Assembly (NCBI RefSeq): GCF_001719125.1
Contig: NZ_CP017006.1
Span: 682,001 to 746,000 of the forward strand
DNA from: Sulfolobus sp. A20
GTDB taxonomy: Archaea > Thermoproteota > Thermoprotei_A > Sulfolobales > Sulfolobaceae
Direction of reading: 5' to 3'
Length of the DNA: 64,000 nt
This document shows positions 1 to 64,000 of the stretch, piece by piece. Position 1 is the stretch's first letter; every line of letters starts with the position of its first letter. A program made the position numbers and the translations under genes. The notes below the pieces were generated by a model. It saw only the letters and a list, made by a program, of their open reading frames with translations, searched no databases and was not told the DNA's origin.

Positions 1-1
1 T

Positions 2-166
2 GATCCCGTACCCATAATGATATATGTTCCTTATCCTATAGTTTATGATAGTGTAAATGATTTCAATGAGAAAGAGGTTAGAAAAGGTAGTTTAAGAATA
101 AGGGGACTAGATGTTTTAAATATTTTGCTTAACTACTCTAATAGAGCAGAAAAGTATGGAGCATAG
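2..166 (+). CDS. apgM: 2,3-bisphosphoglycerate-independent phosphoglycerate mutase, C-terminal end (partial)
   Basis: Only the last 54 codons are in the window; the start lies upstream. The frame runs from base 2 to a TAG at 164-166 and reads [13 protein letters not shown] near its beginning, which matches the C-terminal segment of archaeal ApgM. This enzyme interconverts 3- and 2-phosphoglycerate in central carbon metabolism. The tail KYGA before the stop is also as I remember for Sulfolobus ApgM. The stop codon abuts the C box of a C/D sRNA (167-173), so the sRNA is probably carried on the 3' end of this transcript. The assignment rests on C-terminal similarity only, as the catalytic regions are not visible. 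Confidence 0.8.
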
Positions 167-222
167 ATGATGAGGCTCGAAAGGGCAGATAGATGAAGAG
201 CCTGCGCAGGTCTGACAAATCT
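162..222 (+). ncRNA. Box C/D guide sRNA (sRNA-1)
   Basis: The layout is a textbook archaeal double-guide C/D sRNA. Box C ATGATGA is at 167-173, a 12-nt guide GGCTCGAAAGGG at 174-185, box D' CAGA at 186-189, a 3-nt spacer, box C' ATGAAGA at 193-199, a 12-nt guide GCCTGCGCAGGT at 200-211 and box D CTGA at 212-215. Both guides are exactly 12 nt. Such RNAs assemble with L7Ae, Nop5 and fibrillarin to direct 2'-O-methylation of rRNA or tRNA at the position paired five bases upstream of D or D'. Predicted target stretches are the reverse complements of the guides; I cannot place them on an rRNA from memory. The RNA sits between the convergent apgM and dephospho-CoA kinase genes, and its ends are approximate. 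Confidence 0.85.
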
Positions 223-748
223 AACATTTTTTCACGTAAGCTTTATTCAATAGATCTAAAGTTCTCCATCTAATCACTTCATTGTTTATGATAACCACTG
301 CACCTACACCAGGCTGTCCATATATTATAAAACTTCCTAATTCAGAGTACATGATAACTGGCATTACGAGTAAGTCCTCTTCTCCTTCTACTAAAATAAT
401 TCCACCATTTGACAAAGCTTCTCGAATAGTATCAAATGTAGATAGTCTTATGACACCAGCTTCATTCTTTATCTTGTATTTTATCTTCCATTTACTTTCT
501 ACTCCAATCTTTCTCCTAGTCTTTCCATCAACAATTTCTAGGTAGGGGAGAATACTATTAGTTTCTAAAAAAGCACTTACATAATCACCTACAGTTATTA
601 TCTTTCTATTGCGGAATTCTTTCAAAAAATTTAGAAATAAATTATTATTTACAAATAAAATACCATATGGTCTAGAAAGTTCTCTCCTTAGATTCACATC
701 ATCAAATGTAAAGCATAATTCTATTTCACTATTATCGCGTATCTCCAA
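221..748 (-). CDS. GTP-dependent dephospho-CoA kinase (DUF359 family)
   Basis: A 175-residue protein of the DUF359 family, shown in Thermococcus to phosphorylate dephospho-CoA with GTP, the last step of CoA synthesis. Archaea lack the bacterial CoaE. Recognisable family motifs are a GDYVSA-type segment near residue 54, the acidic GEEDLLVMP segment near residue 121, and YGQPGVGAV near residue 142. The length is typical for the archaeal family. The gene overlaps the 3' end of spt4 by 28 bases, and it ends the leftward cluster rpo7-spt4-DUF359, a neighbourhood common in archaea. The enzyme role comes from family knowledge; the family assignment is secure from the motifs. Confidence 0.85.
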   Translation of the reverse strand: MEIRDNSEIELCFTFDDVNLRRELSRPYGILFVNNNLFLNFLKEFRNRKIITVGDYVSAFLETNSILPYLEIVDGKTRRKIGVESKWKIKYKIKNEAGVIRLSTFDTIREALSNGGIILVEGEEDLLVMPVIMYSELGSFIIYGQPGVGAVVIINNEVIRWRTLDLLNKAYVKKC

Positions 749-921
749 GGTTTCTTTACCTCTGCTATATTAGAGATTTCCGAATTTTCGTCAATAACTA
801 TTATAATACCATCCCAATCATCACTAAAGTTAGTAGATCCACAAATTGGACATACAGAATCATCTGGATTAACCAAAGCCTTACAATTTTTACAAGCCTT
901 GAATAAAGATTTCCTGGCCAT
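721..921 (-). CDS. spt4: Transcription elongation factor Spt4 (RpoE'')
   Basis: A 66-residue zinc protein. The four ligands form two CxxC pairs (C10, C13, C24, C27) separated by ten residues, followed by the DWDGIIIVIDENSEIS segment typical of archaeal Spt4. Spt4 pairs with Spt5 (NusG-like) and binds the RNA polymerase clamp to raise processivity. The gene follows rpo7 by 7 bases and overlaps the dephospho-CoA kinase gene, so it is surely cotranscribed. It was formerly annotated as RNA polymerase subunit E''. Confidence 0.95.
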   Translation of the reverse strand: MARKSLFKACKNCKALVNPDDSVCPICGSTNFSDDWDGIIIVIDENSEISNIAEVKKPWRYAIIVK

Positions 922-928
922 TTAAACA

Positions 929-1465
929 TCACTGCTTTTTAATCCACTCTAATTTTCCTAAGTAAGGTTGTCTCATCGTTAAAGCTATTCTAGGTAATCT
1001 TGAAGAAGTAGCTGAGGCAATGCTAATTACTCTTGCCCTTACTTTATCTCCCTTCTGTATGACCTTTTTGGATTTTTCTGCAAAAATGACCCCCCTTGTA
1101 TTATCAAATTTAAGATTATCGTCAGTTATCTGAGATATGTGCACTAATCCGTCAACTGGACCTAAATTAACGAAAACACCATAGTTGTCAACTTGAACAA
1201 CTTCTCCTTCCACTACTTCTTGAGGAACTGGAACATATGTGAGCATATTAAATTCAACTTCATGATATGTAGCCCCATCTCCAAATACTAAAACTCCTTC
1301 CTCATTTACCTTAATGTCCAAAATAGCTAGTACTAATCCTAAATCTTTAATTAATTTCTCTTGGTATTGTTGTCTTAGCTCATTTATCGAGACCTCTTCC
1401 AAAGGCTTACCGAATTCACTTGGCGGAATCCTAACCACACTACGTGCTTTAATAAGTTTATACAT
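929..1465 (-). CDS. rpo7: DNA-directed RNA polymerase subunit Rpo7 (RpoE')
   Basis: A 178-residue subunit with an N-terminal RNP-like domain (about 1-80) beginning [20 protein letters not shown] and a C-terminal S1 domain (about 82-165) containing [18 protein letters not shown]. Rpo7 forms the stalk of the archaeal RNA polymerase with Rpo4 and helps open-complex formation and RNA binding. Three bases separate it from the upstream PIN-domain gene and 7 bases from spt4. Length and domain order match the family. Confidence 0.97.
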
Positions 1466-1468
1466 ACG

Positions 1469-1903
1469 TTAGATAAAATATAAGGATTTTATAATTTTAC
1501 TCCTACCTTGTAGATATAATACTCCTACACCTTTTTTAATAGAAATGTTTTTTAATTTTTTGTCATTAGTAAAAATAAACATATCATGTTTAAGGGCAGT
1601 CCTAATAAGAGCGTCATCTGTAGGCAATTCTTCATAATCCCTAATTAAATTCCACATGTTTTTATATGTATCCAAATATTTTCTGGCTATTCTAACTCTT
1701 GTTGGAATAATAAATCCTTTTTTATTTCTTTCTTCCAATATATCCAATTCTTTTAAGACATTTGAATGAATATAAAAAGTAGGTTTATATTCTAACAATT
1801 CTATAATTTTAGTAAAAGGATCCAAACCATCGTATATATATAACAAAATATTTGTATCTATCAAAACCTTAATTATATAATTCCCCATCCTATCATTCTC
1901 CAC
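1469..1903 (-). CDS. PIN-domain nuclease-like protein
   Basis: A 144-residue PIN-fold protein. Visible acidic motifs are [12 protein letters not shown] near residue 16, an ELDILEE helix, and [21 protein letters not shown] near residues 94-115, matching the four-acid metal site of this RNase superfamily. Its place between aIF2-gamma and rpo7 is conserved in archaea and is not that of a toxin-antitoxin pair, since no antitoxin gene is adjacent. A house-keeping role in rRNA processing or translation, as for the Fcf1/VapC9-like group, is more likely; this is inference. Start codons at 1903 or 1888 are both possible and both overlap the end of aIF2-gamma. Confidence 0.8.
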
Positions 1904-3126
1904 CTTCCACCAATCTGTCTACTAATTACAACTCTAACTCCTTTAGACCAAACGGCAACAGGTCTCCTTAAGCTAACTTCAATCTCATCAGATTTTACAT
2001 GTGTAACCACTCCGAGAGTAGTGGAAGATCCAACAGATAACATTAGAGTCTCCTTAGGTCTTATAGGATCAACCTTTAACAATTCCTTTACACCAACAAC
2101 TCTCTCCAATAGATTATATTTCATTCTGAAATCCCAAAGAACATCTATCTTAGAATTAGCTGAGGTTACAACGTTTCCAAGCAAACTATCCGCCTTAGTT
2201 AATGAAGGATCTAAGTAAGTTCCTATAGCCACTAGTCCACCGGGCTTAGCCTCATTGAACTCCTCATCCCCAAATCTTATCGACGAAACCTTAGTGTAAA
2301 TAGGCTCATAACTTACCTTCCCTTGACTTTCTACCCTCAAACCTGGAACAATCTTTATTTCTTGATCTATTTTAAACATACCTTGAATTATACTTCCTCC
2401 TATCACACCACCTTTCAAGTCTTCAAACGAGGTACCAGGCTTATTAATGTCAAAACTCCTTATAACTAACATTACGGGTTGTTGGGATAAATCTCTATAA
2501 GGAGTCTTTATTCTCTCCTCTATAGTTTGCAATAAGTAGTCAACATTTAATTTATGCAGAGCACTGACAGGTATTATGGGAGAGCCCTCTGCCCAGGTAC
2601 CTTTTATAAAATTCTGTATGTCCTTGTATTGTTTTAATGCTTCCTCTCTTGATACTACATCCACTTTATTTTGAACTATAATTAGGTTCTTAGTACCAAT
2701 TATTCCTAACGCAACGAAATGCTCTCTAGTCTGTGGCTGAGGAAAAGGTTCATTAGCTGCTACTACTAAAATAGCCCCATCCATTAAAGCAGCTCCGGAA
2801 AGCATAGTTGCCATTAGAACTTCATGACCTGGAGCATCAATAAACGACACCCTCCTTAAAAACTCCGGTTCTTCATCAGATCCACAAGATTTACAAGATG
2901 GTTCAGTTACATAAGCCTCAGGTTTCCTACAACTTTTGCATAAACCTATACTAGTCTCGGCATAGCCTAACTTTATTGTCATTCCCCTCTTAAGTTCTTC
3001 AGAATGTTTAGAGGTCCATACTCCGGTTATAGCTTGGACTAACGTAGTTTTACCATGATCTACATGACCAACAACTCCTATATTCACTTCAGGTTGAACT
3101 TTAGGCCAAACCAAAAACCATTTCAC
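1873..3126 (-). CDS. Translation initiation factor aIF2 subunit gamma
   Basis: A GTPase of 413-417 residues that carries Met-tRNAi to the ribosome with aIF2-alpha and -beta. The G1 motif GHVDHGKTT is at residues 20-28, switch 1 includes [11 protein letters not shown], a zinc knuckle of two CxxC pairs follows near 60-80, G3 reads DAPGHE and G4 is NKVD. The C-terminus [10 protein letters not shown] is characteristic. The first in-frame codon is GTG at 3126, overlapping the eS6 stop by 4 bases. The TTG four codons later (3114) gives [10 protein letters not shown], which fits the homologue's N-terminus better. It lies in an eS6-aIF2-gamma-PIN-rpo7 operon. Confidence 0.97.
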
Positions 3127-3764
3127 CTTATAATAATCGTATTAACTTGTACCACATCTTGACTAATCATATTACCCCTAACCGTTCTTCTCCTACGCTG
3201 ACCATCTTCCTCTGGGTAAAATCCTGGTGGACCACTTAATAATATCTTCCTTTTAGCACTACCCGTTACGTCAAACCTCATAGCGAAACCAGAATTATCA
3301 GATCCACCAGTTATCTTCAACTTAGCTGGAATGCCTACTAATGAACCATCTATAACATCACCAATTTTAGAACCTATTAGTGAGGAAGCCTTGTTTTGAT
3401 CAATACTTATTTGAACTGATTTAGTCCTATACGCTAATGCTTCAAATTCATCCAAACCAAACTTTTCAGACATGGTTTTACTTATCCAAACTTCGTTTTC
3501 TGGAACACTATTATCTAACTCTATCTTAAAATGACCCTTTACCTTAACCTTCTTATCTCCCTCTTGTTTTTCTATTTCCAAGGTTACTAGCATATCAGCA
3601 TTTAAGGCTTGTTTCGTCTTCTCACTCATTTTAGCAAGAGGCAGAGCTTTTCCCTCTTTCTCTCCAGCTATAGACTTAACTTGATCTGAAGCCTTAACCT
3701 TAATCTTAGCCCTTTTGGGCTCCTTAGTTTGAGGGTCTGAAATTACTATCTTGAAGTCTGGCAT
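3123..3764 (-). CDS. 30S ribosomal protein eS6
   Basis: A 213-residue ribosomal protein with the eS6 opening [20 protein letters not shown] and the conserved segment near [19 protein letters not shown] and [20 protein letters not shown]. The length matches Sulfolobus eS6. The gene heads the leftward translation/transcription operon and overlaps the aIF2-gamma start by 4 bases, implying translational coupling. A TATA-like sequence (AAATATATAAAAT, about 3801-3813) in the 77-base divergent gap could serve this gene or cbiX on the other strand. Confidence 0.96.
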
Positions 3765-3841
3765 AAGTTAGTGTCACCTTTTTAGTGGTATAACTGAAAA
3801 CAAATATATAAAATCGCGTTACCATTAATCATCGTGGAATA

Positions 3842-4225
3842 ATGTTAGGAGTTTTATTAGTCTTGCACGGGAGTAAATTACCGGATTGGAAGGAAGTTGG
3901 TATTAAATATGCTGAATATCTGTCTAAGTATTTCAATCTAGTAGAATATGGCTTCATTGAATTTAATACTCCAACACTAAAGGAAGCATTAGATAGTCTA
4001 CTAAATAAAGGAGCTGATCAAATAATTGTCGTTCCTTTACTTTTTGCTACTGGAATGCACTTTAAGCGAGATATACCGAAGCTTCTAGGTTTAGATAATG
4101 AGAAGGACATTGAGTATATGGGAAAGAAGATAAAAGTTACAATAGCTGACCCATTAGGCTTTGACGAGAAAATAGGAGAAGTTTTAGTAAGAAGAATAAA
4201 AGAATCTTTATTAAAAACTGACTAA
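3842..4225 (+). CDS. cbiX: Sirohydrochlorin cobaltochelatase, small archaeal CbiX
   Basis: A 127-residue single-domain chelatase that inserts cobalt (or related metal) into sirohydrochlorin in anaerobic cobalamin synthesis. The N-terminal LVLHGSK carries one active-site His. The segment [17 protein letters not shown] near residues 70-85 carries the second. Bacterial CbiX is about twice this size, and the archaeal short form works as a homodimer. The gene is divergent from eS6 and convergent with uS15, sharing 4 bases at the 3' ends. Other corrinoid genes in the window are cbiA and the PduO-type adenosyltransferase. Confidence 0.88.
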
Positions 4226-4680
4226 GATGCTCCTGCTACAAGTAGTTCAGCTTTAGTTGGATCGTATGCCCAGTCGATTGGTAATTTTTTAATACTTTTA
4301 TAATACCTTACTAGCCTTCTGATTTTAGATTCAACTTCTTCTAAGCCCTTCTTAGCGGTTTTATCTCTTGGGAACTCATTTAAATGCCTTCTAATATTTA
4401 CAGCTTTTCTTATTAAGTTAAATAGATCTTCTGGTATTGTAGACTTAAGATTCCTCTCTTCAAGAATTTTAGTTAGTTTTTTACCGGTGACTTGCTTAAC
4501 TAATGGAATACCATACTGATCCCTAAGTATAACACCTATCATTGAAGGAGAATATCCCTTCTTGGCTAATTCCTCTACTAGCATCTCAACTTCCTCTCTA
4601 GTGAACCTTATCCATTTTGGCGATCCAGCCCTTGCTGGTCTAATTGAATGCGATCTCCCTCTTGCTCTTCTTTTATTCAT
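4222..4680 (-). CDS. 30S ribosomal protein uS15
   Basis: A 152-residue archaeal-length uS15. The N-terminal extension is basic ([17 protein letters not shown]). The central [20 protein letters not shown] and C-terminal [20 protein letters not shown] regions are diagnostic. It binds the central domain of 16S rRNA. The gene is followed 23 bases upstream by the methionine synthase gene on the same strand, so the two may share a transcript. It is convergent with cbiX. Confidence 0.97.
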
Positions 4681-4703
4681 TCACTAGCACCTTGACTAAT
4701 ATA

Positions 4704-5696
4704 TTAAATTATACCTTTCTTTTTAAGTTCTTCTCTTGCGATTTTAGTTCCTTCAACCATAGATACCAACTTCTGATATGCTACTTTTCTGGAAAGAAGC
4801 TTTAGCCCGCAGTCTGGATTTATCCAAACCTTATCTGGTGGGAAGTAGTTTAATACGTTTAATATATCCTTAGCGACTTCCTCAGGGGTTTCTACTCTTC
4901 TATTATGAACGTCTATCACTCCAACACCTATCTCTTTATTATACTCATATTTCTTAAATAATTTCAAAGGTTTGTAATCATATATTTTTAATGCAAAATT
5001 TATTTGATCAACCTTTATTTCATTCAAATATGGTGCAACCAACTTATAATCACCATAACATATGTGCATCACTAGTTTAGCATTAATCCCTTTTACTGCC
5101 TCATTAACAGCTTCAATACCCCATTCCACATCCTCCTTTCTAGTATGTAAAGCTGGCTCATCTATTTGGACTATTTTTAATCCCGCGTCCACCAAATTTC
5201 TTATTTCTTGATTTATTATTTTAGCCAAATCGAAAGCCAGATCCCTTTTGTTCTTATAATACTCATTATATGACCACTCAGCAATAGTATATGGACCAGT
5301 GATCGTTACCTTTATGTTTTCAGTATAGGACACAGATTTTGCAAAGTTAAACTCATCAACTAGCATCGGCATGTTATATTCTAGCTTACCCACTACGGAT
5401 GGTTTCCTATAATACGCAGTCCCCCATACTCTTACTGGTCCATAAAATCTAAATCCCTTTATCCTTTCGGCAAAAAACTCAACCATCTCGTCTCTTCTAA
5501 CCTCACCGTCAGTTGGCACATCAATGCCAGCCTTTTTATGATCATTTAAGACAGTTATCACAGCATCATTAAACGCTTCATTAAGATCCTCAGTGCTTAT
5601 TTTACCAGCCTTATTCAGCCTTATCGCTTCTTTTAACCATTTAGGTCTCGGATAACTGCCTATCACGGTTGTAGGCAATATGGGTAGTTCACTCAT
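4704..5696 (-). CDS. metE: Cobalamin-independent methionine synthase, catalytic (MetE C-terminal) protein
   Basis: A 330-residue protein equal to the C-terminal catalytic barrel of bacterial MetE, transferring a methyl group to homocysteine. Zinc-ligand motifs are visible: H211 and C213 in MHICYGD and C296 in NPDCGLK. The N-terminal [10 protein letters not shown] and [14 protein letters not shown] segments are typical. Full-length bacterial MetE has two barrels in about 750 residues. Here the partner barrel is the next gene, overlapping by 4 bases at 5693-5696. The methyl donor is probably a methylated pterin of the Sulfolobales type, but this is not shown by the sequence. Confidence 0.92.
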
Positions 5697-6688
5697 TTAG
5701 CTCTCACCATCTTTGTCAAAACCTTATCTAGATTCTTTAAAAGTTTTAGTTTTCTTATCGCAACTACTTCTGGAATAAAATCTAGTAACGAAGTGTTTCC
5801 AATTATCACATCTGACGCTTTATTTTCCTCAGCCGAATGTAAAAATCTTCTTATCGTAATTAGTCTCTCCATCTTAGTATTTCTGGAATCTAACACTCCT
5901 AAATACACTTTCTTGCCTGAGAAGTACGGATAAACTTTGCCTAACTTCTTCAAATTATCAACTACATCTATGCCGTAATAGTCTACCGGTAGAGAAAAGA
6001 TAGTATCTAATCTCTTAGGATTCTCTATTTCAAAATAAGTTATCAAATGCTTTTCTAAACCTACTCCACTAAGCATTGACCTATAAACTTCTGGGACTTT
6101 TTCTAAAATTTCATTACCTACTCCCTTCTTTAATAGCATTGGCTCATGAATCTCCACGACCTCAACTACATCTGATATGTTCTTTAATAAAGAATTGACA
6201 ACTAAAGAATAATCCGTAATTGCATCAACGGGATTTTTGTAATATTCGTCAACTGATAAAAGATAATATGAGACTGGACCTAGTATTACAGCTTTAAGCT
6301 TTGACTTTAATCCCACTTCTTCTTTAACTTCCTTAGAAAACCTTAGGTCTTTAATGAATTTGTTGTCATCTCCTGCAAACTCAATTTTTCCCTTAATTAC
6401 GGGCTGTCTGTAATAGAAGTTATTATCAAGAAATCTTTGTAAAGCTCCTTTCTCAGCTCCTTTAACGAACCCAAACGACGTATCAACTAGATCGTCCCAT
6501 CTGAAGAGCCCATTAGTTACGTAGTTTAGTTCAATTTCATTAGCTAATTTAAATAAATTCATCATAGCCTCTTTTAAATACTTGTTTAGCTTTTCCTCGT
6601 CTATTTTATTCATATTATACCATGATATAGCCTTTCCTAACTTTGGATTTTTAGGAAAACTTCCCACTAAGGCTTTTTTGAACTGCAT
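5693..6688 (-). CDS. MetE N-terminal-like protein, partner of the methionine synthase
   Basis: A 331-residue protein resembling the N-terminal (Meth_synt_1-like) barrel of MetE. It begins [20 protein letters not shown] and contains the [13 protein letters not shown] and [13 protein letters not shown] segments expected of that domain. It lacks the HxC...C zinc triad seen in the neighbouring catalytic protein, so it is unlikely to be catalytic alone. The 1-base junction with PCNA3 at 6688 and 4-base overlap with metE indicate cotranslation. Probable role: pterin binding or docking for a two-subunit methionine synthase. Confidence 0.8.
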
Positions 6689-7425
6689 TAGCTAACTTTA
6701 GGTGCAAGGAGATAATTAACTTTCCCGCCCCCTTCCATATTAAATGATAACTGTAAAGGTTTCTGGCTAGAAAAGGATAGTCTCATAAAATCTGATAGTT
6801 TAGTTAACTCTAGTATATCATTTAGATACTCTGCCGAATATGAGCCCGTTGCTTCATTGCTGAACTCTATATCTTGCAAACCACCAGTATCTCTAGTAAA
6901 TTCAACCTCAACTTTATTTTCACCCTCAGCCTTAACGACAATACTATCTTCATGACCTTCTATTATCACAGTATCGGTAATAGCTGAGACTTCTTCTATT
7001 GCAGACTTAAAACCTTTTGAACTGATAGTAGAACTTATATCAAATTGTAAGTTTATATCCGGTATTTGTTGTTCAGCTATTTCTAGATTTCTTATATAAA
7101 ACTCCCTGTTCGTACTTCCAATAATAGATATCTTAACTAGGTCGGGAGAGTCACTAAATATCTCTACAGCTTCCTTCCTCTTAGCTACCTTTAATACCTT
7201 TAGTAAATACTGAGTATTAAAACCAAATCTAAAGTCCTCACTAACATCATATTCTTTAAACATATCTTTCGGTAAAGTTATTGTGATTAGCGATATGTGA
7301 GCTCTATCTAATGCTACTAGCTCAACACCATCTTGCTTAAATTTTAATGCTGCTTCATCTACTAACTTGGCTAAAGCAGTAACTATGGTTTTGAAATCCC
7401 TTACATCACCGTAAACAACTCTCAT
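6688..7425 (-). CDS. pcn3: DNA polymerase sliding clamp subunit PCNA3
   Basis: A 245-residue clamp subunit. Sulfolobales use a heterotrimer PCNA1-PCNA2-PCNA3 as replication sliding clamp. The N-terminus [15 protein letters not shown], the segment [12 protein letters not shown] and the C-terminus [17 protein letters not shown] match S. solfataricus PCNA3 as I recall it, not PCNA1. It binds clients such as XPF and uracil-DNA glycosylase in Sulfolobus. The gene heads the leftward group PCNA3-MetE(N)-MetE(C)-uS15 and is divergent from cbiA across 97 bases. Confidence 0.94.
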
Positions 7426-7522
7426 AACAACCTATCTTTAACTTCATTATAGAAACATTTAAAGCGTTATTAACTTTCAATTTAATTAATGATACATAAA
7501 GCTTAATTTATTCTGATCAGAA

Positions 7523-8842
7523 ATGACTTCTGTGAAAAGGATTTTAATAGCCTCGGACAGAAGTAACTCCGGAAAAACGTTAATAGCCTCGGGAATAATG
7601 AGAGCACTCTCTAAAAAAATGAAAGTTAGAGGTTTCAAAGCTGGACCGGACTTCATAGATCCAGGTTACCATAAAATAGCCACTGGGTATCCCTCAATTA
7701 ATTTAGACTTATGGATGATGGGAGAAGAGAACGTTAAAAAGAGTTTGTCTAAATACATGAAGGGCTTTGATGTTGGAGTAATAGAAGGAGTGATGGGATT
7801 GTATGATGGAATTGAGACATCTTTCAGTACCTATGAGTTAGCCAAGGTTACTAAAACGCCAATAATCTTAGTGATAAATTGTTCTAATATAAGTAGTACT
7901 GTTGGAGCAATCGTGAAAGGGCTTAAACTTTATAGAAAAGATGTGGACGTAAAAGGGGTAATCTTTAACAAAATTGGATCACAAACTCACTATAATTATT
8001 GCAAGAGGGCTATTGAAGATGATGTGGAAGTTTTAGGATATATACCTTATGACAAATCCCTTGAGGTAAAATCAAGACATTTGGGACTCTTAACAATAGA
8101 GGATAATAAAGAAGTTAGCGAAATTATAGGAAGAATAGGGGAAATGGTTCAACAATACATAGATTTGGATAAAATGTTAGAAATCATAGATGACGAAGAA
8201 TTAAACTTTGGAGTAGCAGACAGAGATTCCAGAAACACTGAACCCAAACAGAAATTAGCAATAGCGTATGATTCTGCCTTCAGTTTTTACTATGCTGAGA
8301 ATCTTGATATTTTAAAGAAGAAATATGAATTGGAATTTTTCAGTCCATTAAACAATGAAACTGTAAGCGATGTAGATGCAGTTTACATTGGTGGAGGTTA
8401 TCCTGAGTTGCATCTAAGAGAACTAGAGAACTCTAGTAATACAAAGGCTTGGCTTAAGAGACTATCTTATGACGGAATTAAGATATACGCTGAGTGTGGT
8501 GGACTAATGTATCTGTCAAATAATTTAATAGATGAAAATGACAATAAATACAAAATGGTTGGAGTTTTTGATATAGACATAAAAACAAAAGATAAGCTTA
8601 CAATAGGCTATACTGAATTGGAATCCATTTCTGACAACTTCTTGGTCCCAAAGGATACTATAGTTAGAGGTCATGAATTTCACGTGTCTAAGCCATTATC
8701 TGTTAATGAAAGAACTTTCACATTCAAAGTTAAGATTGGAAGGGGCTTATTTAACGGGTTTGATGGAGTAAGGATTCATAATACGATTGCTAGTTATTCC
8801 CATCTTCACTTCTCTAACTTTCAGAGGGAGATTGTTTTTTAA
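7523..8842 (+). CDS. cbiA: Cobyrinate a,c-diamide synthase CbiA
   Basis: A 439-residue enzyme that amidates cobyrinic acid at positions a and c using glutamine and ATP. The N-terminal dethiobiotin-synthetase-like ATPase domain shows [10 protein letters not shown] at residues 11-20 and [12 protein letters not shown]. The C-terminal class I glutamine amidotransferase domain has [10 protein letters not shown] and the nucleophile Cys in [11 protein letters not shown], with a GHEFHVS motif near the end. Length matches the family. It stands alone here, convergent with a membrane protein (29-base overlap), and pairs functionally with cbiX and the PduO-type gene. Confidence 0.95.
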
Positions 8843-9575
8843 GTTCAATTTTCTTCACTCTTTCTATTAATTCCGTTATCTTATCAATATCCGGTGAATA
8901 TAACCTAACATGGAATGGGAACTTAGAGTCTGAGGATTTAATTTCAACATATTTTTTATCTCTATTTGGGGATATTTGAGCGTTTAACAAGTATTTGGCT
9001 GGCAAAAATAATCCAGACCTATCAGTAGCTATTACCCCTTTTTCAGTTATCTTATACGAAGTGGGAGCCATAGGAATATTAGTTTGGAACCTCAAAACTC
9101 TTCTGTTCATTAAGAAACTTACACCATAAAGTAATTCAAAATATAATACGTAAAAACCAAACCTATACAACGTATCCGAGATAGAAGTTACGAACTTGAT
9201 TATCACGTAATTATATAGTATTATCAGAATTATTAGATATAAGAACATTATTCCTAATGAAGACATGTTCTTCTTCATCACCTCAGTGGTCTCCTTTAGG
9301 TAATCCTCATCCTTGTTGATTAAATCAGTTGCTTTCTTCTCTTCGTACAGAGTCCTAGCTGCAGTTATTTCGCCTAAAGATCTTCTTTCTCGCAGTAGAG
9401 GATTGGATCTCATAACAATTACTGATGTTATTCCCAAATATACAATAATGTAAAGTATATAGAATTCTATGAAGTATTTTGGGAAAAAGCTTAGCACAAG
9501 CGAAAACAATATCATCATTACTTGAGATAGCAAAATGAACTTCCAGTTAAACGGATTATAAGCAGAGCTTGACAT
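8814..9575 (-). CDS. Predicted membrane protein, DUF2208 family
   Basis: A 253-residue integral membrane protein I recognise as the crenarchaeal DUF2208 family. Hydrophobic segments lie at about residues 12-34 and 37-56, then after an acidic/basic loop (60-105) at about 107-129 and 133-157. A C-terminal soluble domain follows, ending with a charged helix rich in Lys. No catalytic motif is visible. Function is unknown. It has its own promoter region in the following 347-base gap and is not in an operon with cbiA, which is convergent. Confidence 0.7.
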
Positions 9576-9922
9576 TTGTTAATAAAATAAACATTTAGAC
9601 TTATATTTCTGTTGTATCAACGTTTTAACTTATCTCATTAGACTAAAATGACACATTTTAGAATCTTACCCTTTATTCTAACATCCTTTAAACAGAATTT
9701 ATTAACGATACTGATATGGAATTAACCAGATGGAATCTATATGAAAGAGATCTCCTCCACCTATCACAATTTTTCCAACATTTATTTGATTTATAATGAA
9801 AGAAATTTCAATCATATTTCCATTAAAACGCCATAGCGTATATTTCTAAATATTGTGTTAAAATATGTACTCTTTTTTAAGTAAATACTCTTATATACTT
9901 TCAATAATAGTTTACTAACGAT
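9576..9922. other. Intergenic region upstream of the riboflavin operon
   Basis: A 347-base AT-rich divergent gap. I find no open frame above noise, no tRNA, and no C/D box sRNA. The only signal I can support is the ribB promoter at its right end. The left end must hold the promoter of the DUF2208 gene. The stretch is long for this compact genome and may contain a short unrecognised gene. Confidence 0.5.
9891..9898 (+). promoter_or_regulatory. TATA box of the riboflavin operon
   Basis: TTATATAC sits about 25-30 bases upstream of the ribB ATG at 9923. That spacing puts transcription start at or just before the start codon, as is usual for leaderless Sulfolobales mRNAs. Confidence 0.6.
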
Positions 9923-10585
9923 ATGTTCAATCTATCAGAAATACGAAAAGATCTCGAGAGCGGGATGCCAATCTTGATCTACGACTTTGATGGAAGAGAG
10001 GAAGAAACTGATATGATATTCTACGCAGGAGCAATATCGTGGAAAAGTATATATGTACTTAGAAAAGAAGCTGGAGGTCTAATTTGTTATGCAACATCTT
10101 ACCAAGAAGCTAGAACTTTAAATCTGGAATTTATGGCAGATTACCTAGCAAAACACCCTCTTTATTATAGCTTAGTCAAAAAGCAATCTTACGGGGATTT
10201 CCCAGCATTCTCCTTATGGGTGAATCATATAACTACTAAAACAGGTATTTCAGATTACGATAGATATGTCACAATAAGTGAGTTACATAAGGTAATATCA
10301 TTAATTAAAAATAATCCTAATGAAGCAAAACAAGAGTTTTATTCAAACTTTATATCCCCAGGACACGTGCCAATACTAATAGCTAGAAACTTGTCCCAAA
10401 GAAGAGGGCATACAGAGTTAACTATTACATTACTGGATAAATTAGGGTTAGAGAGAAGTGCAGTATTAGCGGAGATGTTAGATGAGAAATATAGTATGAA
10501 CAAGGAGAAAGCTAAAAAGATTGCAGATAGTTTAGGTTTCCTCTTTATAGAGGGAAAGGAAATCCTTAAAGAGGTGTTAATATGA
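9923..10585 (+). CDS. ribB: 3,4-dihydroxy-2-butanone 4-phosphate synthase RibB
   Basis: A 220-residue enzyme converting ribulose 5-phosphate to 3,4-dihydroxy-2-butanone 4-phosphate plus formate, the four-carbon branch of riboflavin synthesis. The acidic metal loop DFDGREEETDMIF near residue 22, the conserved RKEAGGLICYAT segment, and the GHVPIL and RRGHTEL motifs near residues 148-170 are as in RibB/Mj0055. It is the first gene of a five-gene operon and overlaps ribC by the 4 bases ATGA. Confidence 0.94.
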   Translation: MFNLSEIRKDLESGMPILIYDFDGREEETDMIFYAGAISWKSIYVLRKEAGGLICYATSYQEARTLNLEFMADYLAKHPLYYSLVKKQSYGDFPAFSLWVNHITTKTGISDYDRYVTISELHKVISLIKNNPNEAKQEFYSNFISPGHVPILIARNLSQRRGHTELTITLLDKLGLERSAVLAEMLDEKYSMNKEKAKKIADSLGFLFIEGKEILKEVLI

Positions 10586-11046
10586 GAAAATATGGAGTTG
10601 CAGATACTACCTTTTCGAGAGTAGATATGGGAAGTATAGCGTACAAGGTAATTCAAAGTGAAGACGATGATAGTCAGATAGTCAGATATACTGTGCCCGG
10701 GATAAAAGACCTACCAGTTGCTGCAAAACGCCTAATTGATGAAGGATGTGATGGAGTAATAACGTTAGGATGGGTTGGTAAGACAATGCTAGACAAGTAT
10801 AGTTATTTGGCTGCTAGTATAGGGTTAATATTCGTACAAATATTAACTTCTAAGCACGTGATTGATGTAACTGTTCATGAGGACGAAGCTGAGGATGAAG
10901 AAAAGTTAAAGGAAATCGCTATCGATAGGGCAACTAAACACGCTAGAAACCTAGTTAAATTAGTAAGAGATGGAAAAAACGCATTAACTCCTTTCGCAGG
11001 AAAAGGTTTAAGGCAGGGGTATAGAGATGCAGGAGAGATTGATTAG
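10582..11046 (+). CDS. ribC: Riboflavin synthase, archaeal RibC type
   Basis: A 154-residue archaeal riboflavin synthase, unrelated to the bacterial RibE fold and homologous to lumazine synthase. It dismutates two 6,7-dimethyl-8-ribityllumazines to riboflavin. Diagnostic segments are [45 protein letters not shown] and [12 protein letters not shown]. It overlaps ribB by 4 bases and ribH by 20 bases. Confidence 0.94.
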
Positions 11047-11491
11047 ATTAGGTATAGTAGTAGCAGAATTTAATTATGACATAACCTACTTAATGCTACA
11101 GAGAGCGATATCTCACGCTAAATTCCTTAACGCAGAAGCTAGGGTAGTAGTAAAAGTACCTGGAACTTACGATATGCCATTAGCCGTAAAGAAATTACTT
11201 GAAAAAGATTACATAGACGCAGTAGTAGCTTTAGGTGCAGTTATAAAGGGAGAAACTAAACACGATGAAATAGTAGCTAGTCAGACTGCGAGAAAGTTAA
11301 CTGACTTATCAGTAGAATATGGAAAACCTGTAACTTTAGGTATAATAGGACCTGGTGCAACACACGAACAAGCAGTAGAGAGAATAGAGGAATATACAAA
11401 TAGAGCTGTAGAAGCTGCGGTCAAGCTAGCTTTGAGATTAAAACGGCTAGATGAATTAGAAAAGGTATCTGAAATGGTGATATTGGATTGA
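11027..11491 (+). CDS. ribH: 6,7-dimethyl-8-ribityllumazine synthase RibH
   Basis: A 154-residue lumazine synthase, condensing 5-amino-6-ribitylamino-uracil with the RibB product. The segments [26 protein letters not shown] and [17 protein letters not shown] (the His being the active-site residue) are typical. It likely forms an icosahedral or pentameric assembly. It starts inside ribC and ends with a TGA that overlaps the TTG start of arfA. Confidence 0.95.
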
Positions 11492-12180
11492 AAATTTTAG
11501 CCGTCAAACTAGTGGATTACAGAGAATGGACTGAAGGCTTAGGTGAAGATAGAGAATGGATAATACAAAAAACACAAAATGAAATAATGAGAACTATACA
11601 TGAAATTTCCTCTGAGTATTACGCATTTCCATTGCAACTTAGATATGATAACTTCCTAATAATAGTTAACAGTCTTACTCCAGAGCAAATATCTCAAATG
11701 GTTAAGGATATCAATGACCAAATTCCTTTAAGAGTTAGCACTTGCCTAGGATCTGGCAATACGCCTTTAGAAGCACAACAGAATGCATCAAGATGTATTC
11801 CTAATGATCATGGGGACAATTATAATTACCATGATGATCATGTTACCGCATTACACTTCGATATAAATCACAACACTGAGCGCTTAAGGAAAATTTCAAT
11901 ATATGAATCCTTCATTGAAATTATGGACGTATATAGTTTACTAATTAAGTTTTTGTACAGTATAGGAGGAATTACCCAATATTTAGGTGGAGATAATTTC
12001 CTAGGCTTCGTTTCTGACAACGTAATATATAAGGTTACTGAAAAAATAGACAGTTTAGAAGGACTAAAGGTCGGGATAGGTATCAGTAAAAATGCTAGAA
12101 ATGCTATAAAATTAGCTACCTCAGCCTTAGATGATATAAGGAAAGATAGGTCAGAGAAATGGAAAATAAAGAAGGAATAA
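11488..12180 (+). CDS. arfA: GTP cyclohydrolase III (ArfA)
   Basis: A 230-residue archaeal GTP cyclohydrolase III. It opens the imidazole ring of GTP to give the formamido-pyrimidine FAPy, the committed step of archaeal riboflavin synthesis. The N-terminus [19 protein letters not shown], the central [12 protein letters not shown] and the cyclase-like [11 protein letters not shown] motif near residue 164 are diagnostic. The start is a TTG at 11488-11490 overlapping the ribH stop, so translation is coupled. The downstream amidohydrolase gene begins 22 bases before this gene ends. Confidence 0.93.
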
Positions 12181-13283
12181 TAATAAACGTAAGATTAGGG
12201 CTAATTGGAGAGGAATTGGAACTAAGGGAGAATATAAATATAGAAGTAGAAAACGGTATAATTCAACACATAGGGAACGGGTTTTCTTCTGAGGGAATAA
12301 CTTTTAAGAATGGTATTGTTCTACCTACATTAGTTAATTCTCACGTGCATTCTGCTGATTTCATATGCCAAGAAATGGGATACAATAAGCCAATAAAAGA
12401 AGTCGTGGGAGATCCTAATAGTATAAAATATAAATGCTTAAGTAATCATTCCGAAAAAGAAATAAAAAATTCAATAATAAAATTCGCTCAAAGAGCGAAG
12501 GACTTTGGTTCACATGTAATTTTAGACTTTAGAGAACAAGGTCTAATAGGAAGTAAAATCGCTAATCAAGCTAAGTCTGAGTTAAAGAGACAAGGAGTAT
12601 TGTACTATATTTTAGGAAGATTAGAAAACAATGAAATAAATAATGGGAATCTGAAAGTTCTCCACGAAATCGTAGATGGTTACGGACTATCTAGCACATC
12701 AGATATAAATCCTCTGATAAAAGACGTTTTTAAAGATAAAATTAGAGCCATACATATTTCAGAAACCTTAAGACAATGGCTAAGAAATGATCTTGAATCA
12801 GCAATAAAAGAGTATAACCCCAACCTCATAATCCATGGAACACATTTAAGCGAAGAGGAGATGGAGATATTAAAAGAACGAAAAATTTCCTTAGTGATAT
12901 GTCCTAGAAGTAATCTCTGGTTTTCAGTAGGAGTACCTAAAGTTGTCAATTCACTAAGAGCAGAAATCAATGTCCTTTTAGGAACTGATAATGGTGGAGT
13001 ATTAGATCCTAACTTATGGAAAGAAATGGAAACTTTCTTACTATTAACAAGGCTTCAAGATCCTCTCAGTGATTACTCATTACATGTCCTAAAGGCAGTA
13101 ACTACTAACGCATACAGGTTTTTAGGCATAAATGGTTGGATAGAAGAAGGGAACATAGCATCATTAATGGTTGTTGAAGGAGAAAAATCTGGAATTTTAA
13201 CTTCAAATAACAAATATATGGGAATTATAAAAAGAGGGAATAAAATAATTTATGCTCTAGGAGCTATCCAGAACGTCATTTGA
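12159..13283 (+). CDS. Amidohydrolase of the adenosine/cytosine deaminase-like subgroup, riboflavin operon
   Basis: A 374-residue metal-dependent hydrolase. The metal and catalytic residues are all visible: H62 and H64 (NSHVHSAD), H199 and E202 (IHISET), H226 and H229 (IHGTHL), and D277 (LGTDNGG). ICPRSN near residue 248 is also typical. The HxxE pair and mononuclear layout are those of TRZ/ATZ/MtaD-type deaminases. It overlaps arfA by 22 bases and is the last gene of the operon ribB-ribC-ribH-arfA. That context suggests it acts on an early riboflavin pyrimidine (deamination or deformylation); this is inference. A deaminase for S-adenosylhomocysteine or 5'-deoxyadenosine is the main alternative. 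Confidence 0.8.
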   Translation: MENKEGIIINVRLGLIGEELELRENINIEVENGIIQHIGNGFSSEGITFKNGIVLPTLVNSHVHSADFICQEMGYNKPIKEVVGDPNSIKYKCLSNHSEKEIKNSIIKFAQRAKDFGSHVILDFREQGLIGSKIANQAKSELKRQGVLYYILGRLENNEINNGNLKVLHEIVDGYGLSSTSDINPLIKDVFKDKIRAIHISETLRQWLRNDLESAIKEYNPNLIIHGTHLSEEEMEILKERKISLVICPRSNLWFSVGVPKVVNSLRAEINVLLGTDNGGVLDPNLWKEMETFLLLTRLQDPLSDYSLHVLKAVTTNAYRFLGINGWIEEGNIASLMVVEGEKSGILTSNNKYMGIIKRGNKIIYALGAIQNVI

Positions 13284-13999
13284 CCTCCTGAAGGGACATC
13301 AACGCTTAGCCTTATAGGTAAATTGTTCCCAAAACTAACTGTTATGGGTGCGGAAAATCCTCTTAAAGCTGCCACTGCATTCTTAAACATCTCAACACTA
13401 TAGGAAGCTGAAGCAGAACTCTCCACCGAGATATCCTTAAGGGACTTATCTTTGGTCAAAATAGCAAAATACTTTTTACCTTGTTCATCGATCTCTATTT
13501 CAATTCTATCTTCATATGCTGAAATCTTCATCTCCTCTCCTATTAATGAAAGATCTCCAGCGATTATATCAAGGACCTTATCATCGGTTGTAAAACTGGC
13601 TGACAAGTTAACCTTAGGTTCATTAATTTGCTCAACATCACCTTTTTCAACTTTAAGGTATATATTACTCTTAGTCCCACTTTTCTCATCTTTTATGACA
13701 ATCTTTATACCACTTTCAGTTTCATCAATTTCTATAGTAGCTTTTTTAGATTTAGCCTTAGATAATATCTTCTTAACAGAAGTTATGTCTAATTTAACTG
13801 AAAGCGGTTTTTCTATACTATAATCCGAAAGAACATCCTTTGGTATTTTAGCTAAAGCCATTAATGTCTTATCTTCAGTCAAATGTCTCGAAAATACGCC
13901 ATCTTCTGAGAGATTTAAAGTCACTATATCACTTACCTTAGCTACTGCACTAATGAAAGAAAAGAAATCTTTTGCATTAGGGTAAACAACTTTAAACAT
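13250..13999 (-). CDS. pcn1: DNA polymerase sliding clamp subunit PCNA1
   Basis: A 249-residue clamp subunit with N-terminus MFKVVYPNAKDFFSFISAV and C-terminus SGGQMTFWIAPRA, matching S. solfataricus PCNA1. In the Sulfolobus heterotrimer PCNA1 contacts the Fen1 nuclease and PCNA2. The 3' end overlaps the convergent amidohydrolase gene by 34 bases. Upstream by 2 bases lies rpo13, then the HerA-type ATPase, on the same strand. PCNA3 lies 6 kb away; PCNA2 is not in the window. Confidence 0.95.
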   Translation of the reverse strand: MFKVVYPNAKDFFSFISAVAKVSDIVTLNLSEDGVFSRHLTEDKTLMALAKIPKDVLSDYSIEKPLSVKLDITSVKKILSKAKSKKATIEIDETESGIKIVIKDEKSGTKSNIYLKVEKGDVEQINEPKVNLSASFTTDDKVLDIIAGDLSLIGEEMKISAYEDRIEIEIDEQGKKYFAILTKDKSLKDISVESSASASYSVEMFKNAVAALRGFSAPITVSFGNNLPIRLSVDVPSGGQMTFWIAPRA

Positions 14000-14001
14000 A
14001 A

Positions 14002-14325
14002 TTAACTCTCCTCATCCTCTTTTTTAACTTTCTTTTTTGGTTTCTTAACCTTTTTAGCTGGTACTCTCTTTGTTTTCTTCTTAGAATCCCCACCCTCATA
14101 TTCTTTAAAGATTTGATCAAAATTTAGCTTAGCCTCATCCACACTGATTTTACCATTTAATAAATCATCCCAAATTTGGGTATTTTTCATAAGTAATTCT
14201 ATATCTTTAATCGAGAGCTTAGGTAACTCTTCACTTTCTTCTTCGACTTTCTCCTCTCCCTCTCCCGCACTACTCTCCTCTCGATACTCATCTTCGTTCT
14301 CGTCCTCTGGCATACTAATAACCAA
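14002..14325 (-). CDS. rpo13: RNA polymerase subunit Rpo13
   Basis: A 107-residue (or 103 from the internal Met) protein of unusual composition. It has an acidic N-terminal tail (residues 5-35), a helical core LSIKDIELLMKNTQIWDDLL followed by a second short helix, and a Lys-rich C-terminal tail (about 80-104). This is the layout of Rpo13, the Sulfolobales-specific polymerase subunit located near the downstream DNA channel, and the core matches the S. shibatae sequence as I remember it. The genomic place beside PCNA1 also agrees with S. solfataricus. Confidence 0.9.
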   Translation of the reverse strand: MVISMPEDENEDEYREESSAGEGEEKVEEESEELPKLSIKDIELLMKNTQIWDDLLNGKISVDEAKLNFDQIFKEYEGGDSKKKTKRVPAKKVKKPKKKVKKEDEES

Positions 14326-14326
14326 A

Positions 14327-16057
14327 TTATTTTAAAGAATTAAGCTTAACTAAAAGTATATCTCTGTATTCACTTGTTACTGTAACGACATGAGCTCTAT
14401 CTAAGTATTGAATTGCTTGATAAATAGCCCTATACTTATCTTGGTCACCCCCACCCAAAGTCCTGCTCAAATACTCTAATTCTTTTGGTTCTATAACATT
14501 AAATATAAATATATGATCTGAATTTTGTAATATATTTTCTATATGATCGATCAATTGTGAGATTAAAATTATGCCTACACCGAACTTCCTTACTTCAGCA
14601 AAAAGTCTTTCCACTACCTCTAAGCCAGTCTCCTTACTTAATATAAAAGGAGCTTCGTCAATTACCACGAATTTCCACAAAGCTGACTGACCTCTCTTAT
14701 ACAAATAACTCCTAAAATCCCTCAAGATAGTCTCAATCAAAATGTACTTGAGCTCATCTGTTGGAACTTTAGAAAGATCTAGAATTATATTATTATCAAA
14801 TACGTAATCCATGTCAATACTGTTACCATTCAGCATTTGATTAGATAAGAATTGAATATAAGGCTCAATAGATTGAATTCGAGAAACATCTTGAGATGTC
14901 TCAACTAGCTTCTTCTTCCTCTCCATAGTTATCAAAACATCATGAAAAGTAGGCGGCTTAGAATTCCACGTATTAGGATTATTCTCATCAACTCCTTTCT
15001 CAGCATAAGTCTCCATTATGATATTGAAAATGTCAATAGTTTGTAAACTACCTAATTTAAACAAAGATTTCAACATATAAGATATTTCTAAAGACCTTTG
15101 CCTAGGTGATGAACCGTTTAATGAAAGGGGATTTAAAGAATACCTTGACATATCAATCTTGTTCGCATTATTAATGTTATACTCTCCATGGAGATCAAAG
15201 ACTAAATAACTTAAGTTTGTCTTCTCAAGTAACAGTTTTGCTAAGGAAGATTTACCAGATCCGCTAGTACCAATTATAACTATATTATAATTTTTGGATT
15301 TTGCAAGGTTTAGATTAAACTTGACACCAGAAACCTTCTTCCAACCATATTTCGTCTGAGAGAACCTATTAGTTAAGGTAGGAGATAACACTCCCTCAAC
15401 CTTACCCAATTCTATTCCTTCGGAATCTGTCTCGAATCTAATAGAGTGTGTGATCATATATGGTATTGAAAACCACGAAAGCAGGATCAGAGGAAATTCA
15501 TTCTCCTCACAGATAGTTAAATAGAGAGAATAGCCTACTATACTACCAATAAGTAATAACAAATTATTACTTATAAAGTAGAAGATAAAAAGAGATATTA
15601 ATAGAACAATCACCCCAATGACTACTTTTTTTCTATTTATACTGATCTTTATCCTGCTCAAATTCAATACTACCTCATCCGGAAATGATCTTCTAGTTAA
15701 TCCAAGTATTATACCGACTATTGCCAATATCCCAAAATAATACGGAGACAAATCCAATAATGTAGAAAAAGTTACGAAATTGTTGTAAACTATTGAGGCA
15801 AAAGCAAAAAGAGTTATGTAATATAATATTGCAATGATTATCGAAGAAAACATTAGAGCAAATATAACTGAAGACACAGAAATTAAAACCAATGAAAGTA
15901 TAAATAATGAAAACGAATTAAGTAGTGAAGAATCGAGGAATGAAGTAAAACTACCCGGAGTTGCAATAGGTATAACCATACTACTTAAGGATACATATAA
16001 CATCATAATTAGTGAGATTAAGATCACGTTTGCAATTACATGCCTATACTCATACAT
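14327..16057 (-). CDS. Membrane-anchored HerA/VirB4-type ATPase
   Basis: A 576-residue protein with about six or seven hydrophobic segments in the first 205 residues, then a DUF87/HerA-like ATPase. Walker A is GTSGSGKSS at 263-271, and DLHGEY follows near 292. Walker B is FVVIDEAPFIL near 467, with LISQ after it. This arrangement suggests an assembly of ATPases at the membrane, perhaps for DNA or protein translocation. It differs from the soluble HerA that works with NurA, which has no membrane domain. Its gene ends 1 base before rpo13 and is divergent from the helicase gene across 38 bases. Confidence 0.75.
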   Translation of the reverse strand: MYEYRHVIANVILISLIMMLYVSLSSMVIPIATPGSFTSFLDSSLLNSFSLFILSLVLISVSSVIFALMFSSIIIAILYYITLFAFASIVYNNFVTFSTLLDLSPYYFGILAIVGIILGLTRRSFPDEVVLNLSRIKISINRKKVVIGVIVLLISLFIFYFISNNLLLLIGSIVGYSLYLTICEENEFPLILLSWFSIPYMITHSIRFETDSEGIELGKVEGVLSPTLTNRFSQTKYGWKKVSGVKFNLNLAKSKNYNIVIIGTSGSGKSSLAKLLLEKTNLSYLVFDLHGEYNINNANKIDMSRYSLNPLSLNGSSPRQRSLEISYMLKSLFKLGSLQTIDIFNIIMETYAEKGVDENNPNTWNSKPPTFHDVLITMERKKKLVETSQDVSRIQSIEPYIQFLSNQMLNGNSIDMDYVFDNNIILDLSKVPTDELKYILIETILRDFRSYLYKRGQSALWKFVVIDEAPFILSKETGLEVVERLFAEVRKFGVGIILISQLIDHIENILQNSDHIFIFNVIEPKELEYLSRTLGGGDQDKYRAIYQAIQYLDRAHVVTVTSEYRDILLVKLNSLK

Positions 16058-16095
16058 CTATAAATATCCTCTTGTAATACTTAATACTTGCGAGA

Positions 16096-18795
16096 ATGAT
16101 AAACATAACTAATGAATTCCTGGTAAGACTGAAGAAACTTGGATATAACGAATTAACCCCGATACAGAAAATCGCAATACCAAAAATATTGTCAGGGAAA
16201 AACGTATTAATTATAGCCCCGACTGGCTTTGGTAAAACTGAAGCTTCAATAATACCAATCTATTATAAAATATTTAAGGATAGACCAGAGAAGATATCAG
16301 CCTTATACATAACCCCTCTAAGGGCACTTAATAGAGACTTACAAGCCAGATTAGAGAAATTAGGTGAAGCGTTTGAAATAACCGTCAAAATAAGACATGG
16401 GGATTCTTCAACATCAGAAAGAAAACAAATAATTGAAAACCCACCTGACCTACTAATTACCACACCAGAAACTCTACTTTACTTAATTTTAAATAACAAA
16501 TTTAGAGAATATTTTAGTAACTTAAAATGGATAATAATAGACGAATTACAAGAAATGCTAGATGAAAAAAGAGGTATTGAGCTTTCAGTTCTCCTACAGA
16601 GAATTAAAAGATTATCCAAAAATAGGATACAATTTATTGGAATATCCGCAACAATTGGTGACGTAGAGGTTGCAAAAAAGTATCTCAGTTATGAAGTAGA
16701 GGTTGCAAAAGTAGATGCAATGAAAAATATGGAAATAGGTATAGTCATCCCAAGAGAAAGAGATCAAGAGTTAACGCTAAAACTGGGATTGAAACCAGAA
16801 ACAGTATCTAGAATTGTAGAGCTTAAGAAAATAATAGAGGGTAACAAACCAGTCCTAGTTTTTACAAATACTAGAGAAACCAGTGAATTCTTATCAAATC
16901 AGTTATCCAAGTTAGGCTTAAAAGTTGGAACACATCACGGATCCCTCTCAAAGGAAGTGAGAATACAAGCAGAAAACGAGTTTAAAAAAGGAAATATCGA
17001 CGCAATAATAGCTACCTCTAGCCTAGAACTAGGAATAGATATTGGAAGGATAAACCTGGTAATACAGTATATGTCTCCCAGACAAGTGATTAGACTAGTC
17101 CAAAGAGTAGGAAGAGCTGGACACTCCATAGAAAAAACCTCTAAAGGAATAATCATCCCCTCTGATGATATATTCGATATCTTAGAATGTAAGGCAATAA
17201 TAGACTCATTTCATGAAGGATACTTAGAGAAACCACTAATAGAAGATAACCCGCTTGACGTTGCATCTCATGAAATAGCAGGAATGGTGTTGGAAGGGTA
17301 TAGTGATCCAAAGGAAATATTAAATGTATTAAGAAGTTCATTCTATTTCGAAAAGCTAACGGAGGAAAAGTTCAATGAGGTATTGGATTTAATGGAATCA
17401 GCTAGGATAATAAGGAGAAAAGAAAATAAGGTGATTCCGGGTCCTAGAATATGGAAATATTACTATAACGTTAATATGATACCAGACTCGTTGAGAAGCT
17501 ACATCGTAATAGACTACTCAACTAACACAAAATTAGGAGTTTTAGATGAGGAATTTGTGGCAACACTGGATAGTGAAAGCATATTCATATTAAGCGGTAG
17601 ATTGTGGAAAGTGGTAAGTATAGAAGACGATAGGATATTCGTTGAAAGGGCTGAACTAAAATCTGGAATTTTGCCTAGTTGGTTCGGAGAATCCATTCCA
17701 GTGGAGAAAGAAGTGGCTAAGAAAGTATTTGAGTACATTCGAGCTGAAGATGATGATGAAAACGTGATAAACGTTATCGATAAGCATAAGAGCAGAGGAT
17801 ATCCTCTTCCTAGGTCAGATGAGATAGTAGTAGAAATAATAGGTAATGACTTAATAGTCTTACACTCACCCTTCGGCTCTAGGGGTAACAACACTCTAGG
17901 AACTATTTTCTCAGTCTTGTTATCCAGTGAAAAGAGCGTTAAAACTTCCTTTAGAGCAGATCCTTATCATATAGCAGTAGCGTCAATTCTCCCAATAAAC
18001 AGATACGATATCCAAAGGGTAATAGAAAAAATCAATTCCTTCAACATAAATGAGCTTTTGGAAATTCTAAAGCAAGGAATTAAGGAAAGCCCACAGTTCA
18101 AGTGGAAATTATTGGTAGAAATTGAGAGATTCGGAATGGTAGACTTTGATAAAAAGAACATTCAAATAACTTCTCCCATACTAAAAGCTTACACAAATAC
18201 ATTGGTCGGGGAAGAGGCAGTTAATGAACTTTTAGTTAAAAACCATGACGTGGAAGTAATAAACGAAATCAAGAAATATTCTTGGAAAATAGTAGAGGTA
18301 ATTGAACCATCTCCTCTAGCGAGAGAATTTCTTGACAAACTAATGAGTTATAATACAAATGATGACGCTCCATTAGTAATTGAAGTCTATAAAAGAAAAT
18401 TAATCAACAAGGAAATCAAGGTGATTTGCCTAGTATGTGGCTGGAGTTCAAAACACACTGTAGTTAATACTCCAGACAAATGTCCTAAATGCAATTCAAT
18501 ATTTCTTACGGCAACAAGTCCAGATGATAAAGACGCAGAGAGAATAATAAGAGATGCAATGCTAGGAAAGAGGTTAAAAGGAAACGAGAAAAGGAAGTTG
18601 GAGGACTTAAAGACTATAGCATCACTTTTCTCTTCATATGGTAAACACGCTTTCATAGCTTTATCTGCCAATGGCATAGGTCCAAGCAACTTAGGAAGGG
18701 TGCTAAGTAAATTATCTGAGGGAGAGGACAAGTTTTATTTAGCAATTATGGAGGAGGAAAAAAGGTTCTTAAGAACAAAGCAGTACTGGCACTAA
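16096..18795 (+). CDS. Lhr-type superfamily 2 helicase
   Basis: An 899-residue SF2 helicase. Motif I is APTGFGKTEA (41-50), motif Ia reads ALYITPLRALNRDLQ, the Walker B line reads WIIIDELQEMLDEKRG, motif III is GISATIG and motif VI is QRVGRAGH. The DELQ tetrad differs from the usual DEIH of Lhr. A winged-helix/Lhr-core region follows (about 430-700), then a zinc knuckle CLVCGWSS...CPKC near 775-795 and a C-terminal helical domain. This corresponds to archaeal aLhr2-like proteins implicated in DNA repair or RNA unwinding. It has a short divergent promoter region and is followed by eL14. Confidence 0.85.
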   Translation: MINITNEFLVRLKKLGYNELTPIQKIAIPKILSGKNVLIIAPTGFGKTEASIIPIYYKIFKDRPEKISALYITPLRALNRDLQARLEKLGEAFEITVKIRHGDSSTSERKQIIENPPDLLITTPETLLYLILNNKFREYFSNLKWIIIDELQEMLDEKRGIELSVLLQRIKRLSKNRIQFIGISATIGDVEVAKKYLSYEVEVAKVDAMKNMEIGIVIPRERDQELTLKLGLKPETVSRIVELKKIIEGNKPVLVFTNTRETSEFLSNQLSKLGLKVGTHHGSLSKEVRIQAENEFKKGNIDAIIATSSLELGIDIGRINLVIQYMSPRQVIRLVQRVGRAGHSIEKTSKGIIIPSDDIFDILECKAIIDSFHEGYLEKPLIEDNPLDVASHEIAGMVLEGYSDPKEILNVLRSSFYFEKLTEEKFNEVLDLMESARIIRRKENKVIPGPRIWKYYYNVNMIPDSLRSYIVIDYSTNTKLGVLDEEFVATLDSESIFILSGRLWKVVSIEDDRIFVERAELKSGILPSWFGESIPVEKEVAKKVFEYIRAEDDDENVINVIDKHKSRGYPLPRSDEIVVEIIGNDLIVLHSPFGSRGNNTLGTIFSVLLSSEKSVKTSFRADPYHIAVASILPINRYDIQRVIEKINSFNINELLEILKQGIKESPQFKWKLLVEIERFGMVDFDKKNIQITSPILKAYTNTLVGEEAVNELLVKNHDVEVINEIKKYSWKIVEVIEPSPLAREFLDKLMSYNTNDDAPLVIEVYKRKLINKEIKVICLVCGWSSKHTVVNTPDKCPKCNSIFLTATSPDDKDAERIIRDAMLGKRLKGNEKRKLEDLKTIASLFSSYGKHAFIALSANGIGPSNLGRVLSKLSEGEDKFYLAIMEEEKRFLRTKQYWH

Positions 18796-18832
18796 TCTTA
18801 TATTTAACCTCTTAAAAGTTTTTGTGATAGCA

Positions 18833-19123
18833 ATGCCTGCAATAGAAATTGGGAGAATATGTGTAAAAGTAAGAGGGAGAGAAGCTGGAAAAAAGTGTGT
18901 AATCGTCGATATAATAGATGATAATTTCGTTCTTGTAACCGGTCCAAAAGATGTAAGTGGCATAAAGAGAAGAAGAGTTAACATACTGCACTTAGAACCT
19001 ACAGACAAAAAGATAGAAATACAGAAAGGAGCTTCTGATGATGAGGTTAAGAAGAAACTACAAGAGTCCAACTTATTAGATTACGTAAAAGAAAAAGTCA
19101 AACTATCTATACCAACTTTGTGA
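18833..19123 (+). CDS. 50S ribosomal protein eL14
   Basis: A 96-residue eL14 from the ATG at 18833, which gives MPAIEIGRICVKVRGREAG. A GTG at 18824 would add three residues but is not needed. The KOW-type fold, the segments CVIVDIIDDNFVLVTGPK and RRRVNILHLEPT and the C-terminal basic tail are typical. It is followed 6 bases later by cbf5, a pairing conserved in crenarchaea. Confidence 0.95.
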   Translation: MPAIEIGRICVKVRGREAGKKCVIVDIIDDNFVLVTGPKDVSGIKRRRVNILHLEPTDKKIEIQKGASDDEVKKKLQESNLLDYVKEKVKLSIPTL

Positions 19124-19129
19124 TATGCT

Positions 19130-20166
19130 ATGTTAGACAGTTTTATTTATAAAATAGATAATTTTTGTGATTATAAAAATGAATGGATAATAAGAAAAGA
19201 TAGTCAAACCTCTGAAAATTACGGGTACTTTCCAGAAAAAAGACCCATAGAAGTTCACATTAAAAACTCAATAATTAACCTTGATAAACCACCTGGTCCC
19301 ACTAGCCACGAAGTAGCGTATTGGGTTAAGAAAATGCTTAACGTAAATAAGGCAGGGCACGGAGGGACCCTAGAGCCCTTATAGAGGGGCGGGGCAATCC
19401 CAAGGTAACGGGAGTACTTCCCATCGGTATAGAAAACGCTACGAAGATTATGAGCTACATCACTAAAGCGGGTAAAGAATATGTATGCGTAATGCAAGTC
19501 CATTGTGATGTTAACATAGATGAAATTACTAAAATAGTAGAAATGTTCAAGGGAAGGATATACCAGAGACCACCTGTTAGATCGTCAGTCAGGAGAAGGC
19601 TGAGAATTAGGACAGTTTATGATATAAAAATACTTGATTATGATAAAAAATTTGTTTTGTTAAAAATAGAATCAGATTCAGGAACTTACATGAGAAAAAT
19701 ATGTCACGATATAGGCATAATTTACGGCTGTGGAGCACACATGAGAGAGCTCAGAAGAACTAAGTCTGGAGTATTCACAGAGTCCACTAACTTGATCACA
19801 TTGCAAGACTTATCAGAGGCATTATACTTATTCAGAAACTGTAAAGATGAAACTGAGTTAAGAAAAATATTAATGCCAATGGAATATGGTACGTGCGGAA
19901 TGCCTAAAATAATAATAGAAGATTCAGCAGTAAATGCTATAGCATATGGAGCACCACTAGCGATACCGGGAATAGTAGCATATCAAAACTTCGCAAAAAA
20001 CGATACAGTTGCAATATTAACGTTAAAAGGCGAGTTAGTGGCTATAGGTAATACCGTAACAAACTCCTCCGAAATTCAAAACGCCAAGAAAGGAATAGTA
20101 GTCAATCTGAATAGAGTTTTTATGCAGAGAGATTTATATCCTAGAGCATGGAAAAAACATGAGTGA
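19130..20166 (+). CDS. cbf5: tRNA/rRNA pseudouridine synthase Cbf5, intron-containing (join 19130..19373, 19397..20166)
   Basis: The catalytic subunit of archaeal H/ACA RNPs. Exon 1 is 19130-19373, exon 2 is 19397-20166, and the spliced protein has 337 residues. Exon 1 carries LDKPPGPTSHEVAYWVKK and AGHGGTL. After removal of 23 bases the frame continues DPKVTGVLPIGIENATK, so the catalytic Asp motif GTLDP is rebuilt. Unspliced RNA would read GTLEPL and stop at a TAG (19382-19384). The PUA domain occupies the C-terminal third. cbf5 introns removed by the tRNA splicing endonuclease are known from Crenarchaeota. The gene follows eL14 and overlaps the methyltransferase start by 8 bases. Confidence 0.94.
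19374..19396 (+). other. 23-nt archaeal intron in cbf5 with a canonical bulge-helix-bulge
   Basis: The flanks fold into a full hBHBh' structure. The outer helix is GGGA 364-367 with TCCC 398-401 (all positions plus 19000), the 5' bulge AGA 372-374, the central helix CCCT 368-371 with GGGG 391-394, the 3' bulge CAA 395-397, and the inner helix GCCC 375-378 with GGGC 387-390. Cleavage after the second bulge base on each strand gives exactly this intron and joins G to AT as the Asp codon GAT. Confidence 0.9.
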
Positions 20167-20716
20167 ATACGTAATAAACGAAGTGATAAACGGAATACCC
20201 ATAACCCTTATCTCATCTAATAACGTATTTTCAAAAAAAGAACTAGATTTAGGGACGAGATTACTTTTAGAAAATTTAATTATACCAGATGAAGGAATAG
20301 TAGCTGATGTAGGATGTGGCTATGGTCCAATAGGAATATACATTGCCAAGAGAAATGCAAAGGTAAAAGTCTATATGATTGACGTAAATCACATAGCAAT
20401 AAAATTAGTTAACAAAAACGCCGAGATAAATGGAGTAAAGGAGAGGGTAGTAATCATTAAATCCGATATCTTCAAAGCAATTCCAACTGAAGTAAAATTT
20501 AATGCAATATATTCCAATCCCCCACTCTCTAAAGGAGTTGAGTTCATAAAGAAACTAGAAGAAGAAGCTTATGATAGGTTATATAGCAAAGGCTTTATAC
20601 AATTGGTAGTGTATAAAGGGGAGGCTAACGTTATAAAAATATTCGAGAAAAGATTTAGGATAGATAATTTGAAAAGGAAGAAAGGTTATAGCATAATAAC
20701 GATAGTTAAAGATTAA
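20159..20716 (+). CDS. Class I SAM-dependent methyltransferase, RsmC-like
   Basis: A 185-residue Rossmann-fold methyltransferase. The SAM motif is ADVGCGYGPIGIYIAK (about 48-64), an acidic VYMIDVN follows, and the catalytic SNPPLSKG motif is of the NPP type found in amino-methylating RsmC/MTS enzymes. It is as short as archaeal single-domain members. Its start overlaps the end of cbf5 by 8 bases, so a role in rRNA or tRNA modification is likely. The target base cannot be deduced. Confidence 0.85.
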   Translation: MSEYVINEVINGIPITLISSNNVFSKKELDLGTRLLLENLIIPDEGIVADVGCGYGPIGIYIAKRNAKVKVYMIDVNHIAIKLVNKNAEINGVKERVVIIKSDIFKAIPTEVKFNAIYSNPPLSKGVEFIKKLEEEAYDRLYSKGFIQLVVYKGEANVIKIFEKRFRIDNLKRKKGYSIITIVKD

Positions 20717-20740
20717 AGCTATTATTTAGATATAATTAAT

Positions 20741-20835
20741 GCCGGGGTGCCCGAGCGGTCTAAGGGGCTGGCCTTGAGAGCGCCAGGTTAGCCAGTAGGG
20801 TAATCCCTGCGCGGGTTCGAATCCCGCCCCCGGCG
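20741..20835 (+). tRNA. tRNA-Ser(TGA) with an 11-nt intron
   Basis: A type II tRNA with acceptor GCCGGGG/CCCCGGC, discriminator G (Ser identity), T arm GCGGG TTCGAAT CCCGC and a long variable arm built on AGGG TAAT CCCT. The anticodon stem CTGGC (20768-20772) finds its perfect partner GCCAG only at 20791-20795, after removal of an intron. The mature loop is then CTTGAGA with anticodon TGA at 20775-20777. The mature tRNA is 84 nt and no CCA is encoded. Confidence 0.92.
20779..20789 (+). other. Intron of tRNA-Ser(TGA), canonical 37/38 position
   Basis: An 11-base intron AGCGCCAGGTT. The exon CTTG at 20773-20776 pairs with intron CAGG at 20784-20787 (one G-T pair) as the 4-bp central helix. The bulges AGA (20777-20779) and TTA (20788-20790) are both cut after their second base. 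Only a GCGC tetraloop remains inside, so this is close to the smallest possible intron. Confidence 0.88.
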
Positions 20836-20943
20836 CTAATAAAATTTTACGTTAGCATTATATAGAATTTTTACACTTAGTTTTCATAAAAATTCTTCAT
20901 TAATCCCCATATTTGAAAATTAAACTAGGTTGGGTGATAAAAA

Positions 20944-20973
20944 CCTCACCCTTTAGGGTTGGGAGGAGGCCAG
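20944..20973 (+). repeat. TnpB-end-like hairpin repeat, copy 1
   Basis: CCTCACCCTTTAGGGTTGGG followed by AGGAGGCCAG. This is one of about eight dispersed copies of an imperfect hairpin plus a GGAGGAxGTCAG-like tail in this window. The motif resembles the 3' end/right end of IS200/IS605-type tnpB genes in Sulfolobales. No transposase frame adjoins this copy, which overlaps nothing but abuts the end of tmcA. Confidence 0.6.
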
Positions 20974-20979
20974 CAGAAT

Positions 20980-23169
20980 TCACGCATCTACGAATATTTT
21001 TAACAATTCACTTAATCCTTTCTTTACCCTCTTCTCAACCTCCCTACTACTTATCCCTAACATTAATCCAGCATGATACCAACTCTTTCCTTGTAAAACT
21101 CTAGCTATCAAACTACATTCTAATTCTTCAGCTAACTTCGTCTTAGGTAATAATAGGAAATAATTCGTGACTAAAGAATGTGAAGCTTCAGCGATAGAAT
21201 TATAGGGCAAAATACCATTAATATATGCTTTAATCTTATCTATATACAAGCTTGGAATCTCACTTAACCCATTATTAACGGGAGGAGTATTATCAAGTAG
21301 TAATGCTAATACACAAGGATTAACGTTAAAGTAAACTTGATGTGAAGTTCTTAACAACTTATCCTTCAATAGCTTTGACAAATTGTTTACCATCTCTTTA
21401 GCCCTATTACTTAAAGGCTTAATTACAATACAAGAATAACCATTTAATTCTTGATTCTTTATTGACGATAAATAAACAGGAGTAAAACCATTCTTTAGCC
21501 AAAAACGTAAAACTCGCTGATCAGCTATAAAAGATGAACCAACCCAATCAATTCCCTCTCCTTCTGCCTCTTCTATCACTTTGTCTAACACTTTGCTTCC
21601 AATTCCCTTTCCTTGAAATTCTGGAGTTACAGCAATCCTCATAACTCTCCAGCCCTTAAGCTTACCAAAATCGAGAAATCTAACATATTTTATAATCCTA
21701 TGAGGAATTAAGTGGCCCTCGTTTTTTACGCCATCTGATATATTAACTATCTCTTCCTCTCTTAGATTGCCCTCGTAAACTACTTGAGCAACGCTGATTG
21801 GATTATCGTCTGCCCAGTAAACATAAATCCTTTGAAAAGCCATATCTCCTAATAACATCAGATCGTCTGGAGAATTCCTATAATGAGCCTCTACCAAAAT
21901 GCCATAAACCTTTTTCAGCAGATCATCATTAGAAAACAATTCTTCTTGAGAAACTCTAGTAATCTTATAATTTGTTATAGAACTAACTTCCGGAGCCTCA
22001 GCATCTAATAGAAAAACATCATATAAGAATCTCTCTACTGGGTCTCCTTTAGCATACCTTATTGGATACTCCAATTTAACGTGTTTAACTAAGAGTCCCT
22101 TTTTGAGTTTATCCACGAATTTTAGGAATGCCTTCCCAGAACCCTCATAACCGTGAATTGTGGTTACTAATATTACCTTATCATATTTCCTTATAATGTA
22201 ATCTAAGTTTTCCATTCCTATCGCTGCAGCTTCATCAACTACTATTAAATCACCTTCTTCATCCTCAGCTAAGTCTGGAGGCAACCACTTAACCCTAGTT
22301 TCTCCACGTCTCACTCTCATTATTTTTCCATCTCTCGACTCACCTAAGCTGAATTTAGCCCTAAGAACTGATAAACCTTTCATTAAGAAATTGAAGATTT
22401 CTTGAGAGGAGAAATATGTAGGTGAGGTCACTACGATATTACTGAATATCTCCTTATTCACTAAATATGATAAGAATAAGCCTACACTAGCACTTTTACC
22501 TCTACCCCTCGGAGCTGTTACAACTAAAGTCCTCTTACCACTCTCTAGAATAAATAAAGATTCTTCTAAGACTTTGTTTTGATCTGCAGACATACAAACC
22601 TCGTGTAATTGAATTGGTATATTTGGCCTTTGAGGAATTTTCTTGAATGGCTTATGAGTTTCAGCAGATGAATAAGGTATGAAATTAATTTTATCATCAA
22701 ATACGATAATGCCCCTATGTGATAAAGCCTTTTGGAGAAATCTTCTCTCAAATAAGTCGTTTACTATACCGTCTCTGGACAGAGAATTCCTATACAATTT
22801 ATTCTTCAAAATATTATCAGAATATATAATTACTAATCCTCCCCCCCTAGCCATATCTATAAAACGTGAAATATAATTTGGTCTAAAATCACTTACAGCG
22901 TCTAAAATTACTAGATCTCCGGTAAGTCCTAAATACTTATCTGAGTTAGAATAATCTATGTCTACAATATTAGGTAAGATTTGCCTAAAGCTCTCGAGAC
23001 GTTCCTTATCAGCCCATGGATGAAAAGCGTAAATCACAGTAGGATTTTTGTTAACTCTCAAATAATCCTTTACCAAAGATAAGCTTAGATCAAGATAGGA
23101 AGGAGATTGAACAAAAGCTAAATGTCTGTAATATCCCTTTTTTGCGTCAAGGAAGTAATTTGTAAACAT
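20980..23169 (-). CDS. tmcA: tRNA(Met) cytidine acetyltransferase TmcA
   Basis: A 729-residue multidomain enzyme forming N4-acetylcytidine in RNA, important for thermophiles. Domain order is an N-terminal DUF1726-like region (1-150), a RecD-like ATPase with Walker [11 protein letters not shown] at 219-228 and DEAAAIGM Walker B near 320, a GNAT acetyltransferase with [13 protein letters not shown] near residue 512, and a C-terminal helical tRNA-binding domain. The nearest upstream gene is over 800 bases away, so it has its own promoter. Its downstream end meets hairpin copy 1. Confidence 0.93.
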
Positions 23170-23225
23170 CTAAATAAATTAGATCGCTAAACTAAAAATT
23201 AGTCTCTGATAAACAGAACAACAAA

Positions 23226-23255
23226 CCTTCCCTTTTAAGGTGTGGAGGAGGTCAG
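23226..23255 (+). repeat. TnpB-end-like hairpin repeat, copy 2
   Basis: CCTTCCCTTTTAAGGTGTGG followed by AGGAGGTCAG. It aligns with copy 1, keeping the stem core CCCTTT/AAGG and the purine-rich tail ending GTCAG. It lies about 60 bases upstream of tmcA in the plus orientation, and no open transposase frame is attached. Confidence 0.6.
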
Positions 23256-23404
23256 TGAAGGGCATATAGAGACCCGAGACTAAATAGCCAATTCTGGATC
23301 CACGTAGTAGTACTAATACTAGTTGAATTTTTTCATTTAACTAGGGAGTTAATTCAAAAGGAAAGCTTTTTTACCAAAAAACAATATAAGGAAATTAGGG
23401 GTTG

Positions 23405-23463
23405 GTGGGTCAGCTCTAGGTTGGCTCTTCATAGGTCTGCTCACACGGTATTCATCATCCCTC
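23405..23463 (-). ncRNA. Box C/D guide sRNA (sRNA-2)
   Basis: On the minus strand the order is box C ATGATGA (23452-23458), 12-nt guide ATACCGTGTGAG (23440-23451), box D' CAGA (23436-23439), 3-nt spacer, box C' ATGAAGA (23426-23432), 12-nt guide GCCAACCTAGAG (23414-23425) and box D CTGA (23410-23413). A GGG/CCC terminal stem flanks C and D. The spacing is identical to sRNA-1 and the D' and C' boxes are the same, so the architecture is independently confirmed. Its D guide predicts methylation of the A in CTCTAGGTTGGC; which RNA carries this I cannot say. The local GC content stands out from the AT-rich surroundings. Confidence 0.9.
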
Positions 23464-23560
23464 GCCACTCCCAATTCTTCTTCAGGAACTCATTTAAAAA
23501 CTTTTCGTTTTTCGCTTTATTATCTTTAATAACGCGACTGTAATAATATTATTAGTATAA

Positions 23561-24055
23561 TCATTTCAAATATAATGAGGCTATAAGCATTAGAACACCA
23601 ATCACTATTGCCAGCCCATTAACGAAAGGATTATCATACTTATAATGGGCTAAAGCAAACCTCCTCCACTTCCCACCCTTCTTCACATATATCCCCTTTT
23701 CAGTAAAAACATCTAAAAGCATGTGAGAAGGACCTACTATTACACCATCTATTACTATAGGAAAGAAAGTATTAGAGAAACTATTATCGTAGAGGAATAG
23801 AAGAGTGACTATCGGAATAATGGATAAAACACCCCAAAGGACACTCCTAGGCAGAGTATGAGTCAAAGGAGTCCTAACTGGTATTTGCCCTTGCTTAGTT
23901 AATACCTCCTTATGCCCCAACCTATCAATAATTAAATTACCAATAACAGAAATTAGGGCAGAGAAGAGGAAATAAATGAAGAAATCCCCAGACAAAAACG
24001 TGTCTACCAAACACAAAAGACCAGAACTAAAGACGTAATGAGTCCTTAACCTCAT
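23561..24055 (-). CDS. DUF1286 membrane protein, YdjM-like metal-dependent hydrolase fold
   Basis: A 164-residue protein with about four hydrophobic segments (10-35, 75-100, 103-125, 142-162) and conserved His/Asp clusters: RTHY at the start, DRLGHKE near 45, TPLTHTLPRS near 63, and GPSHMLLDVFTEKG near 108. These are typical of the DUF1286/YdjM-like family of membrane proteins. The family also occurs on Sulfolobus mobile elements, which fits the adjacent integrase remnant and tRNA-Gly. Function is unknown. I cannot tell whether it is chromosomal or left by the integrated element. Confidence 0.7.
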   Translation of the reverse strand: MRLRTHYVFSSGLLCLVDTFLSGDFFIYFLFSALISVIGNLIIDRLGHKEVLTKQGQIPVRTPLTHTLPRSVLWGVLSIIPIVTLLFLYDNSFSNTFFPIVIDGVIVGPSHMLLDVFTEKGIYVKKGGKWRRFALAHYKYDNPFVNGLAIVIGVLMLIASLYLK

Positions 24056-24356
24056 ACATTATTATTAAACAACAAAAGATAAAAAAACACCACCCCATCC
24101 CATTCAGCCTAAACTTCCACCCTTGCCTTGAAAGGCGAGGGTTATCTTTCCTTTGTTACCAGTGAAGTTAAACAATAGAGTGAAGGGCGTGGAGAAGGTC
24201 GACGTATTGTTAGGCAAGGTGTGAAAAAGAGGCGAAGATGGCATGAAATTCTTTCTGTCGAATGATTCTAACCACGAGTGAGATAAAAAAGGTAACTCAA
24301 AATCTCGTAACTCTTTATGTGTTACCAATGCTTGTAAACGTGAATTAGACGTTAAT
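24056..24356. other. Remnant region between DUF1286 gene and integrase fragment
   Basis: About 300 bases without a credible gene. A minus-strand frame (24104-24328) ends in a KITLAFQGKGGSLG-like sequence encoded by hairpin copy 3. It looks like the decayed 3' end of a tnpB rather than a working gene. Confidence 0.5.
24114..24141 (-). repeat. TnpB-end-like hairpin repeat, copy 3
   Basis: On the minus strand it reads CCCTCGCCTTTCAAGGCAAG followed by GGTGGAAG. The stem is CTCGCCTTT/AAGGC(A)AG. The tail is shorter and diverged from copies 1 and 2. It lies inside the decayed frame described for 24056-24356. Confidence 0.55.
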
Positions 24357-24605
24357 ATGGAGAAAGAGAAGACACGTTATAAATATGGTGACTATATTAT
24401 ACGTCCTATTAAAGGGCATTATTATGGCTATAAATTGGAAACGGTGAATAGTGAGAATAAGGAAACTTATGTTGGACCTTTAGTTAACATCATTGAAACA
24501 TATCTGAAAATGAAAAATAGAAGTGGGGGTATCCCCACAGTGCGGCCGCCGGGATTTGAACCCGGGATCACCGGCTTGGAAGGCCGGCGTCCTAATCCAG
24601 GCTAG
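24357..24605 (+). pseudogene. SSV-type integrase N-terminal fragment, int(N), abutting tRNA-Gly
   Basis: The first 70 codons closely match the SSV1 integrase N-terminus: [30 protein letters not shown] and PPGFEPG are all present. In SSV viruses attP lies inside int, so integration splits the gene into int(N) and int(C) at the tRNA. Here the frame runs directly into the 3' half of tRNA-Gly(TCC), the expected int(N)/attL arrangement. The rest of the frame to the stop at 24603-24605 is antisense tRNA and not protein. No int(C) or second tRNA end is seen to the left, so the element was lost and this is a relic. Confidence 0.85.
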
Positions 24606-24616
24606 ACTACGGCCGC
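24541..24616 (-). tRNA. tRNA-Gly(TCC)
   Basis: Acceptor GCGGCCG/CGGCCGC with discriminator A, anticodon stem CCGGC/GCCGG, loop CTTCCAA with anticodon TCC, and T arm CCGGG TTCAAAT CCCGG. It has 76 bases, no intron and no encoded CCA. Its 3' half is the attachment site of a former SSV-type element, as the adjoining int(N) fragment shows. Confidence 0.95.
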
Positions 24617-24668
24617 ACAATAAGAGTTAGTGAAAAAGTGACTTATAAAAGTTGTGGATAAAGAAAAA

Positions 24669-24683
24669 AGGTTTAAGAAAAAA
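24669..24683 (-). terminator. T-rich terminator after slaB
   Basis: Just past the slaB stop the minus strand reads a run of T residues interrupted by an A and a C, followed by a second T tract. Such U-rich tracts terminate archaeal transcription. Confidence 0.5.
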
Positions 24684-24690
24684 ATAAAGG

Positions 24691-25881
24691 TTAACTTATT
24701 CTTCTCATCACTAAGACTATAGCCACTATTGCTACTATTAGCCCAATTATACCAGCTATTATTCCACCATAGGCAATAGTCGTTAAACCGCTTACCTTTC
24801 CTTCTAGTGAACTAACCTCACTATTTAGCGTGCTTATATTACCATTTAGTGTAGCTATCTCTGACTTTAACGTTGAAACTGTAGAGGATAAAGTACTATA
24901 CTCAGAGTTTAGCGTACTAACTTCCGACTCTAATGAAGATATTGTAGAGTTAAGAGAAGCAATCTTACTGTTAAGTGTTGAAATTTGTGAACTTAAGCCG
25001 GACAAGCTACCATTCAATGTGCCAATCTCATCTTTTAGTGTGGATATTGTAGAGTTAAGAGAAGCAATCTCACCTTTTAGAGTATTTACTTGACCACTCA
25101 GCAAGTTGATAATTGATATATAGTTAGGTATAGCGGTTATTAATACTTGATAAGTAACAGTGTGTACTCCATAACTAACCGTCATACTTCCGCTTATTAA
25201 GTAGGACGACACTAACGATATACTACTTGATAGAGCAGGTACTGTGAAACTTATTAAGAAAGACCCATTCGACGCAGTAGTTGCAGTAAATGTCTTAGTC
25301 CCCACACTTGGAATTGTAAGTGTTAATGATATACTTGCACCAGATAAAGGCATTGCTACTGAAGTATTATACACATAACCTATCAAATTAACTGTACCGT
25401 TTTGCATTACTGTTGCTGTTACAATACCATTAACTAGAGCAATATACTGAGGAAGGCTATTCTCGTACATCGCTAAGTTTTGTACGGTCAGTATTATTGG
25501 AGCTACAGCTGGAGTAGTGACATTTACATTAATACTTCCTACAGCCACTCCACCAGCCACTTCCACAGTTATAGTCCATATTCCTAGTACATTAGGGAAT
25601 GTATAAGCATTAGGCACGTATATTCCACCAGTACCATTAACACTAGTAGGTATAGTAGCTGCTAGAGTAGAGTTAGGGAAGAAGAAATTAATAGTTGCCG
25701 CATCTCCGGCAAATTGAGTAGGAACTACTGCATCTATCGTAATAGTCTTCCCTACCAAGTACTGCTGATCATTAACGCTAGGGCTGTAGAACGTAACGTT
25801 TCCAGATGTATATGCGCCTACTGAAACCAATGCTACAATTGAAATTAAGATTAGGGAACTTAAAAGATATACACTTTTCAT
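24691..25881 (-). CDS. slaB: S-layer stalk protein SlaB
   Basis: A 396-residue secreted, membrane-anchored protein. It has a signal peptide (about 1-24, LLSSLILISIVALVSVGAYT) and beta-rich domains (25-255) with several N-glycosylation sequons. A long Ser/Thr/Asn-containing coiled coil follows (about 262-362, repeated LNSxISxLxSE heptads), and a C-terminal transmembrane helix (about 370-393) ends in Arg-Arg. This is the SlaB stalk that anchors SlaA about 20-30 nm above the membrane. It lies 42 bases after slaA. The sequence GGTGA upstream of the ATG is a possible ribosome site. The slaA-slaB junction carries a T-rich tract. Confidence 0.95.
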   Translation of the reverse strand: MKSVYLLSSLILISIVALVSVGAYTSGNVTFYSPSVNDQQYLVGKTITIDAVVPTQFAGDAATINFFFPNSTLAATIPTSVNGTGGIYVPNAYTFPNVLGIWTITVEVAGGVAVGSINVNVTTPAVAPIILTVQNLAMYENSLPQYIALVNGIVTATVMQNGTVNLIGYVYNTSVAMPLSGASISLTLTIPSVGTKTFTATTASNGSFLISFTVPALSSSISLVSSYLISGSMTVSYGVHTVTYQVLITAIPNYISIINLLSGQVNTLKGEIASLNSTISTLKDEIGTLNGSLSGLSSQISTLNSKIASLNSTISSLESEVSTLNSEYSTLSSTVSTLKSEIATLNGNISTLNSEVSSLEGKVSGLTTIAYGGIIAGIIGLIVAIVAIVLVMRRIS

Positions 25882-25923
25882 AACCGATCACCTTAAATAT
25901 AGGGGATAAAAAATAAAAAACTT
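25882..25923 (-). terminator. T-tract and promoter-like junction between slaA and slaB
   Basis: Immediately after the slaA stop, the minus strand has a tract of 12 T residues interrupted by one A. It is followed by a CTATATTTAA sequence and GGTGA before the slaB ATG. This could terminate part of slaA transcription and restart slaB, setting the SlaA:SlaB ratio. Confidence 0.45.
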
Positions 25924-28900
25924 TTAACTTGATATTGCCGTCACGTTAGTATACACCAGGAATGATGGGTATAATGATATTGCAGGTCCACCAGCAAATG
26001 GTACTGCAAACATTACTACAGTATGAGGCTCACTTGGAGTTGATAGACTTACTACCTGATATGTCTGTATTGGCACTTGCAATACTACACCAGGTCCTAA
26101 AGTTGGTGAGTATACTGTCTGGAACGCTGGAGTACCTGGTACTGGTGTCCCAGTAGTCACATTAGATCCTAAGAATACTACAGTCTCTATATAGAATGGA
26201 TAGGAGTATGTTATTGTACTCGTTACTTGTATCACTATATACTGGCTAGTTGGACTTAACACTAATGGTGAAGTATAGTAATAGAACACCTTGTTAGTTG
26301 CAGACGGAGTAATAGTTACACCTAATGGTGATATCCTTATTGGAGTATTGTTAAATGCACCTAAAGTAGTCGTTCCACTTACAGTTCCATGAGTGACTGG
26401 ATCTTGAACCGTGAAAGTCACATTAGATGATAATGGTAAAGCAGTGTATGGTCCAAAGTGATATCCAGCGTAAGTGTACAAGTTAGCAGTACCTATTGCT
26501 ACCTTATTGGATCCTAATACTACATACATTGTCCCATTAGGACTACTTAATGATCCTTGGGCTACGTATAGGTTAACTACTGGTCCGAAGAACTTCCCGG
26601 TCTGAACTCCAGTTTCAGTTAATGTAGGTAATAGGTTACCCTTATAGCTTGCTACAAACATGCCATCCATGTAAACTATAGTACTTGCGTTAGATGGATT
26701 GTACATTACTTGAGCAGTAGCGTATTTACTAGTTATCATCACGTTGACTATAGGTATACTTACTAAGCTAGTTGTAGATATGTTAGCAGCGTTCAAATCA
26801 ACTACAGTAGCTTCTGGCTGTTGCACTATAGCATAACTTATCTCCACTGGTACACCCGTAGTCGCGTTAATGTAGTGAGCAGTTAATATCCACTCAACAG
26901 ATCCAGGTACAACAGGTGCAGTTACATAGAAAGCTCCAACAGTTAATAGAGTCTTGCCAGTGACATAAGCCCCACTTATAGTATCGTGATAAGTAACCAT
27001 TAAGTAACTCCCGTTCAAAGCGCTTACAGTAGGTAATCCTAATAATGCAGCTAAAGCTGTAATATTGAATACTGTTCCTTCAAATACTGGGCTACATTGC
27101 GATAACTCTCCTAAAGTTGTAGTTACTAATAACTTACTGACGTTTGTTGGGCTCAGTATTATAGACTCAGTTACACCGCTCGGAAGCATGACTTGTATAG
27201 CTGTTATATTTCCAACATTGAATCCATTCTCATTAAGTTCTATTATTCCGTTTATTGGTCCTAAGGATATACTTGAGTAAAACTCATAATAGGAATCATT
27301 AACTCCAAATGGCATATATAACTTTCCTACTGGGAATACAGATGGCATTACGAGCTGTGGTGTGACATTAGCGAAACTAATCGTCACATTAGACGTGTGG
27401 AATTGACCAGTTGTGTTATAGTAGAATAGTGTTGCGAAGTCTGGGCTTACATAGAATATTACTATCTTAGTATTTAGCAAGTATTGTAATGGTACGTATA
27501 CGGTCACGACGTACTCTGGTACAGATGAATTGGTTATTAAATTAGTAGTTACCATATAGCTGGTCCCTGGCTCAAACTTAAACGCTATTGGATAAACGCC
27601 AGATGGTATAGTTGAATATGTGAATGGCACGACTTGTCCTTGTAGGCTTATCGTAAACGATACTGGAGTTGTTGTAGCATTAGGTAATGGTCCGACAGTA
27701 GTATTAAACTTTAGCTTCGTACCGTTGTATATTGCCACGTGCAGACCTGCGGCATAATAAGACGCTAAAGGCGGAGAGCTCACCTTATCCCATGGTCCTA
27801 TCGTGCTAGGGTTATTAAACATAACGTTATTCTGTATAGTATCAAGCACTGAACCGGCATCTTTAATCTGGACTAGTGTATACTGATTATCACAAGTTAG
27901 GTAATCAATTGAGGATGGCGGTGTTGTGTAATACGTCGGTAATGCTATATAAGCTCTGAAGTTACCTGCTACAATCTTATCGCCTTTATAGTCAACACCA
28001 GTTACTGTTACAGTTGCGGATGGTCCCCATATATGGAATATTACCAAGAAGATGTATCCTAATTGCATCACTATGAACTTTAGTGGCATCAATACGTTAA
28101 ATGATAAGGAAGTCCCTAGGATAGTAGTAGTAGCCTCACCAAAGTTGAAGAAGTGAACAAGAGGTGAGGATAAAGCTGATTGTAAGTAGGTGTTGAAGAA
28201 TGAGAAGTTGTAAACATTATATTTAATAATATTACTAATACTAGATGAATTTAGTTCGTATTCATTGACTGATCCATATAGTAGATAGTTCCCGCCTGAC
28301 GTGGTGAAGTTAGCAGTTATTGTAAACGCTACAATTAATGACGGGAATCCTACGTAGAAGTTCATTCCATTATCCACTATTAACGAAGATATCGGAGCAC
28401 TTATATTAGAAGTTAGGTTAATCGGTACCACTGGAGTTATGAAGAACGTAAAGTTTTCTTTAACACCTGTATGTGGCAAGAAGAAGAATATAGTACCGTT
28501 GAAGATGTTTGCTCTCAAAGTAGCACTACCATTAGTGTACAAGAACCCATTAAATATTGTGTTTAATTCTCCACTGAAATAATAGTGACCGGGTGGGGTA
28601 ACGTTTAACTCTCCTACATAGATGTTAGTTCCAGACTGTAAAGTACCAGTAACGTTTTCATGTGCTGTAACATTCAAATTGCCGTTGAATTGTAAGAAGG
28701 GTGTCTGGCTAGATGGTTCGTATACAATTGAGTTGTTCATTGGCAAGAATGATCCTACAAATTTTGGTGCGTAGAAGTTAGCTGTGACATCTTTATTATA
28801 AGCGTTAGAGGACGCATTGGTTGCATTAGCTACTACAAACCATTCTATCACTGCTGGGGCTTGTGACGTATAAGTTAATGTAAAGTTAAATGGTGTAGTA

Positions 28901-29679
28901 CCAGTAGTTATTGCAGGATCATAGACACCTATAGTAATGTTACTTCTACCCACTGCTTGTACATAACCTGGGTTTGGAATAACTCCAGCAACCTCAATTG
29001 GGTTTACTAATTGTCCAGGATATGTAACTATATGGACTACAGTAATAGTGTAAGTATATCCAGCATATGATATTTGTATAGTAGAACCTGCTGGTAACGA
29101 AGCTAGACTCGTATAACCCATATTACCCACAGCTTGATATATTATGTAATTTAGACTGAGTACGTTTATAGTTCCATTAAGATATACAGTTTTGTTCAGA
29201 TAATTATATAAATTACTAATTACACCTAAACTATTTATCTCAAATGTGCTAACTGCTTCTGTACCAGTAGATGGAGTAGTGGATGAACCGGTAGGACTTA
29301 GTACTATAGCAACTGATGCATTGTTATAATAAAAGTAAGTAAATTGGAAGTCATTTTGATTTAATTTAAACGTGCCTGTAGGTCCACCTTTAACACTTAC
29401 TGTAAACGTTATGGCTTCAGCTGTGTAATTATCTGCAAGACCATAATCAAAAGCTTGAGCTACTTTGGCTACTGTGCTGTTAGAGTATATATTAAAGAAT
29501 AGATTAATGTAAGATGTGCTAGTATTAGGTAACTGAATGACTTTAGGAACTGTGTATGTAGGTGATGCTGGGTTACTTGAAGGAATTGCTGCTTCTGTTG
29601 TTAGCATTAAACTTGGTATTATACCTAAAGTAGATATAAGGAATACGGAAGCTAGGATTAGACCTAGGGTCTTATTCAT
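25924..29679 (-). CDS. slaA: S-layer lattice protein SlaA
   Basis: A 1251-residue secreted protein from the ATG at 29679. That start gives the signal peptide MNKTLGLILASVFLIST...LTTEA with cleavage near residue 28. The longer open frame up to 29787 adds 36 residues with no secretion logic and is rejected. The mature protein is rich in Thr, Val, Tyr, Asn and Gly with many N-x-S/T sequons, consistent with heavy N-glycosylation. It has no Lys-rich domain and no transmembrane anchor. SlaA forms the outer crystalline lattice of the Sulfolobus envelope and is fixed by SlaB. The length fits the family (about 1230-1420 residues). Confidence 0.93.
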   Translation of the reverse strand: MNKTLGLILASVFLISTLGIIPSLMLTTEAAIPSSNPASPTYTVPKVIQLPNTSTSYINLFFNIYSNSTVAKVAQAFDYGLADNYTAEAITFTVSVKGGPTGTFKLNQNDFQFTYFYYNNASVAIVLSPTGSSTTPSTGTEAVSTFEINSLGVISNLYNYLNKTVYLNGTINVLSLNYIIYQAVGNMGYTSLASLPAGSTIQISYAGYTYTITVVHIVTYPGQLVNPIEVAGVIPNPGYVQAVGRSNITIGVYDPAITTGTTPFNFTLTYTSQAPAVIEWFVVANATNASSNAYNKDVTANFYAPKFVGSFLPMNNSIVYEPSSQTPFLQFNGNLNVTAHENVTGTLQSGTNIYVGELNVTPPGHYYFSGELNTIFNGFLYTNGSATLRANIFNGTIFFFLPHTGVKENFTFFITPVVPINLTSNISAPISSLIVDNGMNFYVGFPSLIVAFTITANFTTSGGNYLLYGSVNEYELNSSSISNIIKYNVYNFSFFNTYLQSALSSPLVHFFNFGEATTTILGTSLSFNVLMPLKFIVMQLGYIFLVIFHIWGPSATVTVTGVDYKGDKIVAGNFRAYIALPTYYTTPPSSIDYLTCDNQYTLVQIKDAGSVLDTIQNNVMFNNPSTIGPWDKVSSPPLASYYAAGLHVAIYNGTKLKFNTTVGPLPNATTTPVSFTISLQGQVVPFTYSTIPSGVYPIAFKFEPGTSYMVTTNLITNSSVPEYVVTVYVPLQYLLNTKIVIFYVSPDFATLFYYNTTGQFHTSNVTISFANVTPQLVMPSVFPVGKLYMPFGVNDSYYEFYSSISLGPINGIIELNENGFNVGNITAIQVMLPSGVTESIILSPTNVSKLLVTTTLGELSQCSPVFEGTVFNITALAALLGLPTVSALNGSYLMVTYHDTISGAYVTGKTLLTVGAFYVTAPVVPGSVEWILTAHYINATTGVPVEISYAIVQQPEATVVDLNAANISTTSLVSIPIVNVMITSKYATAQVMYNPSNASTIVYMDGMFVASYKGNLLPTLTETGVQTGKFFGPVVNLYVAQGSLSSPNGTMYVVLGSNKVAIGTANLYTYAGYHFGPYTALPLSSNVTFTVQDPVTHGTVSGTTTLGAFNNTPIRISPLGVTITPSATNKVFYYYTSPLVLSPTSQYIVIQVTSTITYSYPFYIETVVFLGSNVTTGTPVPGTPAFQTVYSPTLGPGVVLQVPIQTYQVVSLSTPSEPHTVVMFAVPFAGGPAISLYPSFLVYTNVTAISS

Positions 29680-29710
29680 ACTACATCTACTTATGCCATT
29701 TAAGAAATAC

Positions 29711-29719
29711 TTTAAAAAG
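29711..29719 (-). promoter_or_regulatory. TATA box of slaA
   Basis: The minus strand reads CTTTTTAAA about 32-40 bases before the slaA ATG at 29679. A strong promoter is expected for this most abundant envelope protein. The leader would be only about 5-10 bases. Confidence 0.5.
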
Positions 29720-29854
29720 CTTTGTACACAGCCAGAATTGTTACTTATAAAAAAATTAAAATCACTAAAGGAGCTTAAAAAGAACATTTAGCTTAGCATT
29801 CAATCAAAGCTATGGTATTTTGACTACTAGATTAAAGTAATAACGACTAGCTCT

Positions 29855-29884
29855 CTGGCCTCCTCCTCGCCCTAAAGGCGAGGG
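29855..29884 (-). repeat. TnpB-end-like hairpin repeat, copy 4
   Basis: On the minus strand it reads CCCTCGCCTTTAGGGCGAGG followed by AGGAGGCCAG. It follows the decayed tnpB reading frame directly, which links the whole hairpin family to tnpB 3' ends. Confidence 0.7.
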
Positions 29885-30115
29885 TTATGCTGAGGCATAA
29901 AGCGTCTCTACCCTTTATAGGAGTTACTCCGTTTGATGTTACTAGGAACGATAGGGTCTTTTTCAACGTATTAACAACTTTCCTTATCCTCATAATGTTT
30001 GAAGCACCATTAACGTCACTACGAAGCTTATGACCTAAAGGGCAATTAAAAACCCCCTAGGCTTCCTACTCATTATAACGTTTAGACAACAATTTCATCC
30101 ACCCCCATATTCCAA
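29885..30115 (-). pseudogene. tnpB: Decayed TnpB (IS200/IS605 OrfB) C-terminal fragment
   Basis: One minus-strand frame is open for about 56 codons: FNCPLGHKLRSDVNGASNI, then VVNTLKKTLSFLV and NGVTPIKGRDAL. The CPxGH...D.NGA.NI pattern is the second half of the TnpB zinc ribbon with its last catalytic Asp. A frameshift in a G/T run (about 30048-30058) and a stop upstream disconnect it from SRKPRGF. The reading may extend in broken frames to about 30530. Hairpin copy 4 follows, as in intact Sulfolobus tnpB genes. No product is expected. Confidence 0.75.
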
Positions 30116-30558
30116 CTTATGCCAATAGATTTCGAGTAAATTGTGTTGAAGAATATTTTTAACCATCTCGTTATTGTGTTTTTGTTAATTTCCATATGAA
30201 GTCCATGCTTGCTTAAGCTTCTGAACACTTACTAAGCTTGCCAAAAGTTTTAAACAAAGAGAATGCCTTATCGTGTAACCTTATCCCTCCAATTCTCAAG
30301 CTTAAAGAAACTACATGAAGAATTAGCCTAGATTCGTAATGCCTAACTCACCATTAACCCTCATCAACGGGCAAATGATCCCCATGCTTAACATTAACCT
30401 TGATCTCGTAATTAACATTAGCCAACTGGGAATAGTCTTAGTACTATAGTTCTTACACTCCCCTTTGGTATTGCAGGAGTGTTTTCAGCTACCCATCTTC
30501 ATTAAGTTGACTAGAAGGGATAAAAGACAAGGTGTTTTTTTTTATTTAAAAAACATTA

Positions 30559-30580
30559 CCTCGTCTTAAAAGGTGAGGTT
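30559..30580 (-). repeat. TnpB-end-like hairpin repeat, copy 5 (truncated)
   Basis: On the minus strand: ACCTCACCTTTTAAGACGAG, preceded by AAA as in other copies. The stem is kept but the downstream GGAGGAxGTCAG tail is lost. Confidence 0.5.
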
Positions 30581-30685
30581 TTCTTTTTCGTTTGTAAGAA
30601 AAGAGGGAGTTGTTGTATATTGACTATTATATTGTCCCATATTACAAATTTTTATTATCATAATTACTGAATAAAATTAATACTT

Positions 30686-31099
30686 TCAATCTATGTAAAT
30701 TGAAAAGTAGTTATTTTTATAAAACGTCATTACCACCTTATCCAGAACTGATTCTCTGCCTAGTATCATTTCGGGGATTATAGGCAAGTTAATGCTATTC
30801 ATATCAAACGAAACTACAGAAATATTAATAACGTTTTCTAAGATCTTGATTTTAGCCTTATATCTTTCCCTCCATAGGCCGTTAATAGAGACCACATCGA
30901 GAAAGGAACTAGAATGGAAACAATTCTTAATCCTTTCTTCGCTGAGTAAAGAATATCTACTACCAGAATCTATTAGTCCCTTTATTCTCATCCAAGAGTT
31001 GTATTTAGGACACTCTACTTCAACGTCTATAAGGGGTATTTTATTTCCCATAATGTCGGAAAAACTGAAAACCTTTAAATTAGGCTTTATATTTGACAT
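30686..31099 (-). CDS. Retropepsin-like aspartic protease domain protein (137 aa)
   Basis: A small protein with the clan AA hallmarks. The segment GLIDSGSRYSLLSEE puts the candidate catalytic D44-S45-G46 in a beta-hairpin context. The later hydrophobic MILGRESVLDKVVMTF matches the ILGRDFL motif of retropepsins. Only one DSG is present, as expected for a homodimeric retropepsin. Its ATG (31097-31099) lies inside the preceding 57-residue DUF5678 frame, overlapping by 20 bases in another frame. This gene is the last of a three-gene minus-strand operon. The substrate is unknown. Proteolytic activity is plausible from the motif but not proven. Confidence 0.65.
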   Translation of the reverse strand: MSNIKPNLKVFSFSDIMGNKIPLIDVEVECPKYNSWMRIKGLIDSGSRYSLLSEERIKNCFHSSSFLDVVSINGLWRERYKAKIKILENVINISVVSFDMNSINLPIIPEMILGRESVLDKVVMTFYKNNYFSIYID

Positions 31100-31253
31100 A
31101 CAATATTGAGAAATCCTTTCTTTTATAACCTTTTCTTTTCATTTCCTCTATTAATTTCCCCTTATCCTCTGAAAAGCCTAAGATCTCATCACCCCTAATA
31201 GCAACATACTTACCAACAAGCTTAACATCATTAATTACCAGCATATCTATCAT
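31080..31253 (-). CDS. DUF5678-like small protein (57 aa)
   Basis: A 57-codon frame starting ATG at 31253 and ending TAA at 31080. It contains LVGKYVAIRGDEILGF and KLIEEMKRKGY, as in DUF5678 proteins. Its start overlaps the stop of the 162-residue gene as ATGA. It is nearly identical over about 40 residues to the N-terminus of that upstream paralogue (DNA about 31135-31236 against 31620-31721), so it arose by tandem duplication. It is either a separate subunit or the front half of a frameshifted DUF5678-retropepsin fusion. Confidence 0.6.
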   Translation of the reverse strand: MIDMLVINDVKLVGKYVAIRGDEILGFSEDKGKLIEEMKRKGYKRKDFSILYVKYKA

Positions 31254-31738
31254 ATTGTAATTTCAACGAATTCACTATAAAAACATACGTTTTTGAAAAG
31301 CGTATAACTAATTATTAACTCGGGCAATATTGGGAACTCGTATCCACTTAGATCTACTATATCAGCTTCTACTTCTCTCTCTACTACACCTATAGATAGA
31401 TGTATTTTATTTTTCAAATAACATTCCTCAGCTAAAGATCTATCTACAAAGTTTTTGAAAAAAGGAGAGAGTAATGCTTTAACATTATACATTTCATTGT
31501 CACGATTACATAAAATTTTTACATCAATAATCGGCACTTTGTTACCGTAAAAGTTTATGTACTCAAATCTAATCCTTGCTGGAATATAAACTATTGAATA
31601 ACTTAAAATATCTACCCCTTTTCTTTTCATTTCCTCTATTAATTTCCCCTTATCCTCTGAAAAGCCTAAGATCTCATCACCCCTAATAGCAACATACTTA
31701 CCAACAAGCTTAACATCATTAATTGATAACTCTTCCAT
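31250..31738 (-). CDS. DUF5678 domain fused to a degenerate retropepsin-like domain (162 aa)
   Basis: The N-terminal DUF5678 segment (LVGKYVAIRGDEILGF, about residues 10-25) is followed by a domain collinear with the 137-residue neighbour (NFYGNKVPIIDVKIL against DIMGNKIPLIDVEVE). The catalytic position reads ALLSPFF instead of LIDSGS, and the second LGRE motif is replaced by ISYTLF, so this copy should be inactive. The start at 31738 is preferred to 31804. A TATA-like ATTTATATT at 31807-31815 would place transcription start downstream of 31804. Function is unknown. A pair of an active and an inactive paralogue could form a heterodimer. Confidence 0.6.
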   Translation of the reverse strand: MEELSINDVKLVGKYVAIRGDEILGFSEDKGKLIEEMKRKGVDILSYSIVYIPARIRFEYINFYGNKVPIIDVKILCNRDNEMYNVKALLSPFFKNFVDRSLAEECYLKNKIHLSIGVVEREVEADIVDLSGYEFPILPELIISYTLFKNVCFYSEFVEITI

Positions 31739-31806
31739 ATTTACTTTAATCGCATAGAGAAAAAATAATCTTATTGCTATCTGAAATAAGCTAAGAAAAT
31801 TCATTA

Positions 31807-31815
31807 ATATAAATA
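31807..31815 (-). promoter_or_regulatory. TATA box of the DUF5678/retropepsin operon
   Basis: The minus strand reads AATATTTATATTAATG across this position. Transcription would start about 25 bases later, near 31785, leaving a short leader before the ATG at 31738 and excluding the 31804 start. Confidence 0.45.
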
Positions 31816-31995
31816 TTCCCTCTGTGATTATCTACGAAACATAGCTTAGAAAGAATGGATACTAATTCCTTACCGTTAAATTCTCAAAACAGTTAATGGT
31901 ACAACTACTCATATAAAATTCATACAGTTGATCCGAATTTCTCATCATCCCAGAAGAATCTAACCTAATTTTACGACTTAGGGACTTGACTATTA

Positions 31996-32152
31996 TCTGA
32001 CTTCCTCCCTTTAGAGGCTAACCCCATCGATTCGAAGTTGCATCTCTAATGTGAGGAGCAGCCGAGAGGGTCAGATAAACCTTTCCATTTACATAATAGA
32101 TGTGTTTTTACTTTAAAGCTTCTTTGTCATCACTTTGAAAGGTCGAGCTTTT
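31996..32152 (-). repeat. Large TnpB-end-like repeat, copy A
   Basis: About 155 bases on the minus strand, alignable to copy B (43475-43618, plus). It starts with an AAAGCTCGACCTTTC hairpin, then GTGATGACAAAG, an AT-rich spacer, TCTGACCCTCTCGGC, CATTAGAGATGCAA, CGAATCGATGGGG, and CCTCTAAAGGGAGGAAGTCA at the end. Two hairpin-like ends bracket a conserved core. It is probably the 3' end plus right end of an IS605-like tnpB, or a small non-autonomous element. Confidence 0.65.
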
Positions 32153-32252
32153 CTAAATTTGCTTTAGCCATGCCATATCATCATAATTTTCTATCTCCCC
32201 GTTAAATCTCATTTAAGATCAATCTTATTAGTTTCTTAATTTGGAAGAATGA

Positions 32253-32286
32253 ATCTGACTTCCTCCCCGCCCTAAAGGGCAAAGCT
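32253..32286 (-). repeat. TnpB-end-like hairpin repeat, copy 7
   Basis: On the minus strand: AGCTTTGCCCTTTAGGGCGG, then GGAGGAAGTCAGA. This is the best preserved tail of the family (GGGGAGGAAGTCAG). A stem GCCCTTTAGGGC is perfect. Confidence 0.65.
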
Positions 32287-32847
32287 TTTATCACTTTGTA
32301 AAATAGGAATTTTCAATAAATTATTTAGCATAACTGTAGTCAGCTTATTACCTGCTCTTAATTGGTCCCTACATAGCCTTAGGCTCGTTTATGGAAGTTT
32401 AAAGCCCCACGGAGAGACTTAGCCCTTTCTACCTTAATATGAATGTGTAGTGGGACTCATTAGAGTCTTGTCTTACGGTACTTAGACTACTCATAAGTGT
32501 TTCCTTCCTACACTCGTAGCAATATTCCCATCAAATGCAGCTATGCATAAACCTTCCAACTCTCGAGAAAGTGTATATAAAAAATAGCACTACATTCATA
32601 CGTATAGGTCTAAGTAGCTTATTAATCTAATAAACGACTATTAGAATATTATTTTATTGTAGAAAAGGGGATTTAGCTATAAAGTATTCTTCTTTAAGGG
32701 TAAAAAGGGTTGCTAAACTTCATAAACTCCCTCAATTTATTTCAAAAGTATATCGTTGTAATATTATATTCTTGGAACGAGATTTTGTTCCTCCCTAAAC
32801 TTTTTTGATAGACACATTTTCTTTTTTAAGCTTTAATTGCAGAAAGG

Positions 32848-33125
<278 letters not shown>

Positions 33126-33160
33126 ATTTTTATGTAGGCTTTCTGAATTTTAAAAATTTA

Positions 33161-33236
33161 TGGGCCCGCCGGGATTTGAACCCGGGACCACGACGACCCG
33201 AACGTCGCATCCTAGTCCAAGCTAGACTACGGGCCC
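33161..33236 (-). tRNA. tRNA-Pro(CGG)
   Basis: Acceptor GGGCCCG/CGGGCCC, discriminator A, anticodon stem CGACG/CGTCG, loop TTCGGGT with anticodon CGG, and T arm CCGGG TTCAAAT CCCGG. It is 76 bases, without intron or encoded CCA, and lies 35 bases from tRNA-Ala. The two may be cotranscribed on the minus strand. Confidence 0.94.
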
Positions 33237-33272
33237 CCATATTTTATATTTTCGTAAGCGTTTATAACATTG

Positions 33273-34001
33273 ATGTCTAAGCAAGAAGATGTTTTTAGCT
33301 ATTATGTTATCGATACTATTGGGAAAAGAATAGCTGGGGATATAGTTTGGAGTAAGGATAGTGCAACGTCGTTGAGAAAATGGAGAGAATTGTTTGGGAT
33401 TTCTCAGGGAGAAATTGCTAGAGAGATGGGTATTAAGCCTTCTGTAATAGCGGATTATGAAAGAAGTAGGAGGCAGGCGGGAAGTGAGTTTATCAGACGT
33501 TACGTTTCAGCCTTAATCTCAATAGACTCGAAGAGGGGGTATAAAGTGATAAAGGATTTATCCAAAATGTTTGGTATAAATTATCCGTTCATAGTCGATA
33601 TGGGGGACTTCTCCTATCCTAAAAGCATAGATGAAATAATTAGGGCTGTGGACGGGGTTCTCATTAACTCTTACGTTACCGATAAGAAGGTTTATGGTTA
33701 TTTAGTAACTGACAGTATTAAGGCTATTATAAGTCTAAGCGGAATGGAGTTTTATCAAGCTTTATCATTAATGGTTAACAAGGTCGTTGTCTTCACGAAA
33801 GTGAGTAGTGGTAGGTCACCTATGATAGCTCTAAAAGTTGCTCCTATTAAACCACCTATCGTGGTCTTTCATAGACCGGTTAATCTAGATCCCTTAGCCT
33901 TAGAACTGAGCGAGAGCGAAAATATGACTGTCATAGTCTCTACTAAGGCCCATGAGGAGGATTTAGTTAAGGGTTTGAAGTCTCTCCTTGTAGAAACATG
34001 A
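33273..34001 (+). CDS. XRE-family transcriptional regulator
   Basis: A 242-residue protein from the ATG at 33273 (a TTG at 33270 adds one residue). The Cro/XRE helix-turn-helix spans about residues 34-88, with LRKWRELFGISQGEIAREMG and PSVIADYERSRRQAGS. The C-terminal half (100-242) has a mixed alpha/beta pattern with no motif I recognise. It belongs to an archaeal XRE group with a conserved C-terminal domain, known in all Sulfolobales as far as I recall. It sits between tRNA-Pro and the convergent NAC gene, overlapping NAC by 35 bases. Target genes are unknown. Confidence 0.8.
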   Translation: MSKQEDVFSYYVIDTIGKRIAGDIVWSKDSATSLRKWRELFGISQGEIAREMGIKPSVIADYERSRRQAGSEFIRRYVSALISIDSKRGYKVIKDLSKMFGINYPFIVDMGDFSYPKSIDEIIRAVDGVLINSYVTDKKVYGYLVTDSIKAIISLSGMEFYQALSLMVNKVVVFTKVSSGRSPMIALKVAPIKPPIVVFHRPVNLDPLALELSESENMTVIVSTKAHEEDLVKGLKSLLVET

Positions 34002-34323
34002 TTGCTTTAGCTATATCTCCATTAGCCTTGACTAGGGCTTCTCTTGCCTCATTTTCGCTTTTTCCAGTTTGCTCCATTATGAATCTCACATCTTCTTCTC
34101 TTATAGACGTTTGTTGTTCCACTTTTTTGACTTCTTCTCTTATATTCTCTCCCATTACTAAAATTGCTGAAGTTCCCATGAAACTAGTTTTAGCTACTGT
34201 AGGATTCTCTATTATAATGTTCTTGTCGGGGGTTTCTATTATTACTCTAATAGCGTCTATTTGTTCAGTCTTTATTCCCATTCTTTCCATTTTTTTCAAG
34301 TCAGATGGCTTAATCTTAGCCAT
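33967..34323 (-). CDS. nac: Nascent polypeptide-associated complex protein (archaeal NAC)
   Basis: A 118-residue protein from the ATG at 34323 (MAKIKPSDLKKMERMGIK). The longer frame to 34371 has no support. The NAC domain (about 25-65, VIIETPDKNIIIENPTVAKT) is followed by a UBA domain (about 80-118) with VRFIMEQTGKSENEAREAL and GDIAKAIMFLQ. Archaeal NAC is a homodimeric ribosome-associated chaperone. The gene is divergent from the aCPSF2-type gene across 57 bases. Confidence 0.95.
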   Translation of the reverse strand: MAKIKPSDLKKMERMGIKTEQIDAIRVIIETPDKNIIIENPTVAKTSFMGTSAILVMGENIREEVKKVEQQTSIREEDVRFIMEQTGKSENEAREALVKANGDIAKAIMFLQGETSNP

Positions 34324-34380
34324 ACATAAGTTAATTGCTAGAAGTAAACTTAATAGTTTGCGGTCATACAATTTTCATAA

Positions 34381-35652
34381 ATGGATTACTTTCTGAAAAT
34401 ATTAGGTGGAGGAAGAGAAGTAGGAAGATCGGCGATTGAAGTAAGTAATAGTGACTACAGTGTAGTAATGGATTATGGTGTTAACTTTGATGAAAAGGAT
34501 AATCCAAATTTTCCTTTACAAGAGACTCCTAGTAAGGTAAAAGGTTTCATTGTCTCTCACGCTCACTTAGATCACGTGGGTGCTCTTCCAATATATCAAT
34601 TAGGCTCTCTAAACACTAAGATATATGGTACTGTTATAACCAGAGTTATAACAGAAATCATGTTAAAGGACTTTCTAAAATTATCGGGACCTAAAGTTCC
34701 ATTTGAGTGGGTTGAGGTTAGAAAAGCTATGGACAACTTCATGGCAGTTGGGTATAATGAAGAGTTTGAGTTGGAGGGATTAAAAGTTATTTTATCTGAT
34801 GCTGGGCATATACCCGGATCTGCAATCGTAAAAGTAGTTTCTGAGAAAGGAAATGTTGCTTTTACTGGTGATATAAACTTAACGGAAACTAAACTGATGA
34901 GACCAGCTGACCTTAATGCATTAAGGGATGCTAATGTCTTAATTACTGAGTCAACTTATGGAAGGTTCAATCACCCTACGAGGAAGAGCGTAGAGGACGA
35001 GTTCTATGAGAAGGTATTAGAAGTAGTTGAGAATGGAGGTACTGTTCTAGTTCCAGCTTTTAGTTTGGCTAGAAGTCAAGAAGTTTTATGCGTATTAGCT
35101 GAAAGGGATTTTCCATATCCAGTCTATTATGATGGAATGTCTAGGGAGATAACTGAGTTAATGCTAGGCTTTAGAGAGTACTTGAATAAACCAGATCTGT
35201 TAAAGAAGGTTTACGATAAATTTAATTACGTTAAAGGGTGGGATGATAGGCATAGAGCGTGGAAGGAAAGTGGAGTGATAGTAGCTAGTGCAGGCATGTT
35301 AAAGGGCGGTCCAGCAGTATATTATTTTAAAAAATTAGCTGAAAATCCTAAAAACGGTATTTTCCTAGTAAGTTATCAAGCAATAAATACACCAGGTAGG
35401 AAGTTGCTAGAAACTGGTAAGTTTGATGAATATTCTCCATTACTTAAAGCTAGATTTGAAATATTTGATTTCTCAAGTCATGCGGGCAAAGATCAATTGC
35501 TGGAAATCGTTAAAGCTTCTAACAACTTAGAAAAGGTTGTACTAGTTCATGGTTCTTATGATAATCAACAACACTTAGCAGACTTAATAAAAGAGAAAAC
35601 CGGAGTTGAAGTTATTATTCCTGAAAATGGACAAGAAATTAAGTTGTTTTAA
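34381..35652 (+). CDS. Beta-CASP metallo-beta-lactamase ribonuclease, aCPSF2 type
   Basis: A 423-residue MBL/beta-CASP nuclease without the N-terminal KH domains of aCPSF1. Metal motifs are [12 protein letters not shown] near residue 59, DAGHIPGSA near 140 and FTGDINLTE near 161. The beta-CASP part carries [10 protein letters not shown], and the C-terminal VHGSYDNQ supplies the last His. In S. solfataricus the aCPSF2-type protein is a 5'-3' exoribonuclease acting on 5'-monophosphate RNA. It is the first gene rightward after NAC; ThrRS-ed starts 68 bases later. Confidence 0.9.
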
Positions 35653-35720
35653 CGTTATTACTCGTTAATTATCTGTCTTAATGGATGTATTTAAGTTTGT
35701 AGCTTCGTAATTAAGATGAT

Positions 35721-36890
35721 ATGATCATACTATTTATCCATGCGTCTAACTTCGAGTTTAATGTAAAGGAAAGAGCTATAGAAAGTGCTGAGGAACCAAA
35801 AATATCATCTTTGAAAGTTGAAAATACGTTAGTTTGTTTCACTACTGTGGAAAAAGGAGATGATTCTGAAATTGTGAAATTAGCCGTGAAAAATATTTTA
35901 GACGTTCTAGAGAAAGTTAAAGCTGAGTCCGTAGTAATTTACCCTTACGCGCACTTATCTTCAAACTTAGCTGAACCTAAAGTTGCTATAAAAATTCTAG
36001 AGGAACTAGAGTCTTCTTTAAACGTTAAGACCTTCAGAGCACCTTTTGGATGGTATAAGGCTTTTTCAATAAGCTGTTATGGTCATCCATTGAGTGAATT
36101 ATCAAGAAGGATAAGAAAGGTAGAGGAAGTGGAAAAGAGTGAGGAATTAAAGTATTGTGAAAAATTCGGATTTCCCAATTCGGCAGAGGCTACTTTCATG
36201 AAAAGGGCTATGATCGGTTATCTTAGAAATACGTTTAAACCGATTTATGAGGTGGAAAATGAAGAAGACGTAGAAGAAGGAGTTATGAGCGTAATATATA
36301 AATATGTTGAGGGAGGAAGAGTCTTACCTTGCATAAATGAGAATCCGCGTTTATTGGTGATTTATGGTGGTGTTAAAGAATTAGATCTTCCGAAGGAATT
36401 CAAGGATAGTAAAAATTCCATAAGAATATGGTGGATTGATAACAATAGGACTTATATCGACGTAAATAGGCTTATATACTACATAATTCTAGATAGCGTT
36501 AATAAAACCCAACCCCCCACATTACCAGATTGGTTAAGTCCAATACATGTGAGGATATTGCCGGTTAAGAAGGATTTCTTGAACTACGCAACAAATTTGG
36601 CTGAAAGATTATCAGCTAAGGGGGTAAGAGTTGACGTAGATGACCTAGAAGATGGTTTGGGTAATAAGATTAGAAGGGCTGGTACTGAGTGGATACCTTA
36701 TACAGTGATCATAGGGGAGAGGGAAGTAAAGACTAATTCTCTCACGGTTAAGATTAGGGTTAGGAATGAGCAAAGGAGCATGACTGAAGAAGAGTTAGTT
36801 AGGGAAATAAAGGATGAAGTTATGCAAAGGCAAAACGTTCCTCTCTTGTACTCAAAGAGGGGGAAAATTATTGGTAGTGGTAGAGGCTAA
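35721..36890 (+). CDS. Freestanding threonyl-tRNA editing protein ThrRS-ed
   Basis: A 389-residue protein with the archaeal N-terminal threonyl-tRNA editing (DTD-like) domain (1-150: MIILFIHASNFEFNVKERA, VVIYPYAHLSS, APFGWYKAFSISCYGHPLSEL). The C-terminal anticodon-binding domain (about 275-385) reads SPIHVRILPVKKDFLNYA and LEDGLGNKIRRAGTEW. The class II catalytic core is missing. In Crenarchaeota editing and aminoacylation are split into ThrRS-ed and ThrRS-cat; this is the editing half, which clears Ser-tRNA(Thr). It overlaps the mevalonate kinase gene by about 20 bases. Confidence 0.93.
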   Translation: MIILFIHASNFEFNVKERAIESAEEPKISSLKVENTLVCFTTVEKGDDSEIVKLAVKNILDVLEKVKAESVVIYPYAHLSSNLAEPKVAIKILEELESSLNVKTFRAPFGWYKAFSISCYGHPLSELSRRIRKVEEVEKSEELKYCEKFGFPNSAEATFMKRAMIGYLRNTFKPIYEVENEEDVEEGVMSVIYKYVEGGRVLPCINENPRLLVIYGGVKELDLPKEFKDSKNSIRIWWIDNNRTYIDVNRLIYYIILDSVNKTQPPTLPDWLSPIHVRILPVKKDFLNYATNLAERLSAKGVRVDVDDLEDGLGNKIRRAGTEWIPYTVIIGEREVKTNSLTVKIRVRNEQRSMTEEELVREIKDEVMQRQNVPLLYSKRGKIIGSGRG

Positions 36891-37824
36891 AGTTCCGCTA
36901 AAGCTGACACTTTTTGGTGAACACGCTGTAGTATATAATAAACCAGCAATAGCTATGACTATCTCTGAGAGCTTGACTGTAAGGGTTAGCGATAATGACA
37001 AGTTCGTCTTAGTCTCACCGTCTTTGCACGTGAGGGGAGTTAAGGTCGACTTAAATGAAATGAAAGTGGAGAGCGATGAAGCTAAGAAAGTGTTAAGGTA
37101 TGTGATCGAGGTCTTAAATTATTTTGAGATGAAGAAACCAGCTAGGATAGAGATAGATTCCACAGTAGAACCATCAGTGGGTTTAGGAACTAGTGCTGGG
37201 GTAATAGTCGGTACTGTTTCCGCGTACTCTAAGTTCCTAAATATAGACTTGAGTAAAGACGAAATAGCACATATTTCTCATGAAATAGAGCTAAGAGTTC
37301 AAGGTATTGCAAGTAGGATGGATACTTATACTGAAACTTATGGAGGGCTGATTTATTTCCCTGAGGGGAGCAATGGATATGAGATAATAAGAGGAAATGT
37401 TAGCATTACAGCTGGATATATTAGGAGAAGTATGACTACTGCTGACGTATTGTGGAGAGTCAGAAGGATTAGAGAATATGATAGACAATTATTTGATTCA
37501 ATAATTAGTGCCATAGGCGAACTAGTAGATAGGGCTAAGCTGTTAATTATGGAGGGAGGCAATGAAGACGAATTAGGTCTATTAATGTATGTAAATCATG
37601 GATTGTTATTCTCTTTAGGAATTACTTCTCCAGAAGTAGATGAAATAGTCTCTAGGGCTAGACAGTTAGGTATAAAGGGATGTAAGGTTAGCGGAGGAGG
37701 TGCTGGGGGGAGTATAATCTGTATAAAGTCTAATGAAGCTGAGGTCTTGCTAAAGAGTTATAATGCAAAAATTATCAACACTTCCCCAGTGAATAGAGGA
37801 GTAACGATTACAGTAATCAATTAG
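36871..37824 (+). CDS. mvk: Mevalonate kinase
   Basis: A GHMP-family kinase of 317 residues from the TTG at 36871, giving VVVEAKVPLKLTLFGEHAVVY. The longer open frame from 36814 lies wholly inside ThrRS-ed and is disfavoured. GHMP motif 2 is VGLGTSAGVIVGTVSAY, and motif 3 is KVSGGGAGGSIICI. It phosphorylates mevalonate in the isoprenoid lipid pathway. The use of a TTG start and the 20-base overlap with ThrRS-ed point to translational coupling. Confidence 0.92.
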   Translation: MVVVEAKVPLKLTLFGEHAVVYNKPAIAMTISESLTVRVSDNDKFVLVSPSLHVRGVKVDLNEMKVESDEAKKVLRYVIEVLNYFEMKKPARIEIDSTVEPSVGLGTSAGVIVGTVSAYSKFLNIDLSKDEIAHISHEIELRVQGIASRMDTYTETYGGLIYFPEGSNGYEIIRGNVSITAGYIRRSMTTADVLWRVRRIREYDRQLFDSIISAIGELVDRAKLLIMEGGNEDELGLLMYVNHGLLFSLGITSPEVDEIVSRARQLGIKGCKVSGGGAGGSIICIKSNEAEVLLKSYNAKIINTSPVNRGVTITVIN

Positions 37825-37950
37825 ACTATTTTCTCTTTGAATCTTTATTTTCAACTTTTTCCTCCCTATATTCGAAGTTACTCTAATAGCTGATGGGTCT
37901 TATTTGTTTGGGAAAAATCTAATTTACTTCTTCTACTTTAATCATAAAAT

Positions 37951-39723
37951 GTGTGTGGAATAATAGGGATAGTATCTAATGAGGAAAGTGATCAGATGGC
38001 GGATATTGTGATATCTTGCCTTAGTAGACTTGAGTATAGGGGTTATGATAGTGTTGGTGTTGCTTCGCTCTCTACTAGTATAGAGATAAGAAAGGCTAAG
38101 GGAACTGTAGATGAGGTGGTTAAGAAAAAGAGAATTTCTGAGATGAGAGGTTACGCTTTTTTAGGCCACACTAGGTGGGCAACTCATGGACCGCCAACAG
38201 ACTATAATGCTCACCCTCATTCAGATTGCAAGAACGAGATAGCTGTAGTCCATAATGGTACGATTAGGAACTTTAAAGAGTTAAAGGATGAATTAATCTC
38301 TTTAGGACATGTGTTCAAGAGTGATACTGATACTGAGGTAATACCACATCTAATTGAAGAATACATGAAGAGAGGAATGGACTCGTATCAAGCATTTAAG
38401 AGCGCAATAAAGACTATTCAAGGAAGTTATGCTATTTTAGCGATAATAAGAGGAGAAAAGAGGATTTTTTTCGCTAGAAAGGATAATCCTTTGATAATTG
38501 GGATAGGTGATAACAAGAATTTCATTGCGAGCGATATTCCATCATTTCTGCCTTATACTAAAAAGGTAATAATTATAGAAGATGGTGAATTAGGATATAT
38601 TACACCTAATAGTATATATATTGAAGATAATAAAGGGAATCCGGTTAACGTCTTATCAAGAATTAGAAACATTGAGTGGGACGCTTCTTCAGCTTCAAAA
38701 GAAGGATATCCGCACTTCATGATTAAGGAAATTCATGAAGAACCTACTGCCGTAAAAGACACTGTATCAGGCTTTTTAAATGATATGGAAGTAGTTAAGG
38801 AAGTAGCTGATGAAATTAAGGACTCGAATAGACTTTTCGTCATAGCAGCTGGCACGAGCTATCACGCTGGATTATATTTTTCATTGAAATTGGCAAGAGA
38901 AGGATTTACTGTGATTCCAATAATAGCTTCTGAGTACTATGTTTATAAAGCTAGAAAGGGTGACGTTGTATTAGCAATAAGTCAAAGTGGTGAAACACTA
39001 GATGTGAAAATGGGTATAAAGAAATTTAGGGAAGAGGGTGCTAAAATAGTATCATTAACTAATGTTATGGATAGTGCAATATCTAGAGAAAGTGATTATA
39101 AGCTTTACATGAGGGCTGGTCCAGAGATTGGCGTAGCAGCAACTAAAACTTTTACTTCAGAATTGGCATCACTTCTCTTCTTGTACTCTACGATTAAGGG
39201 AGAAAGTGTAGATTATCTATTCAACGCTCATGAACTAATAAGAAATGTGATAACTCAAACAGAAGGTTTAGCAAAGAAAATTGGTGAGGAATTAGCTAAT
39301 AAGTCTAACATTTATTATCTAGGCAGAGGTCTTGATTTACCATTAGCTATGGAGGGAGCTTTAAAAATTAAGGAAATAGCTTACATACACGCTGAGGCAT
39401 ATCCTGCTGGGGAAAGTAAACATGGACCAATAGCCTTAGTTGAAAAAGGCTTTCCTATACTCTTCATTAACAATGGGGAATTGACTGAGGAGTTGGAGAA
39501 GAACTTTCAAGAGATGAAAGCCAGATCTGCAGTTACGTACGCCATCAGCGTGAACAAAAGTTTACAATTTTCCGAGCAAGAGATTTTAATTAATGCCGAT
39601 GAGAGATTAGCTGGAATAGCTATCTCTCCAATTATACAAATGATAGCGTACTATGCCTCTGTGAGAAGAGGTTATAATCCAGATAAGCCTAGAAATCTAG
39701 CCAAGACTGTTACGGTTGAGTGA
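37951..39723 (+). CDS. glmS: Glutamine-fructose-6-phosphate aminotransferase GlmS
   Basis: A 590-residue enzyme making glucosamine 6-phosphate. The start is GTG, giving (M)CGIIGIV so that Cys becomes the N-terminal nucleophile. The class II glutaminase domain (1-230) includes GHTRWATHGPPTDYNAHPH. Two SIS domains follow, with AAGTSYHAGLYF and ISQSGETLDVKMG in the first and GRGLDLPLAMEGALKIKE in the second. The C-terminus KPRNLAKTVTVE is the usual lid. It overlaps the next gene's possible GTG by 4 bases and forms a two-gene amino-sugar operon. Confidence 0.96.
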   Translation: MCGIIGIVSNEESDQMADIVISCLSRLEYRGYDSVGVASLSTSIEIRKAKGTVDEVVKKKRISEMRGYAFLGHTRWATHGPPTDYNAHPHSDCKNEIAVVHNGTIRNFKELKDELISLGHVFKSDTDTEVIPHLIEEYMKRGMDSYQAFKSAIKTIQGSYAILAIIRGEKRIFFARKDNPLIIGIGDNKNFIASDIPSFLPYTKKVIIIEDGELGYITPNSIYIEDNKGNPVNVLSRIRNIEWDASSASKEGYPHFMIKEIHEEPTAVKDTVSGFLNDMEVVKEVADEIKDSNRLFVIAAGTSYHAGLYFSLKLAREGFTVIPIIASEYYVYKARKGDVVLAISQSGETLDVKMGIKKFREEGAKIVSLTNVMDSAISRESDYKLYMRAGPEIGVAATKTFTSELASLLFLYSTIKGESVDYLFNAHELIRNVITQTEGLAKKIGEELANKSNIYYLGRGLDLPLAMEGALKIKEIAYIHAEAYPAGESKHGPIALVEKGFPILFINNGELTEELEKNFQEMKARSAVTYAISVNKSLQFSEQEILINADERLAGIAISPIIQMIAYYASVRRGYNPDKPRNLAKTVTVE

Positions 39724-39725
39724 AT

Positions 39726-40799
39726 ATGAAGGCAATAGTTTTAGCAGCGGGAAAAGGAGAAGGTTTATTGCCTTATACTCAAAAATACCAGAAAGAGTCT
39801 ATTACAATAGTTGGGAAATCTGTTATAAGTTATGTAATTGAGGGATTAAAAAGTATAGGCGTTAAGGAGTTTGTTATTGTAGTTAATGATAGGGGAAACC
39901 AGATAGAAAGTGAGATCGAGAAATTGGATATAGGTTTTGAAACTATTACACAGAAGAGGGCTGGTATCGATGGAGCGATACTTGATGGTATGGAAAAAAT
40001 TGAAGATGATACTTTCATTTTGTCTTTCGGCGATATAATAGCTCCTAAGCCATTTTATAAGAGTCTTATGGACACTTACGTAATGAGCGGAAAAAAAGCA
40101 GTTATCTCAATTGTTCCGGTTAGCGAAGGAATGCAGACTTATGGATTGATAAAGATAGGTGAAAAGTTAAGAGTGGTTAGAGAAAACTCTACTTTAGCCT
40201 TAGCTGGAAGTTATATTCTGCCTAGAGGCGAATTTACATCACTATTAGATTACATTGATACTCTATCAACAAATGGAGAATTAGGTTATTTTATATGGTC
40301 AGAGGACTGGGTTGATATTGGCTATCCGGAGGATATTCTTTACGCTTTAGAGATCTTGTTAAAGAATAGAAGTACGATAGTATCGGATAAGGCTGAAATA
40401 TCTAAAACTGCAATAATAGGAAAAGGAGTTATAGTAGAAGATGACGCTACAATAGAGGATTATGCAATAGTTAAAGGTCCAGCATATATAGGTAAGGGAG
40501 CATATGTAGGCTCTTATTCCTTGGTTCGTGATTATTCTGCAATTGAAGAAGGAGCTAAAATAGGGGCCTATTCTGAAATAGCACATTCTTTAGTAGAACC
40601 CCTCGCTGAAGTTGGTTCAAAATCTTATCTCACTTATTCTATAGTTGGAAAAAGAGCTAGACTAGGGGCTTCTGTCATAACATCCAGTTATCCTTCAACC
40701 TCCTTAAAAAGACCTAGATACAATAAGTTAGGTGCTCTGATATCTCCAGAAGCATTAGTAAAACATGGAAGTGTATTAGAAATCGGAGCCAAAATATGA
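39726..40799 (+). CDS. Bifunctional sugar-1-phosphate nucleotidyltransferase/acetyltransferase, GlmU-like
   Basis: A 357-residue protein from the ATG at 39726 (a GTG at 39720 overlaps the glmS stop). The N-terminal nucleotidyltransferase domain starts MKAIVLAAGKGEGLLPYTQK, and FGDIIAP is the metal-binding region. The glycine loop is less canonical than GxGTRL. From residue 225 a left-handed beta-helix of hexapeptide repeats follows (AEISKTAIIGKGVIVEDDAT). S. tokodaii homologues act as bifunctional glucosamine-1-P acetyltransferase/uridylyltransferases. Placed after glmS, it most likely makes UDP-GlcNAc for glycoproteins. Confidence 0.85.
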   Translation: MKAIVLAAGKGEGLLPYTQKYQKESITIVGKSVISYVIEGLKSIGVKEFVIVVNDRGNQIESEIEKLDIGFETITQKRAGIDGAILDGMEKIEDDTFILSFGDIIAPKPFYKSLMDTYVMSGKKAVISIVPVSEGMQTYGLIKIGEKLRVVRENSTLALAGSYILPRGEFTSLLDYIDTLSTNGELGYFIWSEDWVDIGYPEDILYALEILLKNRSTIVSDKAEISKTAIIGKGVIVEDDATIEDYAIVKGPAYIGKGAYVGSYSLVRDYSAIEEGAKIGAYSEIAHSLVEPLAEVGSKSYLTYSIVGKRARLGASVITSSYPSTSLKRPRYNKLGALISPEALVKHGSVLEIGAKI

Positions 40800-40841
40800 G
40801 ATATTTTTCTTAAAAAATAAAATCACTTATTTATCCATCTA

Positions 40842-42311
40842 TTACCTTCTTCTTAGCAATACTACTGCTATTATGACTATGACTATTATGACTATGACTA
40901 TCCCAATTAGTAATGGAGTAGATATGTGAGCTGTTGTTGTCGAAGTAGTAGATGAGGTCGTTATAGTTGCTGAGGTTGTTGAAGTCGTTGGTGTGGTAGT
41001 AGTTATAGAAGAAGTTGTAGAAGTAGAGGTTGTAGTTGAAGAAGTAGAAGAAGTTGTAGAAGTTGTGATAGAAGTTGTAGAAGTAGAGGTAGTTGAAGAA
41101 GTAGAAGAAGTTGTAGAAGTGGAAGTGGTTGATGTTGTGGTTGTTGAAGTTGTGGTAGAGGTAGTTGATGTGGTAGTAGTAGAAGTAGTTGAAGTTGAGG
41201 TCGTTGTTATCTGCGGGATTATTCCAGTACTTATTGTCCCTGTAGGAGTAACATAAGTTATATTAAGCTGAAAACTTGAACCAGTGTATTGTTCTGGAAT
41301 CTTTAATTCAATAGATGAGTTTGTATAAGCAAATTCAGCATTATTACTTCCATAATACTGTGCAGATCCACTTGTACCGCCTGGTAATGGTATACTAACA
41401 GAATAATTCATTAACTTAGTGATAAACTTAGATAATGACGAAGATTGAGGTATAACTTCCACGATTACTTTATCTTCCTTACTAAATGGATACTTAGACA
41501 AAATGTAGGTATAATTATTGAATGTGGTAAATGATACTGTAATCCCGTTGGATGTGTAAGTATTACTAGTCACTATAGTTCCGTTAAGTCCATAACTTAT
41601 ATTTACGAAGATAAAGAATGGTAAATAACCTAATACTTGATTGTAATTAGATATATTGTAAAACTCTATATAACTAAAGAAGTAATACAAACCTTGAGGT
41701 ATGTATGGTGGTACCTTAATTAGGACAAACGATGAGTTAGAAAAAGGTGCTTGTAAGTTAATGGGAAAACTGTAGACATAGTACATATTTGTAGAGAAAA
41801 CTGGTGAATCTGTGAGAGCTTCTTTACTCGCATTCCAATTTATTATCTTAGCCATAGTAAGATTTACGGTATAACTTGCTCCTTGTTCACCTTTAATTAA
41901 TAGTTGACCTACCGAATTATTTAGAAGAACCTCACCATTCACCAAACTTGATACTTTTATGACATTGACGATTAACGATTGACCACTAACGTATATTACG
42001 TTCTTCCCAACTGGTAATGAGAGCGTTTCAGACTTGTATGAATATGGTCCGAGGCTTAACGTACCCTGCTGATTACCGTTGAGATATATGGTTACTGTTT
42101 CTGAGGTTGGATTATCATTTATAACGTAGAACGTAAATGATGCTGAAGATCCAGTTGTAGGTATCGATATTGGAAGGTAACCAGATGGTGCCAAAAATAT
42201 ATTGCTAGCACTCTGATCTTGCGAAAACACTATTGGTATCGAGATTGCAGATATTATAATAATTACAGATATTAAACTAAAGATAATTAATTCTCTTAGT
42301 CTTACTTCCAT
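40842..42311 (-). CDS. Membrane-anchored surface protein with Ser/Thr-rich stalk
   Basis: About 489 residues from the ATG at 42311, which places the signal peptide (LRELIIFSLISVIIIISAIS) at the N-terminus. The frame open to 42368 adds 19 charged residues. The ectodomain (30-370) is beta-rich with many N-glycosylation sequons. A stalk of about 90 residues made of STT/TST repeats (about 385-460) should be O-glycosylated and extended. The C-terminal transmembrane helix ends in LLRRR. The family is unknown; the layout resembles Sulfolobales membrane-anchored surface proteins such as binding proteins or proteases, but no active-site motif is visible. Confidence 0.7.
   Translation of the reverse strand: MEVRLRELIIFSLISVIIIISAISIPIVFSQDQSASNIFLAPSGYLPISIPTTGSSASFTFYVINDNPTSETVTIYLNGNQQGTLSLGPYSYKSETLSLPVGKNVIYVSGQSLIVNVIKVSSLVNGEVLLNNSVGQLLIKGEQGASYTVNLTMAKIINWNASKEALTDSPVFSTNMYYVYSFPINLQAPFSNSSFVLIKVPPYIPQGLYYFFSYIEFYNISNYNQVLGYLPFFIFVNISYGLNGTIVTSNTYTSNGITVSFTTFNNYTYILSKYPFSKEDKVIVEVIPQSSSLSKFITKLMNYSVSIPLPGGTSGSAQYYGSNNAEFAYTNSSIELKIPEQYTGSSFQLNITYVTPTGTISTGIIPQITTTSTSTTSTTTTSTTSTTTSTTTTSTTSTSTTSSTSSTTSTSTTSITTSTTSSTSSTTTSTSTTSSITTTTPTTSTTSATITTSSTTSTTTAHISTPLLIGIVIVIIVIVIIAVVLLRRR
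40990..41215. repeat. Low-complexity trinucleotide tract encoding the Thr/Ser stalk
   Basis: The plus strand is a GTAGTTGAAGAAGTAGAAG-like tract of 3-base units. On the minus strand it encodes the STT repeats of the surface protein. It is likely length-variable between strains. The open frame on the plus strand here is purely a by-product. Confidence 0.75.
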
Positions 42312-42550
42312 CACTTTATGCAAACTCTTATCACAAATAAATTCTTTGCTTAGTGGTATTACGTCCATTTTAACTATATTCTATAGTTTACATTCTGTTT
42401 GATAGAAGATTACCAAACAAATTTCTATTAAATCTCCTAATGAAATAATAGTATAGCTTATAAATTATATGGCTCATCGCTTAACGTAAAAATCTACTTT
42501 TAATGAAGTTTTCCAAGTAATAGATAAATTTGTTTATATAAATTGTAATT

Positions 42551-43414
42551 CTACTCTCTGCCTTTGCTCATCACTTTAAGATATTCATTTCTTAGATCCT
42601 CTAACAGTAGATGAGTGTATATTTGAGTAGTTTTTATATCTTTATGACCTAATATTTTCTGTAATGTAAGAACATTCATACCCCTTTTTAAGGAAAGTGT
42701 GGCAAAGGTATGCCTTAGAATATGAGGTCTTAAGTCAATTCCAATTTTTTTCCCTAGTCTCTTCAATTTACGATAGACTGCATCGTAAGTTAAATCGAAT
42801 AGTTTATCCTCTGATTTCTTACCTTTTATATACTTCTTTAGTAATTTAGAAGTTTCTTCAGTGAAGAAAACTACTCTTTCCTCACCGTTCTTAGTGTTTC
42901 TAACTCTAATCATATTAGTCTTAACGTCTATATCTCCTACTCTAATTGAAAGTAATTCATTGGCACGTAATCCTGTATCAAGAAGCAGTCTTATGAGTAA
43001 CTTATCTCTTGCCCTCTTACATGCCTCTAATAATTTAGTAATTTCTTCTTCAGTTAGCGCTCTTACCTCTTTTCTTTTAACCTTAGGTATAGGCGGTTTG
43101 ATACTTACGTTAAGCCATTTAAGGAATTTTCTTACAGCTATTACATAGTATCTAGCCGTCACGCTTTTTGCCCTTCTCCTCTCTAAGTCATCACCTTTTA
43201 TCTTACTTTCTCTATTTAGAAGATTTGCGATCCATTTGTTGACATCATCTACTGTTACCTTCCTTGGATCTTTTTTTACGAAATCAAGGAAGTCTTTAAC
43301 GGCAGTAGAGTAAAGCTTTATTGTACCATCCCCTGCTCCAGCTACCATCAAAGCGTTGACAAAAGCTTCATATGGATCTCCATCCTCCGGAGGAGATCCT
43401 AAATCCAACTTCAC
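42551..43414 (-). CDS. xerA: Tyrosine recombinase XerA
   Basis: A 287-residue recombinase. The active-site residues are R150 (TGLRANELLS), K175, H231 and R234 (HILRHTFATL), H257 (GHKD) and Y266 (QIYTHLL). An N-terminal SAM-like core-binding domain spans about 12-105. Archaeal XerA resolves chromosome dimers at dif with no XerD partner. Length and motifs fit the host enzyme rather than an element integrase. No dif-like site was found nearby, and dif need not lie near xerA. The gene has a separate promoter region upstream next to repeat copy B. Confidence 0.93.
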   Translation of the reverse strand: MKLDLGSPPEDGDPYEAFVNALMVAGAGDGTIKLYSTAVKDFLDFVKKDPRKVTVDDVNKWIANLLNRESKIKGDDLERRRAKSVTARYYVIAVRKFLKWLNVSIKPPIPKVKRKEVRALTEEEITKLLEACKRARDKLLIRLLLDTGLRANELLSIRVGDIDVKTNMIRVRNTKNGEERVVFFTEETSKLLKKYIKGKKSEDKLFDLTYDAVYRKLKRLGKKIGIDLRPHILRHTFATLSLKRGMNVLTLQKILGHKDIKTTQIYTHLLLEDLRNEYLKVMSKGRE

Positions 43415-43745
43415 GTTAAATATATATCAAGTATAGAGAAATATAAAATGCTATACTCGATATTACAAAGTGAGGAAAGCCTCGCCCTTTAGGCGGAGAT
43501 GATAAAGTTTTTAAATCCAATTCTGTTTGTAGATGGAGGGGTTCTCTGAGCCTCTCGACACATAAGAGATGTAATCACGAATCGATGAGGGGAGACCTCT
43601 AAGGGGAGAAAGTCGAGATTAGCAACTTATTTCCCTATTTTTCACTATTTGAGGTGTGAGAATTAATTTGTTTATCAAAATATAATAAAACGAATATCTA
43701 AATAAAAAATTTAAAATTTTTATATTCTATTGCCAATTTTTCCAT
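43415..43745. other. Intergenic region carrying the large repeat copy B
   Basis: A 331-base divergent gap between xerA and the adenosyltransferase gene. About 145 bases are the repeat (43475-43618). The rest is AT-rich promoter sequence with no credible frame. Confidence 0.6.
43475..43618 (+). repeat. Large TnpB-end-like repeat, copy B (includes hairpin copy 8)
   Basis: Begins GAAAGCCTCGCCCTTTAGGC (hairpin of the dispersed family), then GGAGATGATAAAG, an AT-rich spacer, TCTGAGCCTCTCGAC, CATAAGAGATGTAA, CACGAATCGATGAGG and CCTCTAAGGGGAGAAAGTCG. Block order and spacing match copy A at 31996-32152 (minus). No transposase frame remains beside it. Confidence 0.65.
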
Positions 43746-44264
43746 ATGACCATTTGGTATACCGGAACGGGAGATAAAGGAAAAACAAAGATTCCTTCAG
43801 CAGGAGAAGTTTGGAAAGATGAGGATATAGTTAATGCTTTAGGAGATATAGATGAATTAAACTCCGCATTAGGAGTCGTTTCATCATTATATCCAGAATT
43901 GGGAGAGATCATAAAGAAAGTACAGTCAGACCTTTTTTCAATAGCTTCTGAAATAGCTGGATTTGATCTAAATTTTAACGAAAATGAAATATTATGGCTA
44001 GAAAACAAAATAAACGAATTCTCCTCTGTGATCCCTCCCTTAAAGAATTTTGTTTTACCAGGTGGGCATTTAGCCTCCTCATTCTTACAGTTATCAAGAG
44101 CTATTTGTAGGAGAAGTGAGAGAAGTGTAGTAAAGATCATGAAATCTGGAAAGGCTAAAGAAGTACACGTTAGATACCTGAACAGACTATCATCCTTATT
44201 GTTCGTAATTGCTTTATGGGTAAATCAAAAGACCAATAACCCTAATACTATATGGAAACCTTGA
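43746..44264 (+). CDS. ATP:cob(I)alamin adenosyltransferase, PduO type
   Basis: A 172-residue adenosyltransferase that makes adenosylcobalamin. The ATP site is [21 protein letters not shown] near residues 6-26, and [12 protein letters not shown] and [12 protein letters not shown] follow. The fold is a five-helix trimer. This is the third corrinoid gene in the window. It is convergent with the ornithine cyclodeaminase-like gene, overlapping by 17 bases. Confidence 0.93.
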
Positions 44265-45177
44265 CCCCTATGCCTCTCCTTACAGCTTCTTGGTAAGCTA
44301 CATATGCAGTCAAGTTATCTTCAGCTGAAATTCCTACGGTTTTAAAGATTGAAGGAAGTTCTATACTAATTCCCTTACTTATAACCTCCCCTATTTCAGT
44401 AACAAGCTTACCATTAAGTAATCCGCTCTGTTTAGGGATTATGTAATCACCAGTTTCCTTGGATACAGCTTCTAGTGAATCTACAATGTAACTTTTAGCC
44501 TTAATTATCGTATCATCATCAATTTCCCTAGAATTCGGAGTATGAGCCCCTATACTTGATACGTGGAAAACGTTTTTTAAGTATCTTCCTAGCACTACTG
44601 GTGTTTGGGAAGACGTCGTGGAGAATATGACGTCAGACTTTCTGAGAAGAGTCTCTAGATCAACTGGTTCTGCACCTATCTTTTTAGAGAACTCTATATG
44701 CGACTTCCGAGAAGTAACAAGCAATTTCTGCACCTTAAGATATGATAAGGAAAGCATGGCGTGATAGTATGCTTCAGTTCCAGCTCCTATAATGCCTAAA
44801 ATACCTATATCTTTAGATTTTAATGAGATCTCAGTTGATAAAATACTTGCTGAAGCAGTACGTATCGCGGTTAACGTATTTCCATCCATTATAGCTAGAG
44901 TTTCTCCAGTGTCTGGAGACATTAATATAACTATTCCTTGGACTGTTGGTAATCCTAAACTCTTGTTTTTCTCTATAACATTTACTATCTTAGTTACAAA
45001 GGATTTCTCAGTAGATGAGGGCATTATCCCCCACCAGTTATCTTTTATTGTTAAGACTACCCTTTGAGGTTGAGTAACTTTCCCTTCTGAATAGAGTTTA
45101 AAGGCTTCTTTTACCGCATTTACAGCTATTTCAGCTTTAAGGATTTCATTTAAATCTTTAGATGATAGGATTATCAT
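44248..45177 (-). CDS. Ornithine cyclodeaminase / mu-crystallin family protein
   Basis: A 309-residue NAD(P)-dependent enzyme of the OCD/alanine dehydrogenase family. It shows the dinucleotide site [18 protein letters not shown] near 127-145, an [12 protein letters not shown] segment and [12 protein letters not shown]. Archaeal members include alanine dehydrogenases and imine/ketimine reductases. The substrate cannot be settled from sequence. It stands alone between convergent cobA-type and divergent radical SAM neighbours. Confidence 0.82.
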
Positions 45178-45211
45178 TATTGATTAAACATTAAATAAAA
45201 CCGTTAATAAG

Positions 45212-46180
45212 TTAAGCTTTTCCAAAAAATCTCCATCTGAGCATTTCACTAACATAAGATGCTAAATCTTTAACACTATTGAATGAAGCAGTTTGTAAAT
45301 GAAGGTATTCAAACTTAGCTTGATTCTCTAACATTTTAGCTTGAAGCTCTTTCACTTTACCTGACTCAAGAATACTCTCAAGTTTTTCCTCAGCCAAGTT
45401 ACCTACGATTTCACCATTTATGTCATCTGGGTAAGGAAGGTCCCCATTAGGATATACAGTAATCGCATAACTAACCAGCCTATTAGGAACTTTGCCAATT
45501 ATAGCATTAATGAAACCCCATGAATTATTTAATGTGGCACCATATTTTCTCTTTAATTCAGATAAAACTTTATAAAACTCGTAAGGATCTGGTGCTAACT
45601 TGACTTTGGAGCTAGGATAATCAACAGCTGGCATTGCTAGTATCTTATATCCACATTCCTTAACTTTCTTTACTTTTTCTTCTAATTTATTTAAATTATA
45701 TCTTGTTACTACTGTTTGAACATTTACCTTCAGACCGTATTTTCTGAACCTGCAAAGGTTATCTAATTCCTTTACATTCCAATGATACTCATCTATTGAG
45801 TAATGTAAGAAATCTATGTTATCAGCTAGTTTAACTAAGAAATTCTCATCTTTTAGCCTATATCCATTAGTAGTTAGCATTACATAAAATGAACCGTCAT
45901 GGGCGTAACTGAGTAACTCTAGTATATCTGGTCTTAATGTAGGTTCTCCGCCTTCAAATGATAAAACCACAATCGATGAGTCCTTTAAGTTGTCTATTAT
46001 CCTCTTAATCCTTTCCTTACTACCTTCTCCTAGCTCTCCTGAATAATATGAGGGAGAGCAAAAGGTACATCTTAAGTTGCATCTAGATGTAACCTTAAAA
46101 GTAGCGTACGCTGGCTTAAATGGGTCTTTAAGTATTTGTGTTGAAATGAACCATTTTATAGCCTTTATATCCCTATTCAT
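45212..46180 (-). CDS. Radical SAM protein
   Basis: A 322-residue radical SAM enzyme. The Fe-S motif is SRCNLRCTFC near residues 32-41, with SFEGGEPTLRPDI as the GGE motif near 75 and NGY/TTNGYRL after it. No obvious second Cys cluster (SPASM) is visible at the C-terminus. The reaction is unknown; the shape is that of small molybdopterin/heme-like radical SAM proteins. Its start overlaps the stop of the gamma-carbonic anhydrase gene by 4 bases, so they are coupled. Confidence 0.82.
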   Translation of the reverse strand: MNRDIKAIKWFISTQILKDPFKPAYATFKVTSRCNLRCTFCSPSYYSGELGEGSKERIKRIIDNLKDSSIVVLSFEGGEPTLRPDILELLSYAHDGSFYVMLTTNGYRLKDENFLVKLADNIDFLHYSIDEYHWNVKELDNLCRFRKYGLKVNVQTVVTRYNLNKLEEKVKKVKECGYKILAMPAVDYPSSKVKLAPDPYEFYKVLSELKRKYGATLNNSWGFINAIIGKVPNRLVSYAITVYPNGDLPYPDDINGEIVGNLAEEKLESILESGKVKELQAKMLENQAKFEYLHLQTASFNSVKDLASYVSEMLRWRFFGKA

Positions 46181-46686
46181 AATTTTAAGAACCTCCTAGT
46201 ATGCTTTAAATATTCTTCAGCATTCTCATCAATTACTTTAATCTCATCTTCTTTTAACTTTTTAACTACCTTAGCTGGAACTCCAACAGCTACACTATAT
46301 GGGGGAATTATAGTACCTTGTGTTACAACAGCCCCTGCTCCAATAATTGAGTATTCTCCGATTTGTGCACCATTAAGTAATATAGCTCCCATTCCCACTA
46401 TAACATGAGATGATATTTTAGCCCCATGAATTACTGCATTATGTCCTATAGTAACTTTATCTCCAATAATAACTGGAAAACCGTAGTCTGTATGTATAGT
46501 AGTATTTTCTTGTACGTTAGATTCCTTACCAATCTTTATAGAGTCATTATCTCCCCTTATTACAACATAATGCCATATACTAGTTAATTCTTCAATTTCA
46601 ACATCCCCTATAACATAAGCAGTGGGATGGACGTATGCTTTTTCCGAAACCTTAGGCTTTTTTCCGAGGTATTCTTCAATAGGCAT
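46177..46686 (-). CDS. Gamma-carbonic anhydrase-like hexapeptide-repeat protein
   Basis: A 169-residue left-handed beta-helix protein. The metal His set is visible as IHTDYG and TIGHNAVIHGA, spaced as in Cam/CamH-type gamma carbonic anhydrases. The segment HYVVIRGDNDSIKIGKESNVQENT is typical. Acetyltransferase relatives share the fold, but the His trio argues for a metal-binding CamH-like protein. It is sandwiched between the NSUN methyltransferase and radical SAM genes. Confidence 0.83.
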   Translation of the reverse strand: MPIEEYLGKKPKVSEKAYVHPTAYVIGDVEIEELTSIWHYVVIRGDNDSIKIGKESNVQENTTIHTDYGFPVIIGDKVTIGHNAVIHGAKISSHVIVGMGAILLNGAQIGEYSIIGAGAVVTQGTIIPPYSVAVGVPAKVVKKLKEDEIKVIDENAEEYLKHTRRFLKL

Positions 46687-46699
46687 ATATAAAAAACTT

Positions 46700-47728
46700 T
46701 CAATCTTTCTTTATTAGTTTAGCTATAAAAAATCCAGTCATTTGATGAATATTAGGGTGAAATCTAATCTCATATTCGACTGAAAATCTAGGATCTTCTA
46801 CTACTTTCTCGTTCTCCCAACTAGTTACCGTGCAAGTAGAGTATATTAAAACTCCACCTTTCCTTAAAATTTTGTAAGCAGAATTAATGAATTGCTTTTG
46901 ATAATTATGAAAGTTCAAGATGTCTTCTTTAGATTTTTTATCATATATCTTAGGTCTTACACCTAATGCTGAACATGGGGGATCAATGATCACTTTATCA
47001 ACATCTTTAATGTTAAAGTCTTCATAAAGGTATCTTGAGTCTGCTTTATAAACTTCTATTTTCATGTTCATTTTACTAATCAACTCTCTTAACCTAATTA
47101 CCTTCTTTTCAGTGTGATCAAATCCTATTACCCTAGCCTTAGGCTGAAGTTGATAGATATGAGTTAGTTTACCACCAGGATAGGCGGTCATATCAATTAT
47201 AATTTCGTTAGGCTGAGGATCAAGTAAGTGAGCAACATACATTGACGCCTTACCTTGTGAATAAGCTATCCCTTCCTTTATTATGTCCAGCTCAGATATC
47301 TTTGGGGCTGAGTAGACAGAGTTGGTAACTTTAACTACTAGATTATTACGTAATCCATTATAAATTCCTTCAGCTATCGGAATTCCATTATCACTAAATA
47401 CGGTAACCTCTTTTTTCGGGTTTACTATTTCAACTTTCTTCACACCAGGTCTGTAAACATTAGCTCCCAGAATCACGCTTTCTGCAGTCTTCTTGTCCAC
47501 TATTACCTTATTATCATATATATTAACTTTACTAGGACCCTTCACTTCAGCGTAAATTGCCTCTTCAAAGTCTTCGTCTCTCTTAAATTCACTATACTCG
47601 TTTAGTATGGCTTCTACACTGGTTTTTAGTGAATTAACTCTTAAGTATAACCTTGGATTAGGCTTCTTTATAGACTCTAGGAAATCTCTGACGTACTCGC
47701 CATAAACCTCTTCTAAATCTTCCATCAC
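46700..47728 (-). CDS. NOL1/NOP2/Sun-family RNA m5C methyltransferase with PUA domain
   Basis: A 342-residue methyltransferase with a PUA-like insert (about 75-150, VNIYDNKVIVDKKTAESVILGANVYRPGVK). The SAM domain has DMTAYPGGKLTHI, and catalytic Cys motifs are DPPCSALG near 250 and YSTCTV near 296. PUA inside an NSUN protein resembles NSUN6, which methylates C72 of certain tRNAs. The usual DMCAAPGGKT motif is changed to DMTAYPGGKL. The gene overlaps the RFAP synthase gene by 4 bases. Confidence 0.87.
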   Translation of the reverse strand: MMEDLEEVYGEYVRDFLESIKKPNPRLYLRVNSLKTSVEAILNEYSEFKRDEDFEEAIYAEVKGPSKVNIYDNKVIVDKKTAESVILGANVYRPGVKKVEIVNPKKEVTVFSDNGIPIAEGIYNGLRNNLVVKVTNSVYSAPKISELDIIKEGIAYSQGKASMYVAHLLDPQPNEIIIDMTAYPGGKLTHIYQLQPKARVIGFDHTEKKVIRLRELISKMNMKIEVYKADSRYLYEDFNIKDVDKVIIDPPCSALGVRPKIYDKKSKEDILNFHNYQKQFINSAYKILRKGGVLIYSTCTVTSWENEKVVEDPRFSVEYEIRFHPNIHQMTGFFIAKLIKKD

Positions 47729-48603
47729 GAATTCGTCATACTCCAGAATACCTTAGCACCCTCATTATTTGGCTCTGTTACAAATCCTCCAAATCTTGAA
47801 ATTAACTCTTCTCCTTCCCTTTTAGAGTTAATAAAAGTGTAGATTGCAGGACCAAATGATGAAAGACCTGCAGGAAATCCTATTTTATTCATTTTAGCCA
47901 TGAGATCCTTTACCTCGTCTGATTGCATCGAAACCTCTATTTTCTTAAAACCTAGGTTTTGGATTAACGATATCGCATCTAAAGCTCCTTCAAGATCTTT
48001 TTCTATTACTGAGGGGATTAACTCCATTAGTATCACCCTAGCTAAGGTATCAATTCCTTCTAGTTTGGCATTTTTAAAGGCTTGCAATTCTTGAACACCG
48101 AATATTTTCTTACCTCTAGAAGGAATATTCACATATACATTCCACGGAAAGTTGTATCTGGCTATTAGAGGGGGTGGTGGTGATGAAGAGAAGTCAGAGG
48201 GCAAAACTTCCTTCTTAACCTTAAGAGAATGCCCACCATCAACGACGAAGCCTCCATACTCAAAGGCGTAAACACCTACACCAGAGGTCCCGCCTCTCTT
48301 AACTAATTTAGCTAATTCATATGATTTTATTTTCATAAAATTGTATTCTGCAGATATTTTCGCTATGGAAAGTAAATATTGTGTAGTATGCCCTAACCCA
48401 ACGTGCTCTTCGTAATCCTCGTCTATACAGATTTTAGGTACCTTGAAGGGAAGAGAAATACTAGGAATAAAACAATCACCGGTCCTAATTACTATTCTAG
48501 GATACTTCAACGCTACACCTACTCCTCCATCTAACCTGCCATATTTTCCCTCTAGATCTACCAACGTAATATGTATTCTTGAGAGTCCTAAGAGTTTTAT
48601 CAC
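47725..48603 (-). CDS. mptG: Beta-ribofuranosylaminobenzene 5'-phosphate synthase
   Basis: A 292-residue GHMP-fold enzyme from the GTG at 48603, giving MIKLLGLSRIHITLVDLEGKYGR. The longer open frame to 48768 runs through the divergent ligase gene and is rejected. Motifs are RIHITLVDLEG, GRLDGGVGVALKYP, GLGHTTQYLLSIAK and GGTSGVGVYAFEYG. The enzyme couples PRPP and p-aminobenzoate as the first committed step of methanopterin-type C1 carriers. Sulfolobales make a related sulfopterin. It fits with GTP cyclohydrolase I and the MetE pair elsewhere in the window. Confidence 0.9.
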   Translation of the reverse strand: MIKLLGLSRIHITLVDLEGKYGRLDGGVGVALKYPRIVIRTGDCFIPSISLPFKVPKICIDEDYEEHVGLGHTTQYLLSIAKISAEYNFMKIKSYELAKLVKRGGTSGVGVYAFEYGGFVVDGGHSLKVKKEVLPSDFSSSPPPPLIARYNFPWNVYVNIPSRGKKIFGVQELQAFKNAKLEGIDTLARVILMELIPSVIEKDLEGALDAISLIQNLGFKKIEVSMQSDEVKDLMAKMNKIGFPAGLSSFGPAIYTFINSKREGEELISRFGGFVTEPNNEGAKVFWSMTNS

Positions 48604-48637
48604 ATGAATTAATAAGTTTAGAAAGATTATAAAGGGA

Positions 48638-50002
48638 ATGATGAGTCTAGCCTCACTATTGTATAATTGGTATGTAAAAACGCCAAGCAAGACGTTTCTC
48701 GTAGACAGAAGTTCCTCCTTAACTTTCGAACAGGTCGTCGAGAAAGTAGCTAAGGTAGCTTCCAACATTTCGGCTGGAGATACTGTAGTACACTTGATGT
48801 TTAATTCTATACAATCAGTAATTAACTATCTTGCGATATATTGGGCTGGAGGTAAGGTAGTAGCTGTAGATCCGTTAACTAGTGCAGAAGATTTAAAGTT
48901 CATTTTGGATGATGCTCAACCAGACTTAGTGCTAACGGATGAGGAAATAGCTAAGAGAGAAAAAGAGGTTTTAAAGGATCAGAAAGTTATTGTAAATAAA
49001 GTAGAAAAGGAAGTGTTTTACAAACCTTATGAGTATAGAGACGATGAGGTCGGGTTAATTTATTACTACGCTGGAATAGCTGGAAGGACTATGCAAGTCT
49101 GGCATAGTGCAAATAGAGTGGAACTTAATTCTGCCGTGCTGTATTCCTCTTTAGGAATTAAGGAGATAAGGTCAATACTCACAGTTCCTATAGCACACGT
49201 GTTAGGAAATAGTATTTTAGGGATTACGTTAGAAGCTGGAGGATCCATGTATGTTATGACCAAATTTAATACGAGCGAAGCTATAGAAGCTATTAATAAG
49301 TATAACATTAACTATCTTTCAACTGTTCCCACGGTTTATGACTACCTTAACAACGAAGGGCAAGGCAATCTAAATAGTCTGGAATTGTGCGTGAGTTCTG
49401 CAGCTCCGCTTTTTCCAACTACTGTAGAGAACTTTAAGAGAAAGTATAAAAAAGACATAATCCAGCAATATGGGTTTACAGAAGGATTAATTCTGACTTT
49501 TCAGCCTAAAGAGCTGGCTGGGAATATATCTATAGGAAGACCCTTACCTAATGTGGAGATCAAGATTGTAAAAGAGGACGGGAGTGAAAGTGACGAAGGA
49601 GAATTGTTAGTGAAAGCACCCTGGTTAATGTTAGGATATAAAGATCCAAAAGAAACAGCTAAGGTTTTCAGAGATGGTTGGCTGATGACTGGGGATTTAG
49701 TGAAAATAGATAATAACACTGGTCTGCTTTATTTCAAAGGTGTTAAGAAGAGGATGTTAAAGTTTAAGGGATATCCAATATTTCCTAGGGACTTGGAGGA
49801 AATCTTGAAGAACCACCCACTAGTTGAAGAAGTAAAGGTTGTAGGAGAAGATGCCGGAACCCTAGGACAGCAACCAGTTGCATTGGTTAAGCTTAAGGAA
49901 AAAAAGCCTAATGTTGAAGAGGAGCTATTAAACTATGTAAATTCGAGAGTAGCGTTATATAAAAGGTTGAAAAAAGTATATGTGGTAGATAAGATTGAGT
50001 GA
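48638..50002 (+). CDS. AMP-forming acyl-CoA ligase-like protein with a degenerate P-loop
   Basis: A 454-residue ANL-superfamily protein. The downstream motifs are conserved: QQYGFTEG, LMTGDLVKID and KFKGYPIFPRDLEEIL. The phosphate-binding motif near residue 145 reads YYAGIAGRTMQVW where the family has SSGTTGxPKG, so the Ser/Thr and Lys are lost. Activity could be altered or the phosphates bound differently. The start is one of two adjacent ATGs. It is divergent from the RFAP synthase gene across 34 bases and leads the thioredoxin-ABC ATPase operon. Confidence 0.8.
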   Translation: MMSLASLLYNWYVKTPSKTFLVDRSSSLTFEQVVEKVAKVASNISAGDTVVHLMFNSIQSVINYLAIYWAGGKVVAVDPLTSAEDLKFILDDAQPDLVLTDEEIAKREKEVLKDQKVIVNKVEKEVFYKPYEYRDDEVGLIYYYAGIAGRTMQVWHSANRVELNSAVLYSSLGIKEIRSILTVPIAHVLGNSILGITLEAGGSMYVMTKFNTSEAIEAINKYNINYLSTVPTVYDYLNNEGQGNLNSLELCVSSAAPLFPTTVENFKRKYKKDIIQQYGFTEGLILTFQPKELAGNISIGRPLPNVEIKIVKEDGSESDEGELLVKAPWLMLGYKDPKETAKVFRDGWLMTGDLVKIDNNTGLLYFKGVKKRMLKFKGYPIFPRDLEEILKNHPLVEEVKVVGEDAGTLGQQPVALVKLKEKKPNVEEELLNYVNSRVALYKRLKKVYVVDKIE

Positions 50003-50399
50003 AGAAATAGATTCTTTAATTAAGGAAATTTCTGAGAAGTTACAAAAAAGAGCTGAGGAATTTGGAAAGAAGGGCGAAGACGTAACAGTAGTTTTAAATG
50101 AAGAGAATTTCGACGAGATCATTAAAAATAATAGATTAGTATTAGTGGACTGTTGGGCTGAGTGGTGTGCCCCATGTCACCTTTACGAGCCAATATACAA
50201 AAAAGTAGCTGAAAAATATAAGGGGAAGGCAGTATTTGGAAGGCTTAATGTAGATGAAAATCAAAAGATTGCTGACCAATATAGCGTCCTAAATATTCCT
50301 ACTACACTAATATTCTTGAATGGTAAACTCGTTGATAATGTAGTCGGAGCTGTTGATGAAGATACTTTAGAGAGTGTTATAAAGAAATATTTAGAATGA
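49995..50399 (+). CDS. Thioredoxin
   Basis: A 134-residue thioredoxin with an N-terminal helical extension (about 1-30) and active site DCWAEWCAPCHLYEP, a CAPC rather than the usual CGPC. The PTTLIFLNG segment contains the cis-Pro. The start is a TTG at 49995 overlapping the ligase stop by 8 bases. It could reduce a partner of the neighbouring ligase or ABC protein, but nothing in the sequence proves a client. Confidence 0.9.
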   Translation: MSEEIDSLIKEISEKLQKRAEEFGKKGEDVTVVLNEENFDEIIKNNRLVLVDCWAEWCAPCHLYEPIYKKVAEKYKGKAVFGRLNVDENQKIADQYSVLNIPTTLIFLNGKLVDNVVGAVDEDTLESVIKKYLE

Positions 50400-51004
50400 T
50401 CGAAGTAAACGTGAGAAAGAAGATTCAAAATTTTTTTCTTGATGTAAATTTTTCAGAGAAAGGAATAATTGCAATAACTGGTAAGAATGGAAGTGGGAAG
50501 AGCACATTACTGAACATTATATCAGGTGTTTTGCCTCCAGATGATGGATATGTAAGAGTCGATGGTCAAGATATTACGAGATTACCGATAAACAAGAGAA
50601 ATATAGTTTTAGTTACACCTCAGAGTTTTATTCCCAATTTACCGGTGAAAAAACATCTGATCTGGGGGGCAAAGTTAAGGGGGATGAAGATAAAGGGAGA
50701 TGAAGTAAAAGAAGTAAGTAAACTATTAGGTATAGCAGATTTAGAAAAGAAAGTTGGTCAATTAAGTTTAGGGAACAAGGAAAAAGTGTCCCTAGCAACC
50801 GCACTTATAGCCAAACCTAAATTGATTTTAGTTGATGAGGCTTTTAGCAATATTACTAACAGAGAAGATTTTATATCAATATTCAAGGAACTATGTAAGA
50901 GAAATGGGATACAGTTAATTTATGTCAGTCAAAATGTTGAAGATACAAAATTTTCAGATCATCATTACGTCATGGTGAATGGTTCTCTCCATAAAGTGTT
51001 CTAA
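50396..51004 (+). CDS. Single ABC transporter ATPase, degenerate signature
   Basis: A 202-residue ABC ATPase. Walker A is GKNGSGKST near 29-37, the Q-loop reads VTPQS, the signature is LSLGNKEK instead of LSGGQ, and Walker B is LILVDEAF. The H-loop position reads SQNVED without His. No permease gene adjoins, so it may serve a distant permease or act as a soluble regulator. Its ATG overlaps the thioredoxin stop by 4 bases. Confidence 0.83.
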   Translation: MIEVNVRKKIQNFFLDVNFSEKGIIAITGKNGSGKSTLLNIISGVLPPDDGYVRVDGQDITRLPINKRNIVLVTPQSFIPNLPVKKHLIWGAKLRGMKIKGDEVKEVSKLLGIADLEKKVGQLSLGNKEKVSLATALIAKPKLILVDEAFSNITNREDFISIFKELCKRNGIQLIYVSQNVEDTKFSDHHYVMVNGSLHKVF

Positions 51005-51096
51005 AACATTTATCATTAAAATGAAAGATTTCTAACTCTCTTATGATAAAATGAACATAAGAAACTGAAAAGTTTTTATGATAATATCTAGCAATC

Positions 51097-51104
51097 TTTT
51101 TATA
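51097..51104 (+). promoter_or_regulatory. TATA box of glnA
   Basis: TTTTTATA about 24-31 bases before the ATG at 51128 puts transcription start next to the start codon, making a leaderless message. Confidence 0.6.
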
Positions 51105-51127
51105 CCAAATATACATAGGCACAAATC

Positions 51128-52539
<1,412 letters not shown>

Positions 52540-52543
<4 letters not shown>

Positions 52544-53438
52544 AAAGGTATAAATATTCCAGAATTTCTTAGATTATTTTTGAATTCTTTTATATCCAGA
52601 TAATAGTCAAACTCATAATTTTTTAATGAACTAAGCAATATGGGGTAATCAATATTTATTAACGCAGCATAATCTTGAGCCCATCTATCTGGTGACGACT
52701 TAAACCAAGAAAACGAATCCTCATATATTCTCTTAATTTTCTCATAATCTAAACTCTCTCTAGCTGCCAACGTACAACAGTGAAGAGGAATAAATCTATG
52801 AGACTTGTAACCTTTTCTTTCGAGAATTGAAAGATACGGCTCCCAGATAGCTATACCGTTAACTACTCCTCTCTCTAAATAATTTATCATTTCATTAGGA
52901 TCGTTTGAAGGGATTATTTTAACATTATTAAACTCGTTGAATGTCCATATTTCCATGCTCGACATTACAGTAGTTGCTATCGTATCACAGACTTTACCAA
53001 TAACTCCTCCACCACCTTTTGCTCCCCCACCTATTATTTTAATATTTCTAAATACTGTTGAGAAAAATAACTGTGTAACTATTGGTGATAATCCAAGGTC
53101 TAGTTTAGCTTCTACTAGATCCCTTGTGAGATCAATACCATTAGAGTAAACCTTTACCTTAACCGTAAATCCAAGTTCGTTTAACTTTTTTATGAAGGGT
53201 ATTATGAAGGGATACTCAGCTGCCTTAATTATTCCTAATTTTAAGAATTTATTTGAAGATAAAGATACTTCTAAATTTTTGCCTATTAACTTTCTTCTAG
53301 TAATTATTCCGTTTTTTCTAGCTCCGAAAGAATCTCTGATAGCCTACTTTTAGAGATACCAGATAGCTTTGATAGTTCAGACTGCGGTAAAGATCCTCTT
53401 TCTCTTAAAATAGAGATAATCTTATCTTTACTATTCAT
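52540..53438 (-). pseudogene. Winged-helix regulator fused to an NMT1/THI5-like ligand domain, frameshifted
   Basis: The minus strand starts ATG at 53438 with a winged helix ([36 protein letters not shown]). That frame stops at a TAA near 53302. A different frame continues from an A6 run (about 53312-53317) as [20 protein letters not shown] and stays open for about 260 codons to 52540. The second part resembles a solute-binding protein of the NMT1/THI5 family (LKLGIIKAAEYPFIIPFIKKL, GLSPIVTQLFFS, GGGAKGGGGVIGKVCDTIATT). One added A in the run would fuse the two domains. Either a single-base mutation or slippage is possible. Confidence 0.75.
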
Positions 53439-53462
53439 CTAATATATAATTTTCCAAAAACT

Positions 53463-54089
53463 CTATAATAAGTTTACCTTATTGGTATTATCTAATATTC
53501 TAAGAACGTGGTTACGCAATGATCTATTGGTCTTAAAAAGCCCTCTATAAGCTACGGAAACTAGATTAGCTTCTCTATCCTTAACTCCTCTAACGTATGA
53601 GCACATATGTAAAGCGTCTCCAATTACCATAACTCCTTTAGGCTTAATATCACTATTCATTATTGCATCAGCTACCTGCTCCACTAGCCTCTCTTGAATT
53701 TGCAATCTACTAGCATAGTAATTAACAATTCTAATTATCTTACTGAAGCCCGCTACTTTCCCTTCATCCCCTACAATATAAGCTACATTAATTTTACCAA
53801 TAATAGGCAACATATGATGCTCGCATAGTGATGAAAAGTTTATATCTCTAACTATTATTATCTGATCTTCGTGATTTCTAGAATCTTCTTCACTTAAATT
53901 AAATACTTTAATTTTAGGTGGAGATTGTCTGAGTCCATTCGTCATTTCCAATAGCGCTTTAGCTACTCTTTCTGGCGTTTCCCTTAAGCCTTCCCTTTCC
54001 GGATTTTCTCCTAATAGTTCTAGTATTTCCCTTATTCTTTTAGCGATTTCCTCTACTAGTTTTTGATTTTCTATTTCTGTTTCCTCCAT
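53463..54089 (-). CDS. folE: GTP cyclohydrolase I, FolE1 type
   Basis: A 208-residue enzyme converting GTP to dihydroneopterin triphosphate. The zinc and catalytic motifs are [14 protein letters not shown] near 90, with a further Cys in [13 protein letters not shown] near 160. Other marks are ETPERVAKA and [12 protein letters not shown]. Most methanogens use MptA instead; FolE1 occurs in Sulfolobales and feeds their pterin carrier. This gene and the RFAP synthase supply the two halves of a methanopterin-like cofactor. Confidence 0.95.
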
Positions 54090-54142
54090 ACCGTTTATTA
54101 TTCTATGATGAAACCCATTATAACTATTTTGTTAAAAAACTT

Positions 54143-55198
54143 CTACAATAGTTTATAAGTAGTTTCTAAAACTATAGGTTTACCTTTAGTTACTATAAGT
54201 GTATCCTCTATTCTCACTCCAAACTTTCCTTTTAAATATATACCAGGTTCTACAGTTATTACCATATTTTCTCGTAACACATCTCTCGAGTTAATCGAGA
54301 TTGAAGGGCTCTCATGGATTTCAACACCTACTCCATGCCCAGTGGAGTGTATAAAGTACTTCTGATAACCTGCTTTTTCAATTACCCTTCTCGCGATTCT
54401 ATCTATTTCTGAGGCATTTACTCCATCTCTCACTTGATCAATAGCTTCTAATTGTGCTTGAAGAACTATTTCATAAATTTTTCTGGCTTCAGTATTGTTA
54501 AAAATGAATGTTCTAGTACTATCGAAACAATACCCTTGATATTTAGCACCTATATCGAAGAGAGCTATATCATTTTTACCTAAATATCTATCCGTAGGTA
54601 CATGGTGAGGGTAAGCAGTATTCTCCCCAAAGGCTACTATGGAAGGAAAAGCGTAGTCCTCAGCTCCCATAGACTTCATCGTCATATCAATGACTCCGGC
54701 TATTTGCTTCTCTGAAGCCTGATTTGTTAATCTTTCCATTCCCATCTTCATGGCGCCAGAAGTAATTTCCCCTGCTCTCTTTATCCTTTCTAATTCGTCC
54801 TCATCCTTAATAGCTCTCATACTAATAATTTCATGAGAAATATCTATTATTTTATACTTCTCAGAAAGACCCTTATACGTGTTTGCATCTATCCAGTTAA
54901 CGTCTAAGAGTAAAATGTCGGAATTAACAATTTTTTGTAGAGCAACAAATAAATTACCCTCTATTACATTTTCAAATATTTTAGAGGGGTAGTATATTAA
55001 TATATCTATATCCTTTACCTTATCTGCTCTATACATTTCTAATGCCGGCACTAATAGCGTAAATCTAGAATCGCAATATACCAATGCCCCAACGCCTTCA
55101 TACTCTAGGAAATAGTATAGATTAGGATACCCTAATACAACTGCACAATATTTTCCTTTATCTTCCAAAATAGCCTTGAGCTTGTTAAGTCTATTCAT
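54143..55198 (-). CDS. pepQ: Xaa-Pro dipeptidase/aminopeptidase, M24 family
   Basis: A 351-residue M24 metallopeptidase. The dinuclear metal ligands are visible in [20 protein letters not shown] (two Asp), [13 protein letters not shown] (His), VEPGIY (Glu) and GVRIEDT (Glu). The N-terminal creatinase-like domain covers 1-120. It cleaves dipeptides ending in Pro in peptide turnover. Its start overlaps the moaA stop by 4 bases. Confidence 0.93.
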
Positions 55199-56121
55199 AA
55201 TTTATACTTAAAATTAGGCTCCCTAATAGATATTGCTATACTAAATGCTCTACTTACTAGCTGTTCCTTTATCTCTTCTGCGAAGTCTTCCTTGAAGACG
55301 TTTGAGATATCTATTATGTTATCTTCTTTATATAGACATGTCTTTAATTTACCGTCTACTGTCAGTCTTATTCTATTACATCCAGCACAGAAAATTGGAT
55401 TAGCATATGGCTTTACTACTTCTACTATTAAGCCAGAGGGTAAAACGTAACGAGGCCTAAGATGTTTTTTTCTAACTTCTCTCTTTATAGCTATCTTAGA
55501 TATGTATTCCTCTAGTTCATTTAGCTTTTCATGCTCGTTGAAGAAAACCTTACCTAACCCTACTGGATGAAGTTCAATTAAATGTACCTCATTAACTCCT
55601 AATTTTTCGGCTAATTCTAAGAACATTAAAGCTTCATTAATATTACGCTTATTCACCACATAATTTAACTTAACTGGTCTAAAGCCTGTCTCTATAGCTC
55701 TTCTAACTCCTTCTAAGATTTTATCAAATGCGTCAACCCCTGTTATCTTCTTAAAAGTTTCCCTAGATACTGCATGTAAACTTATGTTTATTCTATCTAA
55801 ACCAGCTTCTTTTAATTTAGGTGCTAAATCTCTCAACAAGAAACCATTAGTGGTCATTGAAACATCTTGATAGCCTAGTTCTTTAAGTCCTTTGATTATT
55901 TCAATTAAATCACGCCTTAATGTAGGCTCGCCACCAGTTAGTTTAACTGATCTTATACCAAAATCTCTAGCAACTTTAGCTACTAACAAAATGTCCTCTA
56001 GCCTTAATCCATTACTTATCTCGTCCTCTCCTTCCATATGGCAGAAGAAGCATTGAAAATTGCAAGCATGCGTTAATGTTATCCTTAAATCGTCTAAAGG
56101 TCTACCAAATCTATCAATCAT
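55195..56121 (-). CDS. moaA: GTP 3',8-cyclase MoaA
   Basis: A 308-residue radical SAM protein for molybdenum/tungsten cofactor synthesis. The N-terminal cluster motif is [25 protein letters not shown] follows, and the C-terminal cluster motif is [20 protein letters not shown]. It turns GTP into 3',8-cyclo-7,8-dihydro-GTP with MoaC. The C-terminus shows no Gly-Gly tail of the kind required in bacterial MoaA. It lies between pepQ (4-base overlap) and a divergent zinc-ribbon gene. Confidence 0.95.
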
Positions 56122-56159
56122 TATTAACTTTTTTACCTTTGCTAATTATAAACATATGT

Positions 56160-56348
56160 ATGAATACTGTCACATGCCCTAAATGCAGAATAAAGATGGA
56201 CTTCATTGCTGAATCAGAAAGTAGTGATGGAATAAAGAGGATAATAAAGTATTATTATAGATGCCCTGCTTGTGGAGTCAGAATATTAGATACTAGTATT
56301 GAGACAATAAAAGATACCAGCAGTATTTTAATAAAAATTAGTCATTAA
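56160..56348 (+). CDS. Small zinc-ribbon protein (62 aa)
   Basis: A 62-residue protein from the ATG at 56160, giving MNTVTCPKCRIKMDF. The longer frame from 56076 overlaps moaA and is not needed. Two Cys pairs are TCPKC (residues 6 and 9) and CPACG (about 38 and 41), as in a zinc ribbon. The rest is a short beta/alpha extension. It is a conserved hypothetical of unknown role, convergent with the kinase-like gene by a 21-base overlap and divergent from moaA across 38 bases. Confidence 0.65.
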   Translation: MNTVTCPKCRIKMDFIAESESSDGIKRIIKYYYRCPACGVRILDTSIETIKDTSSILIKISH

Positions 56349-56984
56349 GTTTTTTAAAGTAAATAGATGTAGAGGAGGATATACGCTCATTAAATTTATA
56401 TTCTTGATATTGAAAAATTCCTTTACTAAGCTACTATCTGGATTATACTCATCTAAAAAAATCTTTGATGCCTCTGCAAATGAGTCTAAGTTGACTAACT
56501 TATAACTTAGGAAGAGAAAGAAGACAAGTAAGTCCCAGGCTTTATAAGATATATTGTTTGATTTCATCGATTGCTCAGCATCTATAATAGCTAATTTTTT
56601 GTCATTCGTAAGTAGAAAATTACTTATCTTTGTGTCTCCTAAAACAAATCCCTCCTCATGTATTTCCCTAATCCCTTTAGCAACTATTTCTATATTCCTC
56701 TCGTTTACCTCTTCACCACTTACAAATTCTCTAATAATACATAGCGTTTTTGTGTCTATATCGACTATTTTAGGTACATAGACGTTCTTTTCCCATTTTT
56801 CAAGGAAAAAATCCATTTCTCTATAAAATCGCTCTTTTGGATCTGCGACATAAGGATAGTTCCAAAAGAAACTAGAAATAAAATACCACTTTATTCCAAA
56901 AACTGAAGTATAACATTTTTCGACATATTGCTCATCATCGACTTTCACTATCCGTGATTGCCCATAACGACTTTCAAACATCAT
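56328..56984 (-). CDS. Atypical protein kinase-like protein
   Basis: A 218-residue kinase-fold protein with a catalytic loop LGDTKISNFLL (D then K and N as in Bud32-like kinases) and a metal motif IIDAEQS instead of DFG. The N-terminal lobe includes an EKCY Lys and REFVSGEEV hinge. Such short RIO/Bud32/lipopolysaccharide-kinase-like proteins occur in Sulfolobus. Target unknown. A 53-residue gene overlaps its start on the upstream side, so they form a pair. Confidence 0.72.
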   Translation of the reverse strand: MMFESRYGQSRIVKVDDEQYVEKCYTSVFGIKWYFISSFFWNYPYVADPKERFYREMDFFLEKWEKNVYVPKIVDIDTKTLCIIREFVSGEEVNERNIEIVAKGIREIHEEGFVLGDTKISNFLLTNDKKLAIIDAEQSMKSNNISYKAWDLLVFFLFLSYKLVNLDSFAEASKIFLDEYNPDSSLVKEFFNIKNINLMSVYPPLHLFTLKNLMTNFY

Positions 56985-57135
56985 TATTTGTTATATTAAT
57001 CCTTAATCTTATTAATTCTCCATCGTCGTAAATTTCGGAAGGTTTCCTAGTTAAAAATCTTGAGATATCTAAATTTCTTGGGGAAAAATCCAAAATATCT
57101 CCTTTCTTATTCATTATCACTATGAGTTCTGTCAC
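56974..57135 (-). CDS. Hypothetical 53-residue protein upstream of the kinase-like gene
   Basis: An open frame from GTG at 57135 to TGA at 56974, beginning TELIVIMNKKGDILDF and ending NITNNDV. Its last 11 bases overlap the kinase start (56984), an arrangement typical of coupled genes. I find no domain. It is a real coding candidate because the gap is otherwise empty and the codon use is normal, but it lacks independent support. Confidence 0.5.
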   Translation of the reverse strand: MTELIVIMNKKGDILDFSPRNLDISRFLTRKPSEIYDDGELIRLRINITNNDV

Positions 57136-57145
57136 GATAGCATAC

Positions 57146-58045
57146 TTATTCTGAATTGTCTTTTAAAGTTTCCTCTATAATATCAACATACTTAAAGAGA
57201 TCGTCTGGGAAAATTAACACCGTAGTCTTAGAATCCTTTACCTTATCATAAGCAGCAACAGTAGCTCCGGAACTCAAACCTATTAGAATTCCAGAATTCC
57301 TAGCTACGTTAATTACTCCTTGAATAGACTCTTCAAATGATACATCAATTACTCTATCTACCTTGACTTCTTTAAGCAGGTCATTCCCATTATCTTGCCT
57401 CTTAATTCCGGGTATTCGTGAATCTTTAGAAGGTTGAACACCTATTATCTCGATCTCATCCCCATATTTTCCTTTAAAATACTTACTTATTCCAGCTAGA
57501 TGACCACCTGTTCCCATAGTTGCTATGATGCGCGCAGGGGTCTTACCTACAGAATTAAGTTGCTCATCTATTTCCCTTGCCGTAGTTTGATAATGAGCTA
57601 TCACGTTTAATGGGTTGCTAAACTGATTCAAGTGCAAAGAATTACTTATCTCTGCAAATTTTTTCACCAAAGGAATTAAATCGTTTGTAGAATTTCCACC
57701 TTCTATCACATCTCCGCCTAATAACTTTACGAGAACCTTATACACTCTTGGTGCTGTTATAGGAATAAACATCGTGAATTTTACTCCATAAATTGCTGAT
57801 AATGATGCTAATGCCACGCCTAAATTACCTGATGTAGCTTCAACGATTTGTCTAGAGTTGTTAACTAACGCTTGCTTGAATAAGTAGTATGCAGTCCTAT
57901 CCTTTATGCTCCTGCTGAAAGGATTGTAATATTCTAGCTTTCCCCAGACATCATCTCCTATCTTTAGCTTTAACAGCGGAGTAGGCCACATTCCTTCTAG
58001 TAGCTCTTGTTCACTTCCGAATACGTGAAGATTGGTAGATGACAC
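57146..58045 (-). CDS. PLP-dependent cysteine synthase/beta-substitution enzyme
   Basis: A 299-residue fold-II PLP enzyme resembling CysK/CysM. The PLP lysine motif is [12 protein letters not shown], the phosphate loop is [11 protein letters not shown], and [14 protein letters not shown] is the second Gly loop. It could be O-acetylserine or O-phosphoserine sulfhydrylase or cystathionine beta-synthase-like, and the family alone cannot decide. Adjacent on the same strand are TusA and DsrE genes 39 bases upstream, suggesting a sulfur-donor system feeding cysteine or thiocarboxylate synthesis. Confidence 0.83.
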
Positions 58046-58084
58046 AATATAGATCTACCGATTATTCGTAGTGATAGGTAGTAT

Positions 58085-58312
58085 TTATTTTTTAACTAAC
58101 TTAAGGCGTACCTCAAACTTTTTATTTACTTTTGAAACACCAATAAATTCATTCCCAGTTTCCTTACACCACTTTTCTAGTTCTTGACCTACTGCTTCCC
58201 ATTTAGTTATAATTGATAATTCCTCTTCTTGGCCTTCTTTTAACGAAAGCCACTCCTTTAACACTGTAGTTAGGATAACTGGGCAAATTTCGTCTGACTC
58301 AATCTTTTTCAA
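58085..58312 (-). CDS. tusA: TusA-family sulfur carrier protein
   Basis: A 75-residue TusA-like protein. The Cys-Pro motif is in [21 protein letters not shown] and the strand [17 protein letters not shown] follows, matching the two-layer TusA fold. The Cys receives and passes a persulfide sulfur. It overlaps the DsrE-like gene by 4 bases and precedes the PLP synthase, a compact sulfur-transfer cassette. Confidence 0.85.
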
Positions 58313-58710
58313 AGAGTTATCACCAAGTCTGACTCTTTAGCTTCAAGTAAAAAAGATATACTTCCAGACAATTTAACATTTTCAAATAAATCGTCTTTAT
58401 TAGCGTTTACTAGCTTAAGACCGGCTTCATCAACGTAAAATTCTATACCTTGGTTTAACGCCTCATCAATCAGCTTAGATACATCCGGTATATTTAACCT
58501 CTTCATTTGTAATTTAACAAAAATTCTGGCAAAAAAAGGTAGACTCAGTTTACTAGCACCCTTCCGATTTTTAGTAAATAATATTACAGCTTGAGAAGTT
58601 ACAAAAAACTTAACAGACCAGCCTAGTGCTTTAGCACCTAAGGCTATAACTAATCCGTGGTATAACTTATCCATACTATTGTCAGCTAGCAGAATAGTAA
58701 TCTTATTCAT
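58309..58710 (-). CDS. DsrE-family protein without cysteine
   Basis: A 133-residue DsrE/YchN-type protein from the ATG at 58710 ([19 protein letters not shown]). The longer frame to 58776 overlaps the DUF711 start. It has the alternating alpha/beta fold with the [24 protein letters not shown] segment of DsrE3-like proteins. No Cys is present, so it cannot carry a persulfide itself. It may act as a scaffold or as a subunit for another DsrE. It is translationally coupled to tusA. Confidence 0.75.
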
Positions 58711-58754
58711 CAATAATTTAAACTCACTATGAGGATTATAAACGTGCAACTTAA

Positions 58755-59750
58755 ATGTTAATAAGAGCATTAACAATTTTTATAAACGACTATTCTAAGA
58801 TTTCTGAATACTCAGATAAGCTAAGCAGGATAAATGAAGACTACATTTGGAGTAAAAGGTTGTCATTACCTCCTACTCCCAAAAATATTAGCCTTAGTAA
58901 GTTAGTAGATTTTCTACCTAGTAAAGATAAAAACATTATGTTTAGTCTAATTGCGCTTGATAATAGCGATAATAGAATCGGAGAAATTAAAGATATATTA
59001 AAAACAGATAATAGAATATTCGCACATGTGTTGGTAAGAGATATTAAAAATATAGAAAGTGTAGCTAGGTTTCTCATTAGCTTAGAGCCTGATGAAGCTA
59101 CGAGGTTCGCGTTATTATATAATTTTGAATTTCTTACTACTCCTTATTTTCCCACGTCAACAGCAAATACTGTATACGACTCTTTTGGCTTATCCTTACT
59201 TTATGTTAATGACTTTAAAAACGGAAAAATAGATTTTGCATTACAGAAAGCTAATGAGATTGGAAAGGAATTTCAGAAAAGATTAGGTATAAAATTTTTA
59301 GGTATTGACGCTTCATTATCCCCATGGATGAATGAAAGCGTAGCCGAAATTATTGAGGCTAATAGTGGGAAAATTTTCAATATAGCTAACTTATGGTATA
59401 TAGGAGAAATAAATCAAAAAATCTTGGAAAGCACATGGAGGAATAGAGTAAGTCCTATAGGTTTCTCGGAACTAATGTTACCCATAGCTGAGGATAACAT
59501 ATTGAGAGAAAGGGTTAAAGAAGGTTCTCTAACTCTAAAAGATATACTACTAATGAGTTACTTCTGTGTTGCCGGAATTGATATGGTTGGCGTATATTCC
59601 AATTTATCTATATATGAAAATTTATTAAAAGATATATATTATATTCAACACGTAAAACGTAGACCATACGGTGTAAGATTAATTCCTACTCATGGTAACC
59701 CAGTATTATCCAACATGTTTGGAGAAATACCCGAAGTTAAAACAGTATAG
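58755..59750 (+). CDS. DUF711 family protein
   Basis: A 331-residue protein matching DUF711 (UPF0210). Family marks are [21 protein letters not shown] near residue 182, and [19 protein letters not shown] near 270. Most DUF711 proteins are about 450 residues; this crenarchaeal one is shorter at the N-terminal end. The function is not known. Starts ATG at 58755, divergent from the DsrE gene across about 44 bases. Confidence 0.72.
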
Positions 59751-59766
59751 TATTGTTTAAAACTAC

Positions 59767-59775
59767 TTTTATAAG
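59767..59775 (+). promoter_or_regulatory. TATA box and Shine-Dalgarno of the PhoU-like gene
   Basis: TTTTATAAG lies about 38-46 bases before the ATG at 59813. A GGAGGT motif at 59799-59804 sits 8 bases before the ATG, a rare clear ribosome site for a first gene in this genome. The message therefore has a leader. Confidence 0.55.
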
Positions 59776-59812
59776 CTTAGAATTATACAATACATCATGG
59801 AGGTAGTATATA

Positions 59813-60868
59813 ATGGAAGTTAGGAGGGTTCAAAAATTCGGAAAATCTACGCTCATGGTTTCGTTACCTGCAGAATGGGTAAAGGAAGTAGGACTTAGTC
59901 CCGGTGAAAGCGTTTATCTAGAAGTAGATGAAGACGGAAGCCTTAAGGTATATCCTCCAAACTTGAAGGCTGAGAGTAACGTAAAAGAAATGAAGGTGAT
60001 AATTCAGAGCAACTCAACCCCATCAGAATTGATGGGGAGAGTGATTTACTCCTTATATATTTTAGGATATGACAGAATAGATATTGAAAGCAAAACTGGG
60101 GCTTTTACTGAAGATATTTTGAGAAAAATTAAAGACTCGATAAGGAATTTGATAGGATTGGAAATAGTGTCTCAATCGACTGATTATATTCAGATACAAT
60201 CCTTCTTAGATCCCACGAAATATACGATGAATAATTTAATAAATAGGTTATCAAATTCTATAAAACAAATGCTCCATTATCTGGACTTAGGGATAAAGGA
60301 AGGGAGTAGAACTTTTCTCCAGGAGGTTGTCGAGCTGGAGAAGGAAATAGATAGATTGTACTACCTTGCATTAAGACAACTATTGTTAGCTCAGATGAAT
60401 AGAAGTTTAGCCTATATGATAGGCGTGAAGAGAATACAAATAGTAGGTAATAGAATATTGATAAAGGCAATAGAGGAAGCTGCAGACGAAATTAGTGAAA
60501 TAGCATTAGACTTGTTGTCACTACATCCTCCAGATTTAGAAGAGCTCAGAAAACTATGGGATAAGATGAACATTTACATAGAACAGACTTCATCGGTCAT
60601 TGACCACTCAGTTAAGGTACTATCCAAAGAGGATATTATATTAATAAATGAGGTTATGGAGGAATTAAGAACCTTAAGAAGAGTCCTAATAACGGAGACG
60701 TTAATATCGGAAGAGATAACTAAAGAAATAAAATCACCATCATTATTAGCAATAGTAAGAACATTCAACTTAAGGTTATATAACGCTATCAGAAGAATGG
60801 AGCCTATTACTGAAATAGCATTTAACAGAAGCTTAGAAAACTTAAAAGAAGTACAAATTGTTAGCTAA
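59813..60868 (+). CDS. PhoU-domain phosphate uptake regulator with AbrB-type N-terminus
   Basis: A 351-residue protein. The N-terminus (1-50, [26 protein letters not shown]) is a SpoVT/AbrB swapped-hairpin DNA-binding domain. Two PhoU-like helical repeats follow (about 120-215 and 225-330), with [19 protein letters not shown] and [14 protein letters not shown]. Archaeal proteins of this build regulate phosphate uptake. No pst genes are near. It is convergent with nicotinate phosphoribosyltransferase (8-base overlap) and has a TATA box and a clear Shine-Dalgarno. Confidence 0.85.
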
Positions 60869-62021
60869 TAATATCTTTCAATTGCGAAATTACATATTCT
60901 CTTATTTCTTTAGCTGAAGGTAGATGTTTTACGACTTTACCATTATCAATATATTTCTCAAGCAATGGTCTGCATTGATCATTAGGCGACTTCTGATCTA
61001 GGAGAGTAATAACGTCCTCTAGTTTTCCGCATCTATAAACTTGTTTAGCACCTGGCCACTTCCCCCTCTTTGTGAAGGGAACCCATTTTCCATTAATGTA
61101 CTTTTCTACAATATCCGCACTGAAATCTACACTGGGTGGAAAAGATATGCTAGTACCTACTCCGAAACCATCAACGTGATCCCTCAAATTAATCACGTCG
61201 TCCTCATCAATACCTCCGCTTACAAATATCTTAACATGCTTGTAGCCATTTATGTCTAGGGTCCATCTAATTTCTTGAATTATTTTCTTAAAATTACCCC
61301 TTCTGCTGGAAGGGGTGTCTAGTCTAATACCATATAATTTATCACCCAGCAAGTTAGCAGCTTTTAACGCCTCAGTTCTCTCATCTTCAAATGTATCGAC
61401 TAAAACTATTCTGGGTACTTCTGGTCCCATAGCTTCATCAAATGCCTTCCAAGCCGTAACATTATCTCCCACTACTAACATTAATGCGTGAGGCATAGTG
61501 CCGGAAGGATTAACGCCTAAGTATTCTTTACTCATAGCTCCAGAAACACCATCAATTCCGCCGATATACGCTGCCCTATCTGCCATAGGAGCTATTGCGG
61601 GATGTAATGATCTAAGACCAAAGTAAAATATGGTTTTATCCATTGCGAGAGATTTGATCCTAGCTGCCTTTGTAGTAATGCTAGAGTAATGTCTTAAAAT
61701 GCCTAGGATGGCTGTTTCATAGATTCCGAAATCTAAATAATTACCTTCAATTATCATTACTGGCTCTATTTCTTTAAATAAAGTTCCCTCAGGCATAGCG
61801 TAGACAGTAACTGGAATCCCTTCAAGAAGCTCAATAATCTCTTCCAATCCACTGAAGACTGCCCACTGATAGTCTTTTGGAAGTCCATAAGAGTGAAACT
61901 CCATTCTAACCTTAGCTTCTTTTATTCCTAGCTTTTCCAATGTTTTTACCGTTCTCTCAAAGTAAATATCAGTGATTTTACCTTCCTTAATTTGCTGAAA
62001 ACTTGAAACATAAAATCCCAT
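60861..62021 (-). CDS. pncB: Nicotinate phosphoribosyltransferase
   Basis: A 386-residue enzyme forming nicotinate mononucleotide from nicotinate and PRPP in NAD salvage. Family motifs are [15 protein letters not shown] near 120, [20 protein letters not shown] near 142, the PRPP loop VSGGIDEDD near 268 and [17 protein letters not shown] zinc-type Cys set near the C-terminus (VYRCGK, DQCRPL) is present. It is divergent from eS19 across 70 bases. Confidence 0.92.
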
Positions 62022-62091
62022 ACGTGGCTCATATGTAATTAAAAAGAATAAATTTTAAACCTTATATTCTCAAACTTTTCTGAGTCTTAGA

Positions 62092-62556
62092 ATGATAACA
62101 GCAGAAATGGTACCATATGATATTTTGATAAAAAGGCTTGCATCATATATCAAGGAAAACGTAAAGACTGTATCTCCTCCAGAATGGGCTATTTTCGCCA
62201 AAACTGCAAGTTTTAAGGAGAGAGTACCCGATAATCCAGAAGAATGGTGGTATGTTAGGGCTGCATCACTACTCAGAAAAGTATATGTTAATGGTAGTGT
62301 TGGAATTGAAAAGTCTAAAATAATCTATGGGGGGAGTAAGAGAAGAGGAACTAAACCAGAAAGATCTGTAAGAGCTCCTGGACACGCTAATAGGTTAATA
62401 TTACAACAATTAGAAAAAGCAGGATTAGTGCAGAAAGTTAAGAATAAAGGAAGAGTATTAACTCCGAGAGGAAGAGCACTACTAGATAAAATAGCATACG
62501 AAATATTTAAAGAGTTGGCAGACAATAATCCTTCTTTGAAAGTATATCTAGAATAG
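62092..62556 (+). CDS. 30S ribosomal protein eS19
   Basis: A 154-residue eS19. The opening [21 protein letters not shown], the central [23 protein letters not shown] and the [19 protein letters not shown] tail are diagnostic. It heads the rightward ribosomal operon eS19, PDCD5-like, eL39, eL31, aIF6, an order conserved in archaea. Confidence 0.97.
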
Positions 62557-62569
62557 AAGGTGAGATAAA

Positions 62570-62926
62570 ATGTCTTCTCCAGATAATTATGACGATGAGG
62601 AACTCCAAGAGATATTGAGAAGAAGAGCAATGCAAGAGCAGAGAAGAATGGAGGAAGAGAGAAAAAGGAAAGCTGAGGTGGAAGCTCAGAAAGAGGCTTT
62701 ACTTAGAGCTATTTTAACATCTGAAGCCAGATTAAGACTTAATAACGTAAAGCTGGTAAAGCCAGAATTAGCTGAATCATTAGAGAATCAACTAATAGCT
62801 TTAGCACAGTCTGGGAGAATAAAAGTTCCAATAACGGATGAGGAGCTAAAACAAATATTAGCACAAATTTCTGAGCAGAATAAACGTGACTTCAAGATAC
62901 AGATAAAGGAGAGGGGATGGAAATGA
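62570..62926 (+). CDS. PDCD5-family DNA-binding protein
   Basis: A 118-residue helical protein. The N-terminus is charged ([24 protein letters not shown]), the core helical bundle includes [29 protein letters not shown], and the C-terminus reads [14 protein letters not shown]. Archaeal PDCD5 homologues bind DNA or ribosome-associated factors. It sits in the ribosomal operon 13 bases after eS19, and its stop overlaps the eL39 start by 4 bases. Confidence 0.93.
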
Positions 62927-63078
62927 GTAGAAACAAACCATTAGGCAAAAAGATAAGACTAGGTAAGGCAATGAAATCAAACGTACCCATTCCAATATGG
63001 GTAGTTTTAAAAACGGGAGGAAAAGTTAGATTTAACCCACTGAGAAGAAATTGGAGAAGAAATAAGTTAAAGGTGTAA
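62923..63078 (+). CDS. 50S ribosomal protein eL39
   Basis: A 51-residue basic protein starting ATG at 62923 and reading [30 protein letters not shown] and [16 protein letters not shown]. Size and motif IPxW are characteristic. It overlaps the PDCD5-like stop by 4 bases and is followed by eL31 after 4 bases. Confidence 0.97.
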
Positions 63079-63082
63079 ATAA

Positions 63083-63349
63083 ATGAAGGAGAAGGATAAT
63101 TTTGAAATGGTAGTAAATCTAAGAAGAGTAAAGATGGGAAGAAGAAACATTAGAAGTAGGAGAGCTGTTAACACGATAAGAGAAATAGTCAGAAGACACT
63201 TTAATGCTGAAAGAGTTGTAGTAGACCCATTATTACCTAGGATTGTAACAAGGAATGGAAGTGATAAGGTTCAAGGCAAAGTTAGAATTGTTGTAACCAA
63301 GATAGGAGAAAAAATATATCTTGTTAGACCCGCTATTAAGAGTAAATGA
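63083..63349 (+). CDS. 50S ribosomal protein eL31
   Basis: An 88-residue ribosomal protein at the polypeptide exit tunnel. The segments [40 protein letters not shown] and [16 protein letters not shown] match the family. Its stop overlaps the aIF6 start by 4 bases. Confidence 0.96.
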
Positions 63350-64000
63350 ATATAAAAAGAGTGTCAATTTTTGGGACAGACAATATAGGCGTTTATATTT
63401 TTACTAATAATAAATATACAATAGTTCCTAAAGGTGTTGAAAAAGAGGTAAAGGATGCCATATCTGAGATTTTAAATACTGAGATAATTGAGGCAGAAAT
63501 TTCACGAAGCTTTATCATAGGTATCTATATTACAGGCAATGATAATGGAATACTTTTACCTAAAACTACTACATCTGACGAATTAAAAATTCTTAAAGAA
63601 AATTTAAAGGATTGTAGAGTAGAGGTCCTAAATTCTAGAGTCACAGCGCTAGGAAATACAATACTAACTAATAATAATGGAGCAGTTATTTATCCAGAAT
63701 TTACAAATGCGGAAGAAAAAGTAATAAAGGAGACTTTAGGAGTAGATGAGATAAAGAAGACGAGAATTGCTCAAATGATTACCGTAGGATCAGTCGGTGT
63801 GGTAACTAACAAGGGGGGACTAGTTCATATTAACGCGAGCGAAGAAGAATTAAAGGAATTAGAAAAATTATTTAAAGTAAAAATAGATATTGGTACCGTG
63901 AACTTTGGTAGCGTTTTTATAAGGAGCGGATTAATAGCAAATGATAAAGGGGCCTTGGTAGGATCTTCTACTACGGGTCCAGAGATTTTAAGAATCCAAA
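63346..64000 (+). CDS. Translation initiation factor aIF6 (partial)
   Basis: The first 218 codons of a protein that normally has about 223 residues, cut by the window end. It starts [20 protein letters not shown] and has the pentein repeats of IF6 with [33 protein letters not shown] and [19 protein letters not shown]. aIF6 binds the large subunit and prevents joining. It overlaps eL31 by 4 bases in the ribosomal operon. Confidence 0.96.

Follow-up and report, generated by a model that had tools for sequence, protein, structure and literature searches.

The window, which is the whole stretch of 64,000 nucleotides analysed from Sulfolobus sp. A20, contains a cassette of three minus-strand genes in head-to-tail arrangement (31738-30686). 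The first open frame (31250..31738, minus strand) codes for a fusion protein of 162 residues. It has an N-terminal DUF5678 domain (about residues 5-53) and a C-terminal domain which, according to its fold model, is retropepsin-like but catalytically dead. An alternative start at 31804 is possible for this gene (184 residues), but the relative from another species of the genus Sulfolobus (genome G103, see below) begins at the shorter start. The second open frame (31080..31253, minus strand) codes for a stand-alone DUF5678 protein of 57 residues. The third (30686..31099, minus strand) codes for a protein of 137 residues that has a retropepsin-like fold model and carries the motifs DSG (with D44) and LGRE (113-116). 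The fusion gene overlaps the stand-alone DUF5678 gene by 4 nt (ATGA, 31250-31253), which in turn overlaps the protease-like gene by 20 nt (31080-31099). Both junctions had been described in an earlier note on this DNA, as had the DUF5678 domain. In a profile search, both copies score above the Pfam cut-off for PF18929 (26.6 and 30.2 bits versus 23.2). The Pfam search found no DNA-binding domain in the three window proteins, while fusions to VapB, ribbon-helix-helix-like and winged helix (wHTH) domains exist in relatives.

By sequence alone, the 137-residue protein is only weakly assigned as a retropepsin. It matches the RVP family with an E value of 0.034 (14.9 bits, under the Pfam cut-off of 20.7) and clan_AA_DTGF with an E value of 0.02 (15.2 bits, under the NCBIfam cut-off of 57.35). 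A sequence search of the PDB gave no convincing match. The predicted fold, however, is that of a retropepsin. The best PDB matches of the AF2 model (pLDDT 72.5, pTM 0.68) are Ddi1 and APRc from Rickettsia (5c9b), with a Foldseek E value of 1e-4 and a probability of 1.0; the structural match has a Z score of 10.8 and 2.3 A across 104 residues. The alignments behind the structure models were thin (3 and 5 rows); a scan of contigs with the single protein contributed no relatives to them, and a scan with an alignment contributed one. Thus, the clan AA assignment made in the earlier note holds at the level of the fold, while the profile scores stay below the cut-offs. The motif positions are DSG at 44-46 and, for the pattern hydrophobic-hydrophobic-Gly, ILG at 112-114. 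D44, G46 and L113-G114-R115 are invariant across the protease relatives. By fold and motifs, this is the active-looking copy and a predicted protease.

The C-terminal half of the fusion lacks these features. DSG is replaced by SPF, so that the catalytic D(T/S)G motif is absent; LGRE is replaced, and a hairpin is deleted. The proposal of one active-looking and one dead copy is thus sustained. The same fold is nevertheless predicted, with weaker matches (best Foldseek E value 5e-3; Z 9.0, 2.1 A across 85 residues) from a model that is not fully independent, as its alignment included live copies. Core strands and the C-terminal strand are retained. The dead counterpart from G103 likewise has no catalytic Asp, and both dead halves lack the segment following the Asp as well as LGRE. 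The deleted segment is the hairpin 66-86 in the model of the live protease; given how far it lies from the catalytic Asp, it would correspond to the flap of retroviral proteases. The dead domains cluster apart from all live ones (support 100) on long branches, with 32% identity between the two but only 23-28% to live domains.

Retropepsins act as dimers, to which each subunit gives one Asp. Defective HIV protease monomers poison the dimer, and a dead subunit would do likewise to a retropepsin dimer. For the dead copy, devoid of Asp and flap, the only conceivable roles would be to poison a live subunit or to bring in an extra DUF5678 domain. The earlier note had suggested a regulated heterodimer of the live and dead copies; in such a model, the pseudoprotease would be the main regulatory element. 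The dimeric nature of the family and the strands kept in the dead-half model are in line with this proposal, but live and dead domains within one genome are only 23-24% identical. Moreover, the pseudoprotease was found in this cassette only, in two species, whereas dozens of relatives consist of DUF5678 and a live protease, so that a heterodimer would not be the general mechanism. We consider it improbable as the main mode of regulation.

The two DUF5678 regions share a direct repeat. The earlier note had correctly reported a tandem repeat, which it gave as about 100 nearly identical bases; sequence comparison extends it to an exact 108 bp. Copy 1 (31617..31724, minus strand) lies in the DUF5678 part of the fusion and copy 2 (31129..31236, minus strand) in the stand-alone DUF5678 gene, with a spacing of 488 and zero differences. 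The repeat spans the DUF5678 core in both genes and stops where the two proteins diverge. G103 has the identical gene order of dead-half fusion, DUF5678 and live protease (locus L031, 854-1908). There, the two DUF5678 copies are 100% identical across 126 bp, at offsets matching those in A20. Because the A20 repeat is exact over 108 nt and the cassette of the second species has its own exact repeat, chance can be dismissed. Between the two species, DUF5678 differs at 37 of 102 aligned bases (36%), with a dS of about 1.7. Immediately past the repeat, the tails remain gene-specific: both fusions continue with YIP, both stand-alone proteins with YVK. A further DUF5678 copy elsewhere in the G103 genome (L058) is not homogenised and is 34% identical to the window copy.

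The dead halves are sisters with common losses, and therefore the module was duplicated, and one copy died, before the species split. The earlier note had taken the identical bases as the trace of a tandem duplication of the module. This had to be abandoned: a recent module duplication is ruled out because G103 has the same duplicated architecture and the same dead features, and the identity stems from later homogenisation in each lineage. The DUF5678 copies have thus evolved in concert through local gene conversion in two instances, each lineage having homogenised its own pair. Recombination between the repeats would remove 488 bp and leave an ordinary two-gene pair.

The genomic surroundings differ between the two species. 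The cassette is flanked by S-layer and tRNA genes in A20, and by genes for an electron-transfer flavoprotein and formate-dehydrogenase-like proteins and a CRISPR-like repeat array in G103 (names by inspection). As these neighbours are unrelated, there has been either a move of the cassette or a rearrangement around it. The CRISPR-like array of G103 (L062, 727-2065) is located ~5 kb from the cassette and shows up as repeating peptides in translation. The window cassette is found in a gene-poor stretch. Upstream of it, a short repeat (ATCTGACTTCCTCCC) occurs twice (31995-32009 and 32253-32267). At the DNA level, the locus resembles plasmids only by a match of 73 bp with 78% identity (32022-32094) to a part of NC_021914 that is annotated as TnpB. 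Taken together, the repeats and this match look like the remnant of an IS200/IS605-type element. An integrated plasmid beside the tRNA genes was considered and rejected, as no repeated tRNA 3' end flanks the cassette, the only repetition being a T-arm stretch common to tRNAs. A viral origin was also rejected, with no relative among phage records or viral contigs. PADLOC and PHROGs gave no meaningful match.

A gene-poor stretch with a TnpB-annotated match would also suit a non-adaptive explanation, by which the dead fusion would be a duplicate in decay, while the repeat would result passively from recombination and carry no functional weight. Tandem copies convert easily, and broken relatives exist in two other genomes (G101 and G105, see below). 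However, the dead domains of both species are open across 330 nt even though half of their bases differ, and among 20,000 composition shuffles of each, zero frames were open. The same fused architecture is also found in two species at different loci. We regard passive decay as very improbable.

The two-gene arrangement is common among relatives. Protease relatives were found in 15 of the 31 Sulfolobaceae genomes examined, with a patchy distribution and a maximum of four loci per genome. All 19 open relatives from Sulfolobaceae are preceded by a small DUF5678-type gene, which overlaps the protease gene or ends within a few nt of it. Pfam does not detect one subgroup of these small proteins, but a relative of this subgroup on plasmid pNOB8 has an E value of 1.5e-4. 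From order- and phylum-wide searches, 65 archaeal DUF5678 loci outside Sulfolobaceae were examined. A retropepsin-like gene or its remains adjoin 49 of these, 46 being downstream on the same strand and 3 convergent; the neighbour profile was built from motif-positive neighbours, and as 34 of these loci went into its training, only the other 15 are independent of it. In the three convergent cases (L009, L018 and L105), the genes are only a few bases apart in L009 and L018. Since retropepsins are otherwise rare (roughly 70 PF13650 matches in 98 genomes), such adjacency far exceeds what chance would produce. The recurrent association, which the earlier note had mentioned for other prokaryotes, is thus corroborated by the neighbour survey. 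With the retropepsin fold and this association, neither of the two outcomes that would have spoken against the proposal of the earlier note was obtained. The remaining 16 loci have no protease nearby, which we count against the reading as a module; several of them are near contig ends. The converse does not apply outside Sulfolobaceae, where a large number of archaeal retropepsins from other subfamilies lack an adjoining DUF5678; this, too, counts against the reading as a module. Some genomes of the order (G002, G034, G036 and G080) show an expansion to 4 to 9 retropepsin-like genes; most of these genes have no DUF5678, and some contain internal stops.

Antitoxin-type fusions and carriage by conjugative plasmids, neither of which figured in the earlier note, provide a better functional lead. 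DUF5678 is the C-terminal part behind a VAPB_antitox domain in L083 and L099, where this domain scores above cut-off. At nine loci (L020, L023, L094, L096, L097 and L100-L103), it follows ribbon-helix-helix-like N-termini, for which Pfam support is weak where present (FitA-like with E 0.0055 or ParG with E 8e-4). In L104, it is joined to a MarR/AbiEi-like wHTH domain (below cut-off). A protease gene or its remains adjoin each of these DNA-binding fusions. The pair is also carried by conjugative plasmids of S. islandicus (pHVE14, pSOG1 and others). A conserved ORF of 56 residues (MDKDSYLKGFEDCLDL...) follows the plasmid-type pair (L066, 3477-3647; L060, 3969-4139; also L004, L032 and L041). In G105 (L044/L046), the protease is broken while the upstream DUF5678 gene is intact, and a broken protease copy also occurs in G101 (L043). 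DNA-binding fusions, carriage by plasmids and decay of the effector with retention of its partner thus argue for an antitoxin-like role of DUF5678. PIN-domain genes (VapC-like, by inspection) are found several hundred bases upstream of DUF5678 at seven loci (L010, L011, L013, L017, L022, L071 and L091), suggesting islands of such modules. One plasmid case counts against the reading as a module: in pNOB8 (L146, 1225-2065), a DUF5678-like gene is followed by a gene for a GNAT acetyltransferase, with no protease. This DUF5678-like gene is nearly the same as one that precedes a protease in G104, so that the downstream partner may be exchangeable. As a case in which the partner persists and the effector does not, it also stands beside G105 among the observations that point to an antitoxin-like role.

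The main rival to a protease with its inhibitor has DUF5678 as the substrate, as a partner resembling a pro-segment or as an adaptor that presents substrates, in a non-toxic regulatory module that might serve, e.g., plasmid replication or transfer. In particular, the protease could cut a DUF5678-linked DNA-binding repressor and thereby switch genes on. The varied DNA-binding domains attached to DUF5678 beside protease genes would fit such derepression by cleavage equally, and in pHVE14 and pSOG1 the pair is located among genes for CopG and MarR-type regulators. Most stand-alone DUF5678 proteins, however, have only about 55-75 residues and neither a DNA-binding nor any other second domain; the lack of a DNA-binding domain in most of them counts against the toxin-antitoxin reading as well. 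The retention of a dead protease fused to DUF5678 in two species is also harder to explain in this way. We consider a substrate or adaptor role possible but rather unlikely.

Some comparisons with known systems can be made. In predicted fold, motifs (DSG and LGRE) and single-domain size, the live protein resembles retropepsin-like clan AA peptidases (RVP domain of Ddi1, Rickettsia APRc, prokaryotic proteins of the COG3577/COG5550 type). It differs from them by scores below the Pfam and NCBIfam cut-offs, by the overlapping DUF5678 gene and by a dead paralogue fused to DUF5678. The DUF5678 copies belong to an uncharacterised family and are in the usual place just before a retropepsin-like gene, but unlike typical members they are duplicated and homogenised at the DNA level, and one is fused to a pseudoprotease. 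With type II toxin-antitoxin systems (VapBC- and RHH-type), the pair has in common a small upstream partner that overlaps a downstream effector gene, a patchy and plasmid-borne distribution with several copies per genome, decayed effectors and a partner that is elsewhere fused to VapB- or RHH-like domains. In contrast to these systems, the role of the putative toxin would fall to an aspartic protease, and the window partner lacks a DNA-binding domain. In the Sulfolobus conjugative plasmids pHVE14, pARN3, pARN4, pSOG1 and pSOG2, the DUF5678 gene overlaps a protease gene of the same family (about 32% identity to the window protein). The plasmid version consists of the two genes and the 56-residue ORF among plasmid regulators and has no dead copy. 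Only the DUF5678 domain and the protease clan are already known by name. Searches of the literature outside subscription journals found no description of the pairing, of fusions to antitoxin-type domains, of the fused pseudoprotease or of homogenised repeats; they returned one irrelevant match for DUF5678 and none for aspartic-protease toxins in archaea.

We favour, with a probability of roughly one half, a mobile module that resembles toxin-antitoxin systems, consisting of a protease and its inhibitor, with the DUF5678-pseudoprotease as an extra inhibitor; for this reading, we infer binding, inhibition, toxicity, dimerisation and the substrate. The ancestral mobile module would have had two genes, the small DUF5678 protein being the cognate antitoxin-like regulator or inhibitor of a dimeric retropepsin encoded by the overlapping gene that follows. 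This pair would have been duplicated in the ancestor of the cassette, with the first protease losing Asp, flap and LGRE and becoming fused to its own DUF5678. The DUF5678-pseudoprotease, being translated first, would restrain the live protease either via DUF5678 or by formation of an inactive heterodimer. Gene conversion would keep the DUF5678 stretches identical, as would be the case if the two have to recognise one and the same protease. Mere proximity of the tandem copies, without selection, could also cause such conversion. Going further, pairs of DUF5678 and retropepsin might represent a widespread archaeal class of toxin-antitoxin systems in which the toxin is an aspartic protease of the retrovirus type, with the fusion serving in this genus as a second, dominant-negative antidote that is kept in step with the antitoxin by gene conversion. 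We propose this broader view only tentatively.

To our knowledge, prokaryotic relatives of retroviral proteases are numerous in archaea, and almost none has a known role. A conserved small partner, which elsewhere carries antitoxin DNA-binding domains and which is found on conjugative plasmids, provides a testable hypothesis for many archaeal retropepsins. The cassette itself combines a natural pseudoprotease with clear concerted evolution that is confined to the partner domain, and this points at an interaction worth measuring.
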